DNA of 64,000 nt from Polyodon spathula (Eukaryota; Chordata; Actinopteri; Acipenseriformes; Polyodontidae): the NCBI RefSeq assembly GCF_017654505.1, contig NC_054538.1, positions 53,865,786 through 53,929,785 of the forward strand. The letters are read 5' to 3'. The stretch's first letter is position 1, and every line of letters begins with the position of its first letter. A program made the position numbers and the translations under genes. Positions 1 to 64,000 of the stretch are shown piece by piece. The notes below the pieces were generated by a model. The model had not been told where the DNA came from and did not search any database. It saw nothing but the letters and a program-made list of their open reading frames with translations.

Positions 1-323
1 CCCAGAGACAGACTGCAGTTCAAAAAAATAACTATTTTATTATAAATAAACACAAAATGAAAGGGCACAAGGGCCAAAACAAAACAATTTAAACACAAAG
101 AAAGACAAAAAGATCTCCAGGCTGGGCAATGGCTTACCTGCTTCCTCAGCTCCCTCCTCCCCCAAATGAGAAGCAGAGGCCTCCTTTTATATCAGGTGGC
201 TGGGCGTGATCGTTAATTAACCTTCTAATCAACCCCAGCCACCTGAACACAATAAACCCAGGCAGGTAGGGGAAGTTAACCCCATCCCTGCCAATTTAAA
301 GGGCAGAGCTTTGCTCTGCCACA
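1..323 (-). mobile_element. Partial LTR of a gypsy-like retrotransposon
   Basis: Read on the minus strand this begins TGTGGCAGAGC at 323 and runs off the window start. A TATAAAAG motif lies in rc(184-194) and A/T-rich poly-A-signal-like sequence in rc(35-55), which fits U3-R order. The first bases form a perfect short hairpin (GGCAGAGC, AAA, GCTCTGCC). The other end of the LTR is not in the window, so its full length and the presence of an internal region are unknown. Confidence 0.55.
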
Positions 324-646
324 GTGTAAATAAAACATTATAATCCAACAACAGACCCTAAATATCCATGCAGATATTAGGGTGTATACAAATTGTATTT
401 ACATTAATTTACATTTTACATTGAACAAAATAATATTTAAGACTGCTCTACAACAGCCAAAAGGATCACCGTTAGCAACCAGGGCAGCAATGAGTCAGCA
501 AGGTTCTTAAATGATGAGATGTGACCATTATTCAATGATAAGCACTTCCAATTTCTTTGAGGAAGTTTGGAATGAAAATTATGAAACATGGGTTGTGGTG
601 ACACCATAAAAACTTATTGAAATTACATTTTTGTCCTTCTTTCCAG

Positions 647-889
647 ACGAGAAGCCTGACTGCTCATTAGCACGCTGTGAGGTACAATTCTCTCCACGTT
701 GTCCGGAGGACTCGATTTTGATTGAGGGCTATGCCCCACCAGGGGAGTGCTGTCCTCTGCCCAGCCGCTGTGTCTGTAACCCTGCCGGCTGCCTGCGCAA
801 GGTCTGCCAGCCTGGATACCTCAATATCCTCGTCTCCAAGGCTTCAGGGAAACCCGGCGAGTGCTGTGACCTGTACGAGTGTAAACCAG
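647..889 (+). CDS. CRIM1: CRIM1 internal exon (81-codon cysteine-rich exon)
   Basis: Internal coding exon of CRIM1, a type I membrane protein that binds BMP/TGF-beta family ligands through cysteine-rich repeats. A pyrimidine-rich tract and AG at 645-646 precede it and a GT donor follows at 890-891. Its frame opens with two bases of a split codon (phase 1) and closes with one base (phase 1), so 243 bases are read. The translation runs from EKPDC to YECKP and holds the recognisable blocks CEVQFSPRCPED, GYAPPGECCPLPSRC, CNPAGCLRKVCQPG and GKPGECCDLYEC. These match the vertebrate CRIM1 segment between the N-terminal IGFBP-like domain and the first annotated VWC domain. Two CC pairs mark repeated C-terminal VWC-like halves. 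The donor (GTTGGA) is weak compared with the other three exons. The split G joins TT at 1933 to make Val, as expected for CRIM1. Identity is secure; the exon number (probably third) is inferred. Confidence 0.96.
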
Positions 890-1932
890 GTTGGAAGGCC
901 CATTTCTCTTTTACAATATACTTCTAAATAAACACATTTCTAAAGTTTAGAATATTACAAAATGAATTACTTACATGTATTTGTTTTAGTTGTTCTTTGA
1001 AATATAAAATATAGATAGGAAGTTTTTGTTGGGCTGAAAAAAAAAAAAAAAAACTCCCAGGCGATCTGGGAATGTGGATATGTGAGAGAGAGACAGCTGC
1101 AGCACCAGTCAAAGCCTTCAAAGCTAACAGCCTGTCAATCAAGCTGCGTAAGTAGAGACACGTCTGGCAGGTTCACCAGATGAAGTTTGGTGCAGTTTAA
1201 TGATGTAACAGCATAGTTACAAAGCTAAGAAGGGAGGCATAGCACATGGCTGTTGGTGGCTACCCAAAGACCATGACGGGAATCAAACAGCTGATGGAGC
1301 CTGTTATGGGGTTATTGTGGTAATTGTATCATATTTTACCATGCTTATAACAATTGATTTGAAGAGTTCATACTGTTCCATGGAAAGGTGTCTTAAAGCT
1401 CTTAGGCGTGAGTGGAAATTTAGAGATATTTTACTCTACCATGCTTTACCATTCTTCTTTTCATTACAACACAGTCACAATTATTCAATACACTTTACTG
1501 TATTTAATCATCAAATTAAAAGCAAATTACAGTTATGTCTTTTTATTATGATCTTTCAAAGGAGTGTATCAAAGTGACCTGAAGTTCAAGTTTGTTTTAG
1601 GTACCAGATCCATATCTCATCTAAGTACAGGTCATTTAGAACTGAATTGCTTTAGGGCAGAATTGTTGTTCTGAAGTTAATGTTAAAGGCAGAGAAAGAT
1701 TTAAAATAATTAATCATGTATTCTATACACCAAGCTTTGGTGGAAGTCTGGTGACTGGGAAATGACTGCCTTGCCTGGGTTATATAATACTGCGTAGGCT
1801 TGCATCAATGATTAACCTTCGTTATTATGGGTTAGTGGGCTATTACCTACAGTATTTTGACCCTCGAGGTGGGGGGAGGTCAAATTTGTTGATAGCTGAA
1901 CTCATAAATCATGTCTTTTGCTTTCCCTGCAG
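890..1932 (+). other. CRIM1: CRIM1 intron
   Basis: A 1,043-bp phase-1 intron. The donor is GTTGGA and the acceptor is CCCTGCAG. It has a poly-A run at about 1037-1053 and no coding or repeat signal that I can identify. Confidence 0.85.
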
Positions 1933-2053
1933 TTTTCAGTGTGGACTGCAGCACAGTGGAGTGCCCTCCTGTTCAGCAGGTAGTCTGCCCAACTGACAGC
2001 TATGAAACCCAGGTCCGACTCACTGCGGACGGCTGCTGCACTCTGCCCACAAG
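1933..2053 (+). CDS. CRIM1: CRIM1 internal exon (about 40 codons)
   Basis: Second CRIM1 exon in the window. The acceptor is a pyrimidine run ending in CTGCAG at 1927-1932, and the donor is GTAGCT from 2054. It enters in phase 1 and leaves in phase 2 (last bases AG). The product reads VFSVDC, then TVECPPVQQ, then CPTDSYETQVRLTADGCCTLP, ending in a split Arg codon completed by the G at 2995. The spacing of the cysteines (C, C, C, CC) continues the cysteine-rich ectodomain between the IGFBP-like module and the first VWC. No stop or frameshift is present, and the 121-bp length fits the phase of both neighbours. Alternative frames give only short meaningless peptides. Confidence 0.95.
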
Positions 2054-2994
2054 GTAGCTTAATTCACAGAAATCTACAATCGCACGCGTAGTTATCCTCA
2101 GTGTCAGTTCCTGATGGCTGTAAACAGTGTACATTTTTGTTTACCCCAGAATTTTCTTTGTTTGTTTGAGATGAAGTGCCCTTCTAAAAAGGCTTTTCTA
2201 ACACTCACTTTTAAACAAAAAAAGGTCTGTTTACAGCCACTAGGAACCAATTAAGAACCACTGAAGGCAGTGAAGTGTTTTGTGGTTTAAAACCATTGTT
2301 GTGGTATTATCAGTCACTATCTGTGTTGGTTTAGTTTAATTCAAGAAACTGAAATACAACATTATGTACACTGTTTTTTTCCTGGCACACACAGCACAAG
2401 TAACCAACATTTCAATTATGACCAAATTTAAACAAGTGTGGCAACTAATTAGAATTGATGTAAACCACAGTGTCTTGCATTAAGGGCACCAGTTGTATGA
2501 AAAAACAGAATAGATGCTGTCCCAGTGAAGGGTCGATTTAATTTGTTTGCCCTTAGTTATAAACCAGTCAACACTGGTTACAGTTAGTTTTTTTTTTTTT
2601 TTTAAATAGCCCCAATGTAGTTGTTTAAAGAGGCTATCAGTTAGCTAACACTATGTAACACAATTTTTGTTCCTGGGTAGTAAGTGTTATTTCCTAATTG
2701 CTTATGCCTCAAAAGTATAGAAAATGGCTATTATTCCCCACAAACTTTGCTTTTGTGACCAGGACAGTGATATTTCAAAATATCACTATTTCCAATGGGA
2801 AAACGGGCAAATGTGTGTCTTTTTGTTCACATAAAGTCAGAAAAAAACAACATTGGGTGCTGGTGCACTTATTGAAATGTATTGTTACTGTGGGGAAACA
2901 ATGAGCGATGTTGCAGGAAGGAGCATCTGGAATCTGAGTAATTTTACTGCATTTTATGAATTACAAAAGTATAAATCTACATTGTTGTTCACAG
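2054..2994 (+). other. CRIM1: CRIM1 intron
   Basis: A 941-bp phase-2 intron with donor GTAGCT and acceptor TTCACAG. It contains a T-run near 2589-2604 and the left end of a DNA transposon at 2649-2853. Nothing else is recognisable. Confidence 0.85.
2649..2853 (+). mobile_element. Solo left end of the 50-kb-type DNA transposon
   Basis: This 205-bp block is nearly identical to 50071-50275, from CACTATGTAACAC to the run AAAAAACAACAT, and the match stops sharply there. It is preceded by TAA (2646-2648), compatible with the TWA-type 3-bp target seen at the full copy. No right end is found nearby, so it is an end fragment or a deleted copy. A 20-bp near-perfect palindrome at about 2768-2787 is specific to this copy. 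Confidence 0.8.
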
Positions 2995-3116
2995 GTGCGA
3001 GTGTTTGCCGGGGATGTGTGGTTTCCCCCAGTGTGCCTCAGGAACTGTACCCCGCATCGTCTCCCGTGGCGACAGCTCACCTGGCAAATGTTGTGATATG
3101 TTTGAATGCGTCAATG
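2995..3116 (+). CDS. CRIM1: CRIM1 internal exon (about 40 codons)
   Basis: Third CRIM1 exon here. It follows a TTGTTCACAG acceptor and is followed by a strong GTGAGT donor at 3117-3122. It enters in phase 2 (one base completing Arg) and leaves in phase 1. The peptide reads CECLPGMCGFPQC, then GTVPRIVSRGDSSPGKCCDMFECVN, closely matching the CRIM1 family. The last base G joins AA at 55225 to give Glu, so the frame is kept across a 52,108-bp intron. Together with the previous exon it forms one VWC-like cysteine-rich repeat. A broken transposon end lies about 140 bp upstream (2649-2853) without disturbing the acceptor. Confidence 0.95.
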
Positions 3117-3421
3117 GTGAGTGTTTAAGTATAGTAACAGTTGTTAAGTTATGTATCTATGATAAAGCAATGTTTTTCTTGGTTATTTGTCCACAATTTG
3201 TCTTTTCTTTTATTGTGTGTTTTGTGTAATGCTATCGCTTTGTACTGGTCCGCCATTTAAAGCACATAACAAAAGCAGGTTAAATATCTCAAGCCTTCCC
3301 TGGAAGGCACCACCCTGTCAGGGGGTGGGTTTGGGTGAGGCAGCAACTTTATTTCCCATGCATATCCAGTCCTTTGCCTTGTTTTTTAGACTGTAAAGGT
3401 GCATAGTTGTTGTTGTTTTTG

Positions 3422-3475
3422 TTATTTAATTATTTAGCAGATGCTTTTATCCAAAGCAATTTACAGAAATTAAAC
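3422..3475 (+). repeat. Fish-type interspersed repeat fragment
   Basis: The stretch TTTAGCAGATGCTTTTATCC followed by AAAGCAATTTACAG is a short motif I recognise as widely dispersed in ray-finned fish genomes. It supports a fish origin. No boundaries or coding sequence accompany it. Confidence 0.5.
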
Positions 3476-4064
3476 CAAATATAAAAATAGATCAGTTACA
3501 GGCAATACAAATGCAAAACAACACCTATGTATACAAAAGAGCCAGCAAGAGGGGAAGAAGAGTGAAGAAAAGGCATAACAATTCAGCCAGTAGAGGATGA
3601 GCGGAGAAGGCGAGAGGGAATATAAGGAGACGCGGGGGATTGGAGACAGGATGGGGCAGTATGATAAATAGATAGGCAAGAGCAAAGGTCTTAAATTGGA
3701 TGTATGGTGGCTTTGTAGATAGCAGACACCACTAATCTAATTCACTTGACCTAATCTGGATTCAAATCCAGACTGCCAGAGATGAAAGGTTAGCACATTA
3801 ACCCACTTTGCCATTGTATTTTAAAATACACTAGACCCCTTCCCTTTTCTTAGGGGAGATTAAATCCCCTCACAAGTTTCCTCAATAAGCTGCCTGTGTT
3901 CTATAAAGCTAGCTGTATCTCAGCTTTACATTTGACTTACATGGTATCTCCAGTCAGTGCAATATAATATAGTACTATGTTAGAACAGAAGAAATAAAGC
4001 TTTTCCTTCTTCAGGCATTATTACAGTAAATACCAGCCTATGATCTGGGTAGCTTCAGGGGTGC

Positions 4065-4427
4065 TGTCAGACCAGAAAGAAATGCAACACACAGCAACTG
4101 CGGGCCAAACTGAGATGCTACGGCGCTCAGCTTTTATTAAATAATAGAAACAAATAGTTTAAACAAAAACACAAAAGAAAAGGGCACGTTGGCCAAACAG
4201 ACAAACAATAACAAGTATTGTACTGGTTTAATAACCAGCACGCCTAGCAATTGTTATTTTCTTCTATTTTACCTCTCCCTACTTCCGTTCACTAGTCCTT
4301 GAACACTCTCCTCCCCATGCGGCCAAACTGCAGATCTTTGTAGTGGTGACCAAGGGATCAGCTAGCTGTCAATTATTGTATTATCCCTCGGTCACATATT
4401 GCCCAGGTTTACTATGGATGTGTGACA
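4065..4427 (-). mobile_element. Solo LTR (about 363 bp)
   Basis: The block begins TGTCAGACC and ends TGTGACA on the plus strand, so it has TG...CA ends on both strands. The flanks are GTGC and GTGA, a possible imperfect 4-bp target duplication. A/T-rich TTTATTAAATAATAG sequence near 4131-4145 gives a poly-A-signal-like motif on the minus strand. No second LTR or coding internal region adjoins it, so a solo LTR is the simplest reading. Confidence 0.45.
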
Positions 4428-5643
4428 GTGAGCTAATTATATATTATGTAGCTGATCAGTTATGCATTTCCACAAGGTATTTAAAATAAACACAAAATAA
4501 CATGGCGGGTGGCACCTGGCTCATCCTGCCAAACAATACATAAACAATACAATAAATCAGAAACAGCGCACAAATATACATAGTGGCGGGGCTCTCTGTC
4601 ATACAGCCTCAAGGCGAGTTTGCTGACTACTGAGCCACAAACATTCCCCTGGAACCAACTGTCTGTAAGTTGCTCTAGGTACCAGCATTGGTACCATAGC
4701 CAGAATAAGGCCTGGCTGAGATGATGTGGTTCTGTAAGTGCCCTTGGGGTTACTATTCAATACATCTGTTAATTCCCATTCTAAACCTGCTTGGAAAAAT
4801 CCTGCTTTCTGATTGGTTAGCTGCGTTCTGTTAGCCATATGTTAATCCCACACAACCTTTCAACGCAGACGCATCACCAAAAGCTTTGAATTAAAGTGCA
4901 TATGCCATTATTCTATAACGTTTAATATCTGTAAATTATCATTAATTTAAAAAAAAAAGACAGACCCACAATGAAATTTTTATCTTTTTAATGGAGAAAA
5001 CATTTGACGAATGGTGTGAAGATCAATTTTAAAAAATACATAAAAGCTTTTGGGCTGTGAACATCATAAAAAACTGGCTTCAAAAAAAGAAACCTGTTAC
5101 CTTTCCTTTTACTTTCTCAGGAATGTTATGCTTCCGTAAGAAATAAAGATGGAGAGCTGGTATCAGTCTCTTTTTGAATGATCCGCCGTACAGCTGAAAA
5201 GTTAATTTAGCAAAAGATGCCGCGTTTAACACAGCTAACAATGTATTTGTCGCAGTAATTAAAAAACTGAGACAAAGTGGAAAGTACAAAGCAACACACT
5301 ATCCACCAGTAACATCTGCAGACCTGGAGACGCTAAAGAAAATAAATAGGGTTAGACTTATTTATAAGATTTACAAAGTTTTATATATGGCCATTAATAA
5401 ATTAGTATAATAGGTTAATGTAATTGATATGCAGAAATGTACTTAACATTTTAATAAATACATGCTATATTTACAATTAAACATATGTTAATATATACAA
5501 ATAAACATGCTTAAACAAATTTGGTTTACATTACACTGGAACTATTTTTTTGTGTGCAGTGACATTTACTGTTATTGAACATATTTTTTGCTGTGTTAGT
5601 TTAAAAAGTAAATAGTCTTTTTAAATTTGATTAAGGCACTGCA

Positions 5644-5714
5644 GGGGGTGGGTTAACATGAGATAACCACACACTGAGGGTTAAGGGCGGTTCTCTCATG
5701 TTAACCCAACCCCT
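5644..5714. repeat. Long hairpin-forming inverted repeat
   Basis: The arm at 5644-5663 (GGGGTGGGTTAACATGAGA core) is repeated as a reverse complement at 5694-5714, differing by one extra base. The loop is about 30 bp. No larger element could be bounded around it. Confidence 0.7.
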
Positions 5715-6529
5715 GTCATACCTGAATGCTTCAATGGGAGGTTGTGTTGCTTGTGAAGCCTTAGCATTTTTCCCAACAAGTCTGAAAAACTACAGTAATT
5801 GGATAAGAAAGTGCAATAACAAAAGGGCCGTCACAAGCTGTCTAGTTTTCCACTAACCACAGCTCTGACAAGTTCTCGCTCAGAGGCAGCGGCATCATTT
5901 CAGAAAAATTGAGGGGCAAAGTTGTGTCTTTGTTGATCATTCTCTGTCCCAAATAAATGAATGAGAGAAAAAACAAAACAAACAAAAAAAAAAAAACAGT
6001 AATTTACAACTAGTTTTGTCAACATTGTTCTTATTTTTAAAATATATTATACAAAATATGCAATGCAAGTATTTTTAAAGCACGGCACTGGTTTATATAA
6101 CAAATTCGAAAATGTCGTTCCACTAAGTCTGATTTCATTGTAACAAAGTGTGTAATGTTACAGTCGTCATTTTCACTGAAACATTTCATAGTTACATACT
6201 GTAACTTTGGCTGCATTAAACAAATAGCGGTACAACATCATTTTTAAAAATCGTTTTAGATTTTAGACTGGACATTAGACTACTCTTATTTCAGATCATT
6301 GAACAAAAATCAATAAAAAAAAAAAATAAATAAATCATGTATTGCATGAGCTTTACACAAAGAGCCTGGGGTAAGAAAGCAGTTTAACTCTATTTTAGAG
6401 CATCCACCCGAATACATCTTTGTATCAAATATAAAGCAAGGAACATGTACTGCTAAACAGATCATTGAGTAAACTAAAACATTTCGGTTAGCTAATTGAC
6501 CAAAATATCACTCAATCCCTAATCCCCAG

Positions 6530-7100
6530 TAGCTGTAGGGGGTATGTTTATACCCTTTTCATGCACAAAAATAACCTTTTTATTTGGCGAACTAATAGCA
6601 ACATTTGCATATACAGCGGGAAGATTAATGTACTTTGACATATGAGCAAGTGATTCAAGAGACAAATCAAACAAAAATGGTGGCAGTGGACAGCCCTGTC
6701 TTGCACCATGAGAAATACAACATAAATCAGATAATATTCTGCCAGTAGAGACCCTTGCAGAGTGGTTAGAGTATAAGACTTATAAGACTCATCTTAATAA
6801 AGTTAGGGCCAAATGCAAATTTTTCTAATACACACAACAAATATTGCCATTCCAAGGCTTTTTCTGTGTCCAGAAACAATATTCCACTGGGAGAATCTCA
6901 TTTATCACTATTGGAGATCACATGTAGTAACTGACTTTTAACAGAACCATTCGACTTTTAATAAAAACAATTTGATCGGAATATATCAATTTGTCCACCA
7001 GTCTCTGCAAAATGAGACGTAATCACTGGGGCGTACATTTTTGTGTCGCTATTAATCAGAGAAATAGGACAATAGCTGGCACATTCACTGAGATCTTTGC
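6530..7100 (-). pseudogene. L1/Tx1-type LINE reverse transcriptase fragment
   Basis: Broken minus-strand remains of a non-LTR retrotransposon polymerase. In order on the minus strand I read YCPISLINSDTK (about 7075-7030; family motif YRPISLLNxDxK), then LFLDTEKALEW (about 6880-6850; palm motif A, with the catalytic Asp in LD.EKA), FGPNFIK, then HGARQGCPLPPFLFDLSLE (about 6710-6655; family motif RGTRQGCPLSPLLF). These are the hallmark blocks of L1-clade RT. The copy has stops and shifts between blocks, lacks the FADD catalytic box and has no endonuclease. It is an inactive internal fragment. Confidence 0.75.
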
Positions 7101-7633
7101 CTGATTTGGGCAGTGAATGATATTAATTTTTAAAGAAAACCGGAATTTAAAGAAACTACAAGAATCTAAAGTCGAAATGAGGTCAAATTGAATACCCAAA
7201 ACACATAACACAGCCCTAGACATGAGCCTAAATCTCATCTTCAAACTGTTACCTTTTCTTTAGAGCATACATATATAAATAATGTTACCTGGGCATAAAG
7301 AATATTAATAGTTTCTTCCACAAGTCAATCCCTCCTTGCTGTCTTGTTGTCGATTAATTTCTTCAGTTTTCCACCTGCTGTGGTAAACAAGACATTCCCC
7401 TTTGACTCATCATGGAGTCCATACAGTTATACTATTATCGAAATAATAGAATGCAATGCAATTCTGTGCTGTTGGTGCACTGGACAACGATGAGCTAGCA
7501 ATGAAAAATTAATGAATGCTGCTGACTCCTCGAGATTCTGAGATCGAGCAATTACATCACATCGCAACCATCGGCAGTTGCTATGTTTGTTTTTGAAGAA
7601 AACTTTGACCATCTGACATGTGATTATATTATC

Positions 7634-7650
7634 GGGGGGGGGGGGGGGGG
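7634..7650 (+). repeat. Poly-G tract (17 G)
   Basis: An uninterrupted run of 17 G. It is potentially quadruplex-forming or a sequencing-sensitive homopolymer. Confidence 0.9.
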
Positions 7651-7829
7651 AACCAAGGTCTGCAGAGAGGAGTGAGGGTGGACAGGGGGGCAAATGACAC
7701 CCCTGCTCAAAGGCACAGCATTTGTTACAGAAATTGGCCCATACACCAAACAACATAGTAAATTTATTATTTTATTAAAAAAAAAAAAGAAAAAAAAAGA
7801 AATGAAAAACAGCATGCTGTCCACATTTG

Positions 7830-9050
7830 TTAATGTTTATATTTAGTTTTTAAGCCTCTCATTAGTAGGAAGTTAATTTGCGGTACTGTAATTGTGGCAT
7901 TCTTCTGGGGGAATGATTAAGTTCCTCATTTCACCTCCACAATTTAAGAGTGTTAGCATTAATTATCAGGCTTTACCTTTGTAGTTGACCTTGTCTGTTC
8001 TGTTCCTTCACAAGACAATGCTCTCTAATAGGGTTTATTTTGCTTACTTGGCTGATGTGATTTATGTGTGACTGTCCACCAAAAGTCATTGATTAATACA
8101 CTTACTGAGTTGCTGGGATTGACTAAGCATAAACGTCAGTCAAAACTGAGTCTTTTGTTCCATAGTCGAAGGTTAAACAAGTGAACTGATCTTGTACTTA
8201 CTAAGTTTGCCACGATTATCGTTTAGTACTGTATTTACGATATTGTATTGTTGCAATACTACTTATGATATTTAAAAAGAACGCAGCATACGATAAAAAT
8301 CGAACAGTTTGATCGTGATTGTGGGAAATGATCTGGCCACATTGCCATCAATAGCACCCTGTTTGTGATCTAGTGAGATTTCAATTGAAACAGGGTTAAA
8401 CATCATTTAATTCACCATTTTGTGATGCCAACCAAAGGAAATGATTTTAAACATCAGCCTTCTTAGAAATACTGAGCACTTAAGAGTCCAAGATTAAAAA
8501 TAAAGGAAGGGGCGTTAACCTGCAGAGGGAAGATTTTTTTTACAATGGATCAACCTGAGTGGGAAACTGTCCCCCGAGGCAGCACTTCCACTGACACAGG
8601 TTACACAGGATAAAGTACCTGGCCTGGCAGTTTAAATAACAAAAAAATTGATTCCAAGTTTGGGATTGTTTTTGAATGAAAAAAAAAAAAAATTGTTTGA
8701 TAGTTCATCGTTGTTCAGAACCAGTTGAAGATGGTACGCCTATTTGCATGGCCTGTGATAAACAATTGTCAATCATTCACTTTCATATTAAATAGTAGGT
8801 TGATAAGTTTCTTAGTAAGTCCAACTCTGTACTAGGTATTTTATGCATTGAAGAAATATGAATTACGTATGATATTTAAATTTAACACATAAAGAATCCA
8901 CTCAGCAATTTTGATGCATATCTTGAGTTTGCATGTTACCAAGCTTCTAGAACTTCTTTGGTTCCTGGCATCTCAATGGTCATTGGAGCCTGCCTGGGAA
9001 ATGGCATAAACACATAACTAATAAGTCTGGGTTTTCAGTTAAAAAAAGAA
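7830..9050. other. Intronic sequence without recognisable features
   Basis: AT-rich unique-looking sequence with several short poly-A runs. I see no coding, RNA or repeat signal. Confidence 0.6.
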
Positions 9051-9084
9051 AAAACAACACAGGGTTGAATCAGTGACTTCCAAT

Positions 9085-10233
9085 GCATGTTTGTGACTGG
9101 TGAATAAGCGACTGGATACTGGACACGGTCAATTATTAAGAAGTGGAAGGTGTATGGCACCACCAAGACCCTGCCTAGATCAGGCCATCCCTCCAACCTG
9201 GATGACAGAGCAAGAAGGATGCTGATCAGGGAGGCTACCAAGATGCCAACGGCAACTTTGCAAGAGCTGTAGGCTTTTATGGCAAAGACTGGTCAAAGTG
9301 TGCATGTGACAACAATATTCCAAGCATTCCACAAATCTGGCCTGTATGGTTGGGTGCCAAGAAGGTAGCCATTACTCAAGAAAGCCCACCTTGAATCCCT
9401 TTTTGAAGTATGCAACACTCTGTAGCCATGTGGGAAAAAGTTTTGTGGTCTGACGAAACTAAAATGGAACTTTTTGGCAAGTGCAAAGCGTTATCTTTGG
9501 CGCAAACCCAACACAGCGCATCACCCAAAGAACACCATCCCTACTATGAAGCATGGTGGTGGCAGCATCATGTTATGGGGGTGTTTCTCATCTTCAGGGA
9601 CTGGGGCACTTGTCAGGATAGAAGGGAAAATGAATGGAGCAAAGTACAGAGAAGTCCTTGAGAAAAACCTGCTGCCCTCTGCAAAAAAGCTGAAACTGGG
9701 ATGGAGATTCACCTTTTGGCATGACAACAACCCAAAGCACACAACCAAAGCTACACTGGAGTGGCTAAGGAACAAGAAGGTAAATGTCCTCGAGTTGCCC
9801 AGTTAGAGCCCCGACCTAAATCCAATCGAAAATTTTGACATGACTTGAAGATTGCTGTCCAAAAACGCTCCCCAAGGAACTTGACAGAGCTTGAACAGTT
9901 TTGTAAAGAAGAATTGTCAAATATTGCCAAATCTAGGTGTGCAAAGTTGGTAGAGACCTTTCCTAACAGACTCACAGCTGTAATTGCTGCCAAAGGTGCT
10001 TCCACCAAGTATTAACTCAGGGGGGTTGAGACTTATCCAATTATGATCTTTCAGTTTTGTATTTTTAGTATATATTTTTTTCTCCATAAAACCTTTTTTT
10101 CCCTTAACAATTTGGAGTATGATGTGTAGATAAGTGTTAAAAAAATCCTCATTTAAATGCATGAAACTCGGAGGCACTGACACAACAAAATGTGAAAAAA
10201 GTTCAAGGGAGTGTAGACTTTCTATAGGCACTG
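9085..10233 (+). mobile_element. 5'-truncated Tc1-like transposon
   Basis: Remains of a Tc1/mariner element on the plus strand. The 3' terminus ends GGCACTG at 10233, as in Tc1 inverted repeats. The matching 5' terminus is not found, so the left side is deleted. The transposase relic within it is listed separately. This copy is clearly more diverged than the two at 13.3 and 23.4 kb and belongs to another Tc1 subfamily. Confidence 0.8.
9120..10014 (+). pseudogene. Tc1 transposase relic
   Basis: A cut-and-paste transposase of the DDE/D family, now disrupted by several stops and shifts. Readable blocks are the helix-turn-helix region (SIIKKWK, LPRSGHPSNLDDRARR), then [38 protein letters not shown] and [17 protein letters not shown] (second catalytic Asp), then SPDLNPIEN (third acidic residue) with a stop just before it at about 9804. 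It ends with KGASTKY and TAA at 10012-10014. The 9474-9806 portion is still open. It cannot make a working enzyme. Confidence 0.8.
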
Positions 10234-10239
10234 TGTATA

Positions 10240-11920
10240 TGTATTCTGTTACTGTGTTTATTTGCTTCACAGCCATATTGTTTGTGATAAATTAAGCAAA
10301 TAATAATAATGTTGGTTTTGTTTTTATTGTAGGACCAATTTTTTGTACAGTAGTTGACTTGCAATTTTCCTCACAGAATACTGTTCCCTGTGAAGGGTAA
10401 TTATAGATAAACAATCTTCATATGTTATCTCCTTCCTTGAAGCCATGGTAACTCATTTATCTTACACTTCTCTTCTACCCTCTTTCAGACTCCCCATTTA
10501 AAAGAACGAGCAGCTAATTGCCCAACCAATCAGCTACTGGCTTGTTCCAAATTTTCACACAGCTTTTCTCAATTAGTTCAGGCAATGGTTTATGTGTGTG
10601 TGTTTTCCTTTCTTAGTAGAAATTCAGTAAGATTTGCAGGTGTTCCTATAATTTTGACTGCCATTGTGTGTGTGTGTGTGGTTTCAAAATATGAATTTCT
10701 TTCTCCATTTAGATTTTTTTTATATAGACATATAATTAATGTATTTAAAAATGATATGTAAATATTATAATTTAGCTATTAAATATGATATTTATGTATT
10801 GATATTTAGTATGATAAAAATCAGCAGTTAATTAAAATCTTTCATCGAAATAATCTTATGGTTATAATTAGTTTAATTGAAACAGTATTCAAACTGCTGT
10901 CCATATAACTGATATTTTTTAAATCCACAAATTACCTTTTAAAAGTATTTAAATCTCATAATCATTTACAAGCATACTGTAATCTAGAGCAAAGATATAG
11001 AATTTAGAGTTTTCAGTCATAAAAAATTGATAAGTAGATTAATAATTATTAATACTCAGATAGTTTGGAGTCCCCACTTGGATAGTGCAAAACGACTCTC
11101 ACACACTGCTGTGTGTGTTTGTGCAATATAAGTACACTATGCCAGAACATTATGTGTAACTGGTATAAAATAGTTATAGTAATTAGGCTGCTTAACTGTG
11201 CTTTCAATTTTTTATCAATATAAAACTTTACCAGTTCATAATCCTTTATATAAATACCCCTCACACAGTTAAATAGTATTGAGTGGCACAAGTCCCCTAG
11301 TAACTATGAAATTGTATGACCAATTACCTGCAAAAAATCCCAAAGTAGTAAGTAGACATGCCGATTTGGATGAAGAACAATTAAATGAACTGGAAGATAG
11401 CAAAAAAAATAATAAAAAAAGAACGCACACATACACTGTACATTATCTACCCCTTTCAGACACATATGTTCAAAAATTACTGAAATCCGAGACGTCGTTG
11501 CATTTATTTTTATTCCTCCTGTCTGCACTGTCAGTGATGGGAAAAAAGAAAATAAAAAACTCAGTGTTGTCTCAACTCTGCTCCCTGGTGTATCTTTTCA
11601 ATGGCAATGTTCACAATATCATATATACAGATGTACTTTCTGTTGCATGTTTCAGTTAAATTTTACTCAGCTTAACTTAGCGTGTAGTTCAGAGTTATAA
11701 ATGGGACCACTTTATTGGAGTAAGGATACTTAATAAAACAAAACTAATAATTATTTGCCCTAAACATGATTTATGCTTTTTTTTTTCTCAACTCCACTGT
11801 TTCACCTGGATTATAACTGCAATAAGACCCTTCACAATGTCCATATACATTGAATATACAGACTTCTCAGGGGTTAGAGGCTTCATCTCATGCCTCAATG
11901 TATACGGACAGCTAGTAGTT
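10240..11920. other. Intronic sequence without confident features
   Basis: AT-rich sequence with a short TG repeat at 10667-10680. An open frame at 11279-11659 was examined and not accepted as a gene. Confidence 0.5.
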
Positions 11921-12180
11921 AGAGAGAGAGTAACAGAGTAAGAGAGAGAAAGGCACCGTGATAGCTGTGCTTGGGTGCTGTTTTTTATTGACTAGTTTGA
12001 AGAGTTCTGTGTGTAGCGTTTTGTTCAAACTATGATTTTGTTCCAGTGTTTTGTTTGTTTTGTGTAATTAAAAGTGCGCCAAGGCACCGAACTGCAGTAC
12101 TGTCTGTGGGTGTTAGCTATTTCTGCCTCTGGCCAGCCTTGACCTCCGAGGTCCTTGATCCACCTCCATGATGTTATTTA

Positions 12181-12185
12181 TGGTA

Positions 12186-12252
<67 letters not shown>

Positions 12253-12265
12253 AGATAGAAAATTA
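12181..12265. repeat. (TA)n microsatellite
   Basis: An almost pure TA repeat at about 12197-12247 with imperfect flanks. It directly abuts the 244-bp repeat unit at 12268. Confidence 0.9.
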
Positions 12266-12267
12266 TA

Positions 12268-12511
12268 ATATAAAATAATAATAATAATAAAAATAAACTG
12301 ATCACTCCTGTGCTGTTAAGGTGTGAAATTAAGTCTGTATTTATACTACTTAAATGTAGTTTACAACAAAAGCAAGCTGTTCGACCCCTTGATTATACTT
12401 GAAATGCAGGCTACAAACTTGAGGACCGTATAGAATGACAACCCTGAACTATAAGCGTAGCGAATAGCAATTACAGTTAATTGAGGAGTAATTAAAATCT
12501 TTCAGGTGAAA
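12268..12511 (-). repeat. Dispersed 244-bp repeat, copy 1
   Basis: Nearly identical to 25041-25287 in the same orientation, from an AAT-rich run and ATAAACTGATCACTCCTGTG to CTTTCAGGTGAAACCG. The minus-strand 3' end is a simple ATT/TA tail, so I infer a short retroposon (LINE or SINE end) inserted on the minus strand. I cannot name the family. Confidence 0.8.
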
Positions 12512-13260
12512 CCGCGATAGGGACTTACTTAAAAAGCTGACTTGGCCTATGGCACTATTGTGATAAAAAAAACAAGTTTAAGGAAGTTAAACAGAATATT
12601 AGTTAATAAACACAATAAGAATTGTTAAACAACTAATCAACAAGATATTTTTATTTTAAGATAACAAATTACTGTGATGATAACTGCGACAGTATCGTAC
12701 TTTTAAAAAATGTGACTACAACATAGCAAAACCAGGATGACTACAATTTTATCTAAAATGAAGGCTGAAAACTGGAACAATCACAGTTTTCCTGGGTCCT
12801 GTGGTAACCCTACTCCTGCTGTGGTTTGTTTAATCATTGACTCAGTGAGTAACTAGTATCATCAGATATTATGATTATTATATACAAATCTACACCATTA
12901 ACTGTAAATTCATTACTGGTGTATAGATACATTCAAGAAAGGAGTTAACAAATGGCTTTATAATGTTTTTAGATTTTTTACCACGTACTTAAAGGAAGTG
13001 TTAAATCTAACACATTTAGCACCCTCAGTTACAAAGTATGCTAATTGATATTTGCATGTCTTTCTTTAGCATCTGGGGGGAAAAAATAGCACAGTGCTAA
13101 ACAGGTATATAAATCTCATGCAAGTGCGAAATATATTTAGCAGAGGGTTACAATGTTATGAATCAGGTGCAAATTATCTTTAGCATATATTTTTTTTTTT
13201 TAACTGCAGGCCAAAAAATCAGCCAAATGCTGTTTTTAAGTAGAACCATGTTTATATATA

Positions 13261-14803
13261 CAGTGCCTTGCAAAAGTATTCTGACCCCTGACCAATTTCG
13301 CTCTGTTTGATTTTTTTTTTTAAAACACTGACACTAAAAATCAATTATGGTAAGGTGACATTGGTTTTATGTTGGGAAATATTTTTAAGAAAAATAAAAA
13401 ACTTTGAAATATCTTGCTTTTATAAGTATTCAACCCCTCTGCTGTGGAAGCTCACAGTTTGCACCGATGAAAGAAATTGCCCTAACGAGGACACAATTAC
13501 CTTACCATTGGCCTCCACCTGTGAACCATTAAAGTTGCTGTCACATTTTCTGGATAAAAACCCCACTGTTGAAGGATCATTGGTAAGGCTGTAAATCTGA
13601 AGGAAAATGAAGACCAAACAGCATTCTACAGAAGTTAGAGATAAAGTAATCAAATGCATAGATTAGGGAAAGGGTACAAAATAATATCCAAGTGTTTGGA
13701 TATCCCAGTGAGCACAGTTGGATCGATAATCAGAAAGTGGAAGCTGCATCACACCACCCAGGCACTGCCAAGAAAAGGCCGTCCCTCAAAACTCAGCACT
13801 CAAACAAGAAGGAGACTTGTGAGAGGAGCCACACAGAGGCCAACAATCACTTTGAAGGAGTTAGAGTTCAGTGGCTGGGAGTGGAGTAATGGTGCACCAG
13901 TCAACCATATCAAGAGTTCTGCATAACACTGGCCTGTATGGGAGGGTGACAAGAAAGAAGCCGTTACTCAAAAAGTACCATCTGAAAGCATGTCTGGAGT
14001 TTGCCAGAAAGCATGAGAGTGACCCAGCTGCGATGTGGGAAAAGGTTTTGTGGTCAAATGAGACCAAGATAGAGCTGTTTGGCCAAAACTCAAAGCACTA
14101 TATGTGGTGCAAACCTAACACTGCCCATGCCTCAAGACACACCATCCCTACAGTGAAGTATGGTGGTGGCAGCATCATGCTGTGGGGATGCTTCTCATCA
14201 GCAGGGACTGGGCATCTTGTTACAATTGAAGGAAGAATGGATGCAAAATACAGGTAAATACTGCAAGAGAATCTGCTTCAGTCCGCTAAAAAACTGAAGC
14301 TTGAGAGGAAATTCACCTTTCAGCAGGACAATGATCCCAAGCACAAGGCCAAAGCAACATTGGAGTGGCTCAAGAACAAAAAGGTGAATGTCCTATAGTG
14401 GCCCAGTCAAAGTCCTGATCTCAATCCCATTGAGAACCTGTGGCACTATTTGAAAATTGCGGTCCAGAAGCGTCGTCCAACCAACCTGAACAACCTGGAG
14501 CAAATCTGCCATGAAGAATTGGCCAAAATCGCTCCGACACTGTGTGCAAAGCTGGTACATACTTACCCCAAAAGACTTAAAGCTGTTATTGCAGTGAAAG
14601 GTGGCTCTACCAAATATTAATGTGTGGGGGTTGAATACTTATGCAAGCAAGATATTTCAGTTTTTTTTTTATTTTTCTTAAAAATATTTCCCAACATAAA
14701 ACGAATGTCACCTTATAATAATTGATTTTGAGTTTAAGTGTTGTATGCATCCAGCCCCTAGTGTCTGAATTACCCTGTGAACAAACCCTTATCTGGAGCA
14801 CTG
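13261..14803 (+). mobile_element. Tc1-like transposon, nearly full length
   Basis: Starts CAGTGCCTTGCAAAAG at 13261 after TATATA and ends GGAGCACTG at 14803. Subterminal inverted sequence of roughly 200 bp (for example AAATATTTTTAAGAAAAATA near 13377 and its reverse complement near 14670) matches the long-repeat Tc1 type. It is the same family as 23403-25015, in opposite orientation. The right outer 60 bp differ from the left, so one end has been altered. Confidence 0.88.
13607..14620 (+). pseudogene. Tc1 transposase pseudogene
   Basis: Starts MKTKQHSTEVRDKVI at 13607 and ends KGGSTKY-stop at 14618-14620, about the usual 340 codons. The DNA-binding half (KGYKIISKCLDIP, STVGSIIRKWK, ALPRKGRPSKL) is followed by a frameshift at about 13862-13872, then MVHQSTISR, the catalytic block [38 protein letters not shown] and [11 protein letters not shown]. 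The first catalytic Asp (family WSDET) is Asn here. In-frame stops also occur (after QMH-equivalent at about 13660, in DAKYR-stop at 14251, and before WPSQSPD at 14396). It is dead on at least four counts. Confidence 0.88.
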
Positions 14804-14879
14804 CATAGGATCATTTAAAATGCTTTAAAACAAAGTGAGTTCTTCTACCTGTTAACTTAAATTATTTTCAACCAGTTGA

Positions 14880-17800
14880 GCCTTACCAAAATAAACATGT
14901 TATTTAAATAAATAAATAAATAAAAAGTTACTGCCATTTGTAGTGCTAAATATAATGTTAACTCATTTAAATATTATAGATATTGAAATTTTAATAACTG
15001 CAAAATTTAAACGGTTCAATAATCGAAAATTGTAATTTTGATATCATATCAACCCCAGAGCTGATATTGACAGTATTCAGCTGTGAGCAGTGGTATGAAG
15101 CAGCTCTGTGAGAACTCAATTCTAACCTGAATGCGTCTGTTATTCGGTGCTGGGACTCTTTCAAACAGATTTCGTTAAATTGTGAGGTGGTTTTATGATT
15201 CCATTGATGTCAATTGCCTTGTTGAAACCCAGACCTCCAGAAGCACGAAAGGCAAGTAAATTACCCATGAGCCCCTTATTGATTTATTTTTTAAACATAA
15301 ATATCCTGAAAAATACAATGAATAAAACAAATCAGGCAGTGAGTAATTCAAGTAATGTTTGTAAAACTGCCTTTGTTGATCTGAAATCAGTTTACCAGAA
15401 GGGTTAAAAAGCCAGCAGCCAAAAGGGTTTCAGAATTATTCATGTCCCTACTACTGCCAACAGCTGATAGAAATCCGAATGGCTTGAGTTTTACATTAAA
15501 CGAAATCTTCTGATCGCGCCTCCCAGAGATTCTGGCATTGTCAGAACTTGTAGAGGAGAAGAAATGTGTACAAGGCATTCTCATCTAAAATATTGACTGT
15601 GTTGCATTCTAGCACAGTGTCAAAAAGTGTTTTATTTCCACGAACAGCTTATCTGACTTAAGAATCCCAGTGAGATTGTGTTGCATGTAATGAAGATACA
15701 AGTGGCCCTGTGTTACCTTTACAGTAAAATGTCTGTTTTCACCAGGATTAATGCAGATGAGATTAGCTTGAACACAGTTAGAGTTGGGGCCTAATCACCT
15801 ATTGCCTTCATCAATACAATCCATTACAGGTATGTTTAAAAAATATACTGTCTCCATATAAAAGTTGATGCTATCTTTTCATACAAATGTTTTTTACTGT
15901 TAACCCAACCCTAGCCAATTCTTTACAATGTTTCTGTGGTAATGGCAGCAAAGAGTGCCTACTATGGTATGAACCATTAATAGAATAGTATCAAAGGAGA
16001 AACATTTTTATTATTTGGCATAGCAGCGATAGTATGAACAAAGTGTTTTTTATTTGATGTATTGTCCAGGAATATTACTTATGCTTTAATGTAACTACAA
16101 ATTCTAAATTAATTGCCTTATAGAGGAAAAAACAACCGTTGACATAATAGCACATTGACGCCTGGCAATATGTTGAATTCTGAAAGTAATCTTAATTGAT
16201 AAAGGTGAGAAATCTCTAATTCTATCCAGGATTTCTTTTTTTTGCACTTTGAAAAGTGGCAGAATTCACCAGTTATTCTGCTTGAGGCCACTCAGCGTTT
16301 ATCCTTAGCTACTACAATGTCTTTAGTCTAATATTGGTTTTATTGTTGTCTCAGCATACTTAAAATTATACAAAAAAAAAAAAAAATAGTAGTAACACTT
16401 AGCACAACTCTATTTTATTTTAAGCCTTATATACTTTAATATGCTCAAAAACTCCATCTGGATTTCTACAAGTTAATGAAACTGATTTTAAAGCTTATTG
16501 CACACATTTGTATTGACATTTTATATTGGTATATTATCCATTCTTGAATGTATATTATCCATTCTTGAATGAAGGAACTATAGAGACAAATAAAAGGCAA
16601 ATTGTTAAAATTGTATATTTTAGCAACAGAACGTCGAACTACTCATAATAGGAACAAATCAACAAAGGTTAAACAGGGTTAAGATTAAAAAATAAATGTC
16701 AGGCTACTTGCCCTATATGGAGGCTATAAGCATGTGGTGCCTTGGTGTTCCTGTACTGTTGCAGCTCAGGTAAACAGCCGCTGACATCTCAGTAACTCAA
16801 GACAGCAAGCACTGTTTGAGAGCTGAAAGGATCCATTTTACCTCTCCTGAAAGAAGTTTCTTAATATAATGTTTGTTTTCATAGCGACATTCATAAACCA
16901 CGTGCGTAGCATAGCAAGGTCATGCAGACGGAGGGTGGTCGGATTGGTAAATATAGCTATGAAGCTAACGCTGATGGGTTCAAGGAGGATAGACGAGTGT
17001 CGTGTGCTGGAATTGCTTGGCATTCTGACAGTGGCAGCAGAAAGGGCAGAGCTGTCTCCTTGTAATTATAAAGGCAATCCATAACCATGTTTGTAAACAA
17101 CTATGAATGGTCACTTGATCCCCGGGGCTGCTGCAGCTTTATAAGCTGTGTGAACCCTGACAGTAATTTTGTGCCAACTGAAATTTGGTTAATTTATTTA
17201 GTTTTTATTAATTGTTGGAAAAAAATGACCTAACCGAGTAGTGTAAAAAATATATAAAAAAACAATTAAGTATATCACTGTTAAATGTGTTGTTGAGGTT
17301 TAATACAGTACAGTATGTCCTTTTTATTAGTTCCCTTAATGTTTTGTGAAGTTTAGATTCATTCAGGGTGTATTCCCAATATTTATTTTTGTGTATATTT
17401 TTGAGTTTCTTCTTTTATAAACACAGTGGTTACCCAGGAGGTGCCTTTCACTGATTTGTCTTAACAGTAACAATACAATGCATTAATGTGCTTTGTTTTG
17501 GCCACCAATGCAACATCTTCCTGGGTCACCGTAGAAGGCATAAAATGGAAGGCTGACTCTCAAAATGTCCGCCCATTTACCCAGAAGATCTGTTTAAAAT
17601 GTGTATTTCAGGTGAACTTCAAGCCAATATTTTTTTTTGGCTCTCAGCTTTAACCACAAGCCACATTGTCTCCCATTAGGCTGTTTTTGTCCTGACTGTA
17701 TAAAGCAGGTCATTTTGGTCAACTGCTAACTTCACTATAAAATGGGTGAGGGCTTTAAAGGTTAAACACAATAATATCTTATCACTCTCTACACAACTAT

Positions 17801-18770
17801 TGATAGAGTGAATGAATGCTATGTACAGAATGTATTCACAGACAGGTATAGTAATCTGTTATCTATAACAAGTTATGACATTCCAGTCGAAGGCTGTAGG
17901 AGGCTTTTTGTACACAAGATACCTCAAGAGCCTATTCTGGTAAAAACACTGAACATTAAAAAGTGAATTGCTTCTGGAATATGTTGACTAAAAATATGTT
18001 GAGTGCAGTAAAACCCAAGACAATAAATTAGATGTTTTTCATTTTGTTTTTTCTTCTTGCGCAAATAATTTTTCACAGCCGGCAAATCTGAGAATGTCTG
18101 AACTCTGTCTGTCGCTCAGTTTTGTCAAATGTATCAGCAGAGCACAGAGATTAATGGCACATAGCACATACACTGCTATTAGAATAATACAAGAAAGGGT
18201 AGCTCAGTGCTTTACCTACTTTCTTTGGCGTTGGAGAGGCTTTCTGCATTATGCTCTTTTATTTGAAACTTTCTACCCCAGGATATGTCCTTGAGAAGCA
18301 GAATCTCATTTTCAAGGACATCTAAAAGATGATGGAACATAAATACGTGGCAGCATTCACATATTGTACAGTCATATTTCAACAAAAGAAAAATTACCTT
18401 TCCAATGTATTTCTGCACACATAATGTATCAGCATGCCTTTTTACAGTATTTCTCTGTCAAGATTGAGTGTGGGTATCAAAAATTAACCCATTTTGGTCA
18501 AGTTACTTTTATAAAGCTGCTGCCACCACTTTGTCAAAGTCACCTATCTGAGAAACCATGTTTGCAGGGTTATATAAGCCCTCTCCCATATGTTGATGAC
18601 CTCAAAATGGCTTTATGTTTCTGCTGTATAGAGACATTACACTTTGAATCTTAATGTTTAGTACACAACTATATTCCTTGATTTTCTTTGGTAAGTTTCA
18701 TTGTCCAGTAAATATTAACCTTTTCACTGCCACATTGTTTTAACCTCCGGACATAGCAGTGATGTATAGC
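14880..18770. other. Quiet intronic block
   Basis: About 3.9 kb with an ATAA microsatellite (about 14905-14922), poly-A runs and small open frames, none with protein-like conservation. I see no gene or bounded repeat. Confidence 0.5.
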
Positions 18771-18778
18771 TCATGTTG

Positions 18779-18785
18779 TATATAT

Positions 18786-18841
<56 letters not shown>
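18779..18841. repeat. (TA)n microsatellite
   Basis: About 60 bp of near-perfect TA repeat, directly adjoining the 3' side of a minus-strand SINE fragment. Confidence 0.9.
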
Positions 18842-18843
<2 letters not shown>

Positions 18844-18968
18844 TGATGGTGCGCTGTGAACCGTGGATTGCCCTGCCGACCTAAGCCCTCCCTACCCGGG
18901 AGGCAATGACATAGCCTGGAGCATCCTGTACTCCATGCGGAGCGCCTTTACTGGATGCGCCACAAATT
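18842..18968 (-). mobile_element. tRNA-derived SINE fragment, minus strand
   Basis: The minus strand reads GGCGCATCCAGTAAAGGCG, then CATGGAGTACAGGATGC, the same head as the SINE at 21968 (GGGCGCATCCTGTAAAGGCG). Only the 5' third is present and it ends in the TA microsatellite. Confidence 0.7.
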
Positions 18969-19349
18969 AACATATTTTTAAGTGTTATGTACTTTTTATC
19001 ATTTGGTTTTTACACAGCAGTTTCAGTATACTAATATCATATCCATCAAAGTCACATGACTGAATTCTGGGTTGTTATATATGACCAATTGCTGGTTTAC
19101 TCTACAATCCCAAAAAATATAATTGAAGAGAAAATGTTGTCCGCTCCAGTATGACAATTTTAAACTACTGTTGTGTGAGTTTTAACTTCCCTGATATGGA
19201 GTACTTGCCCATAATGGGCTAAGGCATTTCTAAACTCCAAAGCTAATTAAGATTCTTAGGGGTCATTGTGTTTCAGAGGACATAGGCCATATCATAAGCT
19301 GTTTAAATCTTGACTACAACGACTGAATTCCTAGTTCCTGTTAGTGTTG

Positions 19350-19720
19350 CCGGATCCCTCTTATGACAGGATAGCGCTGTGGGCCCAAGATGGTATTAGC
19401 AAGCAGGCGACTCAGTCAAGAAGCTGCAGTGAAGCACTGTTGCGCACATTTATTACACCAATACAAAGCACAGGAACAAATAAACTGGGGCCATAATATC
19501 AGGTTTAAAAAAACTTAAAAATAAAATAAAATAAAATAATTGCTATACCCAAACACTGCTGTCAGCTGGGCATTTGCCTTCACTGAAGAGTAACAGACAA
19601 AATACAGTTACACTCATCTAACCCTAACCCTAACCCTCTCCCCACACAAAGGATTTCTCTTCCCTTTTCTACTGGTGGTCACTCTCCAATTAGAACTCAA
19701 TTGCCTAATTGGAGAATGTC
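19350..19720 (-). mobile_element. Possible LTR-derived sequence
   Basis: A higher-GC block with TTTATTACACC and AACAAATAAACTGGGG resembling the R-region poly-A-signal context of the other LTRs here. Boundaries are unclear and no pair exists. It contains three telomere-like CCCTAA units at 19618-19637. Low confidence. Confidence 0.25.
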
Positions 19721-19781
19721 CATGCCTATAATTCTTATTGCAAACAATAGTTGTACTTATTTTTCTGGTTTATGTGTGTGC

Positions 19782-19807
19782 GGGGGGGGGGGGGGGGGGG
19801 GGGGGGG
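19782..19807 (+). repeat. Poly-G tract (26 G)
   Basis: Twenty-six consecutive G after TGTGTGTGC. It is the longest homopolymer G run in the window. Confidence 0.9.
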
Positions 19808-19809
19808 AT

Positions 19810-21950
19810 ACTTAAATAGTGCTTTCTGTAAAGAAACTGAACAAATAAAGAGTTGATAAACGATTAACTTGACAAAGTAATGAAAAACTTTCTTGCCATA
19901 ACTAAAATCGGATTTCCAATGATGACATAAATAATGATTTTGTGTGTGTGCATGCCTGTGTTAGTTTGTTAGTGTTTTTCTACAAGACATTTTCAGATAA
20001 AAATTAATTTCCTTCCGATACTCTCCTTAGTTGCCAGGGGTGTGCCAAGTATCTGTGACGAGTATGGCATTTTTGTAAATGGAATACATGTCGTAGTTGT
20101 ATATTCCATATATGACCGTATTTCCCCATTTCTACCTGCGTGGTATTGTGAGGTACTAAAATGTGAAAATTCATTAATAAAATAAAATGCTGCCATATGT
20201 GAAAATCAATTTTACAGTCAACGCTGGCAGCTTTTTTTTTGCAATTGTAGGTCGTACTTGGTTTAATTAGGCTCAGTGTTGTAACTTTGGTTTCTAAAGT
20301 ATGTAGTAATAACATTTGTACATGCTGTTACAAACGGAACGATACTACTGATGAAAAACTGATCAATGCTCATTTTATTTTGGGTTCAAAAGTAAATTCA
20401 GCTCTTAGCAGGACATCAGTTACAGATAAAAAAATGATGCTTTTGAGAATTCAGTTTCACTGTTTACATGCTTTTTACACCTTAATGTAACTGCCTGGTT
20501 TATAGTGTTAATAATAAAAGAAAACAGGAAAACCTGGCATTAATAAAATTACTGTACCATTAAAAGCTGATGTTTTTATTTATTTATTTATTTTCTCTCT
20601 CTCGCCGACCCAGAGTTTGTGTGCATGCTTACTCGGGTTAACACGCACGTTGCAAAAAATAAAAATAAAAAAAGGTTTGTGCTTTTTCGATTGCTATTTG
20701 GTTAATTGCTGGCTAAAGCCAGAATAAAAAATCACTGACCTACTGTATTTTCAAATGCAAAATGAACAGGATTGTATAATAGTTTACAAGTGTACAAGTA
20801 CTGTACCGCTAGTATAAATGCATATTTACATTAATATTATAAGAAGGACGTTGCAGATCATTTCAGATTCTTTCTAGACTAACCATCTCCTGTATGCTTA
20901 CAAAAAGGTGTGTTTTGCGGGGTATTTATGCTTGTAAGCACTTTTTATACAGCTTGCTATATGGATTTTAGTTCAATAACTCCTCCCATTTGGACGAGTG
21001 TGAGCAATCAATTGACTCAACACAGACAAAATGCACGATTTGCTTTAAGTCCTCAGTGCTTCCTGCTGTTTTGTTTTAATGCATTTTGTGCTCTCTTTTG
21101 CCACTTGGTGGCAGGACTAATGAAGTGCAGCTGATTTAATGCAGTCAGAAAAACAGGTTTGCAAAGCTGCATCATTTTTACATTATCACACTGCAACTGT
21201 ATCGCTGTTTTTAGCTACCATTGTATAAAAATGTTGTTTATAGGGCCCAATAGGACTTTTTACTCTCAAGTAATGTTACAACACTGTTAACTTTATATGT
21301 GCCAGAAATGCTTTTGTAGCCCTGTCTACTTCTAGAGGTAAGAAATATACCTTTGGATACATTTGGACTTGAAAATGTCTGTTTTCAGCAAGCATTTTCT
21401 GGTCACTTTCAGGGTTTTAACTGCACTTCTGGTTTTAGCACCACCCACTTATGAATACCCGTACAAGTTTGACAGATCCTATTTTGAGATTAATAAGCTC
21501 CCACAAGCTGCAGACATGCCGTGACCATATTCGCTGCCTCAGCATGGGGATTGTGGCTCATTATAAGGACACATGTAGGCCCACTGGGCTACCTTGTGAA
21601 AATATAATTAAAACCACTAAATATCAGCCTTGTTGTTTTGTTAAGCTAAAACATTGCACAGGCCTGCAGCCAGTAGTGGCATGATGTGATTTCTATCCAG
21701 TGCTCCAAATGTCAAAATATAGAAATTAAATTAATCAAAACAGCTGGAGCAACCACAACAGCCTAATTGCTTTGAGTGCTGTTTAAAAGTTACAGTCCTA
21801 CTTCCAGGATAAGTAGGACTGGTCCTAAGGCTTTTATACTGTAGAGCCTAGACAATGAAGGCTTACTCCTATCAAATCTGTTTTGTCAAAACATTGGGGT
21901 CTATTCAATTGATCTAAATGGTGGCGTATGAACTTTTGTTGTTTTAAATC
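19810..21950. other. Quiet intronic block
   Basis: No gene, RNA or bounded repeat recognised. It includes a short TATT microsatellite at 20577-20594. Confidence 0.5.
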
Positions 21951-21954
21951 TTTA

Positions 21955-22456
21955 AAAGGAGGGGGCTGGGCGCATCCTGTAAAGGCGTGCCATGTGGAGT
22001 GCAGGATGCACCCTATAGCCTGGACGTTGCCGGTTCGAGTCCAGGCTATTCCACTGCCGACCATGGACGGGAGTTCCCAGGGGACCGTGCACAATTGGCT
22101 GAGCACTTACGTCCTCGGCTCACCGCGCACCAGCGACCCCTGTTGTCTGGCCTCCCGCCTGCGGGCTTTCCTGTAAACTGCCCAGAGCTGTGTTGTCCCC
22201 TGTGCTGTAGCTCTGAGGTGGCTGCATGGTGGGCCTGCAGTGTGAAAGAAGCAGTTGACTGACGGCACATGCTTCGGAGGACAGCCTGTGTTCGCCTTTG
22301 GCGCTCCTGAGTCAGCGAGGGGGTGGTAGCAGTGAGCTGAGCCTAAAATTAATTGGCAATTCCAAATTGGGAGAAAAAATGATTTAAAAAGAAAAAACAA
22401 CAATTGGAGACTAGTAAATAAAACTACTACTAAATAAAAAAAAAAAGAAGGGGGCT
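21955..22456 (+). mobile_element. Full-length tRNA-derived SINE with target duplication
   Basis: A plus-strand SINE. The head includes GGGCGCATCCTGTAAAGGCG and a clear pol III B box, GGTTCGAGTCC, at 22032-22042. A GC-rich body and a tail with AATTGGCAATTCCAAATTGG precede an A-rich 3' end. The flanks AAAGGAGGGGGCT (21955-21967) and AAAGAAGGGGGCT (22444-22456) are a 13-bp target-site duplication with one mismatch, showing retroposition. The small ORFs inside it are coincidental. Confidence 0.85.
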
Positions 22457-22459
22457 TTA

Positions 22460-23330
22460 TGAAAACCAACACAGTATGTGTGTGAGTCTCAATTGTATTT
22501 TTGCATTTAAAAGTATGTTAAAAGGTTTAAAAGGTCATATAAACAGTGATGGGATTTAGATTTGCCTCTGTTTAGATCAGTTGCACAGACCCCATTGCAT
22601 TAAGTATTTTACCGCAAAGCAAAGTTTTGTATATACATTTTGAGGAAGAACAACGCTGAACGTGACAGTGTTAGATTAGGGTTACTTTCTTCAACAGTTA
22701 AAATGTAAGAATAAACACAGTAAACATTAACATTAACTACATTGAAAGTTGAAGCAGAAAACCCTTCAAGATAGCTCTTTTTAATTGCTGTGATGTTTTG
22801 TGGATAAGACTTCATGCTGACTGCATGACTACATATGGAAAATACTCTGAATAAAATATGTATATAAAAACAATTAGAATTGCTTTGTACACGTCTATAT
22901 CTTATATTTGATTTTTTAACATGTTTAATAACTACTTGACTTTCATATTACTTAACAAAGTATATGTGTGTTGTGAATGATGTGTACAGTTGGCTAAACA
23001 ACTTCAACCTTCTCCATGTTCAGACTGAAAATCTGGAACCCCACTGTGATTATTAATAATACATATAAATATGTAATACATATTTTAATTCATAATTTTG
23101 ATTAAAATATTTTACAAAGAAGATATAGGCTTACATGGAATTTGTCTTTCAGAAACAGTTGCAGAAAATAATTTTGTCTCAAAGACGGTTCTAAAGCAAC
23201 AGTATGATAAAACACAAAAGCTCATTAAACTTACTGTCAGAGGATTGAGATATTCTGGCGCAGTGTGAATTAAGGAAACAAGAATGATTTTATGATTGCT
23301 ATTTCTTTCCTTTAAATGTTGGTGTGTGTG
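22460..23330. other. Quiet intronic block
   Basis: AT-rich sequence with no coding or repeat signal recognised. Confidence 0.5.
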
Positions 23331-23332
23331 TC

Positions 23333-23346
23333 TATATATATATATA

Positions 23347-23400
<54 letters not shown>
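23333..23400. repeat. (TA)n microsatellite
   Basis: A TA repeat into which the following Tc1 element has inserted. The right flank (25016-25040) is again TG/TA repeat. Confidence 0.9.
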
Positions 23401-23402
<2 letters not shown>

Positions 23403-23404
<2 letters not shown>

Positions 23405-25015
23405 GTGCCTTGCAAAAGTATTCAGACCCCTGACCAATTCTCTCATATTACTGAATTACAAATAGTACATTGAAATTTCGTTCTGTTCGATATTTTTTTT
23501 TTTTAAAACACTTAAACTCAAAATCAGTTATTATAAGGAGACATTTGTTTTATGTTGGGAAATATTTTTAAGAAAAATAAAAAAGACTGAAATATCTTGC
23601 TTGCATAAGTATTTCGACCCCCACACATTAATATTTGGTAGAGCCACCTTTCGCTGCAATAACAGCTTTAAGTCTTTTGGGGTAAGTATGTACCAGCTTT
23701 GCACAAAGTGTCGGAGTGATTTTGGACCATTCTTCTTGGCAGATTTGCTCCAGGTTGTTCAGGTTGGTTGGACGACGCTTGTGGACCGCAATTTTCAAAT
23801 AGTGCCACAGATTCTCAATGGGATTGAGATCAGGACTTTGACTGGGCCACTGTAGGACATTCACTTTTTTGTTCTTGAGCCACTCCAATGTTGCTTTGGC
23901 CTTGTGCTTGGGATCATTGTCCTGCTGAAAGGTGAATTTCCTCCCAAGCTTCAGTTTTTTAGCAGACTGAAGCAGATTCTCTTGCAGTATTTTGCTCCAT
24001 CCATTCTTCCTTCAATTGTAACAAGATGCCCAGTCCCTGCTGATGAGAAGCATCCCCACAGCATGATGCTGCCACCACCATACTTCACTGTAGGGATGGT
24101 GTGTCTTGAGGCATGGGCAGTGTTAGGTTTGCGCCACACATAGCGCTTTGAGTTTTGGCCAAAAAGCTCTATCTTGGTCTCATCTGACCACAAAACCTTT
24201 TCCCACATCACAGCTGGGTCACTCTCATGCTTTCTGGCAAACTCCAGACGTGCTTTCAGATGGTACTTTTTGAGTAACGGCTTCTTTCTTGCCACCCTCC
24301 CATACAGGCCAGTGTTATGCAGAGCTCTTGATATGGTTGACTGGTGCACCATTACTCCACTCCCAGCCACTGAACTCTAGCTCCTTCAAAGTGATTGTTG
24401 GCCTCTGTGTGGCTTCTCTCACAAGTCTCCTTCTTGTTTGAGCGCTGAGTTTTGAGGGACGGCCTTTTCTTGGCAGTGCCTGGGTGGTGTGATGCAGCTT
24501 CCACTTTCTGATTATCGATCCAACTGTGCTCGCTGGGATATCCAAACACTTGGATATTATTTTGTACCCTTTCCCTAATCTATGCATTTGTATTACTTTA
24601 TCTCTAACTTCTGTAGAATGCTGTTTGGTCTTCATTTTCCTTCAGATTTACAGCCTTACCAATGATCCTTCAACAGTGGGGTTTTTATCCAGAAAATGTG
24701 ACAGCAACTTTAATGGTTCACAGGTGGAGGCCAATGGTAAGGTAATTGTGTCCTCGTTAGGGCAATTTCTTTCATCAGTGCAAACTGTGAGCTTCCACAG
24801 CAGAGGGGTTGAATACTTATGCAAGCAAGATATTTCAGTTTTTTATTTTTCTTAAAAATATTTCCCAACATAAAACCAATGTCACCTTACAATAATTGAT
24901 TCTGAGTTTCAGTGTTTAAAAATAAAATATCAGACAAAACGAAATTTCAATGTTCCATTTGTAATTCAGTAACATGAGAGAATTGGTCAGGGGTATGAAT
25001 ACTTTTGCAATCCTG
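23403..25015 (-). mobile_element. Tc1-like transposon, full length with long inverted repeats
   Basis: The outer ends CAGTGCCTTGCAAAAGTATT (23403) and the reverse complement ending CAATCCTG (25015) are inverted repeats extending inward over about 230 bp, including AGACCCCTGACCAATTCTCT and its partner near 24980. Length is about 1.61 kb, typical for Tc1. Insertion lies inside a TA microsatellite. It is the same family as the copy at 13261-14803. Confidence 0.92.
23628..24635 (-). pseudogene. Tc1 transposase pseudogene, best-preserved copy
   Basis: The minus-strand start MKTKQHSTEVRDKVIQMHRL is at 24635 and KGGSTKY-stop at 23628. All catalytic blocks are readable: [11 protein letters not shown] keeps the first Asp, QQDNDPKH the second Asp and [11 protein letters not shown] the third acidic residue. 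Two lesions break it. One is a frameshift between KELE and the MVHQSTISR segment at about 24370, at the same place as in the 13.6-kb copy. The other is a small deletion around 23985 that shifts the frame after GRMDGAKY. Its N-terminal helix-turn-helix region is intact. Confidence 0.9.
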
Positions 25016-25040
25016 TGTGTGTGTGTGTGTGTATATATAT
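25016..25040. repeat. (TG)n/(TA)n microsatellite
   Basis: Continuation of the simple repeat interrupted by the Tc1 insertion. Confidence 0.8.
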
Positions 25041-25287
25041 AAAATAATAATAATAATAAAAAAAATAAACTGATCACTCCTGTGCTGTTAAGGTGTGAAA
25101 TTAAGTCTGTATTTATACTACTTAAATGTAGTTTACAACAAAAGCAATCTGTTTGACCCCTTGATTATACTTGAAATGCAGGCTACAAACTTGAGAACCG
25201 TATAGAATGACAACCCTGAACTATAAGCGTAGCGAATAGCAATTACAGTTAATTGAGGAGTAATTAAAATCTTTCAGGTGAAACCGC
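25041..25287 (-). repeat. Dispersed 244-bp repeat, copy 2
   Basis: Matches 12268-12511 in the same orientation with few differences (for example AAGCAATCTGTTTGACC against AAGCAAGCTGTTCGACC). The match ends abruptly after GTGAAACCG in both copies. The simple-sequence end and sharp opposite end fit a retroposon on the minus strand. Confidence 0.8.
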
Positions 25288-25289
25288 TG

Positions 25290-28200
25290 GTGCTTCTTTC
25301 ATCCCAGGAGAGCTCCTGTATTCACACAATGGCGTTTATCTGGTTTGTTCTCACCCAGAACTGGAAGTTCAGTGGTGCTTCTGTCCGGTAATGATTTAGA
25401 ATGCTTACTACTTTGAAGTTAACCAGTTTTTTTTTATGCTCTGCAGCGCCCTATTTTGAGAACAGAGCAACAAGCCAAGTGAAGGGTCTAATATATGGTT
25501 ACAGTCCAAAAGCAAAAACAGTTTTATCTTTGGCTCTGATGAAATAGGCACCCTGCCATTGTAACTCGCTGCTGAAATACAGCAATGGATGAATTAAAAA
25601 AAAAAAGAATAATAACCACCATAAACTCCATCTTCAAAACTTCAACTCGGTCAATACATGTATTTACTGAAAGGTATTCTGTCTTATACAGACCTCCATG
25701 TGTATGTACCTGAAGCAAGCATTGTTTCAAAATGGAAAGGTCTTAAAAATGAAGCCATAGTGAGTGGAGGAAATGCTATTACTGTACCCAAATGTTGCTC
25801 ATTGTTGGCAAATGAAACTGTACGTAGTGCTTTAGTTTACTTCGTAAGTTACTGAGTCAGTTACATTTATTGTTTGAGAGCCCTGCTTGTACACTAGATA
25901 ATCCTGTAAGGTCAAACAAACTTGATTCTGATAGTAAGACAACCTGTTTTGTTTTCTGTGAATTATCAACCCAGGTCTTTATCAGAAAAGAAACCAAATC
26001 TAAACACTAACATATTCTTTTATAAATCCCAAGTGAAGTTGTTAGTTATTTATAAACAATACAACATAGATTAAATAGTAAATAATAAAAAGGAAAGACA
26101 AGCGCTTTTATCTCTCTGGTTGTTATCTAACATTCAGTGGAATAGATCCATCACAAAAATGTTCACCTCAGACACTCCCCCATTGTATTAAGACTTGTTA
26201 GAGTTGTAACAGAAAGATACTCCCTCATAATACTTTTTTGGGACCAGCAGAGGGAGCAGGAGCAGGAGTGGGCGTGTGTGCACGTGTGTTTACAAGCCTT
26301 AATGAAAAAGATAAGGTGAAGCAAAAGTGTTTGGTGTCATTAGCGCTTTCACAGTCAGGGCTTGTCTAGCAAAAGAACACCTGTCTGATTGCATGTAATC
26401 AGATTATTTAGGGTGTTTTTTTGTTTTTTTTTTACCAAATGTGGTGGAAGTGGTTGCTGTTTGATTACCATGTCAAATTCCTGCACTTGAAGTGATGTCA
26501 CTTATTAGCAGTTTAGTTCAGAACTATCACTTAAACGTGTTCTGTGGTGTGAGGTACTTTGTTTCCTTTGGGTGTTTTTTGTTGTGAGTCATGACTGCTG
26601 CTGTTGGTAAAAGATTACTTTTTAACATAGCCCAGGAACAGAAAATCAAATAGACAGCTGTAGAATTGTGCGGAAAGTCCCTGAAGGTTCCCTTAGTTAT
26701 AGTAAAGGGTAAAGGGTCTTACTTGTAAAGGGTTTTTAAAGTTTCATCTTTCTATTTGTGTATGTAAATCCCTCTGAGCAGTTAGACAACAATAAGAAAC
26801 AGACCCCATCCTTTCTATGCATGACAGAAAATCTTGCGAAAGATAAAAAGCAGCTGAAAAGTTTGCAGGAATTAAAATAACCATCCAGATAAAAAATAAA
26901 GGATAGTTACGTACAATTTAGAAAACACTTTAAAATATACTGGGTTAGCATTATATTTATGTTTTAATGCCTGTCAACCCTGCCAATATTTACTTAATAG
27001 ATTTTTATCACAGGATCTGTTATTAAGTTAATGTTGTACAAAGTCACCAACAAGTAAAGATTGTAGGTAAGGTGCTGAGGGCTTTGCCTAGGCTAAATTC
27101 ATGGAGCATGTAGCACTGATAAATCCCAGCTTGATGTTTTAAATCAGGGCAAACCATTTTGTTATCACTGACAGTCACATTAGAAGAAATCCCCTACTTT
27201 TCTACACTGAATGCCTGCATGTTTTGCTTGCTGATTTTTAGTGACACATTTCTGTTTTGGGAACCTTGACTATAACAGGAAGCATCTTTAATTAAAAAAA
27301 AAAAAAACTGGCAGATATATCTTTCCTTTAATGTAAACAGCCTGTAATTAAGTAAGAACACGTACATTATATTAGCGGTAAACCATCTTTCTTGTCCTGT
27401 CAGGTCGGTATAATGAAATCATGGGAAAATCATGTTGCAGTTAAGGTCTTTTTATTCACATTTAATTTCAAGGTAACCAGCGAAATAGGTGAGTGCTTCC
27501 TTTTGCATTAGTTGGTTATGAATTCTATAAATGGCCTAGGCTGATGAAGTATGCAGAGAAGTCACATATGATTCCTCCTGAGCATGCAGGCTATTTGAAG
27601 GGAAGCTTATGCCAAGGGGCTAATACAGTTGCTACAGGGACCAATGGCTTAGTCTGTAAGGCTTAGTAGAGAGGAAGCTCTCTGCAGAAACTTCCCTGTA
27701 ATTCTTGTGAGACTCTGCCGCAGAGAAGTACAGGAACAGAGAAAAAGAGAGAACATGTAATGTGTTTTTCCCTACCGAGGTACCTCACAAAGAAAAAAAA
27801 AAATAGGAGGGTGAAAATTCATTCACTAGGAGCTTTCATTTGTCACTGCTGAGGAATTCAAAATACTGCAAAGAGGGCTGTGCTATGCAAGAGAAGGCAG
27901 ACAAAACTAGGAGGGGGAGCAGACAGACCAAATTTTTGTGGTTTACCAACCTAAACTTGTTTCTGTATCTCCCAGGCGATAGGGTTACCTTTTCTTTACC
28001 TCAGCTGTGGCTCAGTTTTAATAATGAACGATCCACACATGCTCAATGTGACGCCCTGCACTGAACCTATCAAAACGCAAAAAGGAACTTTTATATAGCC
28101 CCAGAGAATTGTTTTTCTTGTAATGTACTTTATTGTATGAATACAGTTCTTGTTGTTAAATGTGACATGTTCACATACACATTATACAACTTTGTAACTG

Positions 28201-30290
28201 ATATCGTAACACAATTATCTATATTATACAATTACATTGAGCATTTGTTGTACTAATTAAAAGGCACACCGATGAGGAATGTGTAAGAAACAGTACAGGT
28301 ATATGATATTATTTTAACAAGGTATTGAATGTGTGTAACTCCACGTGTCTGGCTTGAGCATGAAACACAGGACATGTTTTTTTTTTTTTTTTGGTCTTAT
28401 TCATGTACACCAATGATTATTGAAAAGCCCGTTGAAAGAAATATCCCTAAATAAAATAATGTGACAGTCAGTTATGAGTTGAATAAATTATATTCTGTTT
28501 ACACTGCTAGCAAAGTTTTTAAACACTTACTTAATTCAACTTAACTTGCTGTCATTGTTACCTTCTTGTTTTGAATATTTTTTAAACAAGACAAAACAAC
28601 TTACTATTATGTTAGTCCATTGCAGTGGTATTCAATTAAATTCTCTGGCGGGCCAGATAAGGCAATGTCCAAGCCTTGGGAGCCACAAGATGCTCATGGT
28701 GTGCGTATGGGTAGGGGGTTGTTTAAACAGTCATGAAAATCTGACTGGCCAATCACACTTTTCATGACAGAACGTTGCAACACTACACTTGCACCAATCA
28801 ACTAATAACGTGTCGGGAATAACTACTTACAGTGATACAACCACTCACAATGATCACCATTTAATAATAAAAATGCAAAGCATATATATTTTTCCTGATA
28901 TTTTCCTGGCAGTATTCAAATGGCATCTTGCAAACAAATAATTCTACAAATACCTAATGCTATTAAAACAGCATGCTATTAACCTGAATTTTATTAAAAC
29001 TATGAGTTAAATTCATGAGAAATTAATGGACATCTAATTCCCGTTCTTATTGGCTGAATTTCTTACTCTTGCACCGTCTTTGTTTTCGAAAAATGACTAT
29101 GCAGCAGGCATTCAAATTAAGTAATGAAAGCATGTCATTTATTGATGTTGCATTATTTATGTTGCATCTTATTAAGTGCCTGATTAAAATTCTAAATACG
29201 TATCAACACGTTCTAACTCCAATCTGTTGACATATAAGTAAAAAGTTTCTAAATTAAATACACAGCATGACAGTAAACATTTGTTCATTTCACCAAATAT
29301 AGCCAAAGCCAAGCCAATGTACCTTTTGTGCAGAGTGTTTCTGTCATCACTGTTGCCAAACATGTTTTTTTAAGTTCAAATAAATGGTTTATTCAGCTAA
29401 TTTTATTGTGCTTGAATAGTTTTTTGTCTCATTTTCTCTCGCTGTTTGTTGTTTTGTCTGTAAGGGTCTCGCTGTGTGGGGCTGTTGATGCTGAGTCACT
29501 CTTTACCTCACACTTTTTGTAGAATTAGGATCTTAATACTAAGTTGAAATATGTTCAAGTTTGGTTTTGATATTATGCTATGTGGGACTGTCATACTTTT
29601 TGACCCACCCATGAATTTTTACCAATATATTTTCAAAATTATAAATCCCTCTGTACAACTTTTTTCATCTGTCAACGGCTGGTTTACATGCAAATATTTA
29701 AATGTCTCACCATTTTTCACACTATTTTGGGAGTAACTTTTTGGCAATTTGGGTTTACATGTAGTTTTCTTTTAGGGAGAGAAATTCTCTCTTTCTAAAT
29801 TCAAATTACCTAATTATTATTAAAATTTGTGAAGGTATATTTCTGTCAGTGTTCCAATTTGGCCTTGAGCGACAACTGATAGTGTTCAGCTTTCTTAAAC
29901 TGGGTTTCCACAAAGTTTTCTGGTTGTGTTGAAGAACCGCAAGTGCAGTCTGCCTTCAGAAAAATTAAAAATAAAACAAGGGAAACGAAAGAAAACCCAG
30001 ACACAAATACCATGAGAAATATCAACATTCCTTAAGAGAGCGCTTTAACTATTCAAGTACTATTTGCTAAATATTTTTTGACAGCATATATATTTATATT
30101 CATATTATGTACATCATATATAAGCTATACAAGGTTTCCTAGAGAAGGGTAGATTCAGTATTTTTGATCCCTATGGTAGTCTCCAAATGGAGCTTAAATC
30201 CAGCACTTTAGGTCAAATCTACAATAGGCTACCATACTCGCCCACATTTCTCACTATGTAATGTTCTTATAATAATAATAAATACCTCAA
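25290..30290. other. Quiet intronic block
   Basis: About 5 kb of AT-rich sequence without bounded repeats or convincing exons, apart from the weak ORF candidate at 29846-30028. Confidence 0.5.
29846..30028 (-). other. Unassigned 60-codon ORF, possible terminal exon
   Basis: A minus-strand frame whose first half is a hydrophobic stretch encoded by a pyrimidine-rich tract, and whose second half reads ADCTCGSSTQPENFVETQF then KKAEHYQLSLKAKLEH and a TGA. I do not recognise the protein. Because the hydrophobic half coincides with a long pyrimidine tract ending in AAG (or GGCAG), an alternative is a 3' splice site followed by a short terminal exon. It could also be chance. Confidence 0.2.
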
Positions 30291-30395
30291 TCTAATTTCG
30301 GCAGGGAAAGTGCAAGGCTCTCACCAGTTCATGGGCTGGGAGCAAGGCCACCTGAGGTGGATTTAACAACATATAAAGAGAGCTCTCTTTCTTCG

Positions 30396-30551
30396 AAGGC
30401 CCAACACATAGAAGGGGGGGTTCCATCACTGGTGACAAACTGGAGGGGGGTCATTGTCGCTGAGGAGACCTGACAAACAGGAGAGGGGTCACCGTCTGTG
30501 AGGAGACCAAACATACGAAGCGGGGTCCTGCCGCTTAGGGGCCTACACATA
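30396..30551. repeat. Diverged short tandem repeats, G-rich
   Basis: Three to four units of roughly 45 bp. Each has an ACA(A/T)AC(A/T)... opening, a GGGG-rich core, a GTC(A/C)(C/T)-like block and GAGGAGACC or equivalent. They lie just outside the recombinase end of the DIRS/Ngaro element. Confidence 0.5.
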
Positions 30552-30959
30552 AAAGAGACTGATCACGCGATGCTAAAAGGTGGTATTTGGCCGGGGGTTC
30601 CCTTGGCCTCGTGGAGAACCCTCCTCTAAAACATAAATGAGGCGCAGCTTAACAAAGGGTTGAAGAAAGTGGAATCACTAACCCCCCAAAGAATGGACCC
30701 CCGGCTCCCCGCTAAAGACTCCTACATGTGTAGACAGACAAAAAACTGGCAATGCATATAAAAAACAGAAAAAGATAGAACATTTAACACAAGAAAAAGA
30801 AAACATTTAACACGACAAAGGGGTTAGTAAGTTAGCAACTATGTAGACCCGCCGCATAGTGAAAAGGAACCCTTTGGTTGCCCTGGTGGTAAGGTCATCC
30901 CCACTCCGGACATACTAGCAGTGGACTGGTGTGCAGAAGATATTTCAAATGGGGAAAAA

Positions 30960-31877
30960 CAAATGTAAGTTTCAACTGCTGATGAGGTCCAGGGCCCCAT
31001 ATTTTTGACTAGATGCTAGTTAAGTTTTGCTGTTGCTGCTGATGTGGCTGCTCCGAATCTGAATGAATGAGAAGTATTGAATTGCAGGGGAAGACCTGCT
31101 CTGGAAACCAAAGTGGAGAGATGAGAAGTGAACCAATGCCTTGATACAACGGCTTGAATTGGTGAACAAGGGGTCAGAAGATGAAATGGGTTTGCGTTCT
31201 GCAATATATCTCTGCATCGAAGCATATGGGCATAGAGGAGAGTCAATTTTTGAAAGCTGAATGCATTGGCCTTGCCGAAGCTGATCCGTTTTTGAAAGGC
31301 GTAAGAAGAGAATAAAATGGGAATCTAGAATGAGCGTGAGATCACTGCAGCGAATACCCAGAGTAGGAAAGTTGGCAATAGAGGGAACTGTATATTCTGA
31401 GCATCTCAAGAGCCACAAAAATGTGGTTAGTTATATGGTTTCCATTGTTAAGTAATCAAATGGAGGGAAGCAGCCTTGACGGAGGATTGAAATCAAATTA
31501 AAGAGATATGTAGGCAAGAAGGAGAAACAGCCGGAGAGCTCTTAGAGATTCCGCACAGGAGGAGATGGACAGATGGAATTGGTAGTAGAGTTGGAGAAGC
31601 AATGGACATCAAGCGAATTGTATTCCTGACAGATATGATTTGATTGTAGCTGGAGCCAGATGTAAAGAATCCTTTGTGAGTACTGTGAAAGCCATGATCC
31701 AGTCCTGATTGAATGGAGTTGGATTAATCCTGCTTTGGGAATAGAAAGTAACCCAGCCTGTAGAGTACGAGGATCTGGTAGAGGGAGTGAATGCTGAAAA
31801 CATGTAAACTTGCACTGAATTAAGTAGTTTGGTGATAAATAATAATAAGAATAATAATTTGTATTTTTATATAGCAC
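30960..31877 (-). pseudogene. Tyrosine recombinase of the DIRS/Ngaro element
   Basis: Encodes the enzyme that would circularise or integrate element DNA. The N-terminal core-binding part (STRSSYSTGW, then TIKSYLSGIQFA) is at 31815-31609. The catalytic part has LLRCSEY (first Arg region), LSKTDQLRQG, and HSFRFGAATSAAT (His-x-x-Arg box, about 31065-31027). A stop follows at about 31019, and downstream in frame is MGPWTSSAVETY with the candidate nucleophilic Tyr near 30965. Frame changes separate the pieces. All four catalytic signatures are still visible though the frame is broken. Confidence 0.8.
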
Positions 31878-32098
31878 CTTTCATAGTGGACCACCGTCAC
31901 AAAGTCCTTTACAAGAGACTAGGGTGTGTGGACTATGCATCAGTTGCAGATTCACTTGCAACAGCGTCTCACCCGAAAAACAGAGCGAAAGGAAGTGACA
32001 TGCTCAGGTCACATAGTCAGTCAGTGGCTGAACTGGGATTTGAACCAGGGACCTCCTGGTTACAGGCCCATTTCTTTGGCCACTGGACCACACAGTCT
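31821..32098 (-). mobile_element. CORE-SINE with LINE-like 3' tail, nested
   Basis: The minus strand starts AGGAGACTGTGTGGTCCAGTGG. It has the pol III B box GGTTCAAATCC (32046-32036), a CORE-like block (TATGTGACCTGAGCATGTCA) and a 3' end AGGTGCTATATAAAAATACA followed by an ATT-rich tail, resembling L2-type LINE tails. It lies between the RNase H and recombinase parts of the DIRS/Ngaro element, so it was inserted later. Confidence 0.8.
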
Positions 32099-32116
32099 CC
32101 TATAATGGGGTCGCTG

Positions 32117-32545
32117 CTAGAGTTGGCAGGGCTGTAGGAACCAGACGGTGGAATTTGGAAATCTGTAAATAAGAGCATCAGCTGCATTATTATAGATTCC
32201 CAGTAGATGGCAGGGTTGTGTTCGAAAATTATTATTTACTGATATCCATTTTAGCTGCCGCAGTAATTGCATGATAAGAGGGGAACTGGAACAGCCTTTA
32301 ATGATAATATGCACTGTGGATATGTTATCACAGTAGAATAATATTGATTTCTTAGACCAAAGACGACCCCATAGCTGAGCTGCCACAACTGCGGGGTAAA
32401 TTTCAAGAGCTGTGGATTTTTGATGTGGTGATTGGTTTTCGATTACCGTAGGCCATACTCTGGAAAACCACTGATTTGTTTGAGAGACCTCCAAATCCCA
32501 AAAATGACTGTCTGTAAACAAAGCCAAACAGACAGACCGTTCCAA
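32117..32545 (-). pseudogene. RNase H domain of the DIRS/Ngaro element
   Basis: An open minus-strand frame of 142 codons. Motifs match RNase H of this order: LFTDSHFWD (first Asp), STALEIYPAVVAA (Glu), FYCDNISTV (second Asp), CHLLGIYNNAADAL (His/Asp region). It lacks a start of its own and would be read as part of the RT polyprotein. Confidence 0.8.
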
Positions 32546-32581
32546 TGCTGAATAAGAGCGGACTACTTTTTAATGTCCTTT

Positions 32582-33434
32582 CTAGCTTCTGATGAAATAT
32601 TGATAGTCCAAGTTCTGACGATGCAAGAGCAAGTAAACGAGATATAAACGTCCACCCCGGGGAAGGATAATGAGAATTGCAAAGTTGAAATGACCCAGCA
32701 AAGAGAGCAGTGCACGTTTCCTGATCATTTTACTGATCTGAATGTTTTGGATAAGAAAACAAATGTGATTGAGTTTTGACACTGGGAGACTGGCTTCAAA
32801 ATTTTCTGTGTCCAGTATGATTCCTAGAAATTCCAGAGAATGAAGGAGGCTGATTGTTTTTTCTTCTGAAAGCAGGACACCAACTTCTGAAAATAAACTC
32901 AAGATTGGTGATTGCTTCTGCTGGTGGATCTGAAGGAGGAGAGATCAATAGAAAATCATCAATTAGGTGGAGCAGAAATGGAACATGGTATGCATTGAAA
33001 GGTATCCAGCATAGCGCTTCTGAGAGAGTATAGAATATCTTCGGGCTGCTGCGGCAGCTGAAAGTTAACTGAGTAGCAAAATAAAACTTTTCTTCCCAGC
33101 ATATCCCAAACATGTGGCGAAGAGAAGGATGGATTGGCATTACTTTAAATGCGTCTGATATAGCTGCTTTTGCTAACCAAGAACCGTTGCCTGCTAATTT
33201 ATTTGCATGAATTGCATCTGAGATGGTAATGTGATAAAGAGAAAATTGATCATGAGGAATGAGCGAGTTGATGCTGCTGGTGCTTGAGCCCCGCAGTGCT
33301 GATAAATTGATGATGAGACGCTTTTTTTCCTGACATTTTCCAAGTGGCAATGCCAATAGGATTAATTCTGTACATTGGAAATGGGGGAGCTGAAAATGGA
33401 CCAACTGTAAATCCTTTTTTGATTTATTTTTCAA
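32582..33434 (-). pseudogene. Reverse transcriptase domain of the DIRS/Ngaro element
   Basis: Two overlapping minus-strand frames. The first (33434-32796) has KKRLIINLSALR, then AAISDAFKVMPIHPS (motif A Asp in SDAF), FATQLTFSCRSSPKIF (motif B region) and LHLIDDFLLIS (motif C, DD pair kept). A frameshift near 32890 leads into LSEEKTISLLHSLEFLGI and RKRALLSLLGHFNFAI (thumb/connection). The spacing is typical of DIRS/Ngaro RT. It is a pseudogene through the frameshift. Confidence 0.85.
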
Positions 33435-33816
33435 TGAAAGATTGAACTGACTCTGGTTCTTGATTAGCAGAATGGAGGTTTTTGCTTTGAAAGGAGGAAG
33501 AAGGAATTTAAGCCTGGTTGAAAAAATGTTTTCCAGTCTGTCGATTTAAGTAACTGGTGAAAATCTTGTCAGGATGATTCAGAAGTTTTTGTACTGAAGT
33601 GTTTATGGGAGTGGAGACGGAGCATTGAAGAAAGCCACTTGGGAAGTACTGGGAAGATTGCTTTAGAGTAAGCATCCCCACAAGTACTGCACTTGTGAAT
33701 TAAATTGCATTGCCTGTTTGAACAGAAACCAGTATTGAAATTATTCCAGATTCATCTTGTCCTCCTGAAAATCTGATTCTGCACCCATATTTGTCTTGCC
33801 TTGTGGATTGCTCGGT

Positions 33817-33839
33817 GGGGGGGGGGGGGGGGGGGGGGG
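33817..33839 (+). repeat. Poly-G tract (23 G)
   Basis: An uninterrupted G run inside the probable gag region of the DIRS/Ngaro element. It reads as C on the element's coding strand and gives artificial poly-proline frames. Confidence 0.9.
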
Positions 33840-35109
33840 AATGCTGAAGAAAGTATGGAGTTGAGAATGGAGGTTCTGTTTGAATAGTGAGGAGGAGTGA
33901 TGCCAACTATTGATCTGGAGGAGATGATGCTGTGGCCGCCTTCCGGCAGAGAGTTGTTGAGTGACCAGTGGAACTTCAGACCCTGCATGCATTAGCTCTG
34001 AGACTGCTGAAAATCCTGTTGAACAGATCTGAATCAGGTTGTGCCCAGTCAGTGGTGTGGTTATCTGATGCCAATGTAGCTGCTGCTTTTGCTGAGAATG
34101 TTTTTTTGATAGTCAAAAAACATGGTCCTTCAATATCTGTCAGACAGCTCCACCATGTGAAATTCATAGGAGTCTAGTTCAGCTCTGAGGTTTGGGTGTA
34201 CTGAACATAGCACATCTTTGAATATGGCAAAGGGAAGGACTAATTCCCCCAAAGTTACATTTTTGAGTAGTCTGAGGTCTCTGAATTTCAGCAGTAGCAT
34301 GGTTGTAGAAGGGAGGCTTTACTGTAGGGACCGAAGTTAGAGCAGAACCGGAAGTGACTGTAGCGACCGCTGGTTTGTTTACTACAGAAATGGCGGAGAA
34401 TACTGCAAGCGCTGAATTTTGCATCTCTTGCTCAATATTAGACACACGTTTTTCGTTGGCTGGAGGGGCTCCCTGCTGGTTTGATGTTCTGGCTGTTGGG
34501 ATGTCTTGCTTTGATGCAGATTGCTGGCTGTCTGGTTGGGGCTGCTGAACAGCCGAGTGTGGCTGGGGAGCTTTCTTGGGTGGAAAAACTGTTTCAGCTG
34601 AGATGGAATTAAAGTAAAGAAGAAAAAGTGATTCTCGATTACTCCCTGCTGGGATTGCGCTGCCATTTTTTTTAAGGGTCTTTTATGAGCTTGTTGAGCG
34701 TCCAGTCCTTCCAGTACAGTTGCTCAGGAGATGCATGCTGAGCCTGGAGTCACTCGGATTGGCGGAGATTAACTCCATGGGCGGCAGGTAGAAATATAGT
34801 ATCCTGGTCGAGAGGCACCTGTTCAAATCTTACAGAGACGCTGGACGGAGAGGAGAATTGGTGGGCTGATCAGACCCTGATTTGAAGCCACAGGAGAATG
34901 CTCTGCTACAGACAAGAAATCCTGAAAATCGTCTGAATCCAAGAAAGAGAGGTGCTGCAAGTACTCCATATTAATTGCTGCTTTTGTTGATGAGTAATCA
35001 GGTGTGAGTCTTGCAATCTGCTTAAAACGAAAAAACAAGACAGCTACATAGGGTTGACTGATCGTTTAAACAGACCAGATTTGAGTGATGAAAGGAGATG
35101 AGTGATAAG

Positions 35110-38100
35110 GGGCCTAGCTCCACCCCCCCTCCCCAAACCACACTTAATTATTATTTTGGGGGAATTATTACTGGGGAACCAGTATTCGATGTAAATCAAC
35201 CCGGGCATTTTTGTAATTTTCTGGAACTTCGTTCTGTAAGTCTTCCAGCAACCCCATATTTGTCTTTTTTAACAAATTTGTTGAACCAGAAGGTTTGTTA
35301 TTTTCTTTTTCATGTCTCCATTCTTGTGAAACATATCTTACCGTACGAATTAGGTTTAAGAGGTTTTACTTTAACTCTATACACGGTCACTTAAGCCTGG
35401 GGCTGAGATCAGTAGCTTGCATCAATAATATAAGAGACCTCTAGCATGAATTCCCAGCTATGCTAATGGGGTACAAACTAGAGTTTTTTTGTTTTTGGTA
35501 GGTAACCATTATAGATGCTACTTAATTCTTGTGTAACACTAATTGCATCTTGTATTACTGAAATAATATCTTTCAAAGCTTTGCAAAGGGTGCTGTTTAT
35601 TTATTTATTGCAATGGGATTTTTTGTAGTAGCTTTAGTAGTTTTTTTTTTTTTTTTTTTAAACTTTGCTCTTAAAATAACTAAACTATAAAGCACAATCA
35701 TTTTAGGAGTCACCTGGAAATGGCAATAATTTGAAACATTGAATAAATGGTTTCACATTAAAAAATGTAAATAAAGCAAAAAAAAAAAAAAAAAAAAAGA
35801 AAAGAAAAGAAGAGGTTCTAAACCTCTTGTATGCTTTTTTTTTTCACTTGGTACAAAAAGCTTGCCAGGGCTAGTTTCAGCAGATCTCCGTTGTTAATAA
35901 AGAATTGTTGGGTGCAGCCTTTAGTTATAGTTGAAAGTTGCACAAGGTTACATCACAAATGGGTCCTTTACTGCTGAAGTCTCGAACATACGGCTTTCGA
36001 AGTGTGAGAAGGAGATTTACCCAGCCTTTACAGTTGTACCACTTTTTGGCGTGAGAAATGTGTGTGGTATGCGTGTGTTACATCACATTCTTATGGCAAT
36101 GGTGAGAAAGTTTTTAAACTGCATGTAAACCAAGCCAACTTGTGTTGTCTGACCACTGCTGTCTATCTTTTAATCTAACTGTATCTATATCTCTATCAAA
36201 ATAAAATATTTAATGTAACTTCCAACTGCTGTCTTTGATGAGACTGACACATAGATATTAAAATAGGTTATAAAAACAACCAGTGCTTGGCTTGGTTGGT
36301 TTGTTGTTTTCATTTAAAGTCTTTTGAAGATTACCTTGACTATACCTCTTTGTGGAAGCTTCTTAATATATGGAGCACAACATGAGGGAAAATGAAAACA
36401 AATTAAGGATTGAATCTCTGTAGAAAAAAAAAGCACTTCAGCTACATTAAAGCCTTTTAAATTTACCTCCAGTAATTCACGCTTCATTTTATTAATCCTC
36501 CAGATAGTTTTTGAGACTTGTTCTTATATAAAGAGCGTACATTTTAAACCTTTATACTGAGAAAACATTAATTGCAACAGGCATGTGGATTAGTGTTATA
36601 TAAATAAACTGTGGAGTAGTCTATACATTTAAAGTATTAATTGGTTCAGTTGCAGATATTCTGTAAATGTGTTATTTTGTTCAGGTTCACTCTGAAATTC
36701 GTAATTAATTTCAAATCCAGTTTTGGAACAGTTACGTTTCTTTCGATTCGATACACTTCAGGGAACCAGAAGTCTGTTTAATTGGTCTCTCATACCATTT
36801 GCACTATCAATATTTATAAATATGAATTCAACTGTAAGAGAAAGAACTGGTTTAATTTGTATCTCCCATAGTATTGCTGCTGCTTGTGATTCCTTAGTTC
36901 TGAAAACATTATGTTCGCTAAGAACGTGAGTACTATTTCAGGTTCAGGCTCAACCCCAAATGAATAATTTGAAATAGTGTTGGTCAACAGTTAAAGGGTA
37001 AAAAAGGCATTTCCTGCCTGCTGTTGTCCTAGCAACAAGGGGAGCAAGATACTGTGTCCTTTACATAGTTTCCCTGAGGTGCTTTCAAGCAGATGGATGA
37101 TTAACTTAGCTAGTTGAAAATGTGATTATGTATCCCTTGTCTGAAACTTGGACAAAATAAAATCTATTGGACAGATTTCAGGTGCTGCCTAATTCTACAA
37201 AGGGTGTCAGCTAAAATATGACATTGATTGTGTTCCTGAATTGCCATACTGTGTGTATCAAAACGCTCTGTTGGCTCCAGTCCAGCACCTAGTAAACAAA
37301 TGTCCACATTATCACTACATGAAAAAGAGCATACATGATAATAGTTATGTCTTTTTTTTTTTTTTTTTTTTGTAGAATTCTGATGCATCACGTATAGTTT
37401 ATCAGTGGGGTACTATTATATGCAGTAGGCATTATTTAAACTGCATTAAACCAAAGTATTAATGTACCTTCTGTAAGTAGTTGGACACCTTTATTGTGAT
37501 TAACAGCACTGTCTTCCCATAGCTTATTTTAATTATCTAAGCAATGAGCTAAAGCTGCATGAATTTACCATATTATATGATAAGCCTCTTTTCCATTCAA
37601 GACCCACTCTGTTGCAGCACTAGAAATATAGTGCGATCATGGTATCATGAAATTTCTAGGAAAGGAATCTTTCATGTAGGAAGCATGTGTTTGAAATCTT
37701 AGCATAAACATTAGAAACACCTTATAGTACCAAGAAAGAAAGCATTTGGTCTTATCTCTGTCTAGGTATCCAGATGGTAGAAAGAAAATTAAAGGGAACG
37801 CATCATAAAATAAACAAAACTGTTGAAGTTGCAGTTTGTAAGTATAGTTTATGGAAATGGAAAGATATGTAGCAAAGAAAAAGAAACCGACGAGTTCATT
37901 TTGTATTAAATTACTATGCAAGGCTGCTAATTTTATGTAAACAAAAACAACTCCTGGTTGGTCATAGAGGTAACCAATACACAGTTTTAGTTTACAAGGG
38001 CTGAACTGACAATAAAATCACAGAAAATTACCAGTCTTGTACATCCCAAAAATATTACGCATATCCAAGTAGCCTACAAGCCAAACAAGTTTAGATCAAT

Positions 38101-39310
38101 GAGTCTCTACTGTATGCACAGACAAATTGCAATAATAACTTATGGTACCCAGATTTTTACGTATTTATTTAATATATAATATATTTTATTTATTTATTAT
38201 ATAATATATATATATATTGTTTTTTGCCAGGCGGACGACGCTAACAGCCTGTAATTGTAGAGGAGTTGCAAGCGCTGCTGCCAGGCGTTTTTGCTGCTGT
38301 ACTAATCAACCACATACGCAAGCTTCTGTTGGGAAGAACTCTGAGACATCTGGAGGCGACACATTGTGCCAAAAAGTCTAAAGGCTTTCTTTCTTTTGTG
38401 TTTTTTTTATTTTTTTTACTTACTTTTTTTTTTTTTTATTAGATTCGTTTTTCAAGAAAAAGTTTTAAAACTAAATGGCTTGGGCAATACATAGTATTTT
38501 GTAATGTTTCACAAATGTTTGCTGGTGCGGATGGCTTTCAAATGAGTTCATATCTGCCATTCAGGATGTAGTTTCTTGGCATTTTCTCTCTGCTCTTTAT
38601 TTTTGCTCTGATTAGGCACATACGATATCTGCTGCAGATTGAGGACTAGTGCTGTATGCGCTAATTTAGCTACTCAATAGTGCTGAATTAAGAAAAGAAA
38701 TTCAACGACATTAAAAACGACTTCTAGTCGAAACAGTTTTCATTAAATTTAAGTTTCATTTCAGTATTAATTAATTTAGTTACCACTTCATGTTCAGGTT
38801 GGAAAATCTCCATGTGGTATATGATGTGGTAATTCATATTGTTTATTTAGCGCTCATGAGAGGAGAGGGAGAGAGGGCTCTATAGGAGATTCCTGTCATA
38901 GCCCTGCAAGTGAATCTTAATTCCTGAAAAAAACCTTATCATTCAGTCCAGAGAAACTCTCAAGCAGAGACTGACGATTGCGCCAATTTTTAAGGTTTCC
39001 TAATGTACCTAGGAGGCTAGGTTGATACCACAGAACTAATTTCCTTTGACATATCTGAACCTGGGAAAGCTGCTTGACAATCCTTAAACTGGGTCTAATA
39101 TGGCTGTCATTTTTGCTGTTTAGTAACACTTTTGATGAACATCATCCACTGAGTTATTGTTTTTTTAACAAAAGTTTATACTTGTATTGTCTTATTCTCT
39201 TAGTCAAGTTTGATTGTGAGGATCATCCAGTGAAAACTGTTTTAACCTTAACCATTTCTCAATAAACTTTGCATAACATTTTTACTTTTTAACAACACCT
39301 TTTTATATAT
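35110..39310. other. Mostly quiet intronic block
   Basis: AT-rich sequence with poly-T and poly-A runs (35639-35659, 35779-35798, 37351-37371) and an AT-rich stretch at 38165-38218. A short GC-richer island at 38220-38380 is discussed as an observation. No gene recognised. Confidence 0.5.
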
Positions 39311-39319
39311 ATATATCCA

Positions 39320-39913
39320 CAGGTGTGGAAAAATTATTCAGACATGTTACTTGAGTAAAAGTACTGTTACATGGAAACAATGTAATTAAGTAAAAGTCAA
39401 AGTATCCTTCTAGAAAACTACTTGAGCAAAAGTATAAAGTACTCAAGTATCAGAAGTAAAAATTAGCCACCCTTAAATTATACCCATGGAGTTACCTTGT
39501 TACCCTGAGTTACACACCAAGTATATTTATCAGGGGGCACTACTATTTTACACACACCTATACTAATATACATTGGAATCTCAAATCAGGAATTTTTAAA
39601 TTTTAGTCATAACCCTTATCCTATAAATAAAACACAATTCATGAAACAATTCTAGGTTCAAATGTTAAAAATGTGAAATCCTGTTTTGAAACTGCTTGTA
39701 GATTCCTGTTACTTTTCTAAACTACTAAATGCATCCTCCGCAGCTAAACAAGAGGGACCACAATAAACACAGATGAGTCAAATTACTCAAAAGCAGTATC
39801 ATCTTCTCCGTTGGGTTTCAATGTTTTTGTTGATTGGTTATTTTAAAAATCAAAACCGTCTCTAGTTGGGTATCAACGTACTGTGTCAGGGTTGCAAACC
39901 TTTTTTTAGCTGG

Positions 39914-39947
<34 letters not shown>

Positions 39948-42432
39948 GTGGGATATATATAATATATATATATATAATATATGCAATATATATAATATAT
40001 ATTATAGATATGGGATTCAGTGAAAGGTGCCAATGATTAAGGGGATGTAAAACATTGTACAGGGTAAACATTAACTTTTTAAAACAATATTTACATTCCT
40101 TTAAGTTTTTATTGAGCAAATCCAACAGAACAAAACATTTTAATATTGCAGTACTGCTACACTACAGTGAAATGCATGAATCACATTTCATCACATTTGA
40201 GAATTGTAATGCTAAACTACATTAAAATAAGCCATCACAATGCAATACATATTAAAAGTTTGCTTATTTGGCGTGCTGCATCGGTAACCCTGGCCATATT
40301 GTTAGTTTTTTTTTTTTTTGTTTGCAGTTGCACACAACCATTACCGGTGTACCTTAATTTTTTTCAACTGTGATATATTTTCTTCCTTAAACATATCTGC
40401 TTTTACATTTTTTAAAATATTTGGATAATATACTTTGTGGTTTTTTTTTGGGGGGGGGGTTTGTAAAAAGATAGTTGTGGTTGTCTTCATACAGTGGGGG
40501 AAAAGCAGGTTGTAAAACATTCTCTAAATAAATGATGCCTCTATACATTTGTGGATAGGCTATTATTTTGTTTTCAACTTAGTTTGCCACCTGCATTTCT
40601 CCCATAGTGCCAATATTACATTAAAAAAACAGAGCATCAAACATCATCTGAGATACGGGTACTGTATGTGACAGTGAATAAATTTTTGCTCTGATTATTC
40701 TGGGTTTTTTAGGCTCCCCAACTCCGACAATTTTAAATTATGTCAGAGTATGATGTACGAATAGTACAGTAGATAACGGTAAGCAAAATTCTTCCTCCCT
40801 TGACCCCACAAGTCCCGCTGATGCATCCATAGCTGACCACAATTACATATTGACAGACTTACTGTTTTTGTCTGCTTCCTCCTGGCCCAAGAGTGCAGTG
40901 CAACAGCATAAAACAGCCATAAATAGTCGAACAGAACATTCAGGTAATAACGGCTACAGTTAACACTGCTCAATTACTCTGGGGTGGGGCCGTCCTTGTA
41001 AATCAAACTAACTGGCTTTCTAAAGCGCCACTCAGTTCTGATTGCGGGCAGGGGAAAAAAAAAAACAACAACCAGAAAACAGCTGCTGACTTGGCGTGTC
41101 AACAAATACGACTCTGCATGCCACGCATGCCACAGGTGCACCATCTCCATACCATGTCATCAAAGCGACACTTTGCGCATGCGTTTTGTATAGAGAATGA
41201 AACTGACATTTATATGCTTCTCTATTGAATGTAACTAAAGCTATATTGAATAGGAGGTTTAAATGATAAATGTATAATCCTTTGATAACGAAATAGACAG
41301 ATACATTCCATTTCTAACACACCTTTTTTGTGTGACACGCAACTGTCTATCAAATACTGTGAACCAATGGAAGGACCGACAAACTTGTTTACATACAAGG
41401 GAACGCCTGTACATCATGTTATTTAAACTCAAAACAAGGATTTTCACTCTGTCTGGGCTCTCTCTGGATTCGCTCTTGCTCACTGGATTTCGCCCTTTTC
41501 TCAAAACATCTCATCGCTCTCAACTCATAAAAGTCTGAAGTTCTTTAACGAAGACGCAGTGATGTAATCTTCAAAGCTGTCTTGGAGAAGATGGGCTTCC
41601 TCCGGAACAACGAAAGCATTTGCATACAGACTTCACAGATATACTGCACTGAGCTGCTGCACAACTAACTTCCACAGAGAGGACGGCTGTGTTAAGAGGA
41701 CTTTGTTTTAAATATCGCACCAACAGAATAAGTATCAAAATTATATTGTCTGTTTACAAGTAACTGAACTGACGCCAAAGAGCACTATATGACCAAAGAG
41801 CACATCAAGGGTTTATTATGAACATTTAACAATGCATTACTTTTCCTTGAATGTTTTATGCTGTTTCTTCTTTATACATATGTTTTTAACTATGAAGCTT
41901 AACCTTTATTCTTCTTCCTTTGAGAATATGAATAAATTTAATAATAATTTGGATTGTTAGGTTTATTTTTGTTTTATAACTAATACACATCTATGATTGA
42001 TTTGAAATACTTAAACATAATGTTATATTAAATAATATAAATTGAATGAATCTAGGGGTAATTAAGCCAGAATTGCTAGTCCTTATTGAGGTATTGTGTT
42101 TATTATGGTTAATGATTACATAATGAGCTATAATGGGTATTTTCTTTAATGGTAATTGGTGAGGACACAGTGGTGACATGAATCCTAGATAAACAACGTA
42201 AATATGCACAACACAGAGATCATTCTTATAAGATCATTGGCTAAATTGGTCAGATTCCGCACTAAATCTGCACAGAATGATCTCTTTGAACGCACACTCA
42301 GTGTGTTGAAAGAACGAGTAATGAGATGCTTCTGGGAAATGTAGTGGAGTATAAAGTACAATATTTTCTAAACAAACGTATTTGAGTAAAATAAAGTACT
42401 TAAGTAAAGTACAGATCCTGAAAACAAATACT
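39320..42432. mobile_element. hAT-like element ends (possibly one disrupted element)
   Basis: The left segment starts CAGGTGTGGAAAAATTATTC at 39320 and contains TACTTGAGTAAAAGTACTG, a terminal motif of a fish hAT-like family that I recognise. The right segment (about 42330-42432) has the inverted motif GTACTTAAGTAAAGTACAG. The right terminus is cut at TTAA (42433) by another element. The 2.8 kb between shows no transposase and may include unrelated insertions. Calling it one element is inference. Confidence 0.5.
39916..40015. repeat. (GT)n and (TA)n compound microsatellite
   Basis: GT repeat at 39916-39944 followed by imperfect TA repeats to about 40010. Confidence 0.9.
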
Positions 42433-42835
42433 TAACCTTTACCGGCCCATTTATTAAGCGCTTGTCAGGCACGTCAGGTCCAATTTATTTTCACATGAGC
42501 TGTTTAAAACATTTTTTTTCAGAGAAAAACAGGTTTAAAAGGCACTGCATATCAAAAAGACACTCAGTACTGCATCTCCAGCCAAGCTCCACCCCTTGTT
42601 CGCTGTATTTTTCACATACCTCTTTATAGACGTGCAAACTTATAAATCGTCTCCTGATCACTCGTTTTATCAACAAACTCCTCAATAAGTCATTATTTTA
42701 TTACTATAACATCTCAAAAAGCTCTGTAAATGTCTGTGATATTCTGTGAGCGCTGGATGCGCTCCATGTTATCTTTGTGGTGCATTGGGCTATCAGATAC
42801 GCCCTTTTTTTACAACCTTTACAACCTTGCACACT
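42433..42835 (-). mobile_element. TTAA-type (piggyBac-like) MITE, truncated copy
   Basis: Begins at a TTAA (42433-42436) followed by CCTTTACCGGCCCATTTATT. It is an inverted counterpart of 59930-60359, sharing the ATAGACGTGC, CAGTACTGCATCTCC and TTTATAGACG regions and the short ORF described below. The match stops near 42835, so the inner end is missing. Confidence 0.65.
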
Positions 42836-42839
42836 TTGC

Positions 42840-44450
42840 TTAATCAAGCATATTTTTTTTTTAGAATGTCTGTTTCCATAAGCTTCCATAAAAGCAATAA
42901 TTCTTCAGTGAGGAAAGATGTGTCCATAAGGTTACACATTACTGGAATGTCTGTTTTTTTAATAAAGTACAATACACAGTATGCTAAACTATTAACAATT
43001 CAGACACCAAGGAATTATACTTTATTTAAGTTTGTTAGCTGTGTCTTTCTGTAAAAAGTATGAGCAATGAGCACATCAATGTATAGCTAATTAATGCCTG
43101 GGTTATTTTAATGAAACTAAATCTCCTCAGGATGGTTGAATGAGACAAACCAAATACAGCATTATGAAAACAGCAGGCTTACCCAATTGATGTTGTATTT
43201 TTTTTTTTTTTGTTAAATTAAATTAAGAGAGCTCCATGACTTCATAAGTCATTAATTTGTGTTAAAAATGATTCACATTTTCTATTTATGTCTTAGGGGT
43301 AAAGTTGTTTGGCAAAGTGTACAAAACGTTTTTTAAAAATATTTAATTGGTGGGATTTGGCCAATGGGTACTGCAAAGATGAGGACTATTGAAAAAAGAA
43401 TGTCATTTAGTAGCATTAATACCTAACCTCACCACACCTAACCATCACATCACATAGCACCCCCAGAGTTCAGAATGAATAGTGTACCCCCATGTGACAG
43501 ATACATTTTTATAGCCTGCGTATCTCTGTTTGGACTGACAGAGTAGCTTTGGCAGTGGGATATACTTACTGCTGCCCATATAACATTTGACAACCACCAA
43601 ACTCATTTCATTGTGACCTAAACCCAATTCCAATCCTGAGGCATTTGGCTTGTGAATTAACTTTCTGTGCCACCGATCAAGACATTGTCCTTGCATAGAG
43701 CTGGGTTTCAGAATGGACCTTACGCATTGCAACTAATAAAATCCCCCATAGCAAAAACAGTGTTTTGATCTAAACCAGGATTTCCTGGCAAAATTTGTAA
43801 GCACTGGGCTGTCTCCTATGTGAGTCATACACAGAGTTGCCTTGTAGGCTACTGTATAATGGGCTGTTTATATCAGAAGTGACCACTCTCTGGGATTGTA
43901 ACCTGTTGTATGGTGCAGCTGGTAGTTAACATGATTCAGGAGGTTTGGTGAGGAATAAGGCCAAAAGAACAGACATTTTTGAGAAGTAGGGTAGATACTA
44001 TATGTCACAGCTTAGTGCCTTTGATAGTGCAGCAGTAGTCTTGCAAATATTTAATCAAAAGACGCAGTGTCGTTAGATCTTCTTGAACTGCCTTTGGTAG
44101 GAGCTTGGGATTACATTTGTAAGCTTGTCCACATCCTTAAAAAGAAATCTGGAATCCTTTTTGAGCATATTCAAATACACACTGTACTGTTTCAAACACT
44201 ACTTCGTTCTTTGATTTTATATCCACAAGATGTTTGTGAACAGTCTACCCTGATTTTAAATCAGTTATCCATTATTTCAGTTAGCTGTGGAAACGGACTT
44301 AGGCTTGGAATCTTCCACTAAACAGCTCAAACACTTTAAAATGATCTGTTTTTCAGACACTCAAAACCTAGATAATGGAGTTTTGTGAAAACCACTAGTT
44401 TCCATGAAGATTGTTTTCTTACCTGCTTTCTTGTATAAATTATATTATGT
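42840..44450. other. Quiet intronic block
   Basis: No gene or bounded repeat recognised. A poly-T run lies at 43199-43212. Confidence 0.5.
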
Positions 44451-44453
44451 ATC

Positions 44454-45077
44454 CAGTGCTCCCTCGCTATAGGGCTCTCGATTATAACACGCCTCGCGCT
44501 CCTACACCATGTCCACCAATTCCCTATACTAGTGATTCATGCAATATTTCTACAGTAAATAGAGTACTGGTGTTCAAACTGTTTTTGTCTCTCCATTTTG
44601 ATACGATATCTGAACTGAAGAAAAGCTGCGCTGGCACTTTATAACACAGACATCTTATCAAGCATTCATTTTATAACTAAATAAATATTAAACCTGTTAC
44701 ATGGTTATCTTTCCTAATCAATTTACTTTTTTGCTGTGAGAGGAGCTGCAGCTTTCTCTGGGAGACGAGACGCTTCGCTTCAGCCCCGCTCCGGCAGCTG
44801 AACCTGGGGCAAGCCCATTCCCCTCTACCGACTCCTTCTCACACTTGGTTTGCTTGTCTGTCGCTTCGAACCTGAACTCCCGACTGACGTTTAACCAGGC
44901 TATGTATAGTTTGAAAACTGCTAATTAAAATTATCTATGAGTGTGAAGGTCACAGAAAGTTACATTTTTGCTTCAGTATACATGCATTGTAGAGAGGGAG
45001 TTATTTTATTTTGTATTTTAGTTATATGTGTGTTGTTATGTCTCCCACGAGACCCTTGTTATAGCGAGGGAGCACTG
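44454..45077. mobile_element. MITE, pogo/Tigger-like termini
   Basis: Starts CAGTGCTCCCTCGCTATA (44454) and ends with the perfect reverse complement TATAGCGAGGGAGCACTG (45077), followed by TA. The left flank dinucleotide is TC, presumably a decayed TA. Size is 624 bp, with a GC-richer centre and no transposase. The family assignment rests on the CAGT...CCCTCG terminal style and is inferred. Confidence 0.75.
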
Positions 45078-46196
45078 TAATTAGAAAAAGATTGCCCCTC
45101 ATCACATTTCTTTCTCATTTTGATTGCTGCCCCTCACAATTAGTGATTATTAGTGAGAGGCATTTATAGTTTGAAATCTCCTGATCCCTGATGCATTAAA
45201 GACTTGAGTGTGTGAGAGTGCACTTCTATTAGTGCTAGTGCGGCAGATTAGCACGTTGCTAGGATACGCTCTTTAAACCTCTATTTTTGCGCCGGACAAG
45301 CCAAATTTGAAGTAGGCCGATTGTATTCACGTTTTCTTGATTAAAAAATGAAGGCAATACGTTATTTGTTTTGTTTTAATTCTAGTAAATCTGCTGATTA
45401 CCTTCTTTTGTTTCAAAGCATGTTGTGTTCGGATTATATAGCACTATTATAAACTGAATTTAGTAATATAGTTAGTCATTTGTGAGATTAATTCAACTGT
45501 TTTGCTTTTCTTTTGGACATAAAATGTTAACAGTAATGAACAACCATAGTTCAGATAGAAGTTACTTCTGTTTAAATATAGTATTATAGTAATATAGTAA
45601 AGGGACATCTGATGCAGACGCACACACACTTTTCAGTTGTTAAAAACTCAAGTCCTTCGTGTTTCTCTTTTTTATAATCGAAAGTGTCCTAACTGGAATG
45701 TAAGTTGTGCCTTTTTGCTTAACTATTATGCACAACAGTGTTTTTAGTTATTGGATCTTCTGTTAAAACGAATGTTTGTTCTTTATTTTGAAAAATAAAA
45801 CGTCAATGCATACGATAATCGAATACAACATTTGGATGCCAGTTGCATCTCTACTGCTATGTGCTGTTATTTATTACAGGGGAGTTCCATTTCTTCTTGC
45901 AGTTTCTTAATAGAGGTCAAGTGAAGTTCAAACATAATTCTTTAATAAATAAAAGTATTTTTATTTCTACTAAAATAAACGACTGGTGTTAGCTTTACAT
46001 AAAAACACAGTTAAAGTGTTACAGAACACCTTGCAAAGCTTACAAGAAACACATTACGTTACCTTCATTGTGCCCCATGTTGTCCGTATCATAGCATGAT
46101 ATTTTTAAACATGCTGCTGACTCTCTTGCTTTTTTTAATCACACATCATGAGTCATAAATCAACTGGGCAACACATCTCTCAACATTTACTCAAGA

Positions 46197-46385
46197 GCAT
46201 TCACCAGGAGGAATATTTTATAAGGGTGGCAGTGTATCCAGATCACACTCCCTCCTACAACAATGCTGTTTTTCAGTTCCCACAATATGCTACCAACATT
46301 GTTACAGGAGGGAACATGAACTGGATACTCTGCGATATTTACAAGAAAAATGATATTTCTCCTGGTGAAGGTTCCCAGGTTAAAG
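46197..46385. repeat. Imperfect long palindrome
   Basis: The two halves (about 46197-46275 and 46300-46385) are diverged reverse complements: TTCACCAGGAGGAATATT pairs with the complement of AATGATATTTCTCCTGGTGAA, and CCCTCCTACAACAATG with the complement of CATTGTTACAGGAGGG. This suggests a foldback MITE. The open frames on both strands look alike only because of the palindrome. Confidence 0.65.
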
Positions 46386-46879
46386 TGGAAACACAAATTC
46401 ATTCTCTAGTCAATTTACCTATGATGTGTTAATAAAAAATATGAAAACAATCCTGAAAGAAAACTGCTGTGATACGCACTAGATGGGATACATTAAAGGT
46501 AAAGAGTTTTATGAAAAAATAAAAAATTGATTCAAATTGTGGTTATATCACACAGTTCAGAAAATTTTTACTAAAAACTTGATTTCCAGTTAACACTGTC
46601 CATAGGGAGCATTTCATGGACTGTAGCATTGCTGATCAAATTGGTCTATTCCGAATGCCAGTGAAGTGGTGTTAAAGCTCATTTACACAGAGATGAGTTC
46701 TCCTACCAAATGGACTTGATAGACACCCAGAATAATGCAGTATAAAAACTAAGACTGTTGAAGAAGCCAAGTAAATAACCTTTGAAAAAAAAAAAAAAAA
46801 ATAGATGGCTTAATGTTAACCACTTCAACTCCAGATGTAAAAATGAAACCCCTTCCCCCCTTCCCAGGTACCACAGTTT

Positions 46880-46895
46880 GATGATGATGATGATG

Positions 46896-46936
<41 letters not shown>
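46880..46936. repeat. (GAT)n(AAT)n microsatellite
   Basis: Trinucleotide repeat: six GAT units grading into about 13 AAT units. Confidence 0.9.
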
Positions 46937-46937
<1 letters not shown>

Positions 46938-47371
46938 TTTTCAAACCTGTAGTTGCTATAAAATGTTGAATAAAACAACAAATAAACGACCAAAACTGTG
47001 TTTTTCATTAACCCTTTATGCTCCTGTTTACTATATACACATGTTCAATATAGAGATAAAAACACATTTTTTAAAATTTTATTTTCCATTGTTTTGTTTG
47101 AATAATGAAAACAAAAACAATGCTAATAATGCCAATAACAGCAATAATCCGTTAACAGCAATTATCAAATAAAAATCAAACAGCATCAAAACGTGTGCCA
47201 TTATCGACTTGCTCTGTGCCATTTATTGAAATGTTCGATACAACAGAACCCAGGGTTGCCTTGGCAACCACTGCACATTTTTTTTGTGTCCTTTCTTTTG
47301 TTTTCATTTTTGTAGGAAACCCGGCACCATTTTTGCTGTCTCTGTTTCTCTAGTGTTGGTTTTTGTAGATT

Positions 47372-47461
47372 CGGTATTCGGTTCGGTATTCGGCTGATTC
47401 TTTTGAGATGGATTCGGTATTTGGCCGAATACCAAAAACTTGGATTCAATGCATCCCTAAT
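47372..47461 (-). mobile_element. hAT-type MITE terminus, nested
   Basis: The minus strand starts TTAGGGATGCATTGAATCC and continues with repeated CCGAATACCGAA motifs. The TAGGGATGCA opening with CGAAT-rich subterminal repeats is a terminal pattern of fish hAT elements that I recognise. The other end was not located. Confidence 0.5.
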
Positions 47462-47719
47462 ACTTGTAAAAGTTGAATGGCTTCCCACAGTATATCTCAG
47501 TCTTCTAAATGCCCACAGCTAGATTGGAATCGTTGCATCACACACAATTGGATACAAATGTCACCTGACCCTCCCCCGAATTTCATTGCACAGTCCACTG
47601 CCTTAGAGAATGAAACCTGAAACACTATACTGAGAAACCGTTCATAGAATAGAATGGGAAACTTCTGGGTTTTCATTTGACGTACGTGCATACGTCATGG
47701 TGTTGAAGTGGTTAATGAC

Positions 47720-48530
47720 TGTAGCTGTGTTTCTTGTTTGTAGTTAATTTGAAAAACTTACTGTGAGCAAGTTTGTGGTGTTGTCATTAAAAAAAAAAAC
47801 AACAAAAAAAAGGTATGACTTTTCTTTTACAACTAATTATTTATTTTAAAAAATCATAATAAAATTAGATTGTTATAAGGAATATTTCAAGATAAAACAA
47901 ACATAACAATATGCTTTATGCATTCTTGAAGTCCAGCTGCTGTTGTATTTTTAAAGCCCTCCCTTGTTGTCTCAATGTAGTTCTCAAAATATGAACCTCT
48001 ACAGTAAGTACAATTGGTACACCATATTGGAACCATTAACATGTCCGCCCTGCAACACTATGTCCTCTTGGATGTAAGAAATACCACATATATGTTCTAT
48101 GTTGTATTTTGAACTGATGTAATTCTTACATATACTAGAAGCAGAAAGTTGCAGGAGCAGCAGGCTAGACATGGAGGTTTGACATAGTAAATATAAACTC
48201 TCAAGAAGAATACAGTAGTTATACAGTTGTAGTTACTTTGATATTTCACACCCATACAAAGGTGCTAACTATTTAGAATATAGAGTAGAGATAAATATTT
48301 CATCTTTCTATGGGCATGTTTAGTTCACTGGTTAGTTGCAGTGTTGGACAATGAGAAATGCAACTCTTGAGCAGTTGTGTCAGTAGACTTAGCCAGGGGT
48401 TTGAGAGAAGGCTGATCGTATCTACTCGGTTGGTAGGTAACCGTGTCAAAGACTGCACAACTGACAAATGTTGCATGAAGAACAGTCTCAAACGTGATGA
48501 CCGTATGGACTATTGTGGAGAACTGTGACG
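47720..48530. other. Quiet intronic block
   Basis: No feature recognised. Confidence 0.5.
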
Positions 48531-48533
48531 AAG

Positions 48534-48802
48534 TGCTCGCCCCTGTGTATATTTTCTGTTATATGTTGCGTGTGGTGTGTTAAATGTTGGTGTACAGTCA
48601 TTGGTACACAGGATATAAACAGGTCTGTGTAACACGGGTGTTTAAAATGTATATTTGTATTTAGGCACGAGGATTGCACAGCACTTCACGTGCAAATAAA
48701 ATGTAATATGTGAGCACAGGGAATTGCACTTTATTAATTCACGCGCAGTTTTACCGCGACTCCAATTGAATGATTGATTAGCAGTTGAGGAGACTCGCTA
48801 CA
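48534..48802 (+). mobile_element. Solo LTR (about 269 bp), plus strand
   Basis: Begins TGTGACGAAGTGCTCGCCCC and ends GACTCGCTACA. It contains GGATATAAACAGG (TATA-like) and further on CAAATAAAATG (poly-A signal), giving U3-R-U5 order on the plus strand. No second LTR of this type is nearby. Confidence 0.5.
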
Positions 48803-48839
48803 CGTGATGATAGGAGTATTTGAAATGAATAATCTGGAT

Positions 48840-49608
48840 GATGTGGATGTATGTTCGCTACTTGATTGAAAGGAGATGGAGACTGGGTTGGGATTGCCAT
48901 GCCCTGCAGATGTACAGGTTTATTTACATAGTACAGACCTTATAGGAACCCCAGTTGACGCTACCAGCAATGGTAGCTCATGGGGGACATATGGGCCGGC
49001 ATAAAAAAGGCAAAATAAACACTACAAAAACTATCAAATAAAAGGTGCTGTGAAAACGTCAAATGCTACTCCGGTAACAAATGAAGGTCCCGCTTCCAAA
49101 CTTGTCTGCTGTACTGGGTGACAATCTACTACTCCGAAACTAACCCCCTGTTCCTTGGACACTTAACCCAACTCCAAACTCGGATATACATTTGATCATT
49201 GGTGCATTGCAGCTTCCTTCTCCCAAAACAAACCCCTGACCTCCTCCTGAATATACACACGATCGCTGTTAGAGGTGGTCACTTTGTTTCCTGAACCCAG
49301 TTTTTCAGCAGCTCGGACGGGCTGATGCTTCAGCAGCAGCGCTTTGACCCCTATGGCATACAGCAGCCGTGATCTGTATAATCGGGACCCTTTTATTCTT
49401 GGTGCTCTACTGCACCACCGCCCACCCTCTGATTAGGAGTTCACAGCTGGTAAACACACAGACGCTGCTTGTTCCTGCAACTAAACAAAGCATCAGGTTT
49501 CTCCATTAAAACCAATCCCATTCTTATTTACACAATCACAACATTTGTATTTACAATAAGCAATTACAGAAACCCTCTCCGTATGTGCACTACTCCAGCC
49601 CTGCTACA
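48840..49608 (-). mobile_element. LTR-related sequence, minus strand
   Basis: The right boundary is CCAGCCCTGCTACA at 49608, i.e. TGTAGCAGGGCTGG on the minus strand. A TATA-like AATAAAAGGG lies in rc(49386-49404) and an AATAAA poly-A signal in rc(48916-48930). The left part carries the GCTACC-AGCAAT-GGTAGC hairpin also found in the LTRs at 57.1, 60.7 and 62.1 kb. The left boundary is not fixed. Confidence 0.5.
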
Positions 49609-49974
49609 AGGATTAATGTGAATTTTACCTGAAAATATTTTGGAAAAAATCCCAAGAGGCATACTTATCAGGAGCATATCAAGACTGGATGTTTGCTGCC
49701 TGTCTCTACTTTTTTTATTATTTTATTTAAGCATTCAGTTCCTGGAGCATACTAAACCTTTTATGGCATGCATAGTATTTAAAAGTCTCCCTAATGGCAC
49801 CTTCTACAGCTGTAATACATATGGGAACACGGGCCTGTTCCCAAAAAGCATTCCAGCCTCTCCCAACTTCGAAAGTAGGTCGCTGAATGCACAGCCTCAA
49901 TCTAGAGCCAGCTAGAGACCTCTTGTGTTATTTTTCCTGATCTCTGCAGAAAGCAATTTAGTAACCACTGTTAA

Positions 49975-50000
49975 TTTGATAAAAAAAAAAAAAAAAAAAA
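49975..50000. repeat. Poly-A tract
   Basis: About 20 A after TTTGATAA, without an adjoining retroposon that I can recognise. Confidence 0.8.
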
Positions 50001-50070
50001 CGTGTTTAGACAGGGATGTGTGACATATTTTTAATAGCAAAAGTGCATTCCCTTCCTGTCATCCAAATTA

Positions 50071-52484
50071 CACTATGTAACACAATTTTTGTTCCTGGGT
50101 AGTAAGTGTTATTTCCTAATTGCTTATGCCTCAAAAGTATAGAAAATGGCTATTATTCCCCACAAACTTTGCTTTTGTGACCAGGACAGTGATATTTTAA
50201 AATGTACCTATTTCCAATGAGAAAACAGGCGAATTTGTGTCTTTTCGTTCACATAAAGTCAGAAAAAAACAACATATGAATCCAAATTAACATGTATTTA
50301 TACTAAAGTAATACAAAAATGACTACAAAAGATTTAGAAGTGAGTAGTTTTTCGAGATTTACGATTATACTGTAAATCACTTTCACGAATCAGCCCCCAA
50401 ATGTAGTCTCCCATCATGTTCTCGTTATCCTGCCCTTGGTAGCGGCGTTCAAAATCCAGTATATCCTGGTGGAAGCGCTCGCCTTGCTCCTCCGAGTACG
50501 CTCCCATGTTCTCCTTGAATTTATCAAGATGAGCATCAAGGATATGGACTTTGAGGGACATCCTACAGCCCATTGTGCCGTAGTTCTTCACCAGAGTCTC
50601 AACCAGCTCCACATAGTTTTCGGCCTTGTGATTGCCCAGGAAGCCCTGAACCACTGCTACAAAGCTGTTCCAAGCCGCTTTCTCCTTACTAGTGAGCTTC
50701 TTGGGGAATCTTCTTTATCTGTGGTCCTAAGAAGACACCGGCGTTGACCTTTGCCTCAGACAGCTTAGGGAAGTAGTCTTGAAGGTACATGAAGGCTGCC
50801 GACTCCTTATCTAGAGCTCTGACAAATTGTTTCATAAGGCCCAATTTGATGTGCAGTGGTGGCATCAGCACCTACCGGGGGTCTACCAGTGGCTCCCACT
50901 TGACGTTGTTCCTCCCTACAGAGAACTCGGTCCGCTGTGGCCAGTCCCGCCTGTGGTAGTGCGCCTTGGTGTCCCTGCTGTCCCAAAGGCAAAGATAGCA
51001 GGGAAACTTGGTAAAACCGCCTTGGAGACCCATCAGGAATGCCACCATTTTGAAGTCTCATATGACCTCCCAGCCGTACTCATCATACTTCAAGGCGTCC
51101 AGCAAGGTCCTGATGCTGTTGCAATCCTCTTTGAGGTGTACCGAGTGAGCCAGGGGAAGAGACGGGTATTTGTTACCATTATGGAGCACCACGGCTTTGA
51201 GGCTCCTGGATGAGCTGTCAATGAAGAGGCGCCACTCATTCTGGTTACAGGCGATTCCGATTGCCTCGAACAGACTGGTCACATTGTGGCAGAAGCTGAG
51301 CCCATCTTGACGGGTGAAGAAGCTGGAAAAAGATTGTTGGCGCTTCCTCTGATCTGCGACTTGCACACTTTCATCCAACAAGTTCCATTTGACTTGGTGA
51401 GACCAAGATCTCTAATCAAGTCGTTGAGGTCTTTTTGGTTGGGGTAGTATGGGTTTCTCTCCTCAGCTCCACCTCTGAAATTGTCATCTGGATCTACAAC
51501 GTCTTCCTCGCTCTCTGACTTGCTGCTCTCTTCTAAAGACAGCTGCTCTCTCTCCGGAGGAGTGGGTATGGGGAGCTCATGGCAGTGTGGCACCGAGGCG
51601 ATGGATGAAGGAAGGTCCGGATACGTGATAGCAGGTGCATTCTTGCCAGTCTGACGTTTGGAAGGGTCCACCATGCAGAAGTAGCAGTTGCTTGAGTGGT
51701 CAGTGGGTTCCCGCCAAATTCTTGGGATAGCGAACTTCATGGCTCTCTTTTCCCCTCTGTACCATCCTACAAAAATACATTTATTTCACCCATGACTAAT
51801 GTGTAAGAGATTCTCGCAACATTTTTCATATATGATATATTTTTTCAATAACGTTGAAAATTGTAAAACATTTTAAAATTAAAAACTTTTACAATTTTAA
51901 AAATTTTAACAAATTTTATAACATAAAATTCCGAGCAACATTTGTCCATCTTACCTTCCAGAGTTTTTTTGCCATGCTCGCAGGTGAAATGAGGTGCCCA
52001 GGGTTTGTCTTGATCCCCGACAGGCATGCCGAAATATGCCTTGTAGGCCTCACGCATCTTAGCAGATGCTTCCACGGAGTACTTTTTCGCTCTTGTCTTG
52101 ATAAATTGGCCGCAGACATAGCAAAATGTGTCTGCCGGATGCTTCCAGCCTCTTGATGCCATCTCAGAAAAATGCAGATATGTATCCACTTAGGCAGCTG
52201 GAACTAAACTGAACTGGTGGGCTTAAGGTCCCTGTATTTATACTACTATTTATATTACTGGAAAGTTCTAGAAAGTTCTAGAAGTTACTCCAAGTTTACT
52301 CAGCACTGAATCTATCTGGAATGTTCTGAAAAATAGGTACATTTCAAAATATCACTGTCCTGGTCACAAAAGCAAAGTTTATGGGGAATAATAGCCACTC
52401 TCTATACTTTTGAAGCATAAGCAATTAGGAAATAACACTTACTACCCAGGAACCAAAAAATAAATAAAAAATTGTTACACGGTG
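50071..52484 (-). mobile_element. 2.4-kb DNA transposon of an unassigned family
   Basis: A complete insertion. The left end is CACTATGTAACACAATTTTT and the right end, read on the minus strand, is CACCGTGTAACAATTTTTTA. The terminal inverted repeats match over about 170 bp (shared core GTTCCTGGGTAGTAAGTG, then TTTCCTAATTGCTTATGC and so on), and the insertion is flanked by TTA on both sides (50068-50070 and 52485-52487). One minus-strand gene fills the interior. Length, inverted repeats and duplication mark a cut-and-paste DNA transposon. A 3-bp TWA target recalls Harbinger, but the protein does not look like a Harbinger transposase to me. Confidence 0.85.
50334..52189 (-). pseudogene. Putative transposase gene with one intron, lightly broken
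   Basis: Minus-strand exon 1 (52189 to about 51957) has FCYVCGQF, MREAYKAYFGMPVGDQDKPW and APHFTC (a zinc-binding C-x2-C / H-x2-C pattern). A GTAAGA donor (about 51956) and TTTTTGTAG acceptor (about 51770) remove an intron of some 190 bp. Exon 2 continues WYRGEKRAMKFAIPRIWREP, HSSNCYFC, an acidic linker, DLNDLIRDLGLTKS, EWRLFIDSSSRSLKAV, VLHNGNKYPSLPLAHSVHLK, FPCYLCLWDSRD, MPPLHIKLGLMKQFVRAL and EEQGERFHQDILDFERRYQG, ending near 50334. One frameshift (about 51385) and a few stops (for example TGA before DFKMV at about 51055) break it. I recognise the layout from large uncharacterised animal gene families but know no established function. Asp in FIDSS and Glu in EEQGE could be RNase H-fold catalytic residues; that is inference. 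Confidence 0.7.
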
Positions 52485-52489
52485 TTATT

Positions 52490-55200
52490 TAAAATGGCCA
52501 CATTTTTGTTGCTGTTTTTGTTTTCTAGTGGAGGTGCACCAATGAGATTTGTAATTTCTACCACAAATACAGGAGTACTAGGTTGGGGCAGGTTCTCCAA
52601 TTGCCAAAATAACAGTGGGCTGCATTGAATTAAAAGAAAATATGTACACAGTTTTGATTCTTTCCAGATTGCATTTTGTATTATTTTCTAACACATTAAA
52701 AAGTCAGCAGGTCATTTTGAAATGTACACCTGAAATGTGCTACACTATTCACTACTTACCCCATACAGGGTTATTTCGGGCAGCCTTTTATATTGGAAAA
52801 ATAGCATTTGCTGTTTGCTATTCCCACTGATTTCAATAACAAAGGCATTGTTTATACCGTGTTAAGCACGCAGTAAATTTCAGGCAAATTCGGCTGTTTG
52901 GATCTCGTTATGTGCAATTCACATAGATTTAAATAACAACCATACTGCTGTAGTAAGCGCTCTTACTAATCCACCAATTAGCAGTTTTCACCTTGTTACA
53001 TTGCCATTCACATAAACTGCAATAAAAAAGGCAGCACTTTACTCCAGTCTTATATGGCTGGTAAGAGAAAAGCGATGCACATCAACATGGAAATTCAGTA
53101 TAAATAAAATGTCTCTGGTAGATGCTGTGCGCTTGCTAAAGCATGCTTGGAACTCTGTCAGTCAGCAAACAATGCTACGTTTATTCAACAAGCTCGGGAC
53201 AATGTAGGAATGGATCTGATTATGGACTTGGGGAAAGGGGTGGAAGTACTCCTGTAAATAATGTGTGTTTATAAACTGTGTCATTCTTGTTCAGATCTGT
53301 TAGCGTTCTCTGTGTGTTTTGGTGCTTGTGTGACTGCAGCTGAAAGACTGCCTGTGTGCGAGTGCATCACTGAGAGGGGTGGGAGCAGGTCTGACACGAC
53401 CAGTCAGGTAGGGATTGTTGGGCCAATCAGTGAGGAAAGGGGAGGGACTTGGGTGTGTGGGTGGCGAGAGAGTTGAGAGGCTGAGTTTGTGAATGAGAGG
53501 AGAGGAATGAGATATATGACTATTTTTAATGACATTAGTTAGTATTAATATTTGTCTAGCAGAGTAAGATTTTAGTGGTGCACTGGATTCAAATTAGCAT
53601 TGGTACATTTTACAAATGCACTGTTTACTGTGTAGGAGGCTTGGAGCATTTTTGTACAAATGTAAGAGGGTATTTTTAGAAACATTTGTTGTTCACCAAA
53701 ATGTTGTAATTTTAAAACGTATCCACATCAAGACAGCACATAGAAATAGTTTGGAAGCTGTGACAAGCGCTTGTAAACAGTGACAGGTGAGACTGATTGG
53801 CTGATAAACTAGCATTTTGTTTCTTTGACCAAGTCCACAATGTGAAAGTGCTACCATCACATGCCACAAAAGAAATGGGAAAGTAACGATTAAATTTTTT
53901 TTTTAAAAAAGTAAAAAAAAATGTCACGTCATCCCAAGACAATTTCTAATATAGTTCGCCACCCCCTTCTTTTTGAGCATTCATGTTACTACACCAAAAA
54001 CATGTGCATTTCCATATGTAATTAGAATGACATCTTTCAGGACTTGCAACACAGGGAGTACAAGCAAGGTCCTAATTTTTTTTTCTCTGACCTCTCACAT
54101 ACGAGTAACAGAACAATGTCTTGCTTTGAACTTGCGACTAAACTATGAAATCCTTTTGTAAACAAAACCAAAAAATCGATCTTTGTTTCGTTCTTCAGTA
54201 GCCAATGTTTGTCTGTCCATGGTCTTTTGCTGTTTCAGTGCTAATTCAGATTTGTTTCCGGATTTCACAAGTGTCCTTTTAAATCTCTCCATGGCTGAAC
54301 TAAAGGTCACACTGAAATCCTGCCACACTTGTCACTATACAAATAGAGTGTATGTGCACTGGTGACATGTACAATGAAAGTAGGGAGCAAGTGTCTGAGT
54401 TTTAGTTTTTTCCGGGAATCCTGGAGGGATTATATAATGGTATTTAAAACAGGATTCATTTAACCGTCTTTTTACATATCTGCCCTTATTCTGATCCCAT
54501 CGCAGTCTGATACGCGATGTACTACTGTAGTTTTTATTACATTCCTAGGTTTTAATGCATCTTTTTTATTAGTGTAAAATGGGGGTCTTAATAAAGATTT
54601 TTAACCGCATACACTCTTGTTTGTTTTGTTTACTGTACTGGTGATTGGGGGACATTTTGAATGTCAGGTTATTGTGTGGGAGTTTATACCATCCATCGCT
54701 TACTGCGGGTGTATCACATTAACACAAACACACCCGTTCTAAGCAGTGGTGACTGTACTGCAATTAGTTTTGTAGCTTTTGCAGTCCATAGTTACTACTC
54801 TCTTATTAGAACAGGGTCAAAAAAAAAGAACAATCCTGGCATAGGAATAAGGAACACACAGTGCTAGAAAGTTAGAAAGCCAAAAAAGAACACATTGTTT
54901 TATAGATGTGCTTAATAGTTTTGGTAGTATTTCTAAATGTAGCACTATTGAATGTTTAATAGATATGCATGAAGCAATGGAACCGCACTGTAATATATAC
55001 TGTAGAACTATGGGTATGGAAACTTGTAACAATAATAAAATAGCAGCACTGTACTGCATATATAAAATATTGAGACCAATTGAGAAAAATAAGACCAGCA
55101 CAGTCAAATGAACATAATATCATCACTGTGTACATGTTCAGTAAATGAAAAACAAGATACTCTGTTGCAGAGCTTTAAGTGCCTTCCCCAATGCTGAGCC
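52490..55200. other. Quiet intronic block before the VWC exon
   Basis: No bounded repeat or gene recognised. A GC-richer part at 53320-53480 (with GTGTGCGAGTGCATCACTG) has no defined function. Confidence 0.5.
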
Positions 55201-55224
55201 TGTGGGTGGTGTTGTGTGTTGCAG

Positions 55225-55407
55225 AAACCAAGCCAGCCTGCATCTTCCACGGTGTGGAGTACTTTGATGGGGACATGTTTCGCATGGACGCCTGCCGCTT
55301 CTGCCGCTGTCAGGGTGGTGTCTCGATCTGTTTCTCTGCACAGTGTGGGGTGCTGCACTGCGACAGATACTATGTGCCAGAGGGAGAGTGTTGCCCCATC
55401 TGTGAAG
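55225..55407 (+). CDS. CRIM1: CRIM1 exon encoding a complete VWC domain
   Basis: Fourth CRIM1 exon in the window, a 183-bp symmetrical phase 1-1 exon coding for one whole von Willebrand factor type C (chordin-like) domain. The acceptor is GTGTGTTGCAG and the donor GTAAAC. The translation begins ETKPACIFHGVEYFDGDMF and contains the VWC signature: C-x2-C-x-C (CRFCRC), later CF..AQC, then C-x-RYYVPEGECCPIC with the terminal CC-x2-C. VWC domains of this protein contact BMPs in the secretory pathway and at the cell surface. This corresponds to the first formally annotated VWC domain of CRIM1. The phase 1-1 layout is typical of extracellular modules. The downstream intron runs past the end of the window. 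Confidence 0.96.
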
Positions 55408-55975
55408 GTAAACATCACATGAACAGTAAACAGTAAATTTGGAGAATATACAGTTGCCTGTACCTTAGAACTTGATCTCCTCAGATATCAGAATATAAGA
55501 TGCTTGGGCTTTGTTAATTTGGATATGTCACCTCTTAGAAAAACCTGGTTCTAAATTTGTGTGATGGCTCAGCAGAGGCCCTCTGTCCAGTAGGCCAGAG
55601 CTCATCCAATGCCCCTGCAATGTGTTAGAGGACACTATGCTGTGGATTGCGCTGCCCTTCAGATAGTCATTTCTGCTTTGTAGGCATTAACGCTATATTG
55701 TCATGTTACTTTCAAACAGCTTTCTATTTCTTTTTTTTTTATTTTAGTGTAATGCCCCATACAGTAAATGGATCACCCAAAGTGTCTTAGAAGCAAAAGC
55801 ATGTGCCATCTAGTGGCATGCCACTTTGGTTACCCTTTGTTTTGCTGTAAATACATTGCTCTGTATGGATGGTGCTGGCGCTTTGATACTTTGGCTGATC
55901 TTTCCTACTTTACAGATGTAGCCCACAACTCAAACTGAAGAGCAGATCCTAAACTCATAATCAGCACCTCAACAC

Positions 55976-56101
<126 letters not shown>

Positions 56102-56907
56102 TGTATTTTGTAGTTTCAAATGTGTCATCATAACAACAAAGTCCCATATGCAAGTTCATAACCCCTCAGTTCCAAACTAGTGCCATTGGAAGCCTATATT
56201 TTTATTAATCCTCAGAGAATGCACAATTGAAGAAATGGCCTGTTTGGATAGAACTATGTGGTACTTTAACCTCACCAAAGTGGCCATAAGCAATGCTCGA
56301 ATGCATGACAAATGCTACTTCAAAAATCCCAAACCCATGGATTCCATAATAATTTGCGTGATGCTTGTAGAGTTCATCAGAATCTATCCAGTCATATCTT
56401 TGGGTGATTTTTGAGTCCCCCCATACAAGTTATAACTTGGTACAAACAGCAAAAATTCAAATTTCAAGGGAGTTTAATGACCAGTGGTGAGACCTGAAAC
56501 CATTTTTTTTTCACAGAATCCACATCCCCTGTAAAGGGTTAGGCTGAAGTTCGAATAAAATTCGTCAGTTACCCCTCGTCCGGCAATTTGCCAGAAGTGA
56601 GTAGGGTGCTCCTAGTAGTTTTTTCTGAAAAGCCCAATACGAGTAGAACGAGGTGCTACACATGATAGTAGCATCTAAATTGCCCCCAGGTTGATTTTTC
56701 TGGTCAAGATCCCTTTCTCACTTTAGGTTGACCACTGCAAGGACACAGGTCGAAGGGGAAATTAAAAAAAAATATAATAATGGTTATCATTTCTGAACTC
56801 AGGGTGTCTGAAAACCCACAGCTGAATTTTATTTTAGGAAAATCTGAGACGGACAGGCAACAGCACTGTTTGAGTTGGCATGGAATAACCAATATTTTTT
56901 GCATATA

Positions 56908-57805
56908 CAGGCTAACTTCACTGTAACGAACTCCCACACAACCTGAAGAAATGTTAATTATATCAGGGTGTTCACTATAATAGGGTTTGGCATTTTTCAG
57001 AATAATGACAAAATGGTAAATTTGAATTGAATATCAACATATAATTATTTTATGAAGATTCCTTCACATTGACCAACATTTAAACAGTATTGTGACAATC
57101 ATGTCACATGTGTGATTAACCACATTGCAAGACAGAGAGAAATGCCGGCACAGGCACTCAGAATTTATTAACCACAAAACAGAAAGTAGTTATGTGACGC
57201 CACCAACAATGGTAACGCACAGAGGACTCATACATAAGACAGGCAGGCAAGCAGCAAGTGTCAATCGAGCACCCGTCTGTAAACAATCATTTGATCAAAC
57301 ATAACAACTCCAAAAAGCACACAAAACAAACCTGTTTCCACATATAGATTACACCAACACTAATTTACCTTGCACAGGGCAGTCGTCCTGCTACAGGGAT
57401 ATTTAAAAGAAAACTGAAAAATAAAAAAGGAAAGAGTGTACACTTACATGTTGAATACAGTAATTACATGTCCTTTCTCTTGAAAAAAGTATCCAGCGTA
57501 GATTGCTCCTCACGCCTGTTGCCTGGTTGCAGTTTGTGTAAACATGACTGACAGGCAGTGATTGCATTCGTCATGCATGATTCATACTACAATAGGTCAA
57601 CCATGTTCTTTATTTTCACTGAGAGAATAACACACTTGAGACTGGAGTAAGTTCAGCCAGTACTGAGATTGTTCTATCTGGGTCGATCTTGTACGTGATT
57701 GTTCTAATAGGGCTAATTTGCATTGAAAAAATCGGTTCTTGCTGTTGGGATCGTTAAAACCGGGTGTTCGTTATTAGAAGGGTTCATTATAGTGAAGTTA
57801 GTCTG
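56908..57805. mobile_element. MITE with TA-type termini, interrupted by an LTR
   Basis: The left end is CAGGCTAACTTCACTGTAACGAAC after TA, and the right end is the reverse complement of CAGACTAACTTCACTATAATGAAC. The inverted repeats are about 24 bp with a few mismatches. The CAG...TTCACTATAA style fits pogo/Tigger or mariner MITEs. The interior holds an unrelated LTR at about 57091-57395, so the MITE itself is near 590 bp. Confidence 0.65.
57091..57395 (-). mobile_element. Solo LTR related to the 60.7-kb element
   Basis: The right end is CAGTCGTCCTGCTACA (TGTAGCAGGACGACTG on the minus strand) and the left end is TGTGACAATC. It shares AATGCCGGCACAGGCA, TTTATTAACCACAAAACAG and GTGACGCCACCAACAATGG with the LTRs at 60721 and 62101. 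There is no partner nearby. Confidence 0.55.
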
Positions 57806-57809
57806 TGTA

Positions 57810-59770
57810 TGAAGAACTGCTTGTCCAATTGTGATGTCACTTGGCAAGGTAATTGTTCAGAAAAGTTCAAGGTAAAATGTAATAGTTTATCAGAGACAGT
57901 TACTTTGCAGTCAGCTCTTAAGAACGCTGAATATGTCAGTTATGTAATACATTTATTATGGCTAGACTATCTAATAATTCGAAATTAAAACATTATGCAG
58001 CAGCGCTGTGCATGGGAACAAGTCCTTCTTCAGCTGGATGGAAAAAGCAGCACGTAAACAAACTGTTATAAACAAGTTGTATTCCAAAATAGAAGTTCCG
58101 AAGGATGATGAGATGATAACTGAAAAATAGAATGTTAATTCCAAGAGGTTACAAAATGCCTAATTTGAAAATGAATGTGCTGTTTGCTTCCTGGCTGCAT
58201 TGTCCCATAGCAGTGATTTATCCCACAAATTGTGAAGTCTTCTGCAGTGTGGCCAATTGTGTTAGATTGTCTGGCAACAGGAGATGTAGAGGTGTTAATT
58301 CTTATACTTGATATAAAAAGTACAATTTTTTTTTGCTTAAATGAGAATATACCATTGACTGTATTTCTTAAAGAGATGTGTAAGCTAAATTCCTGCTGTG
58401 TTGGTCAGACAGACTTAAGTGAATTATAAATTGGGAGAACTGTTTTCAAAAGATTCCTGCTGTGAAGAGCAATCAGATGTGGCTTTGTTAAACATTCAGA
58501 TTGTTATCAGAGTTAAGTATCGAGCTTCAAACAGATTTAGATTACACCTTGCATCTTGAAACTAATAACAGGACCATGTAAAATTCCTGTCAGACATTAA
58601 TTCTGAAGGAATGTGTATTCAATATGAAATCAAGTCAAAATTGTGTCATTCTCCCATCTAGTGGATGATGTAGATGGTTAATTTTGGAAAATATGTTAAC
58701 TGTTATAAAAACGATATTCTTGTGAAATCTTACATTTACAAACATAGAAATATAGTGTAGTAAAAGCCTTAAATGACAAAATATAAGTAATTTATCATTA
58801 AAGAAATTGATTAAAATCTAATTAATTCATTAGAATGATAATTATTGTACGTATATAATTTATTTTGGTACCTCATTGTGTGGAATCACATCAGGAAACT
58901 AGAAACGTGATTGTCAATTAAAAGTAAATAACTTAGGAAATGTTATTTCACAAAAGATTAATTTTAACTAAATGCAGTTTGTAAAGATTTACGATCTTAT
59001 GTTTGAATGAAGATGGGAGGTCTCTTTTTGGTGAAGTTATGATGTCACCTGCTTACATTAAAAACAGCCAATAAAACTGCCTGATGGAGGAGTTACCAAT
59101 GGAATGACTAGGAGAGTCGTCCAATCTAATGGCAATAATCAGAGAGATACACCTATTTTCAAATTTTATAAAAATACTTGCAGAATGGAAAATGCTGTCT
59201 CAACAACTGTGACTCTCTCAAAGAAAATCTCTCTCAAGTGCTCTCTCTTATATGAATCAAAAGAAAAGACAACAGAAACATCTAAGTGTGTACAATTGGA
59301 CTGAATCACTGAAAACTCAACAACAAACAGCTGCTGACAACAAAAAGCGACTTCTTGAAGAAAATATCTTAATTCAAACGATGAATAAAAAACGTGTTGC
59401 TACTAAATCTAAACATATGCTAAAATACACAAACAAGTAAACATAAGAATAGTAAAGTTCATTAATACCAAAGTGCTTTTTTAAATCTTATCTGCATATA
59501 AAATAACTCAGCCGAACTGAAATTTTAAGAAGAATTGTTTAATGCTTTTGTTCAGAAATGTTTTAGCACATAAATCTCTCATTACCGTAACAACTAAAAA
59601 CTGTTATAGAAAGAGAAATAGACATACAATCGATTCGGCATTATACATTACAAATTAGTAAAATTATTTATTTAATTTTTCAAAAGACTTTGATCTTCAT
59701 ATTTATTGACTAATAAAATTAAAGTTAAACTTAGTTTTGGCACTTTTATCAGGTTTTGTACTGCTATATA
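57810..59770. other. Quiet intronic block
   Basis: AT-rich sequence; no gene or bounded repeat recognised. Confidence 0.5.
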
Positions 59771-59778
59771 TCAATTTT

Positions 59779-60359
59779 CCCTTTCCAGTCCGATGTCGAA
59801 CCCTGTCCGACATCATCAAAAAGACATAAAGAATAGGTCTCTAGTCGTTTTTTTCTCTGGACAAAGCAGAGAAAACCTTTCAATGGCTGAGTGAGAATGA
59901 TGTGAGCAGAATGAAGTCGAAAAAAATAAATAAAAAAGGGTGTATCTCATAGCCCCATGATGCACTACAGCGATAACAAAAACATAACAAAGGAGATAGC
60001 TCCTTTTGCATTCAGCGCTCAAAGAATATCACAGACATTTGCAGAGCTTTTTTGAGTTGTTAAAGTAACAAAATAATGACTTGGATTGCATTATTGAGGT
60101 GTTTGGTGATAAAACAAGTGATCAGGAGAGGATTTATCAGTATGCGCGTCTATAAAGAGGTATGTGAAAAATACAGCGAAAAAGGGGTGGGGTTTGGCTG
60201 GAGATACAGTATTGAGTGTCCTTTTGCTATTCAGTGCCCTTTAAACCTGTTTTACTCTGAAAAAAAAATTTAAACAGCACGTGTAAATTAAACAGCGCGT
60301 GTGAAAATAAATTGGACCTGATGCGCCTGACAGGCACTTAATAAATGGACTGCAAAGGG
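59779..60359. mobile_element. piggyBac-like MITE with long shared core
   Basis: The right end is GGACTGCAAAGGG followed by TTAA (60360-60363). The left end is CCCTTTCCAGTCCGATGTCG after TTTT, a probable decayed TTAA. CCCTTTGCAGTCC-type ends with TTAA targets are typical of vertebrate piggyBac MITEs. A near-palindrome GATGTCG...CCGACATC lies just inside the left end. The core matches 42436-42835 in inverted orientation. Confidence 0.65.
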
Positions 60360-60720
60360 TTAAATGTATACCAAACTGTTTTATTTTCTAAAATATGAAC
60401 CCCTTAAGCCTTTGCTAATATTACTTTCACTCCTGCCAATGCTGTTGCAGTTCTATTCATTAAAAAATCTATTGTTACGGAATTTACATTATAGTTATGG
60501 TAATGATAGCTTGTTCGACATACTAAGGTAGATAGCGCCTGTGCAGGGCACTGCAATCCACAGAAGGACGACAGTCAGGGCAGCAGGGCGGCGACCGGCA
60601 CATCTACGGAGCAAGTAATCGCACCACTGATATATGATCAACAACAGACAGCGGTATCAATGCACAACGCGAACGACAAAACTCTTGACGGGCAAACCGA
60701 TAAGCCCAGGGCAAGACCCG

Positions 60721-61211
60721 TGTCACGCGTGTGGGTAGCTGCTGTTCAAGCATACAGAGAGACAGACGTGGTGTTGATGTTGAAAACGCCGGCACAGGGC
60801 CGCCGGTTTTATTAACAAATAAACAGAAACGAAAGTAAAATAAAGGTGGTCATGTGACGTTACCAGCGATGGTAACGCACAGAGGACTAATACAGCAAAC
60901 CGTACAAAAATGCAAAATAAAACACAGTACAACAAACTATAAATCAGAGGTGCCGTGAAATCGGCAGGCCTTGCAGCAGCCCCGATCACAGCAATCGCCA
61001 TGCTTTTATACCGACGCTCCACTGAGACACGCCCACCCGCCTGCTTGAACAGCTGATTGCTTTCAGCTGCTGCTCCACGCAGACGGGTGATCGTCCCCGG
61101 CGGAGCGCCACAGCAGCTAAACAATTAATTAAATTAATATGTTAACAATTCACCCAAAAACATACAATAAACTACATATTTCCCCATGTGCAGGGCTTAC
61201 GCCTTGCCACA
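60721..61211 (-). repeat. 3' LTR (in minus-strand transcription order)
   Basis: From TGTCACGCGTG to GCCTTGCCACA on the plus strand. It carries the GTTACC-AGCGAT-GGTAAC hairpin at 60859-60876. Confidence 0.85.
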
Positions 61212-62100
61212 TATCCTCCCGCTCAGAATGGAACCCATAGGGGTCCATTCGACAAAACAAAAATCATAAGGGTCGGTGGGAGGGAACATTAGAGCCAGGC
61301 GCAACCTCCGTACCATAATACCAGACATCAGGCTCCAATGTTAGCTCCATAATATCAACATCGCTATAAACAATAAAACATGCACACACATACAACCATT
61401 ATTCACATTATTAACACTAATTTACTATTCTCATTTCCCATCACCATCATTATTTAACCTTATAATTTATCATTCCTATAATAACCATTCCTAACATCAC
61501 TACAATAGTCAATCCTTTCACACTACCAATCACTCTCATCCATCAACACATAACTTAATAATCTACTAACACGTAACAATAATTAACAACAATACACCCA
61601 CAATTATTAACCCCTGGGCTTCTATAAGGGGGCGCCCATTCAACACCGCTTACCCCCTAAACCCAGTGTCCCTTCACGGGGCTCCTCTCCGGAAGATTGC
61701 CCCGCCTCCTTCTGAGATGATCCCCCACAAAACGACAGGTCCTCCTTCTCTGACGCTCGGCAGGCAGTTCCCCCCGCTGGCTTCCGGGCAGGCAGTCTCT
61801 CCTCCTCCCTCGCCAGCTTCCAGGACCGGAACTCCTCCTTCTGCAGCTCTCGGGGACAGACCCTCCTCGGCCTCTGCCGTTCGGGCGGGATCTCTCGGCT
61901 CCATTACAGTGCCTTTACAAGGACCGCGGCTCCATCCATCTCCTTCAGCAGCCCCTCAGGGTTACCTGCAGTGTGCCCTTGCCCCCCCCAAATAAATTTC
62001 AAGGGTTTGCTCCTCCTGTCTCTCCGTAGCCATCTAGCCTTGCTTCGGCAGGATGCAGCGGAATCCACTTCCGAAACCATATGTGACAGGTTCTTCCTTG
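61212..62100 (-). other. Internal region of the non-autonomous LTR element
   Basis: 889 bp in two halves: AT-rich beside the 3' LTR (61260-61610) and GC-rich beside the 5' LTR (61620-62100). The GC-rich half has a 76-codon minus-strand frame rich in Gly, Glu, Pro and Ala with repeated GGG(E/D)-like motifs. I do not recognise it as gag or any known protein. No convincing primer-binding site was identified after the 5' LTR. Confidence 0.55.
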
Positions 62101-62592
62101 TGTAACGCGTGTGGGTAGCCGCTGTTCAAGCGTACAGAGAGACAGACGTGGTGTTGATATTGAAAACGCCGGCACAGGCATGCAGGCTTTATTAACAAAC
62201 AAACAACAAACAAAAGTAAAATAAAGGTTGTCATGTGACGTTACCAGCGATGGTAACGCACAGAGAACTGATACAGCAAACTGTACAAAAATGCAAAATA
62301 AAAAACAGTACAACAAACTATAAATCAAAGGTACCGTGAAATCGGCAGGCTTTGCAGCAGCCCCGATCACAGCAATCGCCATGCTTTTATACCGACGCTC
62401 CACTGAGACACGCCCACCCGCCTGCTGGAACAGCTGATTGCTTTCAGCTGCTGCTCCACGCAGACGGGTAATCGTCCCCGGCGGAGAGCCACAGCAGCTA
62501 AACAATTAGTTAAATCAATATGTTAACAATTAGCCCAAAAACATACAATAAACTACATATTTTCCCATGTGCAGGGCTTATGCCTTGCCACA
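62101..62592 (-). repeat. 5' LTR (in minus-strand transcription order)
   Basis: From TGTAACGCGTG to GCCTTGCCACA on the plus strand. The hairpin GTTACC-AGCGAT-GGTAAC is at 62240-62257. The TATA box lies downstream of it on the plus strand, i.e. upstream in minus-strand transcription, so the hairpin would be near the start of the RNA. Confidence 0.85.
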
Positions 62593-62599
62593 GACACTT

Positions 62600-63290
62600 A
62601 AAGATTTAAACAGTGATTTAAAGTAAATATGGAAGTAAACAATTTATAATGACGTTGCACAGATTCCAAAATAGGTTATAAAATATGAAATAGTAAAACT
62701 TGAAAAAACATTGGGGCTGATAGGAATAGTATAAACAATTGTGGCTGCAAAATCCAAGTTGCCTAGAGGCAATGCAATTATTTTGCACTGTGGCCTATGT
62801 AAACTTAAGAGCAATTTCAAATTAATCAACATGCACAAATGTTCAGCTGCAATCATGATAATGAGGGTCGCAAAGAACACCACCTGCTCATCAGGTTATT
62901 TAGCGGCCGCACTTACAGCCCAGAGGTGAGGTGAGTTAGGAGTGCAGAGAGCCGTAGGTGCTGTATGAGGTTTGATGATCACGAAAATCAAAGCAAACAA
63001 AATAACATGTCAGAGGAAGGGCAGCAAAGTCATCTTGGCACGAAAAAGAAAAGAAAATATGCTTGTTGCAGTGTACATACGGTAAAGCATTAGGATATGT
63101 ACTGCCTTTATTGTGTGCATTTCTACCATGTTGGATTTGGTGGGATTGAGGCCTTTACTGATCATTTTACCTTACATAACCCCCTTACTGACTAAATCTC
63201 TTGGCATTGTTAAATAGAGCAAAATATTTGTATTATATATTAATTATTATTAATAGGCAAATATTTCAATCACAAGGTCAAAATATTGTA
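62600..63290. other. Quiet intronic block
   Basis: No feature recognised. Confidence 0.5.
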
Positions 63291-63297
63291 ATGACCT

Positions 63298-63750
63298 TGA
63301 TGATAAAGAGAGACGGAGAGCGTTGCAAGGTGCAATTAATAATCAATTTATGAATCTCCTTCACCCACTAACCCCTGCTTTCTTGAACTGTAACTCTCCC
63401 TTGGGCTCTCACTCCACATCACTCCCAGGCTTCAGTCTCTCTGTCTCACACAGGCCCAATCTCACTGGCTTTCTCTCGCTAAAATTTGGGATTGCTTGGT
63501 TCCTCCAGATGTTCAGTGCTTGAAGCTTTCATTACCCCCCCCCCGGCAGGTAGTTCTTATACCCGCCCCCCGCTGCTCCCACCCACTCCATCCGGACCGA
63601 CCAACCGGTTCCATCCCTCACTCCTCTCCCCATTCTAAGTGGTGGCACCCTAATAATACATGCAACACATACACAGGACAAGACAGATGAGACAAATAAC
63701 GGCACAACATACAAGTCCAGCTGACACAGAACGGTGCCCGTGTCGCTACA
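63298..63750 (-). mobile_element. Possible solo LTR
   Basis: The right boundary CGTGTCGCTACA reads TGTAGCGACACGGGC on the minus strand, and GGGTATAAGAAC (rc 63552-63564) is TATA-like. The left boundary TGATGATAAAGAG is tentative. It has no partner. Confidence 0.35.
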
Positions 63751-63921
63751 GTATAATCAATTTTCTTGTAATGCAGATGGGAGTGGACTTAAAGGGCATT
63801 AATGCCCTAGTCATTCCACATTTGAAGAAAATACTTTTGTGAAATACTGGTGAATGAATTTATATTTAACAATAATTTAGTATAAAGCATTTCTAAAAAG
63901 TGTCATTACTGTAACAGTTCC

Positions 63922-63959
63922 GTCATTACCAAAACAAAGTAAGTTGTTATGGTAATGAC
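63922..63959. repeat. 9-bp perfect inverted repeat
   Basis: GTCATTACC at 63922-63930 pairs with GGTAATGAC at 63951-63959 across a 20-bp loop. The motif GTTATGGTAATGA also occurs near 60492. Confidence 0.6.
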
Positions 63960-64000
63960 AATTTTAACCCTTAATAAATTTAACCCTGAATAAATGATTA

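Follow-up and report, generated by a model that had tools for sequence, protein, structure and literature searches.

A broken transposon in the Polyodon spathula genome is very probably a copy of Merrow, of the Chapaev3 group

Which kind of transposon, if any, placed a two-exon gene between long inverted ends in the genome of Polyodon spathula? The gene lies in the window, by which we mean the whole 64-kb stretch of DNA analysed here, and a first-pass annotation had taken it for the transposase of a complete cut-and-paste transposon belonging to no named superfamily. We found the element to be real and its kind to be already known: it is very probably a dead copy of Merrow (Chapaev3 group, CMC clade), presumably moved by a Merrow transposase with a predicted DDE, RNase H-like centre, an assignment made from the published description. 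Its parts are as follows.

50068..50070, no strand: TTA target-site duplication, left (a single TTA at the empty site L067)
50071..52484, minus strand (strand of its gene): Merrow-type Chapaev3 transposon, 2,414 bp, delimited by paired ends and duplication
50071..50213, plus strand: left terminal inverted repeat, tip CACTATGTAACA (from 50071)
50334..51766, minus strand: second exon of the transposase gene, carrying two frame breaks plus two in-frame stops
51767..51954, minus strand: predicted intron, 188 bp, GT-AG, placed by comparison with P0001 and other copies
51955..52162, minus strand: first exon of the transposase gene, 208 nt counted from its ATG
52331..52484, minus strand: right terminal inverted repeat, tip CACCGTGTAACA (reverse-complemented, from 52484), with an A/T-rich run behind the tip
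52485..52487, no strand: TTA target-site duplication, right

The two arms, at 50086-50213 and 52331-52458, are 95% complementary over 128 nt. Counting the tips, the left inverted repeat spans 143 bp and the right one 154 bp, which confirms the long inverted ends noted earlier and corrects their length from about 170 bp; the right arm includes the additional A/T-rich run behind its tip. The TTA reported on both sides of the element is present at 50068-50070 and 52485-52487. Among copies, the T-rich run behind the right tip varies in length (for example in L043, L053 and L031) and the left end is nearly constant. A second Merrow end, on the plus strand at window positions 2649-2853, is 95.6% identical to the element's first 205 bp and is preceded by TAA; no partner for it was found within the 64-kb window.

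A genome-wide search with the element's end, as the first-pass annotation had proposed, was run on the 1.54-Gb assembly. For the left end, each of the 40 places scored gave a match (125 candidates; E ≤ 1.6e-59), and a 117-aa piece of the element's protein matched at all 150 places scored (1,323 candidates). Ends were examined at 50 loci (the window, L009-L028 and L030-L058); both could be paired at 33, and the other 17, with no end pair within the stretch, were dropped. Exact 3-bp duplications flanked 24 of the 33 paired copies, reading TTA in ten, TAA in eight, TAG in three, and GAA, AAA and TGA in one each, that is, TWA in 18 cases and another sequence in six. Nine paired copies showed no exact duplication, and an exact 4-bp duplication was seen in none of the 33. 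Random re-pairing of the flanks yielded 8.1 exact 3-bp duplications on average and 15 at most (1,000 shuffles), compared with the 24 observed. The base before the duplication was A and the base after it T in 28 of the 33 paired copies each, indicating that the preferred target reads ATWAT. Two copies, L037 and L053, have flanks that are about 94% similar on both sides and thus probably represent one duplicated site, which puts the number of independent cases closer to 23 of 32.

Empty sites were sought with the joined flanks of four copies (the window copy, L016, L033 and L043). The window copy gave one clear, related site (L067, on contig C6), which carries one TTA and is 89% identical to the joined flanks over 108 query positions. 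For L016, a 530-bp deletion derivative, two empty sites were aligned (there were about 39 other matches), each with one TTA. The joined flanks of L043 gave partial matches only and no clean empty site; for L033, four of about 38 matches were aligned, showing a messy junction and no clean empty site, and this copy, whose duplication is also not exact, was not used. The element is a product of transposition. The many copies, the duplications above the shuffled level and the single TTA at empty sites bear out its earlier reading as a cut-and-paste transposon with a 3-bp target, which is TWA in most cases.

Copy length varies. Other full copies reach 2,460 bp among those with paired ends, and internally deleted copies measure 398-530 bp (L015, L016 and L026) or about 1.27-1.97 kb (L012, L013, L019, L022 and L024). 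The deleted copies keep the same two ends as the element, indicating that they are non-autonomous derivatives.

The two-exon gene predicted inside the element was recovered on the minus strand, with exon 1 running from 52162 to 51955 and exon 2 from 51766 to 50334 around a putative GT-AG intron. In the window copy, this gene is broken by two frame breaks and two in-frame stops, and the word 'complete' therefore suits the transposon's ends and not its gene. Across copies the exon border falls at residue 70, exon 1 coding for 69 aa plus one base. When 31 loci were read for splicing, 22 proved spliceable at the same place, six had altered splice sites and three lacked an anchor; a spliced frame of at least 550 aa was present at three of the 31. 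Exon 2 differs pairwise by 2.6% on average among 29 copies (range 0.9-4.3%) and by 1.4% on average from the column majority, in a star-like pattern, figures biased downwards, as nearly all the loci sampled were top-ranking matches to the protein piece taken from the window. The small differences among the sampled copies, together with the three long open frames, make fairly recent activity of Merrow in the Polyodon spathula genome plausible.

The same three frames are what could be said for a host gene, or a domesticated transposase, lying between repeats by chance. We give this explanation practically no credence: the window copy is broken, the exon-2 copies look star-like, and across many dispersed loci the gene sits within the same ends, accompanied by 3-bp duplications and empty sites. 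The earlier proposal linking the protein family to the element's ends is supported.

That family is large. Its two-exon protein P0001, which serves here for residue numbering, has 562 aa, and 484-aa frames starting at the second methionine (P0003) occur among the family matches. The family protein search returned 1,783 proteins at E ≤ 1e-3 (6,117 candidates; best 120 listed), and a search with exon 2 of copy L034 returned 2,373 at the same threshold (7,640 candidates; best 120 listed). Hosts among the matches listed include the fishes Myxocyprinus, Acipenser, Metynnis, Serrasalmus and Pygocentrus, the lamprey Lethenteron reissneri, a frog, crustaceans, insects, a tunicate and a sponge, along with many metagenome contigs. 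Exon 2 of L034 is 96% identical to a Myxocyprinus protein and to a sturgeon protein, 81% identical to a mantis-shrimp protein, and 85-92% identical to three L. reissneri proteins over 61-71% of the exon's length. No relatives were confirmed in viral contigs (searched with alignment A2, P0042 and P0001) or in prokaryotic genome contigs (alignment A2), and tblastn of one 117-aa protein piece against phage records gave no match.

Alignment of 81 family proteins revealed seven invariant residues, D263, D317, C339, L384, H385, H493 and H498, while C336 and E515 are present in 80 and E512 in 79. From these patterns, we propose that D263, D317 and E515 form a DDE triad, with E515 probably the third catalytic residue in preference to E512, judging by motif position and conservation. 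The FID and EEQGE motifs singled out by the first-pass annotation hold up well as candidates for the first and the last catalytic residue, agreeing with D263 and E515; the middle candidate, D317 in GDFKM, was absent from it. The N-terminal cysteines C14, C17, C61, C64, C97 and C100 are conserved in the family. In the zinc-like N-terminal module noted before, the supposed H-x2-C half is more aptly taken as the second C-x2-C of a two-part family module (C14 and C17 with C61 and C64); the last of these cysteines, C64, is a glycine in the window copy.

Existing domain models gave little guidance. No Pfam transposase model matched any of the 34 family members scanned at E ≤ 0.1, no Pfam domain was found on any of the best 120 proteins listed from the family search or on those listed for exon 2 of L034, and NCBIfam offered nothing useful for three family proteins. 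The family sequence profiles had no significant match to a solved transposase in the PDB, and a literature search with the motif letters brought up no paper on the protein among the matches listed. The Pfam and NCBIfam results would suit a new, unassigned superfamily of cut-and-paste transposons, yet a missing Pfam model does not mean a missing described family, and Merrow agrees with the element in size, exon number, target, tips and motifs. We consider a new superfamily very improbable, and the earlier statement that no named superfamily exists gives way to Merrow of the Chapaev3 group, whose published features fit those compared here; a match to a known superfamily was an outcome that the first-pass annotation had itself named as refuting its proposal.

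The Merrow family, part of Chapaev3 and thereby of the CMC clade, was described in 2014 in PMC4079192, a paper that covers three Chapaev3 families, cites Merrow_PM in Repbase from 2007 and gives AEFG01041997 as its representative. Lamprey copies are given there as 2,451-2,455 bp long, with exons of 78 and 484 aa (562 in total). The window copy (2,414 bp) and others (up to 2,460 bp) are near this length, and P0001 has the same two-exon total; exon 1 differs, with 69 aa plus one base here against the published 78 aa, although the totals agree. According to the same source, Chapaev3 duplications are TWA, always between A and T. The target is the same here, but six of the 24 exact duplications differ from TWA and the A/T context is frequent, not constant. 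Two further traits ascribed to Chapaev (PMC4079192) also recur: CAC/GTG termini, seen as 5'-CAC and GTG-3' at the element's ends, and the motifs C(2)C, LH and H(4)H, seen as residues 336/339, 384/385 and 493/498 in 80 or 81 of the 81 proteins. Membership in Merrow is defined there by at least 80% nucleotide identity over at least 300 bp, for which the 85-92% protein identity of L034 to the L. reissneri proteins serves here as a stand-in. Recorded hosts include lampreys, among them L. camtschaticum, a congener of L. reissneri, as well as white sturgeon, paddlefish, two catfishes, tuna and a dragonfly (PMC4079192). The paddlefish record is a 304-bp piece, whereas the copy described here is full-length, though broken, and other loci of the genome hold some open frames.

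Related groups fit less well. Garfield, a Chapaev3 family, also has two exons (78 and 478 aa) and shares group and target, but it is described from insects and a bracovirus and has at most 66% nucleotide identity to Merrow (PMC4079192); among the matches listed, fish and lamprey proteins are closer to exon 2 of L034 than insect ones. Other Chapaev, EnSpm/CACTA and Mirage elements of the CMC/CMCT clade are distantly related in sequence by published accounts (PMC12730594) and were set apart by description. The same source groups Chapaev with EnSpm, Mirage, Transib and RAG1 as the CMCT clade, gives C(2)C and H(3-4)H as the signature, and names Lanisha, from a Repbase Report, which we weighed as a candidate identity. 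Membership in PIF/Harbinger or Zator would account for the duplication length, as both make 3-bp duplications (PMC12730594, PMC10045372). Even so, we assign it a negligible likelihood, given that none of the 34 members scanned matched a corresponding Pfam DDE family at E ≤ 0.1 and that Chapaev is the group described as having the 5'-CAC tips and C(2)C, LH and H(4)H motifs seen here.

A RAG1 gene is present in the same assembly, and its protein shares the motif order D-x18-C-x2-C, LH, H-x4-H and E with the Merrow family, including the 18-residue gap from the second D to C(2)C. This pattern, written after both had been seen, occurs in 90 of the 93 family proteins of at least 470 aa and in two of 2,000 shuffles of each protein. 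Profile comparison of RAG1 with the family was not significant (probability 0.3%, E 0.2); the best RAG1-family profile alignment, likewise not significant, pairs the D, C(2)C and LH motifs. Transib, for comparison, leaves duplications of 5 bp.

At the N terminus, 16 of the 34 family members scanned had a match to the Pfam model zf-AD at E ≤ 0.1, the best at 7.5e-4; in P0001 the match covered residues 14-73 (E 0.0034; 18 bits, where the cut-off is 28). All of these scores fall short of accepted cut-offs. The sole PDB match to family profile A1 at E ≤ 1 was 7po9 (LD30467p; E 0.19), which we take to be a ZAD, and the same chain scored more weakly with the larger family alignment A2 (E 0.65). These similarities hint that the cysteine module of the Merrow/Chapaev3 transposase might be a homologue of the zf-AD (ZAD) domain that occurs in animal zinc-finger transcription factors, a relationship we regard as doubtful; if true, ZAD genes and the transposon's N-terminal module would share an origin. 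The N-terminal cysteines may be accounted for by the Chapa domain, a zinc-binding domain of Chapaev3 according to PMC4411706.

Taken on conserved motifs, catalysis would fall to the Merrow transposase, acting by cut-and-paste through an RNase H-like centre of the DDE type, with D263, D317 and E515 as the presumed metal-binding residues. Binding of the inverted ends would be aided by the N-terminal zinc module. Cleavage is predicted at the 5'-CAC and GTG-3' tips. A 3-bp stagger during strand transfer into an ATWAT-like target would then yield the TWA duplication. The transposase would probably have been supplied by other copies.

Through this assignment, a large set of 'uncharacterized' animal proteins (the 1,783 and 2,373 found at E ≤ 1e-3) is tied to a described transposon group, and the gap is one of a Pfam model and annotation, not of a superfamily.

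The window holds further traces of mobile DNA. A run of broken frames on the minus strand at 31020-33545 looks, by eye, like a DIRS-type retrotransposon; three frames within it had no Pfam match at E ≤ 1e-3. A UnaL2 LINE 3' element lies on the minus strand at 3424-3477 (56 bits against a gathering score of 55), and pieces of Tc1-like transposase (HTH_Tnp_Tc3_2, DDE_3) are found at 13865-14257 on the plus strand and at 23628-24011 on the minus strand.
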